Origin: Desulfobulbus sp.
GTDB taxonomy: Bacteria > Desulfobacterota > Desulfobulbia > Desulfobulbales > Desulfobulbaceae
Direction of reading: 5' to 3'
NCBI GenBank assembly: GCA_011051875.1
Contig: DRKI01000077.1
Location: 1 to 52,598 of the forward strand
DNA length: 52,598 nt
Made by a program: the position numbers and the translations under genes. The notes below the pieces were generated by a model. That model did not search any database, was not told the origin of the DNA, and saw nothing but the letters and a program-made list of their open reading frames with translations. This document shows, piece after piece, positions 1 through 52,598 of this stretch (its first letter is position 1; each line of letters starts with the position of its first letter).

Positions 1-2
1 AG

Positions 3-1475
3 GCGGAACTCGCCATCCAGACCGAACGCTACAAGGAGGCCGGCACCCTGCTCCGGCGGGACGATATCGCCTATACCGGCCGGGCAGAGTTCCTCCGCCT
101 CCTGCGCCAGGCAGACAGCGCCTACGGCCAGGGCAGGATGATCCGGGCCCTGGTCGCCTACATGCAGCTGGACAGGCGATCGGACATCATATCTTCCCAT
201 CCCCGATCGCTGGCCAACTTCAGCGACACGCTCTACACCCACCAGCGGTATGGTGATGCCGCTGACCGGTACCAGCGTCTCTCGGACCTGCTCGCCGACC
301 GGCCCGGCCGCGACCTGGTCCTGTTCAGGCTGGCCATGAGCCGCCTCAAGAACGGGACGCCCCAGCGCCCGGTCATCACCCTTCTCCTGCAGATCCAGAA
401 CGCCTACCCGGGCACCGAGGGTGCCTTTCGTGCAACCATGAAACAGACGGACCTGCAGTATCTTGCCGGCAACCTGGCTAGCCGGGAGGCGATCCGGGAA
501 TATGAACAGATCGCGGAAAAGGCCAACCGGATCGAGCTGCGGGAAGAGGCCTCGGTGAAGGAGGCGGTCGTCTACGCCCTGGCAGGCGACAACCAGCACG
601 CTGTCACGCTTGCCATGCAGATCCTGCGCGACTTCCAAAGCGGGCGGCTGCGGGTAACCACCCAGGCCCTGATCATCGAACGGTTGCCCCTGGTCCTGAA
701 ACAACTGATCAGGGACGGCCAGTACGTCAGGGCGCTGGTCCTGGCCAAACAGAACCGGGGCTACTTTATCCGCGGCTGGCTCAAAACCGATCTGCTCTAC
801 GATCTCGCCAGGGCCTACACCAGGCTCGGGGTCTACGACCGGGCCGTCCGCACCTATCAGTACATCTTCGACGTCAGCGACGGCGCCCGGCGGGAAAAGG
901 TCTACCTGCCGCTTCTTGCCGCGCTCTTTGAGGACGGCAGGTATGAACTGGTGGAAGACTATGCCGACCGCTTCTTTTTCCGCTATCCCCGCAGCCCGGA
1001 TCTGCCGCGCGTCTTCCTGTACCGGATCAGGGCGCTCCGCCGCTCGGGACACCTTGACATGGCCGCCCGTCTTCTCGACAGGAAGGACCGCCCTGCATCG
1101 GACGAGATCGACCTGGCCGCCGCCTCGATCTATGCCGATCTCGGCCGCTGGCAGGATGTGATCCGTATCCTGTCCCGACCCGGCATGGCGGCGGTGACAG
1201 CGGGCGGCCGGCACGGCTATGAACTGGCCGAGGCCTACTTCCAGACCGGCCGCTATGACCTGGCAAGACCCATCTATGAACGTCTGCAGCAGGAAGACGA
1301 CTTCCGCGACCTGGCCATGTTCCGGCTGGCGCGCATCGACCTGGAGCAGGGCCGAAAGAGGCAGGCCCTAAACGAGTTCCGGCAACTGGCCGAAAAAGGT
1401 AAAGATCCTCTGTGGATCAAACTGGCAAAAGAGGAGATCAGGATCCTGGAGCTGGAACCGGAAGTCCGGAAGTGA
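3..1475 (+). CDS. TPR-repeat protein, 5'-truncated by window edge
   Basis: The frame is open from base 3 with no stop, so the gene starts outside the window; the first visible ATG (138) is internal. The visible part, about 490 residues, is alpha-helical with repeated TPR-like helix pairs (A-x-x-Y and G-x-Y-x-x-A patterns, for example around 820-860 and 1220-1270), indicating a tetratricopeptide scaffold. It ends 68 bp before flgB on the same strand and probably heads or is read into the flagellar operon. TPR proteins upstream of flagellar operons may aid assembly or placement, but nothing here fixes a function. N-terminal signal or membrane segments cannot be judged. Confidence 0.75.
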   Translation, partial: AELAIQTERYKEAGTLLRRDDIAYTGRAEFLRLLRQADSAYGQGRMIRALVAYMQLDRRSDIISSHPRSLANFSDTLYTHQRYGDAADRYQRLSDLLADRPGRDLVLFRLAMSRLKNGTPQRPVITLLLQIQNAYPGTEGAFRATMKQTDLQYLAGNLASREAIREYEQIAEKANRIELREEASVKEAVVYALAGDNQHAVTLAMQILRDFQSGRLRVTTQALIIERLPLVLKQLIRDGQYVRALVLAKQNRGYFIRGWLKTDLLYDLARAYTRLGVYDRAVRTYQYIFDVSDGARREKVYLPLLAALFEDGRYELVEDYADRFFFRYPRSPDLPRVFLYRIRALRRSGHLDMAARLLDRKDRPASDEIDLAAASIYADLGRWQDVIRILSRPGMAAVTAGGRHGYELAEAYFQTGRYDLARPIYERLQQEDDFRDLAMFRLARIDLEQGRKRQALNEFRQLAEKGKDPLWIKLAKEEIRILELEPEVRK

Positions 1476-1543
1476 AGTGAACAACGACTGCTCCGGCCCC
1501 CGGCTGCCGGTCTCCGCCCAATCATCAGCCAAGGAGAGACGCC

Positions 1544-1957
1544 ATGCCCTTTATCCAGCAATTTGACCCGACCCTGCGCATGCTGCAGAAGGTCCTTGAC
1601 CTGCGATCGGAAAACCAGCAGGTCATCAGCTCCAATATCGCCAATGCCGACACCCCCGGCTATGCGCCGGCTACCATGGAATTCGAGCAGCAGCTCCACG
1701 ATGCCATGTTCGGCGGCAGCCTGAAACCAGTGGTGACCCGGGCCGGCCACATCCCGGTGACGCCCTCTGATGTGTCGCAGGTCCAGGGTACCATCACCCG
1801 CCAGCCGGATACCACGGGCATCGGCGATGAAAACGGGGTCAGCGTCGACAGGGAGATGATCCGGCTGGCTGAGAACGAGATCCTCTACGAGGCCGCCGTG
1901 ACCATGCTCAACAAAAAACTTGCCGCCCTGAAATACGTTGCCGGCGATGGCAGGTAA
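1544..1957 (+). CDS. flgB: flagellar basal-body rod protein FlgB
   Basis: FlgB is a proximal rod subunit exported by the flagellar type III system. The 137-residue protein has the rod/hook signature near its N-terminus (SSNIANADTPGYAP, about residues 27-40) and a C-terminal heptad helix (EILYEAAVTMLNKKL) that packs in the rod core. The start has a good Shine-Dalgarno (AAGGAGAG) 6-8 bases upstream. It is followed by flgC and fliE, the classic proximal rod trio, and preceded by a TPR gene. Confidence 0.96.
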   Translation: MPFIQQFDPTLRMLQKVLDLRSENQQVISSNIANADTPGYAPATMEFEQQLHDAMFGGSLKPVVTRAGHIPVTPSDVSQVQGTITRQPDTTGIGDENGVSVDREMIRLAENEILYEAAVTMLNKKLAALKYVAGDGR

Positions 1958-2008
1958 CTTGCATAACCTTCTGTGCATCCGTGCCAGATCCAAGACAGAG
2001 GAGACACC

Positions 2009-2440
2009 ATGGACCTGTTCACCACGTTTGAAATCGCGTCCTCGGCCCTGAAGGCCCAGCGTATCCGGCTCAACACCATCAGCTCCAACATCGCCAATGC
2101 CGAGACCACGTCCACGCCCGAAGGCGGCCCCTACCGGAAGAAATCGGTCTACTTCGAGTCTACCAGCATCCCTTTCAGGGAACATTTGAGCACGAGCATG
2201 AAGGATGCCGCGCACGGGGTCAGGGTGGCGCGTATCATCGAGGACCGGGACCCGGGCCGCAAGGTCTACGACCCCACCCACCCGGATGCCGACCCGGAAG
2301 GGTACGTGGAGATGCCCAATATAAGCGTACTCAAGGAGATGGTGGACATGATGTCCGCCACCCGCTCCTACGAGGCCAACACCACGACCATCAAGTCGGC
2401 CAAGCGCATGGCGCTCAAGGCCCTTGAAATAGGGAGGTAG
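2009..2440 (+). CDS. flgC: flagellar basal-body rod protein FlgC
   Basis: FlgC is a proximal rod subunit. I chose ATG 2009 because AGAGGAG lies just upstream; an in-frame ATG at 1973 would add 12 residues that do not resemble FlgC. The 143-residue product starts MDLFTTFEIASSALKAQRIR, has the SSNIANAETT rod motif, a central P-x-G-Y-V-E-M-P-N block, and the conserved C-terminal helix with M-x-x-A-T-R-S-Y-E-A-N. It is four bases from fliE, consistent with translational coupling. Confidence 0.96.
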   Translation: MDLFTTFEIASSALKAQRIRLNTISSNIANAETTSTPEGGPYRKKSVYFESTSIPFREHLSTSMKDAAHGVRVARIIEDRDPGRKVYDPTHPDADPEGYVEMPNISVLKEMVDMMSATRSYEANTTTIKSAKRMALKALEIGR

Positions 2441-2444
2441 ATAG

Positions 2445-2738
2445 ATGCAGTCCATCCAGGGTCTCTCCGCTTTCGGCCTGAAGCAACCTGATGCCACCTC
2501 TCCGGTGGAGCGGGTGGAGCAGAGTTTTGCCAAAATAATGACAGACATGGTCTCCCAGGTCAATGACCGGCAGCAGGCCGCTGACCGGGCCGTGCAGGAG
2601 GTCCAGGCAGGCGGGGCAAAGAACCTGCACGAAGCCATGATCGCCCTGGAAGAGGCGGATATCTCCCTGCGTTTCCTGGTTCAGGTCCGCAACAAGGCCA
2701 TGGAGGCCTACCAGGAGATCATGCGACTCCAGGTCTAG
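2445..2738 (+). CDS. fliE: flagellar hook-basal body complex protein FliE
   Basis: FliE joins the MS ring to the rod. The 97-residue product is the normal family length and ends with the conserved helix S-L-R-F-L-V-Q-V-R-N-K-A-M-E-A-Y-Q-E-I-M-R. The N-terminal third is variable as usual. It follows flgC by four bases and precedes fliF after a 102-bp gap in which I see no convincing promoter. Confidence 0.95.
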   Translation: MQSIQGLSAFGLKQPDATSPVERVEQSFAKIMTDMVSQVNDRQQAADRAVQEVQAGGAKNLHEAMIALEEADISLRFLVQVRNKAMEAYQEIMRLQV

Positions 2739-2840
2739 CCCTGACCTGCACCCGCTGTTCCCCGCTTCCACCTGAACCGGCCGTTTGCCGGGACCGGAGC
2801 GGCCCACCTGAAACAATCACGGACTGATTCGGCAAGCGCC

Positions 2841-4448
2841 ATGGCAGAAGAACATACCGCAACTCCCCAGGAGACCAGGCCGGAGAACGGCTGGCAGGTC
2901 CTGGTCAACCAGATCCGGCAGTGGCCCCTGTCGCGCAAGATCGCTCTCGGGGCCGTGACGGCCGTCTCCATCGCCCTGTTCGCCTTCATCATCATCCAGG
3001 CCCGGACCGCTGATTACCAGCTTCTCTATGGCAATCTCAACGAATCCGACGCAGCGTCGATCGTCGACTGGCTCAAGAGCAAGAACATCCCCTACCAGAT
3101 AAAGGACAACGGCCGTTCCATCCTGGTCCCGGCCGCAAACCTCCACGAGACCAGGCTCAGCCTGGCCTCTGCCGGCCTGCCCCAGGGCAGCGGAGTGGGC
3201 TACGAAATCTTCGACAAACAGTCCTTTGCCCTCACCGACTTTGTCCAGAAAGTCAACTACACCCGCGCCCTGCAGGGCGAGCTGGCCCGGACCATTGCCT
3301 CGCTCGGCCCGGTGGAGTCGGCCCGGGTCCACCTGGCCCTGCCGGAAAAGCGATTGTTCAAAAACCAGCAGAAACCTCCCACCGCATCTGTTATTATCAA
3401 ACTGAAGGCCGGTCACCGCCTCAGCGAATCCCAGGTCCAGGGTATCGTGCACCTGGTATCAAGTTCCGTGGAAGGTCTGAGCCCGGAGCACGTCACCGTG
3501 ATCAACCAGAACGGCAACGTGCTCACCCGCTCCACCGAGGGCGGCCTGGCCGGGAACCTGTCACCGGACATGCTGGACTACCAGCTCCAGGTGGAACGGC
3601 ACCTGGAAGAACGGGCCCAGGCCCTGCTGGACAAGGCCCTGGGCAACAGACAATCCATGGTCCGGGTCACGGCCCAGCTCGACTTTGCCCGGTTCGAGAA
3701 GACAGAGGAGACGTATGACCCCGAGGAGCCGGTGATCCGCAGTGAACAGGTGACCGAGGAAAAGACAGGTTCCGAGATCGTGGGCGGCATTCCCGGCGTT
3801 CAGTCGAACCTGCAGGGAAACACCGGCCAGGCCGCCGGCTCCACCCCGCCCTCCAGCCGCAGCCAGCGGACCACCAACTACGAGATCAGCAAGGTGGTCT
3901 CCAGGACGGTGAACCCGGTGGGGACCATCAGGAAAATATCCGTGGCCGTCCTGGTGGCGGACAAGATCATCCCGGCCACGGACAAGGAGCCGGAAAAGAC
4001 GGTCCCCCGCAGCGAGGAGGAACTCAACTCGCTGAAAAACATGATAAGCTCGGCCCTGGGTATCGACAAGACCCGCGGCGACAAGATTGAAGTCACCTCC
4101 ATGCCCTTTACGGAAACAGGGCAGGAAAAAGAGGCTGAAGGCGTCTCAGGCACCACCGTGTACGAATATATGCCGCTCATACGCTACGGCCTGCTCCTGG
4201 TCGCCGGGCTCCTGGTCTACCTCCTCATGATCAGGCCCCTGATCAAGACCCTGCGCGAGGATGTGACCCAGCATTTCAAGACCGTGCAGGAGCTCGAGGC
4301 TGAACAGCAGCGGACGAAAGAGGCCCGCCGGGAACAGGAACAGCGGGCCCTGGCACAGGATCCCCTGCTCAGGATCCGCAAGGATATCGAAGAAAACCCG
4401 GTTTTTGCCGCCCACGTGCTGAAGAACTGGATCCACGAGAAAGGCTGA
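2841..4448 (+). CDS. fliF: flagellar MS-ring protein FliF
   Basis: FliF forms the MS ring in the inner membrane, the platform for the C ring and export gate. The 535-residue protein has an N-terminal membrane helix at about residues 34-54, a large periplasmic ring-building region with the Y-x-x-L-Y-x-N-L motif near 57-64, and a second membrane helix near 448-470. Its C-terminal cytoplasmic tail ends N-P-V-F-A-A-H-V-L-K-N-W-I, the FliG-binding segment. It starts the fliFGHI block and ends 10 bases before fliG. Confidence 0.97.
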   Translation: MAEEHTATPQETRPENGWQVLVNQIRQWPLSRKIALGAVTAVSIALFAFIIIQARTADYQLLYGNLNESDAASIVDWLKSKNIPYQIKDNGRSILVPAANLHETRLSLASAGLPQGSGVGYEIFDKQSFALTDFVQKVNYTRALQGELARTIASLGPVESARVHLALPEKRLFKNQQKPPTASVIIKLKAGHRLSESQVQGIVHLVSSSVEGLSPEHVTVINQNGNVLTRSTEGGLAGNLSPDMLDYQLQVERHLEERAQALLDKALGNRQSMVRVTAQLDFARFEKTEETYDPEEPVIRSEQVTEEKTGSEIVGGIPGVQSNLQGNTGQAAGSTPPSSRSQRTTNYEISKVVSRTVNPVGTIRKISVAVLVADKIIPATDKEPEKTVPRSEEELNSLKNMISSALGIDKTRGDKIEVTSMPFTETGQEKEAEGVSGTTVYEYMPLIRYGLLLVAGLLVYLLMIRPLIKTLREDVTQHFKTVQELEAEQQRTKEARREQEQRALAQDPLLRIRKDIEENPVFAAHVLKNWIHEKG

Positions 4449-4458
4449 CGGAAACGCC

Positions 4459-5469
4459 ATGGTGTCGATCGACAAGTTGACAGGGACCACCAGGGCCGCC
4501 ATCCTGCTCATGTGCCTGGGCGAGGAGCTGGCGGCCAGGGTCATGCGTGAACTCTCCGACGAGGAGATCTTCAAGGTGACCCGGGCCATGGCCGAGATCG
4601 AGCACATCCCCGAGGACGTGCGCAAACGCGTGCTGGAGGATTTCGAGCTGGACACCGAGTCCCAGGCCGGCATGGTCATCAAGGGCCAGGAGTTCGCCAA
4701 GAAGACCATCGCCGGTACAGGCAGCGAGGAGCGGGTCAAGAGCCTGATGCGCCAGTTCATCACCGGCACCGAGTCCAGGCCCCTGGAGACCATTGCCAAG
4801 ATGCAGCCGGTCATGGTGGCCGGCCTGCTGGAGCGCGAGCATCCCCAGACCGTGGCCCTCATCCTCTCCACCCAGACCGCGGCCCATGCCAGTGCCATCA
4901 TTACCCACCTGCCCGAGGACAAGCAGGCGGACATCGTCTACCGCATCGCCACCATCGACAAGGTCTCGCCCGGGGTCATCGACCGGATCGAAGATGCCCT
5001 GAACCGGGAGATCGGGGTGGTGGTCGGCGACCAGGACCAGCGGCAGGTGGGGGGTATTCCCAAGGTGGTGGAGATCCTGGACAACATGGAAAACAACCTG
5101 GATGCGGACATCCTGGACAGCCTGGAAGAGGTGGACCCGGACATGGTGGAAGACATCCGCAAGCAGATGTTCACCTTCGAGGACCTGGTCAACCTGGACG
5201 GCCGCTCCCTGCAGATGATCCTGCGCGAGGTCAACAACGACTCCCTGACCATGGCCCTGAAGACCGCGTCCGACGAACTGAAGGAGAAGATCTTCGCCAA
5301 CATGTCGGCCCGGGCCGCGGACATGATCCGTGACGACCTGGAGGCCCTGGGGCCGGTCCGTCTCTCCGAGGTCGAGGCCATGCAGCAGACCATTGTCAAG
5401 ATCGCCATGAAACTCGAGGAGGAAGGCAAGCTGGTTCTCGGCAAGGGAGGCGGCGATGAGTTCGTCTAA
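4459..5469 (+). CDS. fliG: flagellar motor switch protein FliG
   Basis: FliG is the rotor protein that binds FliF and FliM and receives torque from MotA. The 336-residue length is typical. The middle domain carries EHPQ at residues 127-130. The C-terminal domain has the charged torque helix (SARAADMIRDDLEALGPVR) followed by S-x-V-E-x-A-Q-Q. The last 14 bases overlap the start of fliH. Confidence 0.97.
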   Translation: MVSIDKLTGTTRAAILLMCLGEELAARVMRELSDEEIFKVTRAMAEIEHIPEDVRKRVLEDFELDTESQAGMVIKGQEFAKKTIAGTGSEERVKSLMRQFITGTESRPLETIAKMQPVMVAGLLEREHPQTVALILSTQTAAHASAIITHLPEDKQADIVYRIATIDKVSPGVIDRIEDALNREIGVVVGDQDQRQVGGIPKVVEILDNMENNLDADILDSLEEVDPDMVEDIRKQMFTFEDLVNLDGRSLQMILREVNNDSLTMALKTASDELKEKIFANMSARAADMIRDDLEALGPVRLSEVEAMQQTIVKIAMKLEEEGKLVLGKGGGDEFV

Positions 5470-6271
5470 GGTTTTCAAGGACGACCCATCCTTTACCCCC
5501 ATCACCCTCATCCAGGAGGAAATCCAGGCCAACGGCGGGCAGCGGGAGGTCCCGGAATGCGATGACGCTCTCCGGCCGCCGGCTGAAGCCGTCGGGGAGG
5601 CCGAGGTTGCGGAGATACCGCCTGCCCCGGAACCGGAACCGGTCGAGGCCCCTGAACCGGTGGAGGTCGATATCGAGGCCATCCGGCAGGAGGCCTATGA
5701 CCAGGGCGTCCGCGACGCCCGGGAGAAGATCCGGGACGAGGTGCGGCAGGTCCTCTCCTCCTTCCGCCAGGCCTGCCAGGACCTGGTCCGCCTGCACAGC
5801 TCGATCCTGGAACAGAGCCGGGGTGACATGATCAACCTGGTCATCGCCCTGAGCCGGAAGATCATCGGCCTGGAACTGCGCACGGGCCGCGATACCATCG
5901 CCGCCACCCTGCAGGCGGCCGTGGACCACGCCATTGCCAGTGACGAGTATGTCATCATCCTCCATCCCGACGACCTGGCCCAGGCCCGGGAGATGGAACC
6001 CGCCCTGGTCGAATCGGTGCGCGGGCTCAAGCACATCGTATTTCGCACCTCCAGCGAGATCACCCGGGGCGGCTGCCGCCTGGAATCCAACACCTGCGCC
6101 GTTGACGCCACCATCGAGGCGCAACTGGAGACAGCGCGCGAATTCCTCGAGCAGGAGGTCTCCAACCTGGAGGGGCTGCTGCCCGGGCCGGATGATGATA
6201 CCCCTTCCCCTGCGGCCCAGGAGTCCGGCCAGCCGGCCGGGGACGGGAGCGCCACCGATGAGGCCCCCTGA
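5456..6271 (+). CDS. fliH: flagellar export ATPase regulator FliH
   Basis: FliH holds and regulates the ATPase FliI and docks it to FliN. The 271-residue protein has an acidic, proline-rich N-terminal region (about 1-85) and a coiled region near 80-125 with the A-Y-D-Q-G start often seen in FliH. The C-terminal domain resembles the peripheral stalk E subunit (L-x-L-E-L-R, V-I-I-L-H-P-D-D-L, G-G-C-R-L-E-S). A short acidic tail follows. It overlaps fliG by 14 bases and fliI by one base (TGATG), so translation is coupled. Confidence 0.94.
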   Translation: MSSSKVFKDDPSFTPITLIQEEIQANGGQREVPECDDALRPPAEAVGEAEVAEIPPAPEPEPVEAPEPVEVDIEAIRQEAYDQGVRDAREKIRDEVRQVLSSFRQACQDLVRLHSSILEQSRGDMINLVIALSRKIIGLELRTGRDTIAATLQAAVDHAIASDEYVIILHPDDLAQAREMEPALVESVRGLKHIVFRTSSEITRGGCRLESNTCAVDATIEAQLETAREFLEQEVSNLEGLLPGPDDDTPSPAAQESGQPAGDGSATDEAP

Positions 6272-7644
6272 TGAAGGCCCTGCCCGAGGCCGTCACCAAC
6301 CTGTCCCTGATCCGCGTCTACGGCAAGGTACGCCGCATCGTCGGCCTGGTGGTGGAGGGCCACTGTCCCCGTTCCTCCATCGGCTCCCTCTGCGAGATCA
6401 CCCCCCTGGAGGAGGGGCCGCCGGTGCCGGCCGAGATCGTCGGCTACAGCAATGACCAGGCCCTGCTCATGCCGCTCGGCGAGCTGCGCGGCCTGGGTCC
6501 GGGCAGCCTGATCCGGGTTCGCAAGGAGAGCGCCACCATCAAGGTGGGCGATCAGCTTCTCGGCAGGGTCATCGACGGCATGGAGGCCCCCCTGGATGAA
6601 GGACCGCCGCTCCACCTGCAGCAGGAGATGCCCCTCTACGGCCTGCCGCCCGGGCCCATGCAGCGGCGCCCCATCAGCGAGCCCATCGACCTTGGCATCC
6701 GGGCCATCAACGGCCTGCTCACCTGCGGGCTCGGACAGAGGATGGGGATCATGGCCGGCTCCGGGGTGGGAAAGAGCGTGCTGCTCGGCATGATGGCCAA
6801 GTATGCCACCGCCGATGTCAACGTGATCGCGCTCATCGGCGAACGGGGCCGCGAGGTGCGCGAGTTCATCGAACGGGACCTGGGACCGGAGGGGTTGCGC
6901 CGCTCGGTCATCGTGGTGGTGACCTCGGACCAGTCCCCCCTGCTGCGTATGCGCGGCGCGTTCGTCGCCACCGCCATCGCCGAATTCTTCAGCGGCCAGG
7001 GCAAGAACGTTCTCCTGATGATGGACTCGGTGACCCGCTTCGCCATGGCCATGCGCGAGATCGGCCTGGCCGTGGGCGAGCCGCCCACCACCAAGGGATA
7101 TACCCCCTCGGTCTTCGCCACCCTGCCCAAGCTCCTGGAACGGGCCGGCAGCTTCACGGGCAAGGGCTCGATCACCGGTCTCTACACGGTACTCGTGGAC
7201 GGTGACGACCTGACCGAACCGGTGGCCGACGCGGTCCGCTCCATCCTGGACGGCCATATCGTCCTCTCCCGCGATCTCGCGGCCAAGAACCACTATCCGG
7301 CCATTGACGTCATGATGTCCACCAGCAGGGTCATGCGTGACATCGTCCGCCCCAGGCACATCGAGCTGGCCGGCAAGATCCGCAACGTGATCGCCGTCTA
7401 CCGCGACTCCGAGGACCTGATCAACATCGGCGCCTATGCCGAGGGCAGCAATCCGAAGATCGACTATGCCATCTCCAGGATCGATGCCATCAACTCGTTT
7501 CTGCAGCAGGGATTTGATGAATCCTGTTCCCTGGACGATACCATCCGCCAGATGGGAAGCCTGGTCAGCGACCGCAAGGGCAGCGACCGCAGGCGGGCAC
7601 CGAGAAAGGGCAGAGACAGGCGCCGGCCGGACCGTGCCTCGTGA
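6271..7644 (+). CDS. fliI: flagellum-specific ATPase FliI
   Basis: FliI is the hexameric ATPase that energises substrate unfolding for flagellar export. The 457-residue protein has Walker A GSGVGKS at residues 163-169, Walker B VLLMMD at 247-252, and the catalytic G-E-R-G-R-E-V-R-E-F loop at 190-199. The final 20-odd residues form an unusual arginine-rich tail (R-R-R-A-P-R-K-G-R-D-R-R-R) not typical of FliI. A 153-bp gap separates it from fliJ, the first real break in this operon. Confidence 0.96.
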   Translation: MKALPEAVTNLSLIRVYGKVRRIVGLVVEGHCPRSSIGSLCEITPLEEGPPVPAEIVGYSNDQALLMPLGELRGLGPGSLIRVRKESATIKVGDQLLGRVIDGMEAPLDEGPPLHLQQEMPLYGLPPGPMQRRPISEPIDLGIRAINGLLTCGLGQRMGIMAGSGVGKSVLLGMMAKYATADVNVIALIGERGREVREFIERDLGPEGLRRSVIVVVTSDQSPLLRMRGAFVATAIAEFFSGQGKNVLLMMDSVTRFAMAMREIGLAVGEPPTTKGYTPSVFATLPKLLERAGSFTGKGSITGLYTVLVDGDDLTEPVADAVRSILDGHIVLSRDLAAKNHYPAIDVMMSTSRVMRDIVRPRHIELAGKIRNVIAVYRDSEDLINIGAYAEGSNPKIDYAISRIDAINSFLQQGFDESCSLDDTIRQMGSLVSDRKGSDRRRAPRKGRDRRRPDRAS

Positions 7645-7657
7645 GCAGCGCCGGACA

Positions 7658-7671
7658 CGCCTGATCAGGCG
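7658..7671. repeat. 14-bp perfect palindrome downstream of fliI
   Basis: CGCCTGATCAGGCG is a perfect palindrome 13 bases after the fliI stop and just upstream of the sigma-54-like site at 7683-7698. It could be a regulator site or a short hairpin; no T-tract follows, so it is a poor terminator. Confidence 0.4.
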
Positions 7672-7682
7672 CCACCCCCGGA

Positions 7683-7698
7683 CGGAACGTACGTTGCG
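7683..7698 (+). promoter_or_regulatory. candidate sigma-54 promoter upstream of fliJ
   Basis: CGGAACGTACGTTGCG keeps the obligatory GG and GC at -24/-12 spacing (GG, ten bases, GC) and the TTGC core, but lacks the preferred TGGCAC start. It lies in the only sizeable gap between fliI and fliJ, about 100 bases before the TTG start. Downstream, GTTGC-N6-GCAAC (7750-7765) and a doubled CGTGACC could be activator sites. The site also contains the palindrome AACGTACGTT, so chance similarity is possible. Confidence 0.4.
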
Positions 7699-7797
7699 AG
7701 GATGTGAAAACAGCGAGTTGTTCATTCCGTGACCGGTTGCAACAGAACAGTTGCCTCTCTGCAACCCGTGACCTGCCACACCCCCCGGGAGGAACCA

Positions 7798-8226
7798 TTG
7801 AAACCCTTTACCATGGACTCCGTTCTCACCTACCGGCAGCAACTCGAGGATGCGGCCCGGCAGGAACTCTTCAGGGCCCTCGAACAGAAGGCCGGGCTGC
7901 GCAGACAGCTCCGCCGGGTGGAGGATGAGCTGACCACGCTCTACCGCAACCTGGAACAGGAAAGAAAGGCCACCACCGCACAACGGCTGATCATGTATGA
8001 ACGGCGGATACATATCGTCCGGGAACGCCTGGCCAGGCTCGAGGAAGAGATGGACCGCCAGCAGGAACGGGTCAGACAGCGACGCCGACACCTGCTCAAG
8101 GCCAGCCAGGAACGTAAGGTCCTGGAAAAGCTGCGGGAACAGCAGAACAGAAACTATCGTAACCATCTCAACAGGAAAGAGGCGCAGATGCTTGACGAGA
8201 TCGCGGTCCTCTTCCATGAACGCTGA
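7798..8226 (+). CDS. fliJ: flagellar export protein FliJ
   Basis: FliJ is the coiled-coil stalk of the export ATPase, equivalent to the gamma subunit of F-ATPase. I start it at TTG 7798 because GGGAGG (7787-7792) sits five bases upstream and the product then begins M-K-P-F-x-M-D-S-V-L-x-Y-R, the family pattern. The ATG at 7813 is too far from the ribosome site. The 142-residue protein is almost entirely helical and charged with heptad spacing, ending H-E-R. It leads fliJ-motE-fliK-flgD. Confidence 0.88.
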   Translation: MKPFTMDSVLTYRQQLEDAARQELFRALEQKAGLRRQLRRVEDELTTLYRNLEQERKATTAQRLIMYERRIHIVRERLARLEEEMDRQQERVRQRRRHLLKASQERKVLEKLREQQNRNYRNHLNRKEAQMLDEIAVLFHER

Positions 8227-8259
8227 CAATTCGCCCGGACCACACCAGGAGCCGCCACC

Positions 8260-8793
8260 ATGTCCCGATCACTGCTCTGCCTTGCCGTGCTGATCGTTCT
8301 CCTCTTCCCTGCCATTATGTCCGGCGCCGGACAGGATACCCCGGCCGCTTCCGGAACGGTCGATACAACGAAGCCCGGTGAGCCGAAGTACAGTTCCGTG
8401 GAAGAGCGCCGCCTGCTCGTCGCCTTGCAGCAGGAACGGCAGAACCTGGTCCGGGAACGTGAAGCCCTGGACCGGAAGAAAAAGGAACTAAAGAGATTAC
8501 AGGCCGAGGTCGATAAGAAACTTGATCAACTGAAAAAGGAACGGCTGCGCCTGGAGGAGCTATTGGCGGAAAAGGACGCGGCGGAGCAAAAGAAAATTCG
8601 GGAACTCAGCAAGATGTATGAAAAAATGTCTCCGGAAAAGGCAGCCAGGATCTTCACCGATCTGGACCAGGAGCTGGCGATCTCGCTCCTGGCCAACATG
8701 AAGACCAAGGCGGCGGCCAGGATACTCAACAACATGGACAGGGAAGCGGCAGCCAGGCTGACCACCGCTTTCTCCTCCCTGGATGGCAAGTAG
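8260..8793 (+). CDS. motE: MotE-like periplasmic coiled-coil protein
   Basis: The 177-residue protein has an N-terminal signal or anchor helix (about 5-22) and a long coiled coil (about 50-125). Its C-terminal MgtE-N-like helical domain carries M-S-P-E-K-A-A-R-I-F and M-K-T-K-A-A-A-R-I-L-N-N-M. This architecture is that of MotE/FlbB-type proteins, reported to aid motor proteins in the periplasm. Position between fliJ and fliK is common for it. The exact role here is inferred; membrane-anchored versus secreted is not resolved. Confidence 0.78.
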   Translation: MSRSLLCLAVLIVLLFPAIMSGAGQDTPAASGTVDTTKPGEPKYSSVEERRLLVALQQERQNLVREREALDRKKKELKRLQAEVDKKLDQLKKERLRLEELLAEKDAAEQKKIRELSKMYEKMSPEKAARIFTDLDQELAISLLANMKTKAAARILNNMDREAAARLTTAFSSLDGK

Positions 8794-8801
8794 GTCGAAC
8801 C

Positions 8802-10373
8802 ATGCAAGCGATGCCTGTCATGCCCACCGATACCAAGGCGCCGCCGGCCCCCACTGACCAGGCAGCGGCCATCGGCCGGGATGGTGCAAAGTTCCGCAGC
8901 CACCTTGCCGCCGCGACCGGCAGGCAGGCGCGGCAACAGGGAGCCGACCGCGACGGCGGCACGCCTTCGTCCGCGACCGCGGCCGCTTCCGGCCCGGATC
9001 CGGACAACCATCACCAGGTTGAAGACCGCCTGCCCGGCAGAAAAGAAAAACCGGTGCAGCCCGAAACCGTGGCCGAACAGGCAACCGCCCCCGGTGCAGG
9101 GACGCAGGAGGTTTCTCCGGCCGCGATTCTTGCCCTTGCCGCCCTGACCGGTACCAAGGTCGGCAGCGAGGCGCCACCGCTGCAGCCTGCACAAGGCGGG
9201 GGCCGGAACCCGTCCGTCCCTGCCCAGGCCGCGGTTTCCCCGCAATCGGCAAACAGCCGGACCACCCCTTCCGGGACGGACGGACGGCTCCCGGTATTCC
9301 CGCTCGAATCCCTGCGTCTCCAGACCGATCTTCCGGCCACCAAACAGACCGTTCTTCCGGCCACCGAACAGACCGATCTTCCGGCCACCACAACAGCCCG
9401 GACCGGCAGCATGAAGAATGGTCCGGCCGCGGCAGGCGGCGAAGTGGTGGTGGAGCGCTGGGCCGCAACCTTTTCCACCAGGACGACCCAGGCAGGGCCG
9501 GAAATCAACACCGCTGCCGGATCTGCCACAGCAGCAGACAACGACTCCACCATCGGCCAGACCCTGGTAAGCGTGCAGCGCATCCCGGACAACGAGGAGA
9601 TGCTGTCATCGGCACCGCCTGCCGGCGCCAGGGCATCCCGGATGGACACAGGTGGCCAGCGACAGGATATCAACAGCAGTTACATCCACGCCAACCTGCC
9701 CAACCAGGCGACCCGGGGCGACACCGGACCCGGAAATGGTCAACAGTCCGGTGACCAGGGGCAGGATGCACCGGATCTCCGGAGCGGAGGCGACCAGGTC
9801 CGACAACAGCAGGCTCCGCCGGCTCCCGGGGACCAGCCGCTGGTCTTTTCCCTGGACCAGGCAGGCGGCGTCGGCGCAACCACGGGACAGCAGTCGGTGA
9901 GCCAGGCCACGACCCTGCACCAGACATCCGGACTGCCGGTCAGCGATGCCCATGTCATGGACCAGGTGATCCAGCACTTCCACGCGAATCGCCAGCTCGA
10001 ATCCGGAACCGTGGTCCTCAGGCTGCACCCGCAGGAGCTCGGAGAGCTGCGCATGGAGATCAAGGTGGAACAGGACAACATCAAGGCCCACGTCACCACC
10101 AACAACCCCCAGGTCCAGGATATCCTCGACCGGCACCTGCCCCGGTTGCGGGAGGCCCTGGAACAGCAGGGCATGACCCTGGAACAGATGCAGGTGACCG
10201 TGGCCACGGGCGACAACAGCAACACCCAGCTCTTCCAGGAGCACCGGGGCAGGCAGCAGACGCGGCGCCCGGTACGTCCCATCGGGAGCCGGCAGCAGGT
10301 CTTTACCCTGGCAGACGAAGAACCGGATCCCGGTCCACAGACCGATGACAAGAAGCTGAGCATCCTGGCCTGA
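8802..10373 (+). CDS. fliK: flagellar hook-length control protein FliK
   Basis: FliK is the secreted ruler that stops hook growth and switches export to filament proteins. The 523-residue protein has a long low-complexity region rich in Gln, Ala, Thr, Pro and Gly (about 1-380), including a triple octapeptide repeat. A compact C-terminal domain (about 385-470) carries V-V-L-R-L-H-P-Q-E-L-G-E-L, the Flg_hook signature that acts on FlhB. The start ATG at 8802 is eight bases after motE with AGG upstream; ATGs at 8811 and 8820 are alternatives. Confidence 0.92.
   Translation: MQAMPVMPTDTKAPPAPTDQAAAIGRDGAKFRSHLAAATGRQARQQGADRDGGTPSSATAAASGPDPDNHHQVEDRLPGRKEKPVQPETVAEQATAPGAGTQEVSPAAILALAALTGTKVGSEAPPLQPAQGGGRNPSVPAQAAVSPQSANSRTTPSGTDGRLPVFPLESLRLQTDLPATKQTVLPATEQTDLPATTTARTGSMKNGPAAAGGEVVVERWAATFSTRTTQAGPEINTAAGSATAADNDSTIGQTLVSVQRIPDNEEMLSSAPPAGARASRMDTGGQRQDINSSYIHANLPNQATRGDTGPGNGQQSGDQGQDAPDLRSGGDQVRQQQAPPAPGDQPLVFSLDQAGGVGATTGQQSVSQATTLHQTSGLPVSDAHVMDQVIQHFHANRQLESGTVVLRLHPQELGELRMEIKVEQDNIKAHVTTNNPQVQDILDRHLPRLREALEQQGMTLEQMQVTVATGDNSNTQLFQEHRGRQQTRRPVRPIGSRQQVFTLADEEPDPGPQTDDKKLSILA
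9321..9392 (+). repeat. three 24-bp tandem repeats within fliK
   Basis: Three in-frame 24-bp units encode QTDLPATK, QTVLPATE and QTDLPATT. They differ by only a few bases, suggesting recent slippage or duplication in the ruler region. Confidence 0.9.
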
Positions 10374-10431
10374 ACCAGGGGCCCGAACACCTGAGCAAGG
10401 GCCCCGGCGAAGACAACAAGGAGTGACGAGC

Positions 10432-11283
10432 ATGGCATACATACCTGGGATATCACAGGGTTACACGACAGCAGAGGCTGCGGCCCGGCAAAAGAACGAC
10501 AATTCGGGCGACAAGCTGGGCCTGGATGACTTCCTGACCCTGCTCGTGGCCCAGCTCCAGAACCAGGATCCGCTCAACCCCACCGACTCCACGGAATTCA
10601 CGGCCCAGCTGACCCAGTACAGCCAGCTCGAGCAATCCATCAACATGAACGACAACATGGAGGAACTCCTGGATATCCAGAGAAGTTCGGACCGGCTCTC
10701 CGCCCTGTCCCTCATTGACAAGCAGGTCCTGGTCCAGGGTTCTTCCTTTGCGCTCGAGGAAGGCGGTGCCGAAATCGGCTACCAGGTCAACGGCGATATC
10801 AGCGACCTGGCCATCACGATCCGCAACCAGTCCGGCGGCACGGTGGCAACACTCTACCCGTCCGATCTTGGCCCGGGGAACCATTTCATTACCTGGGACG
10901 GGCTGGACAGGTTTGGCGAACCTCTGCCCGCCGGCCCGTATGAAATCAGCATCGAATCCCTCAACAACGGAACAGACGGGGACAACGTGGTTGTGCCGCT
11001 GGTCTACACGGATGTCACCGGGGTTGACATGAGCGGCAACGAGGCCATCCTCCTGACCGCAAGTGGCGAGTTCAACCTCTCCGCAGTCCAGGGGGTATAC
11101 GAGCATCGGAACAGGCAATCGTCCGAGCCAGGGGAAGGTGAGGAGGAATCGCCGGTGGAACCAGATGAAGAGAATGTCTCTGCTGCAACGGATGGCGCGG
11201 GGATGGTTGAAGGCAGTGCCGTATCCGACGACACCCTGGAGATTGCGGCAACCGAAACCACGAACGGGCAGGATCCCGAGTAA
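10432..11283 (+). CDS. flgD: flagellar hook cap protein FlgD
   Basis: FlgD caps the growing hook. ATG 10432 is preferred because AAGGAG (10418-10423) is eight bases upstream; a GTG at 10423 falls inside that site. The 283-residue product has the N-terminal signature L-G-L-D-D-F-L-T-L-L-V-A-Q-L-Q-N-Q-D-P-L. A FlgD Ig/tudor-like region follows with the conserved T-W-D-G-x-D-x-x-G turn. The last 55 or so residues are a highly acidic, low-complexity extension. Confidence 0.94.
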   Translation: MAYIPGISQGYTTAEAAARQKNDNSGDKLGLDDFLTLLVAQLQNQDPLNPTDSTEFTAQLTQYSQLEQSINMNDNMEELLDIQRSSDRLSALSLIDKQVLVQGSSFALEEGGAEIGYQVNGDISDLAITIRNQSGGTVATLYPSDLGPGNHFITWDGLDRFGEPLPAGPYEISIESLNNGTDGDNVVVPLVYTDVTGVDMSGNEAILLTASGEFNLSAVQGVYEHRNRQSSEPGEGEEESPVEPDEENVSAATDGAGMVEGSAVSDDTLEIAATETTNGQDPE

Positions 11284-11349
11284 CAGGCCCTGCCGCCGCA
11301 TCGTTCAGATCCTTCCGATTATCCAGAGCAAAACACGCAGGAGGTTGCA

Positions 11350-12633
11350 ATGGGCATTCAAAGCGCGATGTTCAGTGGAGTCAGCGGACTCAACACCAAC
11401 GCCCAGGCCATGAGCGTCATCGGCAATAACCTGGCAAACACCAATACCCTGGGGTTCAAGGGAGCGAGAACCGTCTTCTCCGACCTGCTTTCCAGCACGA
11501 TCAGCGGCTCCGGGGGGATCTCCCAGGTGGGACGCGGTGTCAACGTCTCCGTGGTCGACAACATCTTCAGCCAGGGGACGTTCGAGACCACCGCCTCTTC
11601 CACCGACGTGGCCATCGAGGGGGACGGGTTCTTCCTGCTCAAGGAACCCGGCAACGACACGACCTTCTACAGCCGGGCCGGTGCCTTCCGCTTCAACGAG
11701 GACGGATACCTGGTCAATCCGGAGGGTTTTCATGTCCAGGGCAAGGCCTATGACGCGGACGGCAACCTGATCCCGGCCGACCCCACCGATATCTATGTTC
11801 CCAATGCGGGCCTGGTCCCGGCCAAGGCCACCGACGAGATGACCTACAACACCAACCTGGACGCGGCATCGGAGATCCCGGCCGGCGGATGGCCGGCCTG
11901 GGATCCCGACGATACCGGGACGTACAACTATACCGCCTCCACCCAGATCTTCGATTCCCTGGGCGAATCCCATATCGTCTCCATGTACTGGCGGATCAAC
12001 GACCCGGCCACCAATACCTGGGACTGGTTCTACGAGGTTCCTGACGCCAACGGCGGGGCCGGCATGCAGGGGCAGGGCGCACCACAGCTCGTTTTCAATG
12101 CCGACGGTACCCTGCCCGACACCGACGGTGACGGGGTTGCCGATCCGGTGGCCGGGGTCCTGCCCGCCATCGACTGGCAGAACGGATCTGATCCAACCAA
12201 CCTCACTGTCAACTTTGACTGTACCCAGTTCGATTCCGACTCAGTGGTCATTGCCCAGGACCAGAACGGCTATGCGGCAGGCAACCTGACCAGCGTCGAC
12301 ATCGATGGCACAGGCACTGTCATCGCCTCCTATTCCAACGGCGAGATGGTCAATATCGCCAGCCTGGTACTGGGCAAGTTCAAGAATCCCAACGGGCTTT
12401 CCCTTGCCGGATCCAACCTCTACACGGCCACCAATGAATCCGGCACCCCGCGCGTCGGTCTTCCGGGCCCCGAGCTGGGCAACATCTTCACCAACTCGCT
12501 GGAACAGTCCAACGTGGACATGGGACAGGAATTTGTCAAGATGATCACCATCCAGCGCGGATTCCAGGCCAACTCAAAAATCATCTCCACGGTGGACGAG
12601 CTCCTGGGCGAACTGATCAATCTCAAACGGTGA
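11350..12633 (+). CDS. flgE: flagellar hook protein FlgE
   Basis: FlgE polymerises into the hook. The 427-residue protein begins M-G-I-Q-S-A-M-F-S-G-V-S-G-L and has the N-N-L-A-N-T-N-T-L-G-F-K motif. It includes the FlgE D1/D2 beta region, with calcium-loop-like D-x-D-G-D-G-V-A-D near residues 257-264, and the C-terminal E-F-V-K-M-I-T-I-Q-R-G-F-Q-A-N-S-K-I helix. AGGAGG is six bases upstream of the start. It is followed by a strong inverted repeat and a 339-bp gap. Confidence 0.95.
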   Translation: MGIQSAMFSGVSGLNTNAQAMSVIGNNLANTNTLGFKGARTVFSDLLSSTISGSGGISQVGRGVNVSVVDNIFSQGTFETTASSTDVAIEGDGFFLLKEPGNDTTFYSRAGAFRFNEDGYLVNPEGFHVQGKAYDADGNLIPADPTDIYVPNAGLVPAKATDEMTYNTNLDAASEIPAGGWPAWDPDDTGTYNYTASTQIFDSLGESHIVSMYWRINDPATNTWDWFYEVPDANGGAGMQGQGAPQLVFNADGTLPDTDGDGVADPVAGVLPAIDWQNGSDPTNLTVNFDCTQFDSDSVVIAQDQNGYAAGNLTSVDIDGTGTVIASYSNGEMVNIASLVLGKFKNPNGLSLAGSNLYTATNESGTPRVGLPGPELGNIFTNSLEQSNVDMGQEFVKMITIQRGFQANSKIISTVDELLGELINLKR

Positions 12634-12650
12634 TCCCCAGTCAAAAAAAT

Positions 12651-12692
12651 GACACAGGGTCATACCCCCTTCCCCGGGCTTGACCCTGTGTC
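12651..12692. repeat. 12-bp inverted repeat after flgE (terminator or REP-like)
   Basis: GACACAGGGTCA (12651-12662) and TGACCCTGTGTC (12681-12692) are perfect inverted copies around an 18-base spacer. An A-run sits on the left side (12644-12649) but there is no immediate T-run on the right. It could stop transcription, better from the opposite strand, or be a REP-like element of the kind linked to TnpA-REP transposases. No transposase is nearby. Confidence 0.6.
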
Positions 12693-12972
12693 GCCGGTTA
12701 CCTGCTCTTTTTCCTGCCCTGCCCTGACCACACCCATCCACACCCGCTCCCGGCCCGCCATGGTGATCCCGTTCCCGGATCATCGCACCCCGACCGATAG
12801 CCAAATCACTGGCATTTTACTTGCAAACTCCCGGTTGACACATTGACTGACCGTCGGAAAATACTGTAAACTTTAGCAGACGCGGCATGAAACCGCTGTC
12901 ACCGGCACCCGAGCCTTCCCGGCAGTTCCTGTCAGGATGGGCCCTCTTGTTCCGCCAACAGGGAAACCAGAT
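12693..12972 (+). other. motA upstream region
   Basis: This non-coding stretch holds the sigma-54-like promoter at 12810-12825. It also holds an overlapping sigma-70-like pair, TTGACT at 12843-12848 and TAAACT at 12867-12872 with an 18-base spacer. I see no gene in it. The ATG at 12937 lies in the motA frame but has no ribosome site. Confidence 0.5.
12810..12825 (+). promoter_or_regulatory. sigma-54 promoter upstream of motA
   Basis: TGGCATTTTACTTGCA matches the sigma-54 consensus (TGGCACG-N4-TTGCA) at all key positions, including GG and GC twelve bases apart. Expected transcription start is near 12836, giving a leader of about 135 bases before motA. It would drive the motAB-fliL-fliMNOPQR block. 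An RpoN activator gene is not in the window. Confidence 0.72.
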
Positions 12973-13740
12973 TTGGACATTGCAACCGTAATCGGCATTG
13001 CCGCCTCATTCGGCCTGATGCTCATGGCCATCCTGCAGGGTGGCAGCCTGAGTATCTTCATCGACGTTCCGTCCATGCTCATCGTCTTCGGCGGCACTGC
13101 CGGCGTGGCCCTGATCAACTTTCCGCTCTCCGACGTTCTCAGCATGGTCAACGTGGTCAAGAAGACCTTTCTCTTCAAGGAGGAGGACACCAACAGCCTG
13201 ATCGCCCAGCTCATGGAGTTTGCCAACAAGGCGAGAAAAGAAGGGATCCTTTCCCTGCAGGGGTCCATCGACTCGGTGGAGGACCACTTTCTGGTCAAGG
13301 CACTGCAGATGGCGGTGGACGGCCAGGAACCCGATGATCTCAAGGCCATGCTCAACACCGAGATCGACTATATCCAGGAGCGTCACAACATGGGCGCGGA
13401 GATCCTGACCTCGCTCGGCACCATCTCCCCGGCCATGGGCATGGTGGGAACCCTGATCGGACTGGTGCAGATGCTGCAGAACATGAGTGACCCTTCCTCC
13501 ATCGGACCGGCCATGGCCGTGGCCCTGCTGACCACCTTCTACGGCGCGGTGCTGGCCAACGTCCTCTTCAACCCCATGGCGGGCAAACTCAAGACCCGCT
13601 CCAAGACGGAACTGCTGCAGAAGACACTGATCGTGGAAGGCATGGAATCCATTCTCTCGGGCGAGAACCCCAGGGTTATGGAGCAGAAGCTGCACGCCTA
13701 TATCGCGCCCAAGCTCCGCGAGTCGGTCTTCAACAAGTAA
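12973..13740 (+). CDS. motA: flagellar motor stator protein MotA
   Basis: MotA is the ring-forming stator subunit that pushes on FliG. I chose TTG 12973, preceded by AGGGAAA, because the product then starts M-D-I-A-T-V-I-G-I as in PomA/MotA; ATG 12937 has no spaced ribosome site. The 255-residue protein has membrane helices near 4-22, 30-50, 150-170 and 180-200, and the conserved P-A-M-G-M-V-G-T-L-I-G-L-V segment in helix 3. It is 12 bases from motB. Confidence 0.92.
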   Translation: MDIATVIGIAASFGLMLMAILQGGSLSIFIDVPSMLIVFGGTAGVALINFPLSDVLSMVNVVKKTFLFKEEDTNSLIAQLMEFANKARKEGILSLQGSIDSVEDHFLVKALQMAVDGQEPDDLKAMLNTEIDYIQERHNMGAEILTSLGTISPAMGMVGTLIGLVQMLQNMSDPSSIGPAMAVALLTTFYGAVLANVLFNPMAGKLKTRSKTELLQKTLIVEGMESILSGENPRVMEQKLHAYIAPKLRESVFNK

Positions 13741-13752
13741 GAGGCGGATACC

Positions 13753-14502
13753 ATGGCTAAAAAGGAACAGGACTGCCCGGCAGGCGCCCCGCTCTGGATG
13801 GTCACGTTCAGCGACCTGGTAACCCTGCTGCTGACCTTTTTCGTCCTCCTGCTCTCCATGGCCTCCATGGATCCGGTGAAGTTCATCCAGGCCAAGACAT
13901 CCATCAAGGACGCCTTTGGCTGGCGGACCAAGGCAGCGCCCACCAGGTACAGCCTGCCCATCCTGCCCTCGCCGCCGGTGGCCAAGTTTTCGCCCATTCC
14001 GCAGGAAACCGCCATCAAGTACTTCAAGCGGATCAAGACCGATATCGAACTGACCAAGATCGACGACGAGGTCGATGTCCTCAAACGGGACAATGATTCC
14101 ATCGTGCTCAGGATCAATGATTCCGTACTCTTTGATCCGGGCAAAGCGACTCTGAACCCCTCCTCGTATCCGCTTCTGCGCAAGATCGCCGATATCGTCC
14201 GTCCTCTGCCCATGACCATGCGCATCGAGGGGCATACCGACGACCGGCCGGTCAAGTCAAAGACCATGTCCAACTGGGACCTTTCCGTGGCCAGGGCGGT
14301 GGCGGTCATGCGCTTCTACAACCGGGGCAAACTCTTTTCCATCGACCGGATGTCCGCGGTGGGCTACGGTGACACCAGGCCGGTGGTGCCCAACACCAGC
14401 GAGGAGAACCGTGCGAAGAACCGGCGGGTGGACTTCGTACTCCGCAGCAACCGGCTGCCTGCCGGTGCCGGCGGCGGGCAGGGCCGCGCCGTTCCGTTCT
14501 AG
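13753..14502 (+). CDS. motB: flagellar motor stator protein MotB
   Basis: MotB anchors the stator to peptidoglycan and carries the ion-binding aspartate. The 249-residue protein has one N-terminal membrane helix (about 17-36) with W-M-V-T-F-S-D, where Asp21 is the likely ion site. A linker and a C-terminal OmpA-like domain follow, with G-H-T-D-D-R-P and N-R-R-V-D-F. It directly follows motA. Which ion is used cannot be told from sequence alone. Confidence 0.95.
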   Translation: MAKKEQDCPAGAPLWMVTFSDLVTLLLTFFVLLLSMASMDPVKFIQAKTSIKDAFGWRTKAAPTRYSLPILPSPPVAKFSPIPQETAIKYFKRIKTDIELTKIDDEVDVLKRDNDSIVLRINDSVLFDPGKATLNPSSYPLLRKIADIVRPLPMTMRIEGHTDDRPVKSKTMSNWDLSVARAVAVMRFYNRGKLFSIDRMSAVGYGDTRPVVPNTSEENRAKNRRVDFVLRSNRLPAGAGGGQGRAVPF

Positions 14503-14556
14503 ATCACGGCATGGCCCGCAGGGCTGACCAGACAACCCCCTTCAGGGAGACACTGA

Positions 14557-15066
14557 ATGGCTGACAAGGATAGTGGCACCAACCCGCCCGAGGAAGGCGG
14601 CAAGAGTAAGAAACTGATCATCATCATTGCTGCGGCCGTGATCCTGCTGGCCGGCATCGGGGCGGCCGTCTACTTCCTGGTCCTCAAGAAGGAGCCGCCG
14701 CCCGAGGACCAGAAACCGGAGCAGGTGAAGATGATCGAACCTGCGGCGGAAGAAGAGGCGGATATCGGTCCCATGCTCGATATCGACGAGTTCATCGTCA
14801 ATATCATCAGCCAGGACACCAGCCACTACGTCAAGGCCTCCATGACCCTGGAGCTGAGCAATGAAAAGGTGCTGGAGGAGGCGAAACAGCGGATGCCGCA
14901 GATCCGTGATGCCATCCTGCTCCTGGTCGGCAACAAGACGTTTGAGGAGCTGCAGGACCTGCAGGGCAAGAAACAGCTCAAGGCGGAGCTGAAGAGCAAG
15001 ATCAATTCCTTTCTCAAAACCGGACGGGTGAAGAACATCTACCTGACCGACTTCGTGGTGCAGTGA
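14557..15066 (+). CDS. fliL: flagellar basal body-associated protein FliL
   Basis: FliL is a single-pass inner-membrane protein that surrounds or supports the stator. The 169-residue product has a short charged cytoplasmic start, a membrane helix at about 21-44, an acidic linker, and a periplasmic stomatin-like domain with the family ending (L-T-D-F-V-V-Q). A GGGAGA ribosome site precedes the ATG. It is 10 bases from fliM. Confidence 0.95.
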   Translation: MADKDSGTNPPEEGGKSKKLIIIIAAAVILLAGIGAAVYFLVLKKEPPPEDQKPEQVKMIEPAAEEEADIGPMLDIDEFIVNIISQDTSHYVKASMTLELSNEKVLEEAKQRMPQIRDAILLLVGNKTFEELQDLQGKKQLKAELKSKINSFLKTGRVKNIYLTDFVVQ

Positions 15067-15076
15067 GGCCGAAACC

Positions 15077-16159
15077 TTGGAACCGATTCTCAGCAAGGAG
15101 GAAATAGCCGACCTGCTCGAGGCAATCCGTTCCGGCCGGGTCTCCACCGACGGGATCGACGAAGGCGGTCCTGATCGCGCCATTCCCAAGCCGGTACAGG
15201 AACTCGATATCTTCCAGGTCTATGTCCATGAAGAAGACAAGGGGGGCATGCGGATTCCCAACCTGGACATCATCCTGGACACCTTTACCCGCAACTTCGC
15301 CACCACCCTGACCAACCAGCTGCAGCGCACCTTTTCCGTGCACCGGGAGGAGATCACCACCACTTCGTTCCAGAACAGCCTGCAGGACCTGAAGAACCAG
15401 GGCGCCATCGGCATCTACAGCACCGACCCCCTCAAGTACGGCTGCCTGTTCCACCTCGACGCCCTGCTCGCCTTCACCCTGCTCGAGATCATGCTCGGCT
15501 CGGCGATAATCAGCGAGTCCCATGCCCTGGCCCGGAACCTGACCACCATCGAGATCAACATCCTGAAAAACATGATGCAGGGTGTCTGCAAGGACCTGCA
15601 GAAGGCCTTCAAACCGGTCATCTTCATGCGGCCGAGCCTGCTCAAGGTGGAGAACAACTTCCGCCTGGTCAACATCGTCGATGCAGAGACCGAGGTCCTG
15701 GTGACCAGCTTCAGTTTCACCATCGCCGGCAAGCAGGCCGGGTCCATGCGACTCATCATCCCGTACCTGACCCTGGAGCCGCTGCGGGAGAAGTTCAAGG
15801 AGATCGTCACCGTGGCCCAGGCATCCTACACCTGGGGCAAGGTCCTGGCCCGCGAGACCCTGGAGATGGAGACAACAGTGATCGCCCGTTCCGGCCTGCT
15901 GGAGATGAGCATCCGCCAGATCCTCCACATGCAGGAAGGTGACATTATCGAACTCGGATACGACCCGGACCAGCCCCTGACCATCGTCGTGGAGGACAAG
16001 CCGAAGTTTCTTGCTGTACCCGGCGAGAGGAACGGCAAGAAGGCCTTCCATGTCACAGGGCTGTACCGCTCCAGGAACGGTCGCCTCCCGGGCCGGGAAA
16101 CCGGGGTGGAGCAGGCAGCGGTCGAAAACACCCCCGGTGTCACCGGCACTGCCGGCTGA
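15077..16159 (+). CDS. fliM: flagellar motor switch protein FliM
   Basis: FliM is the middle C-ring protein and target of CheY-P. The start is TTG at 15077, giving M-E-P-I-L-S-K-E-E-I-A-D-L-L, with GAGG upstream; no ATG fits. The 360-residue protein carries the central CheC-like domain (G-G-M-R-I-P-N near 55-61, after the F-Q-V-Y stretch) and a C-terminal SpoA domain (M-x-I-R-Q-I-L-x-M-x-x-G-D-I-I). The N-terminal peptide L-S-K-E-E-I-A-D-L-L corresponds to the CheY-binding type segment. Confidence 0.94.
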   Translation: MEPILSKEEIADLLEAIRSGRVSTDGIDEGGPDRAIPKPVQELDIFQVYVHEEDKGGMRIPNLDIILDTFTRNFATTLTNQLQRTFSVHREEITTTSFQNSLQDLKNQGAIGIYSTDPLKYGCLFHLDALLAFTLLEIMLGSAIISESHALARNLTTIEINILKNMMQGVCKDLQKAFKPVIFMRPSLLKVENNFRLVNIVDAETEVLVTSFSFTIAGKQAGSMRLIIPYLTLEPLREKFKEIVTVAQASYTWGKVLARETLEMETTVIARSGLLEMSIRQILHMQEGDIIELGYDPDQPLTIVVEDKPKFLAVPGERNGKKAFHVTGLYRSRNGRLPGRETGVEQAAVENTPGVTGTAG

Positions 16160-16386
16160 TACCGGGTCACGGCCGGGCAGCATGATCGCAAGCGGTGACG
16201 GGGCACCCTGCAACCGCTTACAAGTCCTGTGTTGATCCGGGGCACCTGGATATCCCGTGATCGGTTACACATGATCAATCCGCCGGACGGAAGTGCGGGT
16301 CCAGGCCTGGAAGTCGCCCGCACACGCATCCGGCAACCAGCATTTCCGACCCGGGAGAATCCCGGAGTCGGAAAGGAGCAGAAGAA
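16160..16386 (+). other. fliM-fliN intergenic region with hairpin
   Basis: The 227-bp gap carries no credible gene. Its main structure is the strong stem-loop at 16343-16374. I found no good sigma-54 or sigma-28 match. Confidence 0.5.
16343..16374 (+). promoter_or_regulatory. stem-loop abutting the fliN ribosome site
   Basis: TTTCCGAC-CCGGGA and TCCCGG-A-GTCGGAAA pair as 14 base pairs with one bulged A around a GAA loop. The right arm ends within the GAAAGGAG Shine-Dalgarno of fliN, so folding could limit initiation or mark an RNA processing site. There is no T-tract, which argues against a terminator. Confidence 0.6.
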
Positions 16387-16773
16387 ATGGAGACCAACGA
16401 ACCGATGGATCCTGGAACGGGACACGAAAAACTGCAGCCGGAAGAGACCGCGGAACTGCTGGAAGAGACCGGGCCCGCGCATAGCGGGGAACAGGAGCAG
16501 GAAGAAGACCTAACGCGCGAGCTGGAGTTTCTCTTCGACGTTCCGCTCCAGGTCTCGGTGGAGGTGGGCCGGGCCCGCATCCTGCTCAAGGACCTGCTGC
16601 AGATGGGCGAGGGCTACGTGGTGGAGCTGGACAAGCTGGCCGGAGAGCCCCTGGATCTCTATGTCAACTCCAGGCTCATAGCCCGGGGCGAGGCCGTGAA
16701 GGTAGGGGACCGGTTCGGCATCAAGCTGACCGAGGTGGTCAGCCAGTCCGACCGGATCAAGCGCCTGGGCTGA
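16387..16773 (+). CDS. fliN: flagellar motor switch protein FliN
   Basis: FliN forms the base of the C ring and docks FliH. The 128-residue protein has an acidic, glutamate-rich N-terminal extension (about 1-42) and a SpoA domain (about 43-125) with D-V-P-L-Q-V-S-V-E-V-G-R and G-E-A-V-K-V-G-D-R-F-G-I-K. AAGGAG is eight bases upstream, partly inside a hairpin. The last base overlaps the fliO start (TGATG). Confidence 0.95.
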   Translation: METNEPMDPGTGHEKLQPEETAELLEETGPAHSGEQEQEEDLTRELEFLFDVPLQVSVEVGRARILLKDLLQMGEGYVVELDKLAGEPLDLYVNSRLIARGEAVKVGDRFGIKLTEVVSQSDRIKRLG

Positions 16774-17150
16774 TGCTGCTGACGGCCACACTGCTGCTCT
16801 CCGCCCTGCTCCTGGCTCCGGCTACCGCCGGCGCGGCCGAGCAGTTGTCCATGGGATCCGCCGTCCTGCAGATGGTCTGGGCCCTGGCCGTGGTGGTGGG
16901 GTTGATCCTGATCATCTACGGACTGGCCAGGCGGCGTTTCGGGGTTGCCGCCCTGCGCGGCGGTGCCATCAATATCGTCGAGCTGCGCCATGTCATGCCC
17001 AAAACCAGCCTGGCCCTGGTCGAGGTGCGGGGACGGGAACTGCTGATCGGTATCAGCGCCGGCAACATCACCCTGCTGGCCGACCTGTCCGGCGGATCCC
17101 GTGCCGGTGCGGATGAATCGGACTTTGACGAAATCCTGAAATCATCATGA
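16773..17150 (+). CDS. fliO: flagellar biosynthetic protein FliO
   Basis: FliO is a small membrane chaperone for assembly of the FliP ring. The 125-residue product has an N-terminal signal-like helix, a second membrane helix (about 32-50), and a cytoplasmic domain with the family pattern L-A-L-V-E-V-R-G-R-E-L-L-I-G-I. It overlaps fliN by one base and fliP by four (ATGA). Sequence conservation is weak in this family; position makes the call firm. Confidence 0.88.
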   Translation: MLLTATLLLSALLLAPATAGAAEQLSMGSAVLQMVWALAVVVGLILIIYGLARRRFGVAALRGGAINIVELRHVMPKTSLALVEVRGRELLIGISAGNITLLADLSGGSRAGADESDFDEILKSS

Positions 17151-17887
17151 AACGGGTTATCCTGCCCACACTGCTGGCGCTCATCTTCCTGGCCACCACC
17201 GCCGGGGCGGTCAACCTGCCCACCATCTCCCTGGGGGTCAAGGACGCGGCCGGTCCGCAGGAGGTCTCCACGGCCCTGCAGGTGCTCTTTGTCCTGACCA
17301 TCCTCTCCGTGGCCCCGGCCATCCTGCTGATGACCACCGCCTTTACCAGGATCGTCATCGTGCTCGGCTTTGTCCGGCAGGCCATGGGCACCCAGAACAT
17401 GCCGCCCAACCAGATCATCATCGGCCTGGCCCTGTTCCTGACCTTTTTCATCATGTCACCGGTGATCAACCGCGTCAACACCACGGCCCTTCAACCCTAC
17501 ATGGCCAAGAAAATCAGCCAGCAGCAGGCCCTGGACCGGACCGTGGAGGCCATGCGCGAGTTCATGTTCTCCCAGGTCCAGGAAGACGAGCTGCAGCTCC
17601 TCATCGAGATAACCCGCCGGGAACAGCCCCGGGACAGGAAGGATATCTCCACCATGATCCTGATCCCCGCCTTCATGCTCTCGGAGCTGAAACTGGCCTT
17701 CCAGATGGGCTTCATGATCTACGTGCCCTTCCTGGTCATCGACATGATCGTAGCCAGCGTGCTCATGTCCATGGGCATGATGATGCTGCCGCCAATCATC
17801 ATCTCCCTGCCCTTCAAGCTGCTGCTCTTTGTCCTGGTGGACGGCTGGAACCTGGTGGTGGGTTCGCTGATGAAGAGCTTCGGCTGA
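17147..17887 (+). CDS. fliP: flagellar export gate protein FliP
   Basis: FliP is the main subunit of the export pore. The 246-residue protein has a cleavable signal peptide (about 1-21) and membrane segments near 46-66, 88-108, 186-206 and 212-232. It has the signature R-I-V-I-V-L-G-F-V-R-Q-A and the P-A-F-M-L-S-E-L-K-x-A-F-Q-M-G-F block. It begins four bases inside fliO. Confidence 0.97.
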   Translation: MKRVILPTLLALIFLATTAGAVNLPTISLGVKDAAGPQEVSTALQVLFVLTILSVAPAILLMTTAFTRIVIVLGFVRQAMGTQNMPPNQIIIGLALFLTFFIMSPVINRVNTTALQPYMAKKISQQQALDRTVEAMREFMFSQVQEDELQLLIEITRREQPRDRKDISTMILIPAFMLSELKLAFQMGFMIYVPFLVIDMIVASVLMSMGMMMLPPIIISLPFKLLLFVLVDGWNLVVGSLMKSFG

Positions 17888-17930
17888 GCCACCGCCCCCT
17901 CCAAGGCCCGGACCGGAAAGGAGAATCCCC

Positions 17931-18200
17931 ATGAGCCCTGAAACCGTTATCCACATCGGCAGGAAGGCTGTCGAGACCGTGCTCCTGGCCTCCGGCCCCA
18001 TGCTCATCGCCGGCATGGTCGTCGGCCTGATCATCAGCGTCTTTCAGGCCGCCACCCAGATCAACGAACAGACCATGACCTTTATTCCCAAGATCGTTGC
18101 CGTGTTCGTCACCCTGCTCATCTTCGGCCCCTGGCTGATGAACCTGCTTATCACCTTCACCACCGGCATCATCGGCGGCATCGCCACCATGGGTCACTAG
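17931..18200 (+). CDS. fliQ: flagellar export gate protein FliQ
   Basis: FliQ is an 89-residue pore subunit with two helical hairpins (about 17-37 and 52-75). It has the conserved G-L-I-I-S-V-F-Q-A-A-T-Q-I-N-E-Q-T-M-T-F-I-P-K core. AAAGGAG precedes the ATG. It sits between fliP and fliR as usual. Confidence 0.97.
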   Translation: MSPETVIHIGRKAVETVLLASGPMLIAGMVVGLIISVFQAATQINEQTMTFIPKIVAVFVTLLIFGPWLMNLLITFTTGIIGGIATMGH

Positions 18201-18224
18201 ACGGCAGCGACTGTACCCGGGATC

Positions 18225-19004
18225 ATGGATATTCAGCTCATTTCCATCCAGCAATTCCAGAATTTCCTGCTCTGCCTCTCCAGGGTGGCGGCGCTGGTGG
18301 CCGCCATACCGGTCTTCAACAGCCGCCAGGTCCCGCCCCAGCTCAAGGTGGGCCTCGCTTTTGCGACCACCCTGGTTCTCTTTCCGCTCATGGCTCCCCA
18401 CACCCCCGGAACATCCTTCACCCTGGCCGGCTTCGGCCTGCTCATGGTCAACGAGGCCCTCATCGGCCTGATGCTCGGCCTGGTCGCCCAGCTCATCTTC
18501 ACAGCCGTCAGTTTCGGCGGCACCATCATCGGCTACCAGATGGGCTTTGCAGCCGCAAACATCTTTGATCCCCAGACCACCCAGCAGCTATCGCTCATGA
18601 GCCAGTTCCAGAACGTGCTTGCCATCCTCATCTTCCTGGCCCTGGACATCCACCACATCTTCTTCCGGGCCATTGTCGAATCCTACATCCTCCTGCCGCC
18701 GGGAAACCTTGACTTTTCAGGCGACGCCGTGCCCATGCTCATGCACCTGGGCAGCAACATGTTCCTGCTCGGCATCAAGTTCAGCGCCCCGGTCCTGGCC
18801 CTGCTCCTGATCTCCAACATGGTACTGGGCATCCTGGCGCGGGTCTTTCCCCAGCTCAATGTGTTCATGCTCTCCTTTCCCATGAACATCGGCATCGCCT
18901 TCCTGGTCATCGGCCTGACCCTGGACATGACCCTGCTCATCCTGCGTCGTGAATTTGACACCATCGGCACCAGCTTCTTCCAGCTCCTGGAGCTGCTCCG
19001 GTAG
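18225..19004 (+). CDS. fliR: flagellar export gate protein FliR
   Basis: FliR completes the FliPQR pore. The 259-residue protein is hydrophobic with about six membrane segments, and contains R-V-A-A-L-V-A-A-I-P-V-F, N-E-A-L-I-G-L-M-L-G and the Q-L-N-V-F-M-L-S-F-P-M-N-I cytoplasmic-side segment. No strong Shine-Dalgarno is seen before the ATG. A 192-bp gap separates it from flhB. Confidence 0.96.
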   Translation: MDIQLISIQQFQNFLLCLSRVAALVAAIPVFNSRQVPPQLKVGLAFATTLVLFPLMAPHTPGTSFTLAGFGLLMVNEALIGLMLGLVAQLIFTAVSFGGTIIGYQMGFAAANIFDPQTTQQLSLMSQFQNVLAILIFLALDIHHIFFRAIVESYILLPPGNLDFSGDAVPMLMHLGSNMFLLGIKFSAPVLALLLISNMVLGILARVFPQLNVFMLSFPMNIGIAFLVIGLTLDMTLLILRREFDTIGTSFFQLLELLR

Positions 19005-19056
19005 GCCCTGCCCCGCAGCCGCGGCCGTTCCGCCGTCCCCGGATCCCCCCATCTTC

Positions 19057-19072
19057 AGGCCTGCCGCTTGCA
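19057..19072 (+). promoter_or_regulatory. candidate sigma-54 promoter upstream of flhB
   Basis: AGGCCTGCCGCTTGCA has GG and GC in exact -24/-12 spacing and a perfect TTGCA element. Predicted start is near 19083, giving a leader of about 114 bases that includes a 7-bp stem, AGACGGC/GCCGTCT (19152-19173). It is well placed to drive flhB-flhA-flhF-flhG-fliA. Confidence 0.52.
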
Positions 19073-19196
19073 AGAAGCATCACAAGGAAGAAGCACCACA
19101 AGGCGAAACAGATTGGGGCAAAGTGGAAATCCCTCTCTCCAGGTTTTCTCAAGACGGCCCGCACACGCCGTCTCCTGATTCCCGACTCCTGACACC

Positions 19197-20300
19197 ATGG
19201 CTGAAGAGACCCCCACCGGCGAACGTACCGAAGCACCTTCGGCGAAACGAAGGGAAGATTTCAGGAAAAAGGGCCAGGTCGCCCAGAGCAGGGAGGTGCA
19301 GACTGCGGCCATGTTCACCTTTCTCCTCCTGTTCTGGTACTTCTACGCTCCCTTTTTCTGGAAGGAGATGACCACCCTTGTCACCTCGGTGTGGGGCCAC
19401 AGCGGGGATCATCCGCTCACCCCGGCCCGGTTCATCCAGTTCACCGTCTACCTGTTCCGCGAGCTGGGAATCATCATGGGACCACTCTTCCTGGTCTCGC
19501 TGACGGTGGGGTTCCTGGCCACGGTGATGCAGATCGGCTGGCTTTTCACAACCCAGCCCCTGGTGCCGGACCTGGCAAAGCTCGATCCCATCAAGGGTAT
19601 GGGCCGTTTTTTTTCCAAGCGCTCCCTGGTGGAGGTGGTCAAGTCCATTCTCAAGGTGCTCCTCATCGCCTGGGTCTCCTACAAGACCGTTGCCGGCGAG
19701 TTCGACGAGGCCCTGCTGCTCGGTGACATGACCGTGGACCAGACCATCGCCTTCCTCGGCCGTACCGCCACCCTGGTGATGATGAAGGTCTGCGCCATCA
19801 TGATCTTCCTGGCCATCCTGGACTATGGCTTTGTCCGCTGGGAGATGGAAGAGAAGATGAAGATGACCAAGCAGGAACAGAAGGAGGAGATGAAGGATAC
19901 CGAGGGTGATCCGCACATCAAGTCAAAAATCCGTTCCATCCAGCAGCAGATGGCCAAGCAGCGGATGATGGCCGCCGTGCCCGGTGCCGACGTGGTAATC
20001 ACCAACCCGACCCGGATCGCCGTTGCCCTCAAGTATGACAACCAGACCATGGATGCCCCGGTAGTCCTGGCCAAGGGCAGGGACCTGGTTGCGGCCAGGA
20101 TCCGGGAGCTGGCCCGGGAGCACGATGTTCCCCTGGTCGAGAACCCGCCCGTGGCAAGATTATTGCATTCAAAGGTGGAGATCGGACAGACGATTCCAGA
20201 GGAGCTGTTCAAGGCAGTGGCCGAAATCCTGGCCTATGTCTACTCGCTCAAGGGGACACCGGAGACCAAGGCCGCCCGGGCGGACCGGAGCGGCCTGTAA
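19197..20300 (+). CDS. flhB: flagellar export switch protein FlhB (NPTR variant)
   Basis: FlhB gates export and switches specificity when FliK acts on it. The 367-residue protein has the N-terminal signature E-R-T-E-A-P-S-A-K-R-R-E-D-F, four membrane helices between about 35 and 215, and a cytoplasmic domain. The self-cleavage site reads N270-P-T-R, where nearly all described FlhB have NPTH; the next residues are I-A-V-A-L-K-Y. The asparagine and proline needed for cleavage are intact. The ATG has no obvious ribosome site. Confidence 0.95.
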   Translation: MAEETPTGERTEAPSAKRREDFRKKGQVAQSREVQTAAMFTFLLLFWYFYAPFFWKEMTTLVTSVWGHSGDHPLTPARFIQFTVYLFRELGIIMGPLFLVSLTVGFLATVMQIGWLFTTQPLVPDLAKLDPIKGMGRFFSKRSLVEVVKSILKVLLIAWVSYKTVAGEFDEALLLGDMTVDQTIAFLGRTATLVMMKVCAIMIFLAILDYGFVRWEMEEKMKMTKQEQKEEMKDTEGDPHIKSKIRSIQQQMAKQRMMAAVPGADVVITNPTRIAVALKYDNQTMDAPVVLAKGRDLVAARIRELAREHDVPLVENPPVARLLHSKVEIGQTIPEELFKAVAEILAYVYSLKGTPETKAARADRSGL

Positions 20301-20318
20301 TACCGGAAACACGAATTC

Positions 20319-22418
20319 ATGGAACGCGTGGAACAACAGACCTTCCTCAGCCAGATCCAGATCCGGGATCTGCTCCGGCGCAGTGACATATGGGCCTCGC
20401 TGGGACTGATCGGCATCCTGATGCTGATGATCATCCCCCTGCCGCCCATGGTACTGGACCTCTGCCTGTCCATGAACATCACCCTGGCCATCCTGATCCT
20501 GATCATCAGCCTGTACACGGACAAGGCCGTCGAGTTCTCCATCTTCCCTTCCCTGCTCCTGGCCACCACCCTGTTCAGACTCTCGCTCAACGTGGCCTCG
20601 ACCCGGCTCATCCTCCTGCACGGCAACGAGGGACCGCGGGCCGCGGGCTCGGTGATCATGGCCTTTGGCCAGTTCGTGGTCGGTGGTTCCTACGTGGTCG
20701 GCCTTGTTATCTTCGTCATCCTGGTCATCATCAACTTCATCGTCATCACCAAGGGCGCCGGCCGGATCGCCGAGGTGGCCGCCCGTTTCACCCTGGACGC
20801 CATGCCGGGCAAGCAGATGGCCATTGACGCCGACCTCAACGCCGGCCTCATCGACGAGGCAGAGGCCCGCCGCCGCCGGGAGGAGATCTCGGACGAGGCC
20901 AACTTCCACGGCGCAATGGATGGTGCATCCAAGTTCGTGCGCGGCGACGCCATCGCCGGCATCATCATCACCCTGATCAACATCGGCGCCGGTTTTGTCA
21001 TCGGCGTGCTCCAGAAGGGCATGCCCATGGCCGAGGCGGCCCAGAACTACACGATCCTCACCATCGGTGACGGCCTGGTGGGCCAGGTGCCGGCCCTGAT
21101 CATCTCCACCGCCGCCGGCATGCTGGTGACCCGCTCCTCGGGTCGCGAGAACTTCGGCGACGAGCTGCGCAAGCAGTTTGTCCGCTACACCAAGGCCCTG
21201 TGGGTGGTGGCCGGCATCCTGCTCCTGTTCGCCCTGATCCCGGGCCTGCCGGTGATCCCGTTTCTCATCATCTCCTCGGCGCTTGCCTATGCCGCCTACC
21301 GGCTCGACAGGGCGGAACGGGAGGCTGCGGCCGAGGCCAGGATCGAGCGGCCCGAACCGGTGGTCAAGGCCGAGGAAGACTACGAACAGATGCTCACCGT
21401 GGACCTGGTGGAGCTCGAGGTGGGCTACGGCCTGATCCCCTTTGTCGATGCAGCCCAGGACGGCGAGCTGCTGGCCAGGATCCAATCCATCCGCAAGCAG
21501 TTCGCCATGAGCTCGGGCTTCATCGTGCCGCCGATCCACATCAAGGACAACCTGCAGCTCAGCCCCAACCAGTATGTGATCAGCCTCAAGGGGGTCCAGA
21601 TCGCCACCGCCGAGATCATGCCCGGCTACTACATGGCCATGGACCCGGGCACGGTGACCGAGACCATCCAGGGCATCCCCACCCGCGAGCCCGCATTCGG
21701 CCTGCCCGCCATCTGGATCACCGAGGACAAGCGCGAACAGGCCCAGATCGCCGGCTACACCGTGGTCGACTGCACCACAGTCATGGCGACCCATATCAGC
21801 GAGGTCATCAAGCAGCATGCGCATGAGCTGCTGGGCCGCCAGGAGACCCAGAACCTGCTGGACAACCTGGCCAAGACCTATCCCAAGCTGGTGGAGGAAC
21901 TGGTGCCCAACATCCTCAACCTGGGCACCATCATGCGGGTCCTGCAGAACCTGCTGCGCGAGGGCGTCTCCATCCGTGACCTGCGCACCATCCTGGAAAC
22001 CATGGCCGATTATGTGCCCATGACCCAGGACACCGACGTGCTCACCGAGTATGTCCGGCATGCGCTTTCCCGCTCCATCTCGCAGGCCCACGCCCAGCCC
22101 GACGGCACCATCCCGGTGATCACCATGGATCCCAGGGTGGAGGAGATCATCCAGAACTCCATCCAGCACCGGGAACACGGCAGCTACCTGGCCCTGGACC
22201 CGCAGGTCGCCCAGAAAATCCTCGACAGCCTGTCGAGCCTGCTCTCGTCCTTCCCGGGCGGCCAGCAGCCGGTGCTGCTGGTGGTGCCGCAGATCAGGCC
22301 CCATGTCCGCCGGCTGACCGAGCGCTACTTCCCGAGCCTGGCCGTGCTCTCCCACAACGAGATCGCCTCCAACATGAAGATCAAATCCCTTGGAACGGTA
22401 ACCATCGATGCAGGTTAA
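20319..22418 (+). CDS. flhA: flagellar export apparatus protein FlhA
   Basis: FlhA forms the nonameric export ring and couples proton flow to export. The 699-residue length is typical. The first half has about eight membrane helices and the FHIPEP signature R-L-S-L-N-V-A-S-T-R-L-I-L-L. The second half is the cytoplasmic four-subdomain platform (E-L-E-V-G-Y-G-L-I-P, R-I-Q-S-I-R-K-Q). It overlaps flhF by 11 bases. Confidence 0.97.
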   Translation: MERVEQQTFLSQIQIRDLLRRSDIWASLGLIGILMLMIIPLPPMVLDLCLSMNITLAILILIISLYTDKAVEFSIFPSLLLATTLFRLSLNVASTRLILLHGNEGPRAAGSVIMAFGQFVVGGSYVVGLVIFVILVIINFIVITKGAGRIAEVAARFTLDAMPGKQMAIDADLNAGLIDEAEARRRREEISDEANFHGAMDGASKFVRGDAIAGIIITLINIGAGFVIGVLQKGMPMAEAAQNYTILTIGDGLVGQVPALIISTAAGMLVTRSSGRENFGDELRKQFVRYTKALWVVAGILLLFALIPGLPVIPFLIISSALAYAAYRLDRAEREAAAEARIERPEPVVKAEEDYEQMLTVDLVELEVGYGLIPFVDAAQDGELLARIQSIRKQFAMSSGFIVPPIHIKDNLQLSPNQYVISLKGVQIATAEIMPGYYMAMDPGTVTETIQGIPTREPAFGLPAIWITEDKREQAQIAGYTVVDCTTVMATHISEVIKQHAHELLGRQETQNLLDNLAKTYPKLVEELVPNILNLGTIMRVLQNLLREGVSIRDLRTILETMADYVPMTQDTDVLTEYVRHALSRSISQAHAQPDGTIPVITMDPRVEEIIQNSIQHREHGSYLALDPQVAQKILDSLSSLLSSFPGGQQPVLLVVPQIRPHVRRLTERYFPSLAVLSHNEIASNMKIKSLGTVTIDAG

Positions 22419-23694
22419 AATCTTTGAAGCCGACGACATGGCCAGCGGCCTGAAAATGGTCAAGGAGGCCCTGGGACCGGATGCCCTCATCCTGTCCACG
22501 CGGACCGTGCGCCGCGGCAGGCTGGGTGTGCTGGGCAGGCCGATCATGGAGATCACCGCCGCTGTCGACATGAGCTGGAACGAACCTCCGGCGCCCTCCC
22601 GGCCGGCGCCGCCGCCGTCCAGGCCGGCTCAGGATCGGCCGGCGCCGAAACAGCGACAGTCCCGGTTCACCGCCACCGTGGACGACAACCAGCTTACCTA
22701 TGAAGAGATCTGGAACCGGCCCGGCACGGGGCAGCCGGAACCGGCCCGGCCCGAAGACTCCGGAGACGACATCCGGGACGAGGTCATCGAACTGCGAAAC
22801 CTGGTCCAGAGCCTGAGCAGCCGTCTCGCCGGCATGGAAACGCCTGCCGTGGCCAGTGACCGCGTGCTGACCGGACGCAACCGGTCCGGCAAGGAAAGCG
22901 ACCCTGCCCTGCGCCTGCTTGCGGCCAGGGGAGTGGATGAACAGGCTGCGGCGATGGTGCTGGGGGCAGCCCGCCAGGAGGTCCGCGATCCGGGAGCGCT
23001 GACCCGCGCCCGCCTTGCCGGGCTGCTCACCCGGCAGGTGGCGTCCCTGCTCCGCGTGGACAGCGACCTGCTCTCCTCGCGCCAGACCAGGCAGCGGCGG
23101 ATCAGCCTCATCGGACCCACCGGAGCCGGCAAGACCACCACCATCGCCAAGATCGCGGCCAACTACCTGCACCGGTTCAGCGGCCGGATCGCCCTGATCA
23201 CCATCGATACCTACCGGATCGCCGCCGTGGAGCAGCTCAAGGTCTACGGCGAGATCATGCGGCTGCCGGTGGAGGTGGTCATCAAACCGTCACAGCTCAG
23301 GCAGGCCCTGCGCAAACACCGGGACTGCGAACTGATCCTCATCGACACCGCCGGTCGAAGTCCGAGAAACGACCGTGAACTCCAAGACATGGCATCGTTT
23401 CTCGATCCGTCCCTGGGTATCGAGAACCACCTGCTTCTCTCGGCAACCACCAGGGAATCGGAACTCCTGGACACCATAGCCCGTTTCAGCCATCTGGAGA
23501 TCAGCAGGGTCATCTTCAGCAAGATCGATGAATGCGGGCGGCTGGGCGTTCTCCTCAACGTCCACTGTGCCGATCGCACACCGATCTCCTTTATCACCAA
23601 CGGACAGCGCGTGCCGGAGGACATCATCGTGCCGGAGCCGGAAACCCTGGCAGACCTCATCATGAACAACCACAGGACTGGAAGCAATGGTTGA
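22408..23694 (+). CDS. flhF: flagellar placement GTPase FlhF
   Basis: FlhF is an SRP-family GTPase that sets the position, usually polar, and number of flagella. The 428-residue protein has an N-terminal basic segment (M-Q-V-K-I-F-E-A), a proline-rich linker, an N domain, and a G domain. The G1 motif GPTGAGKTT is at 236-244, followed by D-T-Y-R-I-A-A-V-E-Q-L and L-I-D-T-A-G-R-S. It overlaps flhA by 11 and flhG by 8 bases. Confidence 0.96.
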   Translation: MQVKIFEADDMASGLKMVKEALGPDALILSTRTVRRGRLGVLGRPIMEITAAVDMSWNEPPAPSRPAPPPSRPAQDRPAPKQRQSRFTATVDDNQLTYEEIWNRPGTGQPEPARPEDSGDDIRDEVIELRNLVQSLSSRLAGMETPAVASDRVLTGRNRSGKESDPALRLLAARGVDEQAAAMVLGAARQEVRDPGALTRARLAGLLTRQVASLLRVDSDLLSSRQTRQRRISLIGPTGAGKTTTIAKIAANYLHRFSGRIALITIDTYRIAAVEQLKVYGEIMRLPVEVVIKPSQLRQALRKHRDCELILIDTAGRSPRNDRELQDMASFLDPSLGIENHLLLSATTRESELLDTIARFSHLEISRVIFSKIDECGRLGVLLNVHCADRTPISFITNGQRVPEDIIVPEPETLADLIMNNHRTGSNG

Positions 23695-24592
23695 TCAAGC
23701 TCTCCGCCCCGACCAGGCAACGACACTGCGGGCGATGAACAACGACCCCGGAGCAGGGGATTCCACCCGCCAGCATGCCACCAGGGTCTTCTCGGTCACC
23801 TCGGGCAAGGGTGGGGTAGGCAAGACCGCTGTTGTCGCCAACACCGCGGTCCTGCTGGCCCGGATGGGCAAACGGGTCCTGATCCTGGACGCTGACCTGG
23901 GCCTGGCCAACATCGACGTGGTCTTCGGCCTGGCGCCGGGCTACAACCTGAACCATTTTTTCGCCGGTGACCATGATCTCTCGTCCATTCTCATCGAGGG
24001 ACCGGAGGGGATCAGGATCCTGCCTGCCGGCTCCGGCGTCCAGCGATTCACCAGGCTGGACTCGCAGCAGAAGATGCGGCTGCTGGAGGCCCTGGACTCC
24101 ATGCACAACGACTTTGACTTTGTCCTCATCGACACCGAGGCCGGCATCTCGGAAAACGTGACCTACTTCAACACCGCGGCCCAGGAGATCCTGGTGGTGA
24201 CCACGCCGGAACCCACGGCCATCACTGACGCCTATGCCCTGATGAAACTTCTGTCCAACCAGTACCACGAAAAGCATTTCAACCTCATCGTCAACTTCAT
24301 CAAAAACGAGGAAGAGGCCCTGGACGTGTACCGCAAGCTGACCATGGTGGCCAACCGGTACCTGGACATCTCCATCGACTACATGGGCTCCATCCCCCGT
24401 GACAGGCTGATGGTCGAGGCCATCCGCAAGCAAAAGGTCATGGTACAGCTCTATCCGGATTCCAGGACCAGCAACGCCTTTGCCGCGCTGGCCCGGACCA
24501 TTGTCAGGGAACCGGAACACGTGGAACCAAAGGGTTCCATCCAGTTCTTCTGGAAACGGCTGCTGGATATCGGCAACCGGTACGACAGATAG
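23687..24592 (+). CDS. flhG: flagellar number regulator FlhG (MinD-like ATPase)
   Basis: FlhG limits flagellar number and stimulates FlhF. The 301-residue protein has the DQAxxLR activation motif at residues 9-15 (DQATTLR), a deviant Walker A K-G-G-V-G-K-T, and L-I-L-D-A-D-L-G-L-A-N-I-D typical of FlhG/YlxH. A MinD-like membrane-targeting end is not obvious. It sits between flhF and fliA, the usual order. Confidence 0.95.
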   Translation: MVDQALRPDQATTLRAMNNDPGAGDSTRQHATRVFSVTSGKGGVGKTAVVANTAVLLARMGKRVLILDADLGLANIDVVFGLAPGYNLNHFFAGDHDLSSILIEGPEGIRILPAGSGVQRFTRLDSQQKMRLLEALDSMHNDFDFVLIDTEAGISENVTYFNTAAQEILVVTTPEPTAITDAYALMKLLSNQYHEKHFNLIVNFIKNEEEALDVYRKLTMVANRYLDISIDYMGSIPRDRLMVEAIRKQKVMVQLYPDSRTSNAFAALARTIVREPEHVEPKGSIQFFWKRLLDIGNRYDR

Positions 24593-24608
24593 CAGGTGTC
24601 AGGAAACC

Positions 24609-25349
24609 ATGTATCCACCGGTACCGCCACTCGATGACCGTTCCCAGTTGATCAGGGACCACATGCCCCTGGTCGACCTGGTGGTGCAGCGGATGGTCCC
24701 CCAGGTGCCGTCGTTCATGAACCGGGACGACATGACCAGCGCCGCCATGGTGGGGCTGATCGATGCGGCCAACAAGTTCGATCCCGCCAAGGGGGTCAAG
24801 TTCAACACCTTTGCCGAGTACCGGATCCGCGGCGCCATCCTGGACGAGATGCGCAAGCTGGACTGGTTCTCCCGCTCGCTTCGGGAGAAGCAGAACCGTC
24901 TCACCCAGACCATGCTGCGGCTGGAACGGAAGCTGGGACGTTCGCCGGAAGAAGAGGAGATGGCCGAGGCCATGGATCTTACCCTTGACGAGTACCATGA
25001 CCTGCTCGCCAAGGTCAGCCACCTGGGCTGCGTGAGCCTGCACGAGGCCCTGGACCGCAGCGAGGAAGGACGGAATTTTCTCGACAACCTGGAGGACTAC
25101 GGCGATGTCCCGACGCCGCTGGAGATGATCGAGAACCAGGAGATCACCGCCATCATCGCCGATATTCTGGAAGAACTGACGGAAAAGGAACGGCTGGTCA
25201 TCTCCCTCTACTATTACGAAGAACTGACCCAGAAGGAGATCGCCGAGGTCATCGGGGTATCCGAGGGCCGAATCTCCCAGCTCCACAGCCAGGCCCTGGT
25301 CAAACTCCGTGTCAAGATGCTCAACGCCGATCTCTGGACAGACCCCTGA
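24609..25349 (+). CDS. fliA: flagellar sigma factor FliA (sigma-28)
   Basis: FliA directs late flagellar transcription and is held by FlgM. ATG 24609 with AGGAAA upstream gives 246 residues; the same frame is open further upstream inside flhG, but that extension does not fit the family. Sigma region 2 (D-M-T-S-A-A-M-V-G-L-I-D-A, Y-R-I-R-G-A-I-L-D-E-M-R), region 3 and the region 4 HTH (T-Q-K-E-I-A-E-V-I-G-V-S-E-G-R-I-S-Q-L) are all intact. Four candidate target promoters occur in this window. Confidence 0.96.
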   Translation: MYPPVPPLDDRSQLIRDHMPLVDLVVQRMVPQVPSFMNRDDMTSAAMVGLIDAANKFDPAKGVKFNTFAEYRIRGAILDEMRKLDWFSRSLREKQNRLTQTMLRLERKLGRSPEEEEMAEAMDLTLDEYHDLLAKVSHLGCVSLHEALDRSEEGRNFLDNLEDYGDVPTPLEMIENQEITAIIADILEELTEKERLVISLYYYEELTQKEIAEVIGVSEGRISQLHSQALVKLRVKMLNADLWTDP

Positions 25350-25422
25350 ACCGGTGACAGGCGGAACGGTGCAGATCCCTGGCCGTTCCGCGGGACCAAC
25401 CTCAACCGTAAGTGAAAAAGCC

Positions 25423-25827
25423 ATGACCGTTTCAACCCTTCTCTCCTGGACCCTGCCTTTCCTTGTCCTGCTGCTGGGCGGAATGGTGCTCCGTCTTTAT
25501 CTCCAGCAACGGGCATACCGGAAACAATCACAAAAAATCAAGGGCTTGCAAAATAAAATCAAGGCAGCACTCGATGAATCCAGTATCTCCTTTGATGTCT
25601 CCCTCCAGAAGTCCCTGCGCCTGACCCGCGAAACCGTCCATCCCGGAAAACCGGAGCTGCTCATCCGGGGCAACACGGTACAGGATGCGCCGGAGAAATA
25701 CCGGATCCTGACCAACATGGTGGCCAGGGGCATGTCTGCCGAGGAAATCGCCACCATCCTGGGTATCTCCACCACCGAGGCGGGGCAGTTGGTGACACTG
25801 AGTAACATGGCGGGCTGGAACAGCTGA
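25423..25827 (+). CDS. small membrane protein, SwrB/DUF2802-like
   Basis: The 134-residue protein has one N-terminal membrane helix (about 5-25) and a basic stretch. The C-terminal segment reads R-I-L-T-N-M-V-A-R-G-M-S-A-E-E-I-A-T-I-L-G-I-S, an HTH-like motif. This layout, directly after the sigma-28 gene, is that of Bacillus SwrB (which activates the export gate) and of DUF2802/DUF6115 proteins. ATG 25423 is the start that keeps the membrane helix at the N-terminus. Family assignment is from pattern only; function is inferred. Confidence 0.7.
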   Translation: MTVSTLLSWTLPFLVLLLGGMVLRLYLQQRAYRKQSQKIKGLQNKIKAALDESSISFDVSLQKSLRLTRETVHPGKPELLIRGNTVQDAPEKYRILTNMVARGMSAEEIATILGISTTEAGQLVTLSNMAGWNS

Positions 25828-26161
25828 AGCAGAACTGATGATGAATAACCCGTTGGTTGCACATCATCAAAACTGTACGTGGCACAGGCGATCCATATCC
25901 GGGCCGGCGTGCCGGTCCCCCATAGGCCCTCTATGCGGGCCGGCGCGAGCGGGCAGAGACCGGCTGTCCGGGACAACGGACCCCGAAACCAGGTAACCGT
26001 TTACAATCCGAAGAGAATGCCAAGCTGACAGTGCCCTGGTGAACGGGTAGAAATCAGTAAAGAAATTCAGCCTGGCAGCCGAACTATCAGTAGGACCCCC
26101 ATCAAGGGAGCCCCATAAAGGCCGCGCCTGGGCGGAACAACAGGAAAGGCAAGGAGTTCAA
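25828..26161 (+). other. long leader before flgF with stem-loops, no gene
   Basis: No convincing ORF lies in these 334 bases. A stem TGATGATG/CATCATCA (25836-25869) with an inner AACC/GGTT helix follows the preceding gene. A GC-rich section (25890-25975) repeats GGGCCGGCG twice. Further down, ACCAGG and CCTGGT (25988-26040) can pair. A lone TACAAT (26002-26007) could be a -10 element without a good -35. I could not match a known riboswitch. Confidence 0.45.
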
Positions 26162-26899
26162 ATGGTTTCAGGCAAATATAGCGCACTCAGCGGCGCAGTG
26201 GCCCGGGAACAGGCCATGGCCAATATCGCCAACAATCTGGCCAATGTCTCCACCACCGGCTTCAAGAGGGAGCGGATCAGCTTTGAATCCATGCTGCGCG
26301 GCAGCAGGCAGACACGGCAGACCAGGGGAATCAACTACAGCCGTATCCGCGCCATCGAGACCGACTTCAGCCAGGGCGCCCTGCGCCAGACTGGCCGGGC
26401 CCTGGATGTGGCCATTGAGGGCGAGGGATTTTTCAAGATCCGCAACCAGGGCAAGACCTACTATACCCGCCTGGGCAGCTTTGCCCTGGACCAGGACGGC
26501 ACCCTGAAGACAACAGCGGGATTCCCGGTTCTCGGCGACTCCGGCCAGGCGATCCAGATTCCGGGTACCCGGGGCAGGGCTGTCTCCATCGACGAGCAGG
26601 GGGGCATCTCGGTGAACGGGACACCGGCCGGGGCGCGGCTGCAGGTCTTCACCGTCAGTGATCCCCGCCGCCTGAAAAAGGTGGGCAACAACCTCTTCGT
26701 CCTGGAGCCCGGGGCCACGGAACAGGTCACTGAATCCGCGCGGATCATCCAGGGCAGCCTCGAGACCTCCAATGTCAACATGATGGAAGAGATGGTCAGA
26801 ATGATCGATACCCAGCGCAAGTTCGAGGCCCTGCACAAGGTCATGAAAAGCTACTCCACCCTGGGCGAACGCCAGAGCGAACTGGGTACGGTCGGCTGA
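26162..26899 (+). CDS. flgF: flagellar proximal/distal rod protein FlgF
   Basis: FlgF is a rod subunit. The 245-residue protein has the N-terminal rod signature (N-I-A-N-N-L-A-N-V-S-T-T-G-F-K-R) and the G-R-A-L-D-V-A-I-E-G-E-G-F-F block. The C-terminal N-V-N-M-M-E-E-M-V-R-M-I-D-T-Q-R-K-F-E helix is present. It is shorter than FlgG and differs at the N-terminus, supporting FlgF. AAGGAG precedes the ATG. Confidence 0.93.
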   Translation: MVSGKYSALSGAVAREQAMANIANNLANVSTTGFKRERISFESMLRGSRQTRQTRGINYSRIRAIETDFSQGALRQTGRALDVAIEGEGFFKIRNQGKTYYTRLGSFALDQDGTLKTTAGFPVLGDSGQAIQIPGTRGRAVSIDEQGGISVNGTPAGARLQVFTVSDPRRLKKVGNNLFVLEPGATEQVTESARIIQGSLETSNVNMMEEMVRMIDTQRKFEALHKVMKSYSTLGERQSELGTVG

Positions 26900-26946
26900 T
26901 CCGATCCGCGGCACCAACCGATAACACGTCAGACGAGGAACAGCAG

Positions 26947-27729
26947 ATGCGATCACTGTGGACTTCAACAACCGGCATGAGCGCCCAGAACCTGAACCTG
27001 GACGTCATCGCCAACAACCTGGCCAACGTCTCCACCACCGGTTTCAAGAAGAGCCGGGCCGACTTCCAGGATCTCATCTACCAGGTGATCAAGGTGCCGG
27101 GCAGCCCGACCTCGACCGACACCAGGTCGCCCACTGGCATCCAGGTGGGACTGGGCGTGCGGCCGGGCGCGGTCACCAAGATCTTCACCGAGGGTGACAT
27201 CGTGCAGACGGGCAATGACCTGGACGTGGCCATCGAGGGAGACGGCTTTTTCCAGATCGAACTGCCGGACGGCAATCTCGCCTATACCAGGGCCGGGGCC
27301 TTCAAGCGCGACGGCGACGGCCGGGTGACCACCTCGGACGGCTATCCCCTGATTCCCGAGATCACCATTCCGGAAAACGCACGCCAGATAACCATATCCG
27401 AGACCGGGGTGGTCAGCGCCATCCTGGGCGACGATACCGAGTCCACCGAGCTGGGCACCATCGACCTGGTCACTTTTGTCAACAACGCCGGCCTGCTGTC
27501 CATCGGCCGCAACCTCTATCGCGAGACCGAGGCCTCGGGCACCCCGACCATCGGCACGCCGGGCACGGACGGCTATGGAACCCTGCTGCACCAGTACCTG
27601 GAGAATTCCAATGTCAACATGGTGGAGGAGATGTCCAACATGATCACCACCCAGCGCGCCTTTGAGATCAATTCCAAGGTGGTCTCCACCTCGGACGAGA
27701 TGATGCAGACCACCACCAACATGGTGTAG
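26947..27729 (+). CDS. flgG: flagellar distal rod protein FlgG
   Basis: FlgG forms the distal rod. The 260-residue product starts M-R-S-L-W-T-S-T-T-G-M-S-A-Q, the FlgG hallmark. It has N-L-D-V-I-A-N-N-L-A-N-V-S-T-T-G-F-K-K-S-R-A-D-F-Q-D and the C-terminal M-I-T-T-Q-R-A-F-E-I-N-S-K. It is eight bases from flgA. Confidence 0.97.
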   Translation: MRSLWTSTTGMSAQNLNLDVIANNLANVSTTGFKKSRADFQDLIYQVIKVPGSPTSTDTRSPTGIQVGLGVRPGAVTKIFTEGDIVQTGNDLDVAIEGDGFFQIELPDGNLAYTRAGAFKRDGDGRVTTSDGYPLIPEITIPENARQITISETGVVSAILGDDTESTELGTIDLVTFVNNAGLLSIGRNLYRETEASGTPTIGTPGTDGYGTLLHQYLENSNVNMVEEMSNMITTQRAFEINSKVVSTSDEMMQTTTNMV

Positions 27730-27736
27730 GCGGATC

Positions 27737-28690
27737 ATGAAATATTCCACCCTGCTGCTCCTGCTCATCACCGCCTTCCTGCAGGTGCCCCGCTGCGCCG
27801 GGGCCGTGGAGGTCATCTTTCATGAAACAGCGACGGTCACCGGCCGCAGTGTCACCCTGGCCGATGTCGCCGATGTCTCACCCGCCGGACCGCAGGCCCG
27901 GCGGCTGGCAGGACTGGAGGTGGCCCTGGCGCCGGCGCCCGGGACCGACAGAGAACTGCAGGCTGTCTCCATCATCGCACGGGTGCGAAACAACGAGGCA
28001 GCGGCAGGGGTCGCCTGGAAAGGATCCCAAAAGATCCTGGTGCACCGCGAGGGGATCCGCATTGACCGTGAACGTATCAAGGAGATCATCGCCGACTTCC
28101 TCGCCCGCAACGTGGATCGGCTGCCCAGGGCTGAATACCGTTTCACCTCCATCCAGGCGCCGTCGGAGATCATCCTGCCCACGGGCCGCCTGGACTGGAG
28201 CGTCACGCCTTCAGATCCCGGTATCCTGGGAAGCTCCAGTTTTTCCATCGTGTTCCGGGTGGATGGCAGGACCGTGAAGAACTGTACCGTTCGCGGCCAT
28301 CTTGAGGCCCTGGCCCCGGTTGTCACGGCCAGGGTCACCCTGAAAAAAGGCGTCATTATCCTGCCCGACCAGGTTACCATGAGCCGGCGCGACATCGCCG
28401 CCCTCAAGGACCCGGTCCTGGCGCCGGACCAGGTGATCGGCCTGCAGGCCAGGCGGACCATCGCCAGGGGCAGGGCCATTGAGCGGCGGTACCTGGAGCA
28501 GCCACCGGTGATCCGCAAGGGTGAACTGGTGAAGATCTTCGCCATCAAGGGTCCCATGCGGATCTCAACCACCGGCATCGCGACCCGCGACGGCCGGACC
28601 GGTGATGTCATCCGGGTGAAGAACATCAGTTCCAGCAAGTATGTCTACTGCCGGGTGGATGCCCCGGGTATTGTCTCAGTGGAGTTTTAG
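27737..28690 (+). CDS. flgA: P-ring assembly chaperone FlgA
   Basis: FlgA is the periplasmic chaperone for FlgI. The 317-residue protein has a signal peptide (about 1-23) and a C-terminal SAF-type domain with the family pattern (V-T-A-R-V-T-L-K-K-G-V-I-I, then R-R-T-I-A-R-G-R-A-I, ending C-R-V-D-A-P-G-I-V-S-V-E-F). It is about 100 residues longer than the E. coli protein because of an N-terminal domain, as in many non-enteric species. It is two bases from flgH. Confidence 0.92.
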   Translation: MKYSTLLLLLITAFLQVPRCAGAVEVIFHETATVTGRSVTLADVADVSPAGPQARRLAGLEVALAPAPGTDRELQAVSIIARVRNNEAAAGVAWKGSQKILVHREGIRIDRERIKEIIADFLARNVDRLPRAEYRFTSIQAPSEIILPTGRLDWSVTPSDPGILGSSSFSIVFRVDGRTVKNCTVRGHLEALAPVVTARVTLKKGVIILPDQVTMSRRDIAALKDPVLAPDQVIGLQARRTIARGRAIERRYLEQPPVIRKGELVKIFAIKGPMRISTTGIATRDGRTGDVIRVKNISSSKYVYCRVDAPGIVSVEF

Positions 28691-28692
28691 CC

Positions 28693-29379
28693 ATGACCAG
28701 ACGATGGATTCCTCCGATCCTCATCCTCCTGCTCCTGGCCGGCTGCGCCCGGAAGCAGCCCGAGGTCGTCAGGGTGCCGGAACCCCTCGAACCGGCGGTG
28801 GTCAAGGAGCCGGAGCCCCAGTCGCCGGGGACCATCTGGACCGGCGACCAGGGCAACTGGCTGGCCGACTTGAAGGCACATCATGTGGGTGACATCGTGA
28901 CTGTCATCATCAAGGAGCAGGCAAGCGCCACCAAGGAAGCGTCCACCGAGACCGGCCGCGATACCAGCATGACCGCCGGCATACCCACCCTGTTCGGTTA
29001 TGAAAAGGTCTTCCAGGAAAACAATCCGCGCCTGAACATGTCCGAGCTGGTCAAGGCCGATTTCACCAACAAGTTCAAAGGGAGCGGCAAGATCACCCGC
29101 AAGGAGGACCTGGTCGCCACCCTGACCACCCAGGTGATCAAGGTCTATCCCAACGGCAACATGAAGATCCGCGGCGGCAAATCGGTCATTGTCAACAACG
29201 AGAACCAGATCATCTACCTGACCGGCATCGTCCGGGCCCATGATGTGACAGCCGATAACACCGTCGATTCCGGCAACATCCTCAATGCCCAGATCGCCTA
29301 CACGGGCAAGGGCGCCATTTCCGACAACCAGAAACCGGGCTGGCTGATGCGGATTCTCGACAATGTCTGGCCCTTCTGA
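28693..29379 (+). CDS. flgH: flagellar L-ring lipoprotein FlgH
   Basis: FlgH forms the outer-membrane L ring. The 228-residue protein has a lipoprotein signal with lipobox L-L-A-G-C (Cys18). It has the family motifs L-x-x-H-H-V-G-D-I-V-T-V-I-I and G-N-M-K-I-R-G-G-K, and the ending R-I-L-D-N-V-W-P-F. Presence of FlgH and FlgI means a Gram-negative envelope. Confidence 0.96.
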   Translation: MTRRWIPPILILLLLAGCARKQPEVVRVPEPLEPAVVKEPEPQSPGTIWTGDQGNWLADLKAHHVGDIVTVIIKEQASATKEASTETGRDTSMTAGIPTLFGYEKVFQENNPRLNMSELVKADFTNKFKGSGKITRKEDLVATLTTQVIKVYPNGNMKIRGGKSVIVNNENQIIYLTGIVRAHDVTADNTVDSGNILNAQIAYTGKGAISDNQKPGWLMRILDNVWPF

Positions 29380-29408
29380 TCCCGTCCCGCATGGATCAAG
29401 CTGATGCA

Positions 29409-30527
29409 ATGAAAAACACTATTGCCATCCCCATCCTTCTCCTGGCCGTAACGCTCCTTTGCTCCGCCGGGATCTGCCGCGCCGCCCGGATCAAGGACAT
29501 CGCCGACCTGGAAGGCGTGCGCAGCAACCAACTGCTGGGCTACGGGCTGGTCATCGGTCTCAACGGAACCGGCGACGATATCAAGAAATCGGTCTTCACC
29601 AAGCAGGCCATGATCAACATGATCAAGCGGCTCGGCCTGTCCATCACGCCGGACGTGTTCAGGCGGATGAAGACCGACAACGTGGCCGCGGTCATGGTGA
29701 CAGCGGAACTGCCGCCCTTTGCCCGGCCCGGCTCCAGGATCGACATCATGGTCTCCTCCATGGGCGATGCCACCAGCCTCTCCGGCGGTACCCTGCTGAT
29801 GACCCCGCTCAAGGGGGCGGACGGCAAGACCTATGCCGTGGCCCAGGGCCCGCTGGCCGTGGGATCCATCGCCTTTGGCGGCAAGACGGCCAAGGTGCAG
29901 AAAAATTTTCCCACTGCCGGCCGGATCGCCGGCGGCGGCCTCGTGGAACGGGCCGTCAACTACCAGCTGCCGCCCAGCGGCGACCTGCTCTACCAGCTGC
30001 GGACCACCGACTTCACCACGGCCGCCCACATGGCCGAGGCCATCAACCGCCGCTTTGGGCCCAACACCGCGCACTCCATTGATTCGGGCTCGGTCAAGGT
30101 CCTGATGCCGCAGGATTATGACGCCGATCTGGTGAGCTTCATCTCGGACCTGGAGAACATCGAGGTCCAGGTGGACATTCCGGCCAGGATCGTGGTCAAC
30201 GAACGGACCGGCACCATTGTCATGGGCAAGGATGTGCGCATCTCCAAGGTGGCGGTCTCGCACGGCAACCTGAACCTGATCATCGCCGAATCCACCGTGG
30301 TCTCCCAACCCAACCCCCTGGCAGCCGGCGAGACGGTGGCCGCACCGCAGACCACCATCGAGGCCGTGGAGGACGAGGGCAACCTGGTGGTGCTGGAGAT
30401 GGGGGTCAGCATTAACGAGATCGCCAAGGCACTCAATGCCATCGGCGCCACCCCGCGTGACCTGATCGCCATCTTCCAGGCCATCAAGGCGGCCGGTGCC
30501 CTGCAGGGCGAGCTGATCATCCTCTGA
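29409..30527 (+). CDS. flgI: flagellar P-ring protein FlgI
   Basis: FlgI forms the periplasmic P ring. I prefer ATG 29409 because it starts a normal signal peptide (M-K-N-T-I-A-I-P-I-L-L-L); ATG 29391 would add six acidic residues, and neither has a clear ribosome site. The 372-residue product shows A-R-I-K-D-I-A-D-L-E-G-V-R-S-N-Q-L-x-G-Y-G-L-V, and the ending A-G-A-L-Q-G-E-L-I-I-L. Confidence 0.95.
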   Translation: MKNTIAIPILLLAVTLLCSAGICRAARIKDIADLEGVRSNQLLGYGLVIGLNGTGDDIKKSVFTKQAMINMIKRLGLSITPDVFRRMKTDNVAAVMVTAELPPFARPGSRIDIMVSSMGDATSLSGGTLLMTPLKGADGKTYAVAQGPLAVGSIAFGGKTAKVQKNFPTAGRIAGGGLVERAVNYQLPPSGDLLYQLRTTDFTTAAHMAEAINRRFGPNTAHSIDSGSVKVLMPQDYDADLVSFISDLENIEVQVDIPARIVVNERTGTIVMGKDVRISKVAVSHGNLNLIIAESTVVSQPNPLAAGETVAAPQTTIEAVEDEGNLVVLEMGVSINEIAKALNAIGATPRDLIAIFQAIKAAGALQGELIIL

Positions 30528-30590
30528 CCGGCATCATACTGCAGACCACGCTCAACATCGAAAACCCTGTCCAAGGAGAACCTCGCCACC

Positions 30591-30971
30591 ATGCACCTCG
30601 CCATCGATCCCAAGGCCGCCATGGAACAGGCCGACCGGAAACCGGCCATGGACAACCGCGGCAGGAGCCGTGACGCCCGCCTGCTGAAGCGCTCCTGCCA
30701 GGACTTCGAGGCCATCTTCATCCAGTCCATGTTCAAGGCCATGCGCAAGAGTATCCCCGACGGCGGCCTGTTCGAGAAGGACACGGCCCACGAGATCTAC
30801 CGCGACATGCTGGACGCGGAAGTGGCGACCGAGATCTCCCGGCAGCAGGGCCTGGGCCTGGCCGACCAGATGTACCGGCAGATGGAGAAGCACCTGCGCC
30901 CCGACGGGCACCGGCAGTCTGCCGCGGAAGCCGGACTGGCAGACAACGACGACAGGGCGGTCAGACCCTGA
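30591..30971 (+). CDS. flgJ: FlgJ-like rod-binding protein, no muramidase domain
   Basis: The 126-residue protein covers only the rod-cap domain of FlgJ ([17 protein letters not shown], then [23 protein letters not shown]). The peptidoglycan hydrolase half of enteric FlgJ is absent, as in many other phyla, so a separate lytic enzyme must act. AAGGAG lies upstream of the start. The 3' end overlaps the convergent receptor gene by 11 bases. Confidence 0.92.
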
Positions 30972-32598
30972 ACTTCGAGCTGATCAGCCGTAATTCCTCG
31001 GCCAGCGCGGACAGGTCCTGAACACTCTGCCGCACTTGGCTGCTGGCCTCAGCCATTTCATGCGCCGCACCATTGACCTCCAGGATATCCTTGGCGATCT
31101 CTCCGGATACGCTCGAACTCTGGGCCACATTTTCAGTGACTTCCTGCAGTCCGATAGTCGCCTGGTTCATGTTGGAGGAAATCTCCTGGGTTGTCGCACT
31201 CTGCTCCTCCACGGCAGCGGCGATGGTGGAGACAATGGCGTTGATCTCGTTGATCACCGAGGAGATCCGGCCGATCTGGTCCACCGTGCCCCGGGTTGAT
31301 TCCTGGATGCCGTTGATCCTGGCCCGGATCTCGCCCGTGGCCTCCGCGGTCTGCTTGGCCAGCTCCTTGATCTCGTTGGCCACCACGGCAAACCCCTTGC
31401 CCGCCTCGCCGGCCCGCGCCGCCTCAATGGTCGCATTGAGCGCCAGCAGGTTGGTCTGATCCGATATTTCGGTTATTGTTTCGGTGACCTTGCCCACTTC
31501 GGTGGCCGCGGTCCCCAGTTCTCCCACCTTGGCCGAGGCATCTTCCACATCTGCCACCGCCGTGGAGGTTATCTTGCTCGCCTTGCCGGTATTCTTGGCG
31601 ATCTCGTTGATGGCCCCTGTCAACTCGTCCGTGGCCGTGGCAACGATACTGACATTGGTGACAGCCTCCTCGGTGGCAGCGGCAACCGTGTTCATGTTGG
31701 CGCTCATCTCCTCGGCTGCCGTGGCAACGGTCTCGGCCCTGGCCGTGGTCTGCTCGGATCCGGAGGCCACCTGCTCCGAAATGGCTGACAACTCGGTGGC
31801 CGAGGAGGCCAGCGTCTCGATTCCGGTACTGATATTGCCGATCATGCGGCCGACGTTATCAACAATCCTGTCCATGGAGGCGGCGAGCTGGCCGGCCTCG
31901 TCTCTTCGGCTCAGGCCGGTCTTCCTTGTAAAATCACCGGTGGCCAGGTCGTCGGCAAAGGAGGCGCAACGGATAATGGGATTTTTCACCTCAGAGGTAA
32001 GAACAAAACCGAGAAATACACTGAGCATCACTCCGATCACAGCTCCAACAACAAGATGGTTTCGCGCAGACCGCGCAACCAGGACATTTTCAGCCGCGGT
32101 CTTGTTGAGCCGTTTTGTCGCCTCTCCAAGCATGGTATTGGTGAGAGTGATAATCTCATCCCCGGTCTTTTCGGCCCTGAGCACGAGAGCACCGTTCTTC
32201 TGTTCGTGCAGGGCGCGGTACTCTTTTTCATATTCGGCCAGCAGACGGGCCAGCCGGGCCACCTCGTCCTGCTGGTCTTTCAGTTCGGGCTGGTGACCGA
32301 CCAGTTGGGTCAGGACTTGCAGGCTGTCTTTCACCATCTTCAGGTTGGCCAGCCCCTCCCGCATGAATTGCATCTTTTGTTCAGCGCCATAGAGAAGAAA
32401 CCGGGTCCGGGCCCTGGCAAAGTCACTGGCAAGCTGGTTCGTGGTGGCCACCGCGGGAATATAGAAATCTTTCTGGTCCAGCGCGTTGCCCATCATCCTG
32501 GAGCCTGCGGAACCATTGGAAATGGCCAGAACGATCATCACGGCGATGAGCAGAGTAAAGGCGCCACCCAGTTTATATGCGAGCTTCAGGTTTTTCAT
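30961..32598 (-). CDS. methyl-accepting chemotaxis protein
   Basis: A transmembrane chemoreceptor. ATG 32598 with GGAG eight bases upstream gives 545 residues; the frame stays open 23 residues further up without a ribosome site. Order: membrane helix (about 12-30), periplasmic four-helix-type sensor (about 31-180), second membrane helix (about 181-201), HAMP (about 203-255), and a signalling domain. The conserved tip reads [21 protein letters not shown]. The C-terminus lacks a CheR-docking pentapeptide. Its ligand is unknown. It faces the flagellar genes and its stop interlocks with that of flgJ. Confidence 0.95.
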
Positions 32599-32956
32599 AT
32601 CACATTCTCCTAGTCCAATCACCTGGCAAATCCATAGAATACTCAAGTTGTACAAATTCTGATACAAGATCGTACTTCATTCTCACAATGCCACTATTGT
32701 ACAGAAAACCGTCAGGAAAAGGCAAACCGTCACCATCTTTTTTTCCACCCTGCAAACATCGTATAAAATCATCGTGTTGTTTCCGGTAAGGGACGAGGAG
32801 ACAATGTTCTGTTCATTTTTTTTGGTATTTTTCAAAAAAAAAACAAACAGGGCCATTAAGTTCCTCTCACCATCGGCCGATAAAAAGATAACAGGAAAAA
32901 TATCCTGGTTGCGTCGAGGCACGGATGCCCGCGAACCACTGCAGGGAGGCAGGAAC
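32599..32956. other. divergent AT-rich intergenic region
   Basis: This 358-bp spacer separates the receptor gene (-) and the flgM cluster (+). It is much richer in A and T than the surroundings, with a T8 run and an A10 run at 32818-32846 that may bend DNA. TTGTACA occurs twice (near 32650 and 32695). A sigma-28 promoter for the + strand lies at 32857-32883. No clear promoter was found for the receptor. Confidence 0.55.
32857..32883 (+). promoter_or_regulatory. sigma-28 promoter for the flgM cluster
   Basis: TAAG (32857-32860), 15 bases, then GCCGATAA (32876-32883), a perfect -10 for FliA-type sigma. Predicted start near 32890, about 65 bases before the next ATG. It would drive the unknown gene, flgM and flgN. 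Confidence 0.8.
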
Positions 32957-33529
32957 ATGCTAGACAGTATCAGCTCCGGTCATCAGGCTTACGATACCCT
33001 CAACCTCCACCAGAGCTTCAGCCTGGAAATAACGGCCGGCCTGGAGGTGAAAAACGGCGAAGGCGACACCGCCGCGGTCACGGACCGGATCTCGATCCGG
33101 CGGCAGGCCAGCTTCGCCCTCACCTATTCCAGCGCCCTGCTGGTCGAGGTGGACGAAACAGAAGGGTACAGAAAGCTGCAGGACCTGGTCACCAACCTGC
33201 TCAAGGAACAGGGCATCGCCACCACGGTGGACACCGGCGGCGGCGAGATCGATCTGACCGATCTCACTCCGGACGAGGCACAGGAACTTGTTGCCGATGA
33301 CGGGTATTTTGGTGTAGAAAAAACATCGGACAGGATCGTCGAGTTCGCCAAGGCGGTCGCGGGTGGGGATCCGTCCAGGATCGACGCCATCCGGGAAGGA
33401 ATAGAGCAGGGCTTCGAAGAGGCAAGGAAGGCCTTTGGCGGCTGGCTCCCGGACATCTCCCATGAGACCTATGATGCAGTGATGGACAAACTGGACCAGT
33501 GGGTTTCGGAAGCAAGGGAAGCGGCATAG
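32957..33529 (+). CDS. uncharacterised protein in the flgM operon
   Basis: The 190-residue protein is not recognised. ATG 32957 has GGAGG-CAGGAAC upstream and lies just after the sigma-28 promoter. No signal peptide or membrane helix. The N-terminal part (1-65) is beta-prone with alternating polar and hydrophobic residues (S-F-S-L-E-I-T-A-G-L-E-V). The C-terminal part (110-190) is helical with Y-F-G-V-E-K-T-S-D-R-I-V-E-F-A and I-E-Q-G-F-E-E-A-R-K-A-F-G-G-W-L-P. Its place ahead of flgM and flgN suggests a late flagellar role, perhaps regulatory or exported; this is inference. Confidence 0.85.
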   Translation: MLDSISSGHQAYDTLNLHQSFSLEITAGLEVKNGEGDTAAVTDRISIRRQASFALTYSSALLVEVDETEGYRKLQDLVTNLLKEQGIATTVDTGGGEIDLTDLTPDEAQELVADDGYFGVEKTSDRIVEFAKAVAGGDPSRIDAIREGIEQGFEEARKAFGGWLPDISHETYDAVMDKLDQWVSEAREAA

Positions 33530-33555
33530 GCTGATTGCAAGCAGAGGTGATCGTC

Positions 33556-33846
33556 ATGACAGTTGAATTTTTAGGTATCCGCGGTTTTGGCCAGGTCGGC
33601 GGCGTCGGCAAGACGGGCAGGACCGGCAGTACCCAGAAAACAGACAAGGCCGGTGGTGCCGAAGGGACGAGTTTCTCGTCGGCCCTCCAAGGTGCAAACC
33701 AGATGCAGGCGGCAACCCACACCGACCAGGCGGAACGGGCAGCGAGGGTCCAGGCCCTGAAGGAGCAGGTCGCCAACGGCTCCTACGAACCTGACCTGAA
33801 CAAGGTTGCCTCCAGTCTGCTCAAATTTCTTGTCGAAGAAGGTTGA
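33556..33846 (+). CDS. flgM: anti-sigma-28 factor FlgM
   Basis: FlgM binds FliA until the hook is complete, then is exported. ATG 33556 with AGAGGTGA upstream gives 96 residues. The N-terminal half is glycine- and threonine-rich and probably disordered, as needed for export. The C-terminal half has the sigma-binding helix pattern R-V-Q-A-L-K-E-Q-V-A-N-G-S-Y-E-P-D-L-N-K-V-A. It is likely transcribed by the sigma factor it inhibits. Confidence 0.9.
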   Translation: MTVEFLGIRGFGQVGGVGKTGRTGSTQKTDKAGGAEGTSFSSALQGANQMQAATHTDQAERAARVQALKEQVANGSYEPDLNKVASSLLKFLVEEG

Positions 33847-33851
33847 GGACA

Positions 33852-34205
33852 ATGACACGGGATGCTGTTCGTGAACTGCTGATCGAGCTCCGTGATCTGC
33901 TGCTCCTGGAGCGGCAGCATGCCAGGGACCTGGACATCCGGGCCATGGCCGAGGACATGAAACGCAAGGAGGCCCTGCTCCAGGTTCTGGACAAGGTGGA
34001 ATCCATCCATCCCGGGGACCGGGAGTACGCGGAGGAGATCAAGCGGGAAAACCTGCGCAACGCCTATCTCTACAAGGCCACGCTGAACTGGATCCAGGAG
34101 ACCATGGAATTCTTCGGCAAGCGAAGTGTTCCCACCACCTATGGCCAGACCGGCATGACCACGAGCCATACCATCAACGGCAGACTGCTTTCCGGCCGAA
34201 TCTGA
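33852..34205 (+). CDS. flgN: flagellar export chaperone FlgN
   Basis: FlgN escorts the hook-filament junction proteins FlgK and FlgL. The 117-residue helical protein ends with the family tail Y-G-Q-T-G, then N-G-R-L-L-S-G-R-I. ATG 33852 has GAGG upstream and lies five bases after flgM. flgK and flgL, its clients, follow after a gap. Confidence 0.88.
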   Translation: MTRDAVRELLIELRDLLLLERQHARDLDIRAMAEDMKRKEALLQVLDKVESIHPGDREYAEEIKRENLRNAYLYKATLNWIQETMEFFGKRSVPTTYGQTGMTTSHTINGRLLSGRI

Positions 34206-34273
34206 ACCACCCCCCCCTCCGTATGCCGGCGCCCTTCCGGCACCATCCACGGCCGGCACGTCTGGCCTTCGTC

Positions 34274-34305
34274 CATCCCGCTCCGGGATGTTCTTCACTC
34301 TTTCT
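34274..34305 (+). terminator. intrinsic terminator candidate after flgN
   Basis: CATCCCG-CTC-CGGGATG forms a tight 7-bp stem followed by a T-rich stretch (TTCTTCACTCTTTCT). It would separate the flgM cluster from flgK-flgL. Confidence 0.55.
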
Positions 34306-34436
34306 GAAAACGAAAAACCTGTCGGGACAAGGTGGTATCCGTAAGGCGGAGAGAGATCGCCGCGCCCTGATAACCCAGGAGAGGGATCCAACCTCTATCG
34401 CCCCGGCCGGGGACCGACCTGTCTCCTGTTTTCAGA

Positions 34437-34464
34437 TAAAGATCCTGCCCCGACAGACCGATAA
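34437..34464 (+). promoter_or_regulatory. sigma-28 promoter for flgK-flgL
   Basis: TAAA (34437-34440), 16 bases, then ACCGATAA (34457-34464). The -10 differs from consensus at one base and the spacer is one base long. Predicted start near 34471, about 100 bases before flgK. Confidence 0.72.
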
Positions 34465-34572
34465 GAAACACAGGACAGGGGAATTTCCCCCGGTGGCACG
34501 GAATACCATCCGGCCGGCTTCCCTGCCGGCGGCCTCCACCGACAACCAGGAACAACCAGGGACAGGTCACAG

Positions 34573-35970
34573 ATGGGCGGTCTTCTCACAGCGCTGAATG
34601 CAGGCAAAACCAGCCTGACAACCAACCAGAAATCCATAGAGATCGTCGGCAACAACATCGCCAACGTCAATACGGAAGGCTATTCCCGGCAGCGGGCCGA
34701 ACTGGAACAGATCCCGGCAGTCAACTTCGGCGACTTCTTCGTCGGCCAGGGTGTGACTGTCTCCAATGTCAAGCGGGACTATAATGTTTTCATCAGCCGG
34801 CAGCTCCAGGAAAAATCCATTGCCTTCGGTGAGGAGAGCGGTCGTTCGACTCCCCTGACCGAGCTGGAACGGATCTTCAGTATCTCCGACGAGTCCATTG
34901 CCTCGGAGATGGACCGCTTTTTCGATGCCTGGCAGCAACTGACCACCAACCCCAGCGGTCAGGTCGAACGGGACATGGTCATGCAGCGGGGCCAACTGCT
35001 GGGAGACGCCTTCCGCAACACCTCGGAGGAACTGGACACGGTCCGGGAAAATATCAACAACACCATTGTCGCCAAGATCGACAATATCAACGAACAGATC
35101 ACCGAGATCGCCAAGCTCAACGACCGGATCAACCTGATCGAGGCATCCGGCCAGACCGCCAACGCGGCCCGTGACCAGCGGGATCTCTTTGTCCGGGACC
35201 TGTCCAAAAGCCTCGGCGTCCAGACCTATACGGACGGCAACGGCATGCTGGCCGTGCAGCTTCCCGGCGGCCTGCCCCTGGTCCAGGGCAACATGGCCAT
35301 GACCATCGAAACGGTGACCACCGGCTCGGACATCAATCTCCAGGTCAACATCGCCGGCACGGTCAAGGATATCCAACTCCAGGACATGGGCGGTGAATTC
35401 CGGGGTCTGTTCGAGATGCGCGACGTCTTCATGGCCGATCTGCGCACCGATCTAGACAACCTGGCAGTGGAACTGACCTCTGCGGTCAACACCGTGCACC
35501 AGAACGGTTACGGTCTCGACGGAACCAACACCCAGCGGCTCTTTTTCGATGACCTGGCCGGTCCGCCGCCGGTGGACAATGCCAGCCGTCACGTCAACGT
35601 TGCCCTCACCGACTCGAGCCAGGTGGCTGCGGCAACGGAGTTCCCGGCTGCTCCCGGAGACAACCGCAATGCCCTGGAGATCGCCTCGCTTGAGACCACC
35701 TATCTCATTGGCGGCCAGGACACCTTTGACAACGCCTTTGGCAAAATCGTCTCCACAGTCGGTATTGAGGCGGGCAGGAACCGGCTGGCCCTGGGCGGCG
35801 CCGAGGATGCCACCATCCAGCTTCAGAACCTGCGGGACGGGCACTCCGGCGTCTCCCTGGAAGAGGAGATGATCGACCTGATCCAGTACCAGCGCGGATT
35901 CGAGTCATCGGCCAAGTTTCTCTCGACCATTGACGAGATGATGAACTCGCTCCTCCAGCTCAAGAGATAA
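34573..35970 (+). CDS. flgK: hook-associated protein 1 FlgK
   Basis: FlgK is the first hook-filament junction ring. The 465-residue protein has the N-terminal N-N-I-A-N-V-N-T-E-G-Y-S-R-Q-R motif and an F-F-D-A-W-Q-Q-L-T-T-N-P region. The C-terminal helix reads E-E-E-M-I-D-L-I-Q-Y-Q-R-G-F-E-S-S-A-K-F. It is at the short end for FlgK, with a reduced central domain. The ATG follows ACAGGTCACAG, a weak ribosome site. Confidence 0.95.
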   Translation: MGGLLTALNAGKTSLTTNQKSIEIVGNNIANVNTEGYSRQRAELEQIPAVNFGDFFVGQGVTVSNVKRDYNVFISRQLQEKSIAFGEESGRSTPLTELERIFSISDESIASEMDRFFDAWQQLTTNPSGQVERDMVMQRGQLLGDAFRNTSEELDTVRENINNTIVAKIDNINEQITEIAKLNDRINLIEASGQTANAARDQRDLFVRDLSKSLGVQTYTDGNGMLAVQLPGGLPLVQGNMAMTIETVTTGSDINLQVNIAGTVKDIQLQDMGGEFRGLFEMRDVFMADLRTDLDNLAVELTSAVNTVHQNGYGLDGTNTQRLFFDDLAGPPPVDNASRHVNVALTDSSQVAAATEFPAAPGDNRNALEIASLETTYLIGGQDTFDNAFGKIVSTVGIEAGRNRLALGGAEDATIQLQNLRDGHSGVSLEEEMIDLIQYQRGFESSAKFLSTIDEMMNSLLQLKR

Positions 35971-36073
35971 CACGCTCGTAAGCGGTCGCAGGTTCTGTAT
36001 TGGTTCAGGGTAACTGCATAACAAGAGACCGGATAGACACGCTCAACCGGCACAGGCCAGACGAGGAAGCACC

Positions 36074-37048
36074 ATGAAAGCCACCCAGGGAACCACGTAC
36101 CGGATGCTGGGGAACCGGCTCAACAGCCTGACGACCCAGCTGGAAGATCTGCGCAGGATCGGGGCCACCGGCAAAAAGATGAACCGGCCGTCCGATGACC
36201 CGGCGGCCATCCGGCCCGTACTCACCACCCGCAAACAGCTCAGCAACGTGGACCGGTACCTGGAGACCATGGGCCAGTCCCTGGACAAGATGCAGGCCAC
36301 GGACGGACACCTGGACCACGTGGAAAATATCATGCAGCGGGCCAAGGAAATCACCATCAACGCAGTCAACGGCACCATGAGCAACGAGGACCGGACCGTG
36401 CTCGCGGACGAGATCGGCCAGTTGCGGCAGGAACTCCTCGACACGGCCAACGGCATGGTGGACGGCAAGTACATCTTTGCCGGCTACCAGGAGGATACCA
36501 AGCCCTTTGTCGAAAACCCGGCCTATGACCCGGCCCTCTATGACCCGAACGACAGCTCCACCTGGCCCTACCTCTACCAGGGTGACGGCAATCCCACCGA
36601 GCTGGAGATCACGCCCGGCGAGAAGATCCAGGTCGACCTGACCGGAAACGACCTCTTCTTCGGCAGCTCGACATGGAATACCACACCTCCTCCGAACAAC
36701 AGCATCGATCCTGGCCGGTATGATCTCTTTGCCGTCCTGACCCAGGCCGAGGAGGCAATCCGGACCAACGATCCCACGGCCATGCAGAACTCGCTTGCCG
36801 ACCTGGACGGCGCAGCCGACCAGAACCGGCGGCTGCGCTCGCAGCTCGGCAACCGGGCTGCCCGGGTCGAATCGGCCATGCACCACCAGGAGGCGGTCAA
36901 GATCGACCTCAAGGCCATCCTGTCCCGTTACGAGGATGCCGACGCCATCGAGGCGTTCAATGACATCGTCAAGCAGGAAACCGCATTCCAGGCCGCTCTC
37001 AACATCACCGGCAAGGTATCCCAACTCTCCATTCTCGACTACATCTGA
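36074..37048 (+). CDS. flgL: hook-associated protein 3 FlgL
   Basis: FlgL is the second junction protein, related to flagellin. The 324-residue protein starts with the flagellin-like helix (L-N-S-L-T-T-Q-L-E-D-L-R-R-I-G-A-T-G-K-K-M-N-R-P-S-D-D-P). It ends with the paired helix (Q-E-T-A-F-Q-A-A-L-N-I-T-G-K-V-S-Q-L-S). A GAGGAAG ribosome site precedes the ATG. Confidence 0.95.
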   Translation: MKATQGTTYRMLGNRLNSLTTQLEDLRRIGATGKKMNRPSDDPAAIRPVLTTRKQLSNVDRYLETMGQSLDKMQATDGHLDHVENIMQRAKEITINAVNGTMSNEDRTVLADEIGQLRQELLDTANGMVDGKYIFAGYQEDTKPFVENPAYDPALYDPNDSSTWPYLYQGDGNPTELEITPGEKIQVDLTGNDLFFGSSTWNTTPPPNNSIDPGRYDLFAVLTQAEEAIRTNDPTAMQNSLADLDGAADQNRRLRSQLGNRAARVESAMHHQEAVKIDLKAILSRYEDADAIEAFNDIVKQETAFQAALNITGKVSQLSILDYI

Positions 37049-37127
37049 CAGCCTGTCCACTTCCCCGCGCCGGATCAACGCAGACCCGCTCCGGTGGCGG
37101 TGCAGGCAGGATTTTTTTGTAAAAAAC

Positions 37128-37156
37128 TTGTATTATTCATTTTTGTATCCGATACT
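37128..37156 (+). promoter_or_regulatory. possible promoter for the orf-csrA-fliW group
   Basis: In an AT-rich patch after flgL, TTGTAT (37128-37133), 17 bases, then GATACT (37151-37156) reads as a weak sigma-70 promoter. The overlapping TCCGATAC (37148-37155) resembles a sigma-28 -10, but its -35 is poor. A CTGTCC-ATGAC-GGACAG hairpin (37155-37171) follows, just before the next ribosome site. Confidence 0.35.
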
Positions 37157-37185
37157 GTCCATGACGGACAGAAAATGGAGAAACC

Positions 37186-37395
37186 ATGAATACCATCCCC
37201 CCACCTCTGTCCGGCGACCGTACCGACAGCAAGGCACCGACTGAATCCGCCCGGCCGGACGACATGACCACCCTGGCCATCACGGCTTCTGGATACAGGC
37301 AGGCAAAGCTACTTGTTCCCAGGATCTCGCCCGGGCCGAAAACAGTCGGCAAGCGCTTTTCCTACCAGGAATACACGGTTCCTGCCTGGAACTGA
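37186..37395 (+). CDS. small unknown protein upstream of csrA
   Basis: A 69-residue ORF with a good ribosome site (ATGGAGAAACC). It has no membrane helix or recognisable domain; the N-terminus is polar and proline-rich, and the C-terminal half is basic (K-T-V-G-K-R-F-S-Y-Q-E-Y-T-V-P-A-W-N). It sits 63 bases before csrA. It may be a real gene or a leader peptide; function unknown. Confidence 0.5.
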   Translation: MNTIPPPLSGDRTDSKAPTESARPDDMTTLAITASGYRQAKLLVPRISPGPKTVGKRFSYQEYTVPAWN

Positions 37396-37458
37396 ATCCA
37401 TGGGCCGAAAGAGCGTGCGGTATCGCCCCTGTGACGAACAACACAACTGGAGCAGCAG

Positions 37459-37701
37459 ATGCTGGTACTGACCAGAAGAGCCGGTGAGGGTATTGTCATC
37501 GGTGATGATATAACAGTCAAGATCATCGAAGTGAAAGGCGGTGGCATCCGGATCGGGATCGATGCCCCCCGTGAGACAAAAATCTACCGCCAGGAAGTGT
37601 ACGATCGGATCAAACAGGAAAACATCGAGGCCACCCAGTGGGATATGGCTGACCTGGATATTCTCAGTGACGATCTCGCAGGCAGGACTGTAAAAAAATG
37701 A
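37459..37701 (+). CDS. csrA: translational regulator CsrA
   Basis: CsrA binds GGA motifs in mRNA leaders and represses flagellin translation in many species. The 80-residue protein has the full signature M-L-V-L-T-R-R-A-G-E-G-I-V-I-G-D and the conserved binding segment I-G-I-D-A-P-R-E-T-K-I-Y-R-Q-E-V-Y. A GGAG site precedes it. Its stop overlaps the fliW start (ATGA). Confidence 0.97.
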   Translation: MLVLTRRAGEGIVIGDDITVKIIEVKGGGIRIGIDAPRETKIYRQEVYDRIKQENIEATQWDMADLDILSDDLAGRTVKK

Positions 37702-38165
37702 AAAAGATAACAACCCGTTTTGGCGAAATTGAATACGATCCGGCCAATACCATCCATTTTCCGGAAGGACTGGTCGGGCTCGAGGACCTGCACGATTTCA
37801 TTGTCATGCCCAACAAGAAAAAAGGGCCCCTTTTCTGGATCCAGTGCGTGGACCACCCGGAATACGCCTTTGTCGTCACCGACCCCACCAACTTCTTCCT
37901 CGACTATGTGCTGGCCCCGGACGAGGAAGAACGGAAAAAACTGGGAATCGGAGCAGAGGACGAGTGTTACATCCTCTGTATCGTGACGGTACCGCCATCC
38001 AAGGAGATCACCCTCAACCTGGCCGCCCCCATCCTTTTTGCGCCCAAGAGCAACCGGGCCCTGCAGGTGATCCTGGAGAATTCCCCCTATGACGTCCGCA
38101 CCCCCCTGCCCCGCCCGGACAGCAGCCAGGAGCCGGCCAACGACAGGAAGAACGCCACAGGCTGA
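37698..38165 (+). CDS. fliW: flagellar assembly factor FliW
   Basis: FliW binds CsrA to relieve repression and is itself bound by free flagellin, closing a feedback loop. The 155-residue protein has the family N-terminus (T-R-F-G-E-I-E-Y-D), then I-H-F-P-E-G-L-V-G-L-E, and ends in N-S-P-Y-D-V-R-T-P-L. It overlaps csrA by four bases. A strong terminator follows. Confidence 0.96.
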   Translation: MKKITTRFGEIEYDPANTIHFPEGLVGLEDLHDFIVMPNKKKGPLFWIQCVDHPEYAFVVTDPTNFFLDYVLAPDEEERKKLGIGAEDECYILCIVTVPPSKEITLNLAAPILFAPKSNRALQVILENSPYDVRTPLPRPDSSQEPANDRKNATG

Positions 38166-38191
38166 ACAGATGCACTGTTACGTGGCGCAGG

Positions 38192-38240
38192 AACGACAGA
38201 ACCGGCATCCTGGTTGACAGGATGCCGGTTCTGTCGTTTT
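38192..38240. terminator. 21-bp perfect terminator hairpin, likely bidirectional
   Basis: Two perfect 21-base arms (38192-38212 and 38218-38238) around GTTGA are followed by TTTT on the + strand. It lies between the convergent ends of fliW (+) and fliT (-), so it probably stops both. Confidence 0.92.
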
Positions 38241-38273
38241 CCCATCGTGACCGGCTGCCGCTCCCGGTGGGCT

Positions 38274-38684
38274 TCAGTTGACAGTGTTGATACGGCCGCC
38301 CCTGGGGTTCATCTTGTGCTGGTATCCCCGCATGGAGGTGATACCGCTTCGGATTTTCAGCAGTTCATTTCGATACCCTGCAAGCCGGCTCTTCAGCTTG
38401 GGAAGGAGGGTCCTGTTCTGCTCGAGAATCTCCGTAAGCAGCGACCTGCGTATCTCCATCTGCCCTTCCAGCGCATGGACATTCTCCGGTCGTATCTCCT
38501 GCAGGAGCTTCCTGTCCATGCCGAGGATCCGCTCGTGCAATCGCTCCAGTTCCCCGGTGGCCCGCACGGTGGCCGCCACGTCCAGGAGCGGCAATTTCCT
38601 TTCAATCATGTCCATGGCACACTTCAACTGCCGGTAGAGCGCCAGGGAATCCTCCATGGTCTGTCGAACATCGGTCATGGCCAT
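38274..38684 (-). CDS. fliT: FliT-like flagellar chaperone
   Basis: FliT-type proteins chaperone the filament cap FliD. The 136-residue protein is helical and charged with leucine heptads (L-A-L-Y-R-Q-L-K-C-A-M and L-L-T-E-I-L-E-Q-N-R). It ends in a short basic tail. ATG 38684 overlaps the fliS stop (TGATG); a GTG at 38687 and an ATG at 38678 are alternatives. Sequence similarity in this family is low; the call rests on position after fliD-fliS. Confidence 0.7.
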   Translation of the reverse strand: MAMTDVRQTMEDSLALYRQLKCAMDMIERKLPLLDVAATVRATGELERLHERILGMDRKLLQEIRPENVHALEGQMEIRRSLLTEILEQNRTLLPKLKSRLAGYRNELLKIRSGITSMRGYQHKMNPRGGRINTVN

Positions 38685-39130
38685 CACATTGCCGCTGCTA
38701 TCTTCTTTGGTGCCGCAGGAGTCGCCGCCGGCTGCTCCATGGCCGGCCCGTCCTGTTCCCGCCTGTATATCACCGCCGCCTCGGCCCAGGTCTCGCGCAG
38801 CTCCTTGAGCATCTTTACGATCACCTTCAACGGCTTGAGGTCATTGTCCCGGTTGGCGTTCATGTACTCCTTGAGCATGTATGCATAAAGGGCATCGAGG
38901 TTTTCTGCCAGCCGGGCGTCCTGGCTGCGGTCCAGGGTGGCATCCAGTTCCGCGACAATGGCCGAGGCCTTGTTGATGTAATAGGTTCGCTTGGGTATGT
39001 CGTTGTCCTCGATGGCCTTCATGGCCAGGGAAGTAAACCGGATGGCGCCGTCGTAGAACATGAGAAGCAGCTGCTCGGGACTGGCACTGGCAATCTGGTT
39101 GGCCAGGTATTGATTGGTATAGCCGTTCAT
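38684..39130 (-). CDS. fliS: flagellin chaperone FliS
   Basis: FliS binds the C-terminus of flagellin before export. The 148-residue protein has Y-x-N-Q-Y-L-A-N-Q-I-x-S-A-S-P-E-Q-L-L-L-M-x-Y-D-G-A-I-R-F at the start, the FliS hallmark. A C-terminal alanine- and proline-rich tail extends past the usual core. It overlaps fliT by one base and follows fliD by three bases. Confidence 0.95.
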   Translation of the reverse strand: MNGYTNQYLANQIASASPEQLLLMFYDGAIRFTSLAMKAIEDNDIPKRTYYINKASAIVAELDATLDRSQDARLAENLDALYAYMLKEYMNANRDNDLKPLKVIVKMLKELRETWAEAAVIYRREQDGPAMEQPAATPAAPKKIAAAM

Positions 39131-39133
39131 GGA

Positions 39134-40498
39134 TCATCCCTTTGTCTTGTAAAGGTTGGAGATGGAATTCAGCTGCTGCATCAGATAATCCCCTGTTGAA
39201 CTCCACTGGCTGACCAGTTGCTCCATGGCATTGTACTGGGCGCGCAGGGTTTCCTCGCGTTTGGCCAGCCGGGCCTCGGTCCGTTCGATCTGTTCGTCGA
39301 TCTGTTTGATATTGTCGTTGATACTCTTCCTGCGGCCTGCCAGCATGCCGTCCGCGGAATCGGTCATGGAATCGAGATAGTCCTGAAAATTCCTGGCCAG
39401 GCCGCTCTCGCCGTCATCCCCGGCCAGGAGACTGACCACGGAATCCAGGTTGTTGTCTATGGCATCGGCCAGCTTTTCATCATTCACCACCACTGTGCCG
39501 TCTTTCTGGGTCTCAAAACCCAGTTCGGAAAGGGTGGAGAAAACCCCGCTGTTCGTATAGGGTTCGGTGAGCATGTTCTGCAGGTGACGCTTGATGGAAT
39601 TGATCCCGGCATCGCCGGCAAGCACGCCCGGGGCCGTATCGCCCATGGTGGACTGGCCGGTGATAAAACTGATCACCTCGTTGTATCCCTTGGCAAACTC
39701 CTCCACCTTGGCCTGAATGGATGTCTTGTCCAGGCTCACCTCCACATTCACAGTCTCGCCGGCCGAAACATCGATCAGGTCCAGCGTGACACCGGGGATG
39801 GCCTCGCTGATGGTGTTGCTCTCGGAATAGATATCAACACCGTCAATACGGACATGGGCCTGGGTGGCGGGCTGGGTGGTCGTGAACGTGCCGAGGGTAT
39901 CGGTACCGCCGGCAAGGCCGGAGCTGTCCAGGGAAAATGAGGTGCCGACATCCTCGCCGGTGAGCATCAGCCGGTAGGGGGAGGCGGTGCCGTCATTGAT
40001 GATGGCGGCCGAGACCCCGAGATCGGCGTCGTTGATGGCCTGCATGATCCCTTCCAGGGAGTTGTTCTCCGAGGTGATCTCGATGGTGCTGGTCGTGGTG
40101 CCCACTGTGAGGCTCAGGGTGCCGGTACCGAAGGTATTGCTCGTCTTGTCGGCGAAACCGCTGTCCGAGACCGATTTCTGGACCTGGGCGATGGAGACGA
40201 CCTCCACCTGGTAGCGCGTGCCGGCCAGGGCCTCGCTGGAGACCGTGGCAGTGAAAAAATCACTGTTGCTCAGGTCGACGCTGCGCTTCTGCAACACGTC
40301 GGGATCCCCGAGATCGGTGATGGAATCCTGAAAACCCTTGAGCTTGCTATCCAGCTCGCTGAAGGCGGAGAGCCGGTTGTTCAGCCAGGTCTTGTCGGTC
40401 TCCATGCGGGCCAGCGGCTGCCGCTCGACACCCATGATGGCATCGATGATGCCATTGGTGTCGAGCCCGGTTGCCAGGCCGCCAAATGAAATAGTCAT
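39134..40498 (-). CDS. fliD: filament cap protein FliD
   Basis: FliD caps the filament tip and folds incoming flagellin. The 454-residue protein begins with the family pattern G-G-L-A-T-G-L-D-T-N-G-I-I-D-A-I-M-G-V-E and has the FliD_C region with R-L-A-K-R-E-E-T-L-R-A-Q-Y-N-A-M-E. It follows flaG by 29 bases on the - strand. Confidence 0.95.
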   Translation of the reverse strand: MTISFGGLATGLDTNGIIDAIMGVERQPLARMETDKTWLNNRLSAFSELDSKLKGFQDSITDLGDPDVLQKRSVDLSNSDFFTATVSSEALAGTRYQVEVVSIAQVQKSVSDSGFADKTSNTFGTGTLSLTVGTTTSTIEITSENNSLEGIMQAINDADLGVSAAIINDGTASPYRLMLTGEDVGTSFSLDSSGLAGGTDTLGTFTTTQPATQAHVRIDGVDIYSESNTISEAIPGVTLDLIDVSAGETVNVEVSLDKTSIQAKVEEFAKGYNEVISFITGQSTMGDTAPGVLAGDAGINSIKRHLQNMLTEPYTNSGVFSTLSELGFETQKDGTVVVNDEKLADAIDNNLDSVVSLLAGDDGESGLARNFQDYLDSMTDSADGMLAGRRKSINDNIKQIDEQIERTEARLAKREETLRAQYNAMEQLVSQWSSTGDYLMQQLNSISNLYKTKG

Positions 40499-40527
40499 GA
40501 CTGGTGCCCCGTGATCTCCTGGTTGTT

Positions 40528-40878
40528 CTAGCTGACCGTGTTGACGATATTGCCGCGCAGCTCCTGCAGGTGCTTGCTCAGATTGACAAGCTCCTCGGGC
40601 GGGATCTGGCGGATCACCTCTTTAGTCTGCTGGTCGACGACCTTGACGATCAGCTCGTCGAGATCGGAATCCTTTTCAAAGCGCACACTGTACGCTCCGT
40701 CCTCGGTAATGGATTTGATCTGGCTGAGCAGCTCTTCGGGCTGCATCTTCTTCTGTTCCGTCGTGCCGGCCTGGGCGAAATTCTCCGCCTGGTCCTGCCG
40801 CTGCCTGGAGATCTGCTCAGCAGGCTCCATGGGCCTGGGCGGCGATGCACCGGCCGTGGTCAATGTACTGACATTCAT
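40528..40878 (-). CDS. flaG: FlaG family protein
   Basis: FlaG proteins influence filament length; their mechanism is not settled. The 116-residue protein has a variable N-terminal half and the conserved domain with V-R-F-E-K-D-S-D-L-D-E-L-I-V-K-V-V-D and E-V-I-R-Q-I-P-P-E-E-L. A GAGGAAC site lies upstream. It is between fliC1 and fliD, its usual place. Confidence 0.93.
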   Translation of the reverse strand: MNVSTLTTAGASPPRPMEPAEQISRQRQDQAENFAQAGTTEQKKMQPEELLSQIKSITEDGAYSVRFEKDSDLDELIVKVVDQQTKEVIRQIPPEELVNLSKHLQELRGNIVNTVS

Positions 40879-40907
40879 TCCCTGTTCCTCCTTGTCTGCT
40901 CAAGATC

Positions 40908-40937
40908 CCTTCCGGGCCGGTGAGCCGGCCCGGAAGG
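40908..40937 (-). other. 13-bp GC hairpin between fliC1 and flaG
   Basis: CCTTCCGGGCCGG-TGAG-CCGGCCCGGAAGG is a perfect stem-loop just after the fliC1 stop. No T-run follows on the - strand, so it may stabilise flagellin mRNA or partly attenuate transcription into flaG rather than end it. Confidence 0.6.
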
Positions 40938-40953
40938 AGTTGAGGTTAACCGA

Positions 40954-42441
40954 TTACTGGAGCAGGGACAGCGCCATCTGCGGGGCCTGGTTGGCCTGCG
41001 CGAGGATGGAGATGCCGGCCTGCTGCAGGATATTCTGCTTGGTCATGTTGGAGGTCTCCTGGGCGATGTCCGCGTCAAGGATCCGGGAGCGTGCTGCAGA
41101 GATGTTTTCTGAGATATTCTGCAGGTTGGCGATGGTGGACTCGAAGCGGTTCTGGATCGCGCCGAGGTTGCCGCGCTGGGAGTCGATCTTGCCCAGCGCC
41201 TTGTCGATGACATCGATGGCCGACTGCGCACCCGACTGGGTCGAGATATCGATGCCGCTGACATAGTCGGTATCGGAGTTGACAAAGGTATCAGCCCCCA
41301 CATTCAGGATGGAGCCTGCCGAGTTGGCCACGTCGGAACGGACCGAAAAGGACTCGGTGGAGCTGAACTCGACCCGGCCGGCGACGGTGGTGGAATCGGT
41401 ACTACCATCGGTCAGATCCGTCGTATCAGAATCAAGCGTGGTGACGGTCATGGTTTCACCGGATACCGAGTGGGTGAAATCGGCGATATCGATATCCTTG
41501 CCCTCGGACTGGATCAGCTTGACATTGCCATCATCAAGCTCTGCAGAGATGCCGGTGGTACCGGTGACCTTGTTGATGGCATCGACCAGGTTGCTCAGGT
41601 CACCGGTGGTGACCGAGGCGGAGATGGTCGCCGTGGTGCCGCCGGAACCGAGCGTCATCTGCACGGTGCCGTCACTGCTTACCGCGGTGATCGAGGCCTC
41701 GTTATAGGCCGTTGCCTCGACACCTGTGCTCGAGGTCACCGAGTTGATCTTGGTGGCCACCGTATAGGCGGAATCGCCGGCAGCGACGCCTACGGTCGCT
41801 GTTCCCTCGGAACCGGCAACGGTCAGGGTCTGGGCGGCAATGGTGTTGTTGGTTGGCAGGGAGGATGCCGCAGCAGTGGCGGAACCGGTTCCCTGGTTGG
41901 CGGTTGTGTTGGTGGCGGTGGTTGCCGCCCGGCCCAGGTCGCTTGCGGCCATGGAGTCGATGGAGACGCTGATGGTCTCGTTGGCATTGGCGCCGATCTG
42001 GAACTTCTGGGCGGAAAAGGAACCGTCGAGGATCTTCAGACCGTTGAAGGTGGTGGTATTGGCGATACGGTCCATCTCGCTCTGCAGCTGGTTGACCTCG
42101 GCCTGGAGAGCCGAGCGGTCGGCGGCAGAGTTGGAGGCATTGGCAGCCTGGACAGACAGCTCACGCATACGCTGCAGAATGTTGGTGGACTCCTGCATGG
42201 CACCTTCCGCGGTCTGGGCCAGGGAAATACCGTCGTTGGCATTCCGGACGGCCTGGTTGAGGCCCCTGATCTGGGAGGTCATCCGGTCGGAGATGGCCAG
42301 TCCTGCCGCGTCATCCTTGGCAGAGTTGATCCGGAGACCCGATGAGAGCCGCTGCATGGAGCGGGAGAGTGCATTCTGGGTTTTGCCCAGATTGCGCTGA
42401 GCATTGAGAGACGCTACGTTTGTGTTGATTACGAGACCCAT
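40954..42441 (-). CDS. fliC: flagellin, copy 1
   Basis: Filament subunit of 495 residues. The conserved ends ([18 protein letters not shown] and the C-terminal [17 protein letters not shown]) form the filament core and bind FliS. The middle (about 165-400) is threonine-, serine- and glycine-rich with flagellin-IN-like repeats and no cysteine, and is a likely glycosylation surface. AAGGAGG is close to the start and forms part of a likely CsrA target. Paralog of the gene at 42731-44221. Confidence 0.97.
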
Positions 42442-42492
42442 GATATTCCTCCTTGAATATGAAGTGGGTTTTCCTGTGTTGGCATCCTTGCC
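42442..42492 (-). promoter_or_regulatory. candidate CsrA sites in the fliC1 leader
   Basis: On the - strand, GGCAAGGATGCC (42492 to 42481) folds as a 4-bp stem with AGGA in the loop and matches the CsrA core CARGGAUG. A second GGA lies in ACAGGAAAA. A third, AAGGAGGAAT (42454 to 42445), is the Shine-Dalgarno itself. This two-site layout resembles the Bacillus hag leader. Confidence 0.6.
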
Positions 42493-42536
42493 GGTACAAC
42501 AAAAAAAGTATTCAGAATGTTCAGGTTGTTTTTTTT

Positions 42537-42563
42537 GTTTCGGCTGTCACCTCCTCTGCTGTT
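42537..42563 (-). promoter_or_regulatory. candidate sigma-28 promoter of fliC1
   Basis: GCCGAAAC (42544 to 42537) shares GCCGAAA with the fliC2 promoter; 15 bases upstream is AACA, a weak -35. It would give a leader of about 90 bases. GAGGAGGTG also lies in the spacer, similar to GGGGAGGTG at fliC2. Confidence 0.45.
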
Positions 42564-42675
42564 TTTTCCTGATTATTTAATCTTGTCATACGAACCAAGA
42601 ACTGGATTATTTTCCCTTGTAGATTGTATCGTACCCGGGGCCGGGATTCTTTAGGGAAAAATGCATTCTTTCCGC

Positions 42676-42712
42676 AAAAAAACAGCCGCCCGGGTGTCCC
42701 GGGCGGCTGTTT
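42676..42712 (-). terminator. intrinsic terminator of fliC2
   Basis: AAACAGCCGCCCGGG-TGT-CCCGGGCGGCTGTTT is a perfect 15-bp stem followed on the - strand by a T7 run. It ends the fliC2 transcript 19 bases after its stop codon. Confidence 0.95.
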
Positions 42713-42730
42713 CCTCTATATTTCACCATG

Positions 42731-44221
42731 TTATCCCTGGAGTAGCTGCAGGGCCAGTTGCGGAGTCTGGTTGGCCTGGGTGAGGATAGAGACTCCGGCC
42801 TGCTGAAGGATGCTCGATTTGGTCATCCTCGAAGTCTCCTGGGCGATATCGGCATCGCGGATCCGCGACCGGGCCGCGGTCAGGTTCTCGGCCACGTTCT
42901 GCAGGTTGGCGATGGTTGACTCGAAACGGTTCTGCAGGGCGCCGAGATCGCCGCGCTGGGCATCGATCTTGTCCAGGGCCGCATCGATGATCTTGATAGC
43001 GTCGTTGGCGTTTTCCACCGTGCTGATATCAACCTGGGTCACCTCCTCCATGGGCGGGATCTCGGTGGTGTTGGCCGGCTGGTCGAGAATGGAGCCCGCC
43101 GTGTTGGCGATATCCGAGGACACGGTATAGGATTCGGGCGAGGAGAACTCGATGGAGCCCGAGATCCTCGTGGAATCATTGCCGCCCGAGGCCAGATCGG
43201 TGGTATTGCCGGAGGCGCCGGTGACGGTGATGGTGGCGCCGGAGGTGGTGTGGGTAAAGTCCTCCAGGACGATGTCCTTGCCCTCGGCCTGAATCAAGGT
43301 GAGCGTGCCGCCGCTGACCGTGGCGGTTACCCCGGTTGTACCGCTCTGGGCGTTGATGACTGTGGCCAGCTCGCTCAGGTCGCCGGTGGCCACCGAGGCG
43401 TTGACCGAGGCCGTGTTGCCGCCGCTGCCGATGGTCAGGCTGACCTGGCCCGAGTCGCTCAGCCCGGACAGGGTGGCCTCGGTCCGCGCGGTGGCGGTGA
43501 CACCGGTGAGGGCGGCGGCATTGGTGATGCTGGAGGCGATGGTCCAGGCCGTGTCACCGGCACCGATGGCCACCGTGGCCTCGCCCTTGCTGCCATTGAT
43601 GGTCAGGGTCTGGGCGGCGATGGTATTGATGGACGGGGCAGATGTCGCGGCCGTGGCCGGTGTGCCGGTTCCCTCGTTGGCCGTGGTATTGTTGGCGTCA
43701 AAGGTGTAGCGGCCGAGATCATCGGCAGCCATGCTCTGGATGGAGACCCCGATGGTCTCATTGGCGTTGGGACCGACCTGGAACTGCTGGGAGACAAAGG
43801 TCCCGTCCAGGATCTTGAGGCCGTTGAAGGTGGTGGAGTTGGCAATCCGGTTCATCTCGGTCTTCAACTGGTTGACCTCGGACTGGAGGGCGGCCCGGTC
43901 GGCGGCCGAGTTGGTGGCATTGGCGGCCTGGACAGCGAGTTCGCGCATGCGCTGCAGGATATTGGTGGATTCCTGCATGGCGCCTTCCGCTGTCTGGGCC
44001 AGCGAGATTCCGTCGTTGGCGTTTCTGGCCGCCTGGTTGAGACCGCGGATCTGGGCGGTCATGCGGTCGGAGATGGCGAGCCCGGCCGCGTCGTCCTTGG
44101 CCGAGTTGATGCGAAGGCCCGAAGAGAGCCTTTCCATGGACGTGGAAAGGTCGCGCTGGGTCCGGGCGAGGTTCCGTTGAGCATTCAGCGATGCTACGTT
44201 TGTATTGATCGTCAAAGCCAT
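42731..44221 (-). CDS. fliC: flagellin, copy 2
   Basis: Filament subunit of 496 residues, very similar to copy 1 in the first 165 and last 90 residues and diverged in the middle. It starts [13 protein letters not shown] and ends L-A-L-Q-L-L-Q-G. The central part has flagellin-IN-like repeats ([12 protein letters not shown]) that copy 1 also has. It has its own promoter and terminator, so the two copies can be regulated separately. Confidence 0.97.
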
Positions 44222-44236
44222 GGTTCATCCTCCATG
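44219..44236 (-). promoter_or_regulatory. CsrA-like hairpin covering the fliC2 start
   Basis: On the - strand, CATGG-AGGATGAA-CCATG folds as a 5-bp stem. Its loop carries the GGA and ribosome site, and its right arm contains the start codon. CsrA binding here would block initiation directly. Confidence 0.6.
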
Positions 44237-44322
44237 AAACTATGTTCCGCCTGGTCGTCAATGATCCGACCACTGGCTCACGATACAAACGTAACATCTC
44301 TCAACTGTGTCTCTCGCTTACC

Positions 44323-44349
44323 TTTTCGGCACCTCCCCATCCATGCTTA
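44323..44349 (-). promoter_or_regulatory. sigma-28 promoter of fliC2
   Basis: Read on the - strand: TAAG (44349 to 44346), 15 bases, GCCGAAAA (44330 to 44323). Predicted start near 44316 gives a leader of about 95 bases. Confidence 0.7.
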
Positions 44350-44402
44350 AGCTGTTTTGTTTCTTTTTCTTCTCCCCCGGCCGGCGGCCGGACCGCGGCA
44401 GG

Positions 44403-44443
44403 CGCGCCAGTTCGCTATAGACCGCCTATGCTTACCTGGCGCG
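44403..44443 (-). other. 8-bp inverted repeat after the glycosyltransferase gene
   Basis: CGCGCCAG (44403-44410) and CTGGCGCG (44436-44443) are inverted copies around 25 bases. It lies downstream of the Maf gene end and upstream of the fliC2 promoter. There is no T-run, so it is at best a weak terminator. Confidence 0.35.
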
Positions 44444-44480
44444 ACCGTGCAAAGGCGGGCTGCCTGTGACGACGTACGGC

Positions 44481-46463
44481 TCAGTTTTCCAGGGCCGCCG
44501 GCCATGGCAGCTCCGCCAGCACCTCCGCCACTATCCTCACCCCCTCCCCGTACACCTCTGCCCCCTCTTCCTCGGTATCAAAAAAATACAGGCAGATGCA
44601 GAGATGACTCAACAGGTCACTGAGCAGGCGCCACCAGATATCGAGCCTGCTGTCGTGGCCATTATCACGGCACTCGGCCATAACAAGGGAGATGGCGTCA
44701 TTGATGTTCCGCATCGCTTCCGGCCAGGAGAAGTGCTCCACGGCGAGCTGTTCCGGCAGTCGCCGCTGCAGGCAGCGATACCGTTTCCGGCCGCTTCCCC
44801 GGCAGTAGCGCCAGTGGCGTCCCTGTTCGGCAGGGGCAAAGAGGCGCGCGATCTGCCGTGCCATCATGCGCCGGTCCGCCACCCTGCCGGGCCGGCAGTC
44901 CGCGGTCGAAGCCGGCCGCGCCCCCTGGACCAGGGCGCCGTCGGAGAGGTTGATGACGCGGATTCCCCGGCCCAGGCGACCGATGGCCTTTTCCACGCCC
45001 AGTCTCGCCTGGGTGAAAAACGGTGTCGACAGGACCGGCTCCGAGCCGGGAAAATTCGCCGGTACCACCAGGGTGGCGGTCTCGCGATCATGGAAGGGCC
45101 GGGTCTCGTCGCCCTGTTCATCGATATAGAGCGTTCCCCGGGCATGGTGCCGCTCAGGTGAGCGGAAGCCGAAATCACAGCCCAGCAGAAAGATGGTCTC
45201 CGGACGACAGTGACAGGCCAGGGCAAAGGCGAGGGTTGTGGTGGAGGGGGCCACCGCATCCAGCAGCGTGGTCATGATATGGACCGGGTGCGAGACATCG
45301 GCGGCCGCCACCAGGAGAGGGGTATCGGTCAGCGTGGTGTAGGCCGCTGCGGCCTGGTAGCTGAGGACCAGGGGGACATCCGGGTAGAGATCCATCCTGC
45401 TGATCAGCTCCTCGTGGAAGACAGTGTCGAGACAGAACTGGAAATCGGGCCGGATACCGTGCCGCCGCAGCACCGTGACCGCGGTATGGACGGCAAAGAT
45501 CACCAGCTCATCCCGGTGCTTCCCGAGCCAGGCAAGGGCCTGCTCATCCAGGGACGGGCCGCTGGCGACCACGGCGATGGCGGCCGGGATGGGCGCATCG
45601 GGACGGCTGGCAAGCAGGGGAAGCCCCTGCCGCAGGTTGGCCAGGCCCTGGGCATGGTCCCGCACCATGTAATCCAGGGGGTAGACAAGCCGCAGCTTGG
45701 AGCGCTGCAGCATCCGGAACTGTTCCATGTAATAGGGTGTCTGCTCCATCACGTAGCCGGGCAGGACCCGGCACCAGAGATGGGGGGTGACCCGGAAGGT
45801 GGAAAAAAAGGCGTCAAAGACATTGTTGCCGAGCTGTGGCCCGATGAAGAGATACAGCCGTCCCTCCCTTTTCCAGATCGCCTCGTAGTCCAGGAAATAG
45901 AGGGAGACCTCGAAACGCTCCGGCTCCGGTTCCACGAGAAGAACCGAATCGACCTCCGTGGAATGGAGATGATGGGCAACATGCAGGCCATGGAAGATAC
46001 CGAGAAAGATCACCGGCGGCGAAAACCGGCGACCGTCACCGGGCAGGGGCTTGAGGTTGACCACCCCGGCCCTGTACCGGGCAGGGTATTCGGGAAAGCG
46101 GGCCGCAAGCCGTTCATACATGGCGGTTACCGGGCGGGCGTGCAGGGGATACTGCTCCGGGGCGGCCACCTCGAGGGAGAAGAGGTCAACCCAGGCCCCA
46201 TGCTCCGGCGCCGCCATCATCTCGGCAAAGGTGTCCAGCGGCTCCGGGTGCGCCACCTGGCCGGTCCGTCCGTCGATCACGGCGAGAAAGGAGTCGGTGA
46301 TCTGGATGGAGTAGGGACATTGGTTTTCTTCTATGAAGCTGTCAACCGCCGGGTAATGGTCTCGAAAAAATTCCCGGTTGCGGTTGTAGAGGTCCGAGAT
46401 GATCCGCGGCCTGTCGTCGGGCTCGGCATTGCGGAGCTGCGCCAGGATGGTAAAAGAGGTCAT
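44481..46463 (-). CDS. maf: Maf/DUF115 motility-associated glycosyltransferase
   Basis: Maf proteins transfer nonulosonic acids to flagellin in the cytoplasm before export. The 660-residue protein has an N-terminal region of about 270 residues (V-I-F-L-G-I-F-H-G-L-H, V-L-L-V-E-P-E-P-E-R-F). The central DUF115 domain has A-V-V-A-S-G-P-S-L-D-E, F-A-V-H-T-A-V, G-I-R-P-D-F, then G-C-D-F-G-F. A helical C-terminal region of about 130 residues completes it. It is the last gene of the sugar operon, next to fliC2, which supports flagellin as the acceptor. Confidence 0.88.
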   Translation of the reverse strand: MTSFTILAQLRNAEPDDRPRIISDLYNRNREFFRDHYPAVDSFIEENQCPYSIQITDSFLAVIDGRTGQVAHPEPLDTFAEMMAAPEHGAWVDLFSLEVAAPEQYPLHARPVTAMYERLAARFPEYPARYRAGVVNLKPLPGDGRRFSPPVIFLGIFHGLHVAHHLHSTEVDSVLLVEPEPERFEVSLYFLDYEAIWKREGRLYLFIGPQLGNNVFDAFFSTFRVTPHLWCRVLPGYVMEQTPYYMEQFRMLQRSKLRLVYPLDYMVRDHAQGLANLRQGLPLLASRPDAPIPAAIAVVASGPSLDEQALAWLGKHRDELVIFAVHTAVTVLRRHGIRPDFQFCLDTVFHEELISRMDLYPDVPLVLSYQAAAAYTTLTDTPLLVAAADVSHPVHIMTTLLDAVAPSTTTLAFALACHCRPETIFLLGCDFGFRSPERHHARGTLYIDEQGDETRPFHDRETATLVVPANFPGSEPVLSTPFFTQARLGVEKAIGRLGRGIRVINLSDGALVQGARPASTADCRPGRVADRRMMARQIARLFAPAEQGRHWRYCRGSGRKRYRCLQRRLPEQLAVEHFSWPEAMRNINDAISLVMAECRDNGHDSRLDIWWRLLSDLLSHLCICLYFFDTEEEGAEVYGEGVRIVAEVLAELPWPAALEN

Positions 46464-46493
46464 GGGGGTTCCGGGGGCTGTTGTTCGGTTTCA

Positions 46494-47384
46494 TCACTTC
46501 TTGACCGCGGTGGCGACTAGGGTATCGGTCCGGTCAATGCGGGCCAGCATCCGCGAATAGGCACTATCCAGTTCGCCGGTCCGCAGGAAACGCCACTCTT
46601 CATGCCCGCCGGGCCGGTTCCTGGCCAGCCAGTGGAGATGATTGGCCAGGGGATAGCGCTGGCAGCCCTCGATCACGATCTCCCGGAAACCGGCCTCCTC
46701 CAGGAAACGGGCAAGGCTCTGCCGCGTGTGCAGAATCAGGTGTTCGCTCCAGAAGGTGAACTTCTTGAAACTGTCAAGATCAAGGAGAGAGAGCAGCAGG
46801 TCGCGGGCATGGGGGACCTCGATGACAATCCTGCCATGGCCGGCCAGCCTGTCATGGAGCCGTTGCAGATCGGCAAGCGGATCGACCATATGTTCCAGTA
46901 CGTGAAACAGCGTTATCACGTCAAAGTCATCCTCTTCCACGTCTTCGATGCCCGGGTAGACCGGGTAGCCTGCTCTCTCCAGGCTGGCGCGGGCCGCCTT
47001 CTGCGGCTCCACCGCCACCACCGTCGAGGCCAGGGGAGAGACCGCATCCAGGATCCCGCCGGCGCCGGCACCGATATCCAGCCATTTTTTGTTCACCACC
47101 ATGTGCTGCAGGATCTTCTTTCTCCTGGCCGTATCCTCCAGGCCGATGTTGATCGCCTGCTGCCTGTCATGCACGGACCAGTAGCTGAACCCCTCCTGCC
47201 CCTCGTAACGGGAGGCAGCCAGGTGGTCGGTACCGGAGAGAAAGATAATCCCTGACTTCGTGCACCGGAAGACGGAGACATCGTCCCGGTCCCTGACCCG
47301 CGGATAGAAGGGACGAATGGAAGACGCATCGCAGAGGCCCAGCTCGATCAACAGCCTCCTGATCATGTTTTTTCCTGTTGCCAT
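46494..47384 (-). CDS. class I SAM-dependent methyltransferase
   Basis: ATG 47384 with an AGAGAGAG site gives 296 residues. A short N-terminal zinc-finger-like or cap region (C-T-K-S-G, about 41-45) precedes the Rossmann fold. SAM motif I is W-L-D-I-G-A-G-A-G-G (101-110), then V-A-V-E-P-Q and F-D-V-I-T-L-F-H-V-L-E-H-M. Enzymes of this shape methylate sugars or small molecules. Position between the aminotransferase and Maf suggests O- or N-methylation of the flagellar sugar, but the substrate is unproven. Confidence 0.85.
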   Translation of the reverse strand: MATGKNMIRRLLIELGLCDASSIRPFYPRVRDRDDVSVFRCTKSGIIFLSGTDHLAASRYEGQEGFSYWSVHDRQQAINIGLEDTARRKKILQHMVVNKKWLDIGAGAGGILDAVSPLASTVVAVEPQKAARASLERAGYPVYPGIEDVEEDDFDVITLFHVLEHMVDPLADLQRLHDRLAGHGRIVIEVPHARDLLLSLLDLDSFKKFTFWSEHLILHTRQSLARFLEEAGFREIVIEGCQRYPLANHLHWLARNRPGGHEEWRFLRTGELDSAYSRMLARIDRTDTLVATAVKK

Positions 47385-47410
47385 GGCTCTCTCTTTCTGC
47401 CGTGCCCCTC

Positions 47411-48850
47411 TCAGCCCTGCAGCTCCTTGATACAGTGGGCAATATCCCGGATCTCGCCGGAGGAGAGCCGCGTGGAGGAAGGCAGGCTCAGGCCGCATGC
47501 CGCAAGCCGCTGGGCGACCTCGAGCCGGCCGGGACGGTCGTAGACCGGTTGCCGGTGGATGGGGTGGAAAAAGGGCCTGGTCTCAATGCCCTGCCCGCGC
47601 AGCCGTTCCATCAACATGTCCCGCGACATGCCGAACTCCTGCTCGTCGACCAGGATCGAATAGAGCCAGTAGACATTCTCTGCCCAGTCCTCCTCCGGCG
47701 GCAGGGTAATCCCCGACACCTCCCGCAGTACCTGGGCATAGGCCCTGGCGTTCTGTCGCTTGCGAAGGAGAATCGCGTCGATCTTTTCCATCTGGGCCAA
47801 CCCCACGGCCGCCTGCATGTTGGTCAGGCGGTAGTTGTAGCCCAGGGTGGTGTGCCAGTACCGCCTGTCAGGGTCCATGCCGTGATCACGGAGCAGCCGC
47901 ACCCTGTCGGCAAACCGCCGGTTGCCGGTCACCACCATGCCGCCCTCGCCGGTGGTGACAATCTTGTTGCCAAAGAAACTGAATATTCCCAAATCACCCA
48001 TGGAGCCCACCCTCTGTCCCCGGCACAGGGCCCCATGGGCCTCGGCAGCATCCTCGATCACCAGGAGACCATGGCGGGAGGCAATGGCGAGAATCGCCTC
48101 CATGTCCGCCGGATGACCATAGAGATGGACCGCGATGATCGCCTTGGTCCTCGGGGTGACCAGGGCCTCAATCCCGGCCGGGTCGATATTCCAGGTCACG
48201 GGATCGCTGTCGGCAAAGACCGGGGTAGCGCCGGTATAGGCAACTGCATTGGCCGTGGCGATAAAGGAGAGCGTGGGCACGATCACCTCGTCACCGGGGC
48301 CGGCGCCGCAGGCCAGCAGGGCGAGATGCAGGGCCGTTGTGCCGCTGGAGGTGGCGATGGCGTGCTCGACGCCGCAGAAATCGGCAAAGGCCCTTTCGAA
48401 CCGCGGCACAAAGGAGCCGGTCGACGAGATCCAGCCGGAAAGGACACACTCGCTCACGTACTGCCACTCCTTCTCGCCCACGTCGGGTTCGGCCACCGGG
48501 AAAAAGCGCCGCTTGTCGAACAGGGCGATATCAACGACCTGGTCCCCGGCATCGAGGATGGGGACAATGCGGATGGAAGGGGAAAAGAGCTCGAGGACCT
48601 CGTTGAACGGCGTGTCGGTACGGGCAGTAACCGACCCGCCGGGGGGAATCGCCCGCTCCAGCGGGTCGTTGAACGTGCAGCCCCGCAACAGCGCCCGCCG
48701 GACATCACCGTCAGTGAGCACGGCACGGAACCGGCCCGATCCCGGCTCGACCACCAGGGCCGCGCCCAGGGTGCCGCGGTCGATGACCTCCAGGGCCTGG
48801 CGCAGCGTGCCGCCGGCGGTAATGCAGATCTTCCTGATGTTCTCTTTCAC
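47411..48850 (-). CDS. CBS domain pair fused to DegT/DnrJ/EryC1 aminotransferase
   Basis: GTG 48850 (GGAG five bases upstream; a TTG at 48877 is possible) gives 479 residues. Residues 1-115 form a CBS pair (T-L-G-A-A-L-V-V-E, A-V-L-T-D-G-D-V-R-R, I-V-P-I-L-D). Such pairs are usually found on sugar nucleotidyltransferases such as PtmE. Residues 118-479 are a complete PLP aminotransferase of the LegC/perosamine-synthase kind: T-S-S-G-T-T-A-L, E-D-A-A-E-A-H-G, and the PLP lysine Lys296 in F-G-N-K-I-V-T-T-G-E-G-G. It probably aminates a 4-keto-6-deoxy nucleotide sugar, with the CBS pair sensing a nucleotide. Confidence 0.9.
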   Translation of the reverse strand: MKENIRKICITAGGTLRQALEVIDRGTLGAALVVEPGSGRFRAVLTDGDVRRALLRGCTFNDPLERAIPPGGSVTARTDTPFNEVLELFSPSIRIVPILDAGDQVVDIALFDKRRFFPVAEPDVGEKEWQYVSECVLSGWISSTGSFVPRFERAFADFCGVEHAIATSSGTTALHLALLACGAGPGDEVIVPTLSFIATANAVAYTGATPVFADSDPVTWNIDPAGIEALVTPRTKAIIAVHLYGHPADMEAILAIASRHGLLVIEDAAEAHGALCRGQRVGSMGDLGIFSFFGNKIVTTGEGGMVVTGNRRFADRVRLLRDHGMDPDRRYWHTTLGYNYRLTNMQAAVGLAQMEKIDAILLRKRQNARAYAQVLREVSGITLPPEEDWAENVYWLYSILVDEQEFGMSRDMLMERLRGQGIETRPFFHPIHRQPVYDRPGRLEVAQRLAACGLSLPSSTRLSSGEIRDIAHCIKELQG

Positions 48851-48886
48851 GGGCTCTCCATAGTGCAGCCGTACCAACCCATCACC

Positions 48887-49735
48887 CTAGTCCAGGGCGG
48901 CAAGCAGCTCCAGGGACCTGCGCAGGCCGGCGGGGGAGGAAGAGATCTCCAGCGTGATCGTCCTGCCCCGGAGGGGGTAGCGCCGCAACTGGGAAAAGAT
49001 CTTCCCGTCCTTGTCAAGCTCCCTGTTGAGATCGCGCAGGCCGTCGTTGTCACTGACATGCAGGTAGTCACTGCGCATAAACATCCGCATCTCCTCTGCA
49101 AAATCAAGGCCCATGGAGACAGAGGTGACATAGAGGTGGGCCACGTCAAAAAGGATCCGGCAGCCGGTGGCGTCGGCGATTTCACGCAGCTCGCGGAAAC
49201 GCAGGCCCATGAAGGGGGGATGGCCCGCGAAACGGTCATGGTTGTCCCGGGAACAGACATTGTTTTCAACGTACAGGACCACGTCCCTGCCGGCATGGCT
49301 GCGCAGTTCCCGCACTCCCTCGCAGAACCTCGCCCGGCACGCGTCCCTGTCGCCGATGGCGTCACAGGTCATGGTTCGGCCGAGCATGGTAACGTCGGGA
49401 TCGACAAAAAAACCGGCATGAAAGCCGAAACGGCCGATCTCCAGGCGCCGGCAGAAATCAATGGCCCCGGCAAGATGCTCCAGGCTCCGCTGCCGGACCA
49501 GGGAATCGGCCGAGGCCAGGTTGACGACAAAATCGCTCTCTGGCGGAGGAAAGTAATTGTGGGCCAGGTAGTGGAGGGCATACCGGTCGCGCAGGCGCAG
49601 GAGATCCTCCTCAAACCCCTTGTAATAGACCGTGCCGCCGGAAAGCTCGATATTGCGGAAGCCGCCTTCTGCCAGTTCGGCCACCGCCTCCGAGATCCGC
49701 CTCTTGCAGGAACAGGTCGAGGAGACATAGATCAC
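48887..49735 (-). CDS. TIM-barrel sugar isomerase/epimerase (AP-endonuclase-2 fold)
   Basis: GTG 49735, just after the upstream stop, gives 282 residues; the frame is open further up but only as shadow of the acetyltransferase gene. Metal-site residues of the xylose-isomerase-like fold are present: His59, His106, Glu157 (V-E-N-N), Asp197 and His200 (F-D-V-A-H), and His226 (H-V-S-D). It likely epimerises or isomerises a sugar or sugar phosphate. Such an enzyme is not part of the textbook legionaminic or pseudaminic pathways, so its step is unknown. Confidence 0.82.
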   Translation of the reverse strand: MIYVSSTCSCKRRISEAVAELAEGGFRNIELSGGTVYYKGFEEDLLRLRDRYALHYLAHNYFPPPESDFVVNLASADSLVRQRSLEHLAGAIDFCRRLEIGRFGFHAGFFVDPDVTMLGRTMTCDAIGDRDACRARFCEGVRELRSHAGRDVVLYVENNVCSRDNHDRFAGHPPFMGLRFRELREIADATGCRILFDVAHLYVTSVSMGLDFAEEMRMFMRSDYLHVSDNDGLRDLNRELDKDGKIFSQLRRYPLRGRTITLEISSSPAGLRRSLELLAALD

Positions 49736-49736
49736 G

Positions 49737-50255
49737 TCACACCCTGGCGCCGTTTTTCCGGTACGGCATTCCCGGCCCATCCTGCAGGACAAGAAACCCC
49801 TCCAGCACTCCCGGTGTCTTCTCCTGCAGAAGAAAGCCCATGCTCCTGTAGAGCCGGACCGCCCCGTGATTTTCCCTGTGCACCGTGAGGCGGACCGTCT
49901 CCGCCCCCCGCCGGCGTGCCGCGGCCAGCAGAAAGAGGAGCAGATCACGGCCCAGGCCCCTGCCCCTCTGCCGGGGATGGATGGCCAGGCCCAGGCTCGG
50001 GACCGCAAACCCCTCGTCCCACCCCCGCAGCATGCCGTAGCCGCTGATCCTGTCCCGGAACAACTGGAGGCAATAGAAATCACGGCCCTGGTACTGCCCC
50101 TGCTGCACCGCCTGCTCATGGGTCAGGGGGTGGGGATGGAAAAAGACCTCGTCACCATTGTCCACCAGGGCGGCGAAGAACCGGGCCAGTTCGCCGGTCC
50201 GGGAGGGCGTTACCCCGGTGTACTCGAGAGCCTGCCGCCTGGCCTGTCCGCTCAC
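49737..50255 (-). CDS. GNAT-family acetyltransferase, PseH-like by context
   Basis: GTG 50255 with GGGAGG six bases upstream gives 172 residues. The acetyl-CoA loop is R-Q-R-G-R-G-L-G (GNAT motif A), followed by N-H-G-A-V-R-L-Y-R-S-M-G-F (motif B). In pseudaminic acid synthesis PseH is a GNAT enzyme acting on a 4-amino sugar; here it may acetylate the amine made by the aminotransferase. It starts one base after the neuB stop. Confidence 0.85.
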   Translation of the reverse strand: MSGQARRQALEYTGVTPSRTGELARFFAALVDNGDEVFFHPHPLTHEQAVQQGQYQGRDFYCLQLFRDRISGYGMLRGWDEGFAVPSLGLAIHPRQRGRGLGRDLLLFLLAAARRRGAETVRLTVHRENHGAVRLYRSMGFLLQEKTPGVLEGFLVLQDGPGMPYRKNGARV

Positions 50256-50256
50256 C

Positions 50257-51321
50257 TCATGCCTCCCAGTCCACCGCGTCCATGGTCAACAGGGTATCCG
50301 CCTCCAGGTCCCTTGCCGCCCTGCGGCCGGAGACGCGGTCAAGCCATGACGGTGGCAGACCATTGCCCGGACGCTTGCAGGCCAGGTCCCGGGCCGATAT
50401 CCTCTCGCCTGCCCTGACGGGCCGGGTGACAACCAGGCTCTTGCGCATCCTGTCCCGGTTGGCGGCCTCGCTGGGCGTCACTTCCTTGCGGCCACTGCCC
50501 AGGGCGGCCTCGACCCGGCGCACCGTCTGTACCAGCCGCGCCATCTCGGCGGGCTCCAGGGAGGCGCGATGATCAGGCCCCTCCATGCGGCGGCTGAGGG
50601 TGAAATGTTTTTCCACCATGCAGGCGCCAAGGGCCACGGCCCACGAGGCGGCCTCGATGCCCCTGGTATGATCGGAAAATCCGGCCGGGCAGAGAAAGGC
50701 CTGCTCCAGGGTGCGCATGGCCCGCAGGTTGATCTCGTCCAGGGGCGCCGGGTATTCGGCCGTACACTGCAGGAGCACGATATGGTTCTCCAGGCCGCCC
50801 CGGCGCAGGGTATCCACTGCCAGCTCCACGTCGGCCAGGCTGCACATGCCGGTGGAAAGGATCACCGGCCGCCCCTTGCCGGCCAGGTACCTAAGCAGTG
50901 GCACATTGGTGGTGTCCGTGGAGGCGACCTTGAAGGCAGCGACATCGAGGGCGTCGAGCCGGTCAATGCTGCGATGATCATAGGGGGTGCAGAGGTAGAG
51001 GATGCCGGCGGCGTCACAGTGGGCCTTGATCCTGGCCTGCGCTTCCGGTTCCAGTTCCAGGGCCCTGAGCATGGCCAGTTGGCTGCCCCCGGCCCCGGTG
51101 GTCTCCTCCTGGTAGGAGGCCTTGCGGGCCGTGGCCGTGACGAGATCCGCGGCAACAAAGCTCTGGAACTTAACCGCGTCGGCGCCCGCGGCCACGGCGG
51201 CATCAACGAGGCGCAGCGCCGTGGCCGGATCACCATTATGGTTGACCCCGGCCTCGGCCACCACCAGGCAGGCCTGGCCCGGCCCCACCGCGCGCGTCCC
51301 TATCCGGACCGGCCTGATCAT
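50257..51321 (-). CDS. neuB: nonulosonic acid synthase (NeuB/LegI/PseI family)
   Basis: Condenses a six-carbon amino sugar with phosphoenolpyruvate to form a sialic-acid-like nonulosonate. The 354-residue protein has the TIM-barrel catalytic domain (V-V-A-E-A-G-V-N-H-N-G-D, D-A-V-K-F-Q-S-F, H-F-T-L-S-R-x-M-E-G-P-D-H). A C-terminal SAF/antifreeze-like domain (about 285-350) has S-L-V-V-T-R-P-V-R-A-G-E and R-P-G-N-G-L-P-P. Which nonulosonate is made cannot be decided by eye. It overlaps neuA by four bases (ATGA). Confidence 0.93.
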   Translation of the reverse strand: MIRPVRIGTRAVGPGQACLVVAEAGVNHNGDPATALRLVDAAVAAGADAVKFQSFVAADLVTATARKASYQEETTGAGGSQLAMLRALELEPEAQARIKAHCDAAGILYLCTPYDHRSIDRLDALDVAAFKVASTDTTNVPLLRYLAGKGRPVILSTGMCSLADVELAVDTLRRGGLENHIVLLQCTAEYPAPLDEINLRAMRTLEQAFLCPAGFSDHTRGIEAASWAVALGACMVEKHFTLSRRMEGPDHRASLEPAEMARLVQTVRRVEAALGSGRKEVTPSEAANRDRMRKSLVVTRPVRAGERISARDLACKRPGNGLPPSWLDRVSGRRAARDLEADTLLTMDAVDWEA

Positions 51322-52034
51322 GCCGTCCTCCCGGCCAGCAGGGCCTCGGCCAGGAGAAAATCGACCATGGTGTCGATATCCACGCTCCTCTCCCGTGGCA
51401 TGACATAGGCCCGCACGTCACCGCTGTACAAGAGCTGTTTCTCCATCAGGGTCTCGCGCCAGGCCACGTCAACCGCGCCATTGAGCCGAAAGACGGGCGG
51501 CAGGAGCTGCCGCCTGGGATACTTCCCGATATCGAGACCGGGCAGCACCGGCTGCATCCGGTCATCTTCCAGGCAGAACATCCAGTAGGGATGATGGCCC
51601 ACCGGGCACACCGACCGCACCCAGTCCGCCCTGGTACGGACCAGTTGCTCCACCGCCCCCTCGATGTCGCCGACACTTCGGAGGGGAGCCGTGGGACGGA
51701 GCCAGACCACCACATCCGGCCGGTATTCCTGGTTGTCAGAGAGCCACTGCAGGGCATGCTGGTACACCGGCATATCCGTGGTCGCGTCGCCGGCAAGCTC
51801 GGCCGGCCGCAGGAATGGTGTCTCTGCCCCGGCCCGGCGGGCGATGGCAGCGATTGCCGGGTCATCGGTGGAGACGATCACCCGGTCCAGGCAGACCGTC
51901 TTCAGGGCGGTCTCTATGGTCCAGCAGATGAGCGGCCGGCCGGCCAGGGGCCTGACATTCTTGCCCGGTATGCCCTTGGAACCGCCCCGGGCCGGGATGA
52001 GCGCCAGGATCTTCCTGCCGGCAGGCCCGGTCAT
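51318..52034 (-). CDS. neuA: CMP-nonulosonate cytidylyltransferase (NeuA/PseF/LegF family)
   Basis: Activates the nonulosonate with CTP, giving the CMP-sugar donor used by Maf. ATG 52034 gives 238 residues starting near I-P-A-R-G-G-S-K-G-I-P-G-K-N (residues 13-26), the CTP-binding signature. It also has R-P-T-A-P-L-R and D-I-D-T-M-V-D-F. The frame is open further upstream but overlaps the preceding gene. Coupled to neuB by ATGA. Confidence 0.92.
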   Translation of the reverse strand: MTGPAGRKILALIPARGGSKGIPGKNVRPLAGRPLICWTIETALKTVCLDRVIVSTDDPAIAAIARRAGAETPFLRPAELAGDATTDMPVYQHALQWLSDNQEYRPDVVVWLRPTAPLRSVGDIEGAVEQLVRTRADWVRSVCPVGHHPYWMFCLEDDRMQPVLPGLDIGKYPRRQLLPPVFRLNGAVDVAWRETLMEKQLLYSGDVRAYVMPRERSVDIDTMVDFLLAEALLAGRTA

Positions 52035-52041
52035 GAGCAGA

Positions 52042-52392
52042 CTACTCCACCCGCACCAGGTAGTTGCCCTTAAGATCGTCGCTGATGCGCAGGCCGGTGA
52101 CGTGATGCCTGCCGCCAAGCGACAGGACAAAGGCCTCGTTGACCGCAAACCTTTTGCTCAGGGTAAACGGTGTCTTCCTGCCGCCTTCGCGCATCACGAC
52201 CGTGTTGATGATCACCGGCGCATCGCGGCAGATGATCTGGACCCTGGAGATATCCCGGTTCACCGGCACCTCCTTGGCGCCGCCGCCGGCATGCTGCTGC
52301 GTAATCTCGGTCCAGGAAAAGGCCGCACCCGGGAAGAGCAGGAGACAGGAAAGGAAAAGAAAGGGGAAAAAGAGAGATTTCCGGTACAACAT
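52042..52392 (-). CDS. small secreted protein of unknown function
   Basis: The 116-residue protein has a clear signal peptide (about 1-25, ending G-A-A-F-S) and a beta-rich mature part with G-G-R-H-H-V-T-G-L-R-I-S-D-D-L-K-G-N-Y. GAAGGAGG precedes the ATG. It resembles small periplasmic beta proteins but I cannot name the family. It ends seven bases before neuA, so it is in the operon, yet a periplasmic role in sugar synthesis is not obvious. Confidence 0.78.
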   Translation of the reverse strand: MLYRKSLFFPFLFLSCLLLFPGAAFSWTEITQQHAGGGAKEVPVNRDISRVQIICRDAPVIINTVVMREGGRKTPFTLSKRFAVNEAFVLSLGGRHHVTGLRISDDLKGNYLVRVE

Positions 52393-52446
52393 GGGTCCTC
52401 CTTCTGTTGACAGGCAGGGACGGCCGCAACGGTGGGGACAAGACCG

Positions 52447-52590
52447 TCAGATAATATCCTGGATCCGGCTCCTGAACTCGGACGCCAGTTCCTCGTCACC
52501 GATCTCCTCGGCGAGCATGGCGGCCAGTTCCGAGAGGCGGGCCGGGATGACCGGGCCGTTTGCGCGCCATTTTTCGAGAAAATCCTGCAT
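52447..52590 (-). CDS. short ORF or C-terminus of a gene entering the window
   Basis: The - strand frame encodes M-Q-D-F-L-E-K-W-R-A-N-G, an acidic amphipathic helix (L-A-A-M-L-A-E-E-I-G-D-E-E-L-A), and ends R-S-R-I-Q-D-I-I: 47 residues from ATG 52590. The frame remains open to the window edge, so this could be the end of a longer protein. GGTGG just upstream of the ATG could be a ribosome site. Composition looks coding. Confidence 0.5.
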   Translation of the reverse strand: MQDFLEKWRANGPVIPARLSELAAMLAEEIGDEELASEFRSRIQDII

Positions 52591-52598
52591 GACCACCT

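Follow-up and report, generated by a model that had tools for sequence, protein, structure and literature searches.

Comparative evidence for a two-site CsrA element in a Desulfobulbus flagellin leader and a possible pairing between two flagellin mRNAs

In the Gram-negative bacterium Campylobacter jejuni the flagellin gene flaA is transcribed from a sigma-28 promoter, and two ANGGA stem-loops within its leader have been proven by footprinting and mutants (PMC4894983). In Bacillus subtilis CsrA blocks ribosome binding on the flagellin mRNA hag, FliW antagonises CsrA and csrA adjoins fliW (PMC4894983, PMC6529632). The available text of a study of Geobacter sulfurreducens reports that binding between CsrA and FliW depends on N55 of CsrA (PMC13407953). 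We compared these systems with a flagellar locus of Desulfobulbus sp. (GCA_011051875.1, contig DRKI01000077.1) contained in a stretch of 52,598 nucleotides, which is referred to here as the window.

Reading of ORFs and domains within the window identified a late flagellar cluster on the plus strand (DUF5610, flgM, flgN, flgK, flgL, csrA and fliW) and tandem flagellin genes, fliC2 and fliC1, on the minus strand (Table 1). The fliC1 product carries Flagellin_N and Flagellin_C domains, and the closest named record, Desulfobulbaceae bacterium S140_14, has a flagellin with 91 % identity. The 80-residue CsrA reads as a protein of the FliW-binding type, with a C-terminal extension and N55, and retains L4 and R44, which from E. 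coli CsrA we take to be RNA-binding residues. The FliW domain is intact and homologous to FliW in the solved FliW-CsrA complex 5dmb. FliW is found in 170 of the 258 genomes of the order and flagellin likewise in 170; as the two co-occur and are not separable, FliW occurrence was dropped as evidence of FliW-dependence. The inverted repeat and T run 3′ of fliW form a likely terminator. A 69-residue ORF with no Pfam match lies between flgL and csrA (37186-37395, plus strand).

Table 1 Features of the flagellar locus; coordinates are positions in the window
Feature	Position	Strand	Remarks
DUF5610 gene	32957..33529	+	First of the DUF5610-flgM-flgN-flgK-flgL-csrA-fliW cluster
csrA	37459..37701	+	80 aa; L4, R44, N55, C-terminal extension
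fliW	37698..38165	+	155 aa; overlaps csrA stop
Inverted repeat GACAGAACCGGCATCCTG...CAGGATGCCGGTTCTGTC then T run	38195..38242	+	Read directly from sequence
fliC1	40954..42441	-	Flagellin, 495 aa; ATG at 42441
fliC1 codons 7-13 (ACA AAC GTA GCG TCT CTC AA)	42404..42423	-	Complementary to fliC2 leader
Outer helix 3′ arm UGGGU	42436..42440	-	Last two AUG bases and codon 2
CsrA site 2 (BS2), predicted	42443..42460	-	Hairpin AUAUUC-AAGGAG-GAAUAU, SD in hexaloop
Outer helix 5′ arm ACCCA	42465..42469	-	Partner of the 3′ arm UGGGU
CsrA site 1 (BS1), predicted	42481..42492	-	Stem GGC/GCC, hexaloop AAGGAU; covariation
AGGAGGTGA element, SD-like	42547..42555	-	Conserved AGGAGG in relatives' leaders
Sigma-28-like promoter TAAA-N16-TACGATAC of fliC1	42626..42653	-	Sequence match
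fliC2	42731..44221	-	Flagellin, 496 aa
fliC2 codons 6-11 (ATACAAACGTAGCATC)	44190..44205	-	Cis partner of leader arm
fliC2 leader arm GTTGAGAGATGTTACGTTTGT	44285..44305	-	Complementary in cis to fliC2 codons 6-11, in trans to fliC1 codons 7-13
Sigma-28-like promoter TAAG-N15-GCCGAAAA of fliC2	44323..44349	-	Sequence match
Second two-hairpin leader	32857..32956	+	Precedes DUF5610 gene; conserved in relatives
Sigma-28 TAAG-N15-GCCGATAA of DUF5610 leader	32857-32883	+	Sequence match
GGC-ACGGAU-GCC hairpin, DUF5610 leader	32918-32929	+	CANGGANG hexaloop
CUGC-AGGGAG-GCAG hairpin with SD, DUF5610 leader	32939-32952	+	CANGGANG hexaloop

RNA folding of the fliC1 leader (GUUGUACCGGCAAGGAUGCCAACACAGGAAAACCCACUUCAUAUUCAAGGAGGAAUAUCAUGGGU) predicted two hairpins, GGC-AAGGAU-GCC and AUAUUC-AAGGAG-GAAUAU, both with CANGGANG hexaloops and with their GGAs 35 nt apart. 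Each presents an ANGGAN hexaloop closed by C-G, the high-affinity CsrA/RsmE type. The initial annotation had described the first as a mini-hairpin with AGGA in the loop; the hairpin stands, but relatives do not preserve its innermost A-U pair, so that the motif is the hexaloop C-ANGGAN-G and not a tetraloop. The second GGA that it had placed at the ribosome site is present and itself lies inside a conserved hairpin. The 12-mer GGCAAGGATGCC occurs exactly once in the window (42481-42492, minus strand, upstream of the fliC1 start). The draft genome (3.1 Mb) has nine copies, most of them in genes, where they read Gly-Lys-Asp-Ala; its scarcity was therefore dropped as evidence, and the claim could not stand on sequence alone. 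Those mostly coding copies are what would be expected of a chance palindrome of a type common in GC-rich coding DNA; we regard that explanation as having a negligible probability, refuted by order-wide conservation of the hairpin at the same place before flagellin genes with compensatory changes. The minimum-free-energy z-score of the whole leader was ordinary (about -0.85), not significant, and was dropped as support for the element. A third GGA in the leader (42474-42472, within ACAGGAAAA, 42477-42469) was rejected as a CsrA site, being missing in all three of the nearest fliC1 leaders (G002, G006, G001). Rfam gave no match in the window at the gathering score and no meaningful sub-threshold match in either flagellin leader.

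The case for the element is carried by comparison of leaders from 129 flagellin genes, almost all of them of Desulfobulbales, with 62 control leaders from mostly gammaproteobacterial loci, a group that to our knowledge lacks FliW. Hairpins with a GGA loop on a stem of 4 bp or more were present in 81 of the 129 flagellin leaders vs 3.5 in shuffles (maximum 7), a comparison that overstates independence because the leaders share kinship and their counts are not independent events; among the controls the same search returned 2/62 vs 2.0 in shuffles. ANGGA hexaloops at both sites were found in 71/129 flagellin leaders and 0/62 controls. Across relatives the closing pair is C-G in every instance (82/82 and 89/89 at the two sites), the BS1 loop reads AAGGAU (48), AAGGAC (19) or AAGGAA (4) and the GGA-GGA spacing is 20-43 nt, mostly 34-35. 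The outer pairs of BS1 vary together, one of them occurring as GC14/UA8/CG7/AU2, with a covariation score of 0.277 vs 0.111 when shuffled (0/500); the two outer pairs tested had played no part in the selection of hairpins. Codon 2 also covaries with the leader: Gly (GGN) is accompanied by CCC in 7/7 cases and Ala (GCN) by GCC in 9/10 (Fisher 5e-5), which argues that the outer helix pairing the start codon is maintained too. A model of the fliC1 element matched flagellin leaders in other families of the Desulfobacterota as well. The position and conservation of the predicted hairpins are far beyond chance.

A sigma-28 match is present in 38 of 68 relatives vs 3.1 expected, and the promoter at 42653-42626 gives a fliC1 leader of ~180 nt. 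A transcription start downstream of 42481, which the initial annotation named as an observation that would count against its reading, is thus unlikely given this predicted promoter. Between the promoter and the hairpins, about 50-90 nt upstream of the latter in fliC1-type leaders, lies a conserved element, AGGAGG(UGA), whose sequence complements the tail of 16S rRNA. AGGAGG is present in 48 of 70 two-hairpin leaders (shuffled mean 1.7) and in 0/42 fliC2-type leaders. We rejected a role as the SD of a leader peptide, the sequences read having no start codon after the element; it is possibly a ribosome standby or an extra CsrA site.

The csrA-fliW gene cluster is itself placed behind a leader of the fliC1 kind, which precedes the DUF5610 gene and whose layout is kept in several genera with changed stems. 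Among the first 30 examined of 57 genomic GGCANGGANGCC sites, only three came with both a start site and a sigma-28 box: those of fliC1 and the DUF5610 leader, and one on a different contig that belongs to a 146-residue protein. At the last of these (contig C45, L305, about 13202) GCCGATAA, GGCAAGGATGCC, an SD and the ATG of the uncharacterised protein were observed, making it a possible third sigma-28/CsrA gene.

We conclude that the fliC1 leader is very probably a two-site CsrA operator within a CsrA-FliW-flagellin loop. The architecture shared with C. jejuni flaA, N55 in CsrA and the intact FliW lead us to read fliC1 as CsrA-repressed and FliW-relieved, and from sequence we infer CsrA binding, repression and a FliW switch. 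Transcription would start at the sigma-28 promoter ~180 nt upstream, and the SD hairpin and outer helix would already mask the fliC1 initiation site without CsrA. One CsrA dimer bound to both GGA hexaloops would then keep the SD hairpin shut. FliW, encoded beside csrA, would bind CsrA and lift repression, and unsecreted flagellin would tie up FliW so that repression resumes and flagellin output tracks export. The initial annotation had proposed such a loop from genes about 5 kb away; by coordinates csrA and fliW lie 4.3-5 kb off, and the proposal draws support from the conserved hexaloops, the compensatory changes, csrA-fliW adjacency and the CsrA residues. The loop is less new than it had suggested, since coexistence with FlgM and sigma-28 is not unusual: C. 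jejuni, also Gram-negative, has a two-hairpin leader of this kind and transcribes flaA from a sigma-28 promoter (PMC4894983).

Masking by the leader itself could be the whole of the control, with the leader acting as a thermometer or slow-start element in which CsrA has no part. Conservation of the SD hairpin and outer helix, which mask SD and AUG, is what such an element would require; we nevertheless hold it to be improbable, as it leaves unexplained the upstream hairpin, which masks nothing, the invariant ANGGA that both hairpins share with the unrelated leader of DUF5610, and the linkage to csrA-fliW. A further reading, that CsrA is bound mainly for titration and the abundant fliC1 leader is a sponge freeing targets such as the DUF5610-flgM-csrA-fliW leader, has a precedent in the titration of CsrA by the C. 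jejuni flaA leader (PMC4894983) and a second possible CsrA target in the window. We rate it as a minority possibility, since one of the sites spans the SD and binding should block translation too; the sponge and repression roles are compatible and not exclusive.

The fliC2 leader does not contain the two-hairpin element. Its arm has two complementary partners, within fliC2 itself and over 21 contiguous nt in fliC1 codons 7-13. Evidence for the cis pairing comes from the arm ACGUUUGU[A/G] and fliC2 codons 6-9, where a leader A accompanies AAU in 37 cases and a leader G accompanies AAC in 5, with no exceptions (Fisher 1e-6); a synonymous-shuffle fold test of the cis structure was weak (mean z -0.46). 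Pairing in trans exceeded that in cis in 35/35 genomes (average 16.3 vs 13.3 pairs in a fixed 20-nt register), with average duplex energies in those genomes of -31.1 vs -21.8 kcal/mol, and the trans duplex was better than that with synonymous fliC1 variants (z -2.4). The fliC1 target is single-stranded in the predicted fold.

Several fliC1 codons are frozen (ACA 33/35, AAC 32/35, GTA 35/35, TCT 34/35, CTC 35/35). Synonymous freezing spans codons 7-12, with variation from codon 13, and the same codons vary in fliC2. The core was intact in 41/42 fliC1 genes from genomes with a detected fliC2-type leader vs 3/15 from genomes without one; two of the three exceptions without a leader, G178 and G181, proved to have it, giving 43/44 vs 1/13. 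Broken cores in genomes where no fliC2 was detected were seen repeatedly within each of the genera g7, g33, g37 and g45, although several of these genomes are incomplete drafts. At codon 10 the second base (C of Ala or T of Met) matches the leader G or A in 31/31 leaders with either base; four further cases disagree, and the division runs largely along family lines. A formal covariation count gave moderate support for the trans pairing because most positions never vary. A third strong match to the fliC2 leader, on contig C15, was rejected as a free-standing RNA, being a flagellin gene cut by the contig end. That end (L214 2440-2597) holds a fliC2-type flagellin start whose arm has GCGTTTGTAT, with a G-U pair kept in cis.

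On balance we favour pairing of the fliC2 leader with fliC1 mRNA as predicted from these patterns. That the leader regulates, or is regulated by, the fliC1 message through an arm GAGAGA-NNN-UACGUUUGU that pairs in trans (fliC1 codons 7-12) or in cis (fliC2 codons 6-9) has, in our estimation, a slightly better than even chance of being correct. Cis pairing would close a domain containing the fliC2 start site. With CsrA keeping ribosomes off it, fliC1 mRNA could invade fliC2 and open it, much as in a natural toehold switch, and this could couple or order the two flagellins. If true, such a link would offer a new means of balancing filament subunits or of setting their order.

Pairing between bacterial mRNAs, in which an untranslated region of one is complementary to another, is a general concept, and our literature search found no flagellin case. 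What differs here is that the partners are flagellin paralogues, and that one has frozen synonymous sites which fit the other's leader. The predicted fliC1-fliC2 pairing is a new lead and points to a link between the two messages that has not been described before.

The predicted CsrA element of fliC1 represents an established mechanism, here in a lineage new to it and with extra parts. The locus resembles G. sulfurreducens in its operon, given as flgJKLMN-csrA-fliW in the available text of a study that concerns biofilm and in which a flagellin leader element was not found (PMC13407953). As in B. subtilis, csrA adjoins fliW, and we propose the same block of ribosome binding on flagellin mRNA and antagonism of CsrA by FliW (PMC4894983, PMC6529632); the phylum is another, however, and the conserved two-hairpin leader belongs to just one of the two flagellin genes, fliC1. 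Common to this locus and C. jejuni flaA are two stem-loops with ANGGA hexaloops, of which the second covers the ribosome site, as well as compensatory changes, a sigma-28 promoter and an encoded FliW (PMC4894983). C. jejuni differs in its shorter leader (45 nt vs ~180 nt for fliC1), its closer GGA spacing (21 vs 35 nt) and a fliW that lies away from csrA (PMC4894983), whereas here the two genes overlap. The fliC1 leader also has an added helix at the start codon and, further upstream, the AGGAGG element. On comparative evidence the CsrA-FliW-flagellin loop would thus extend to the sulphate-reducing Desulfobulbales.
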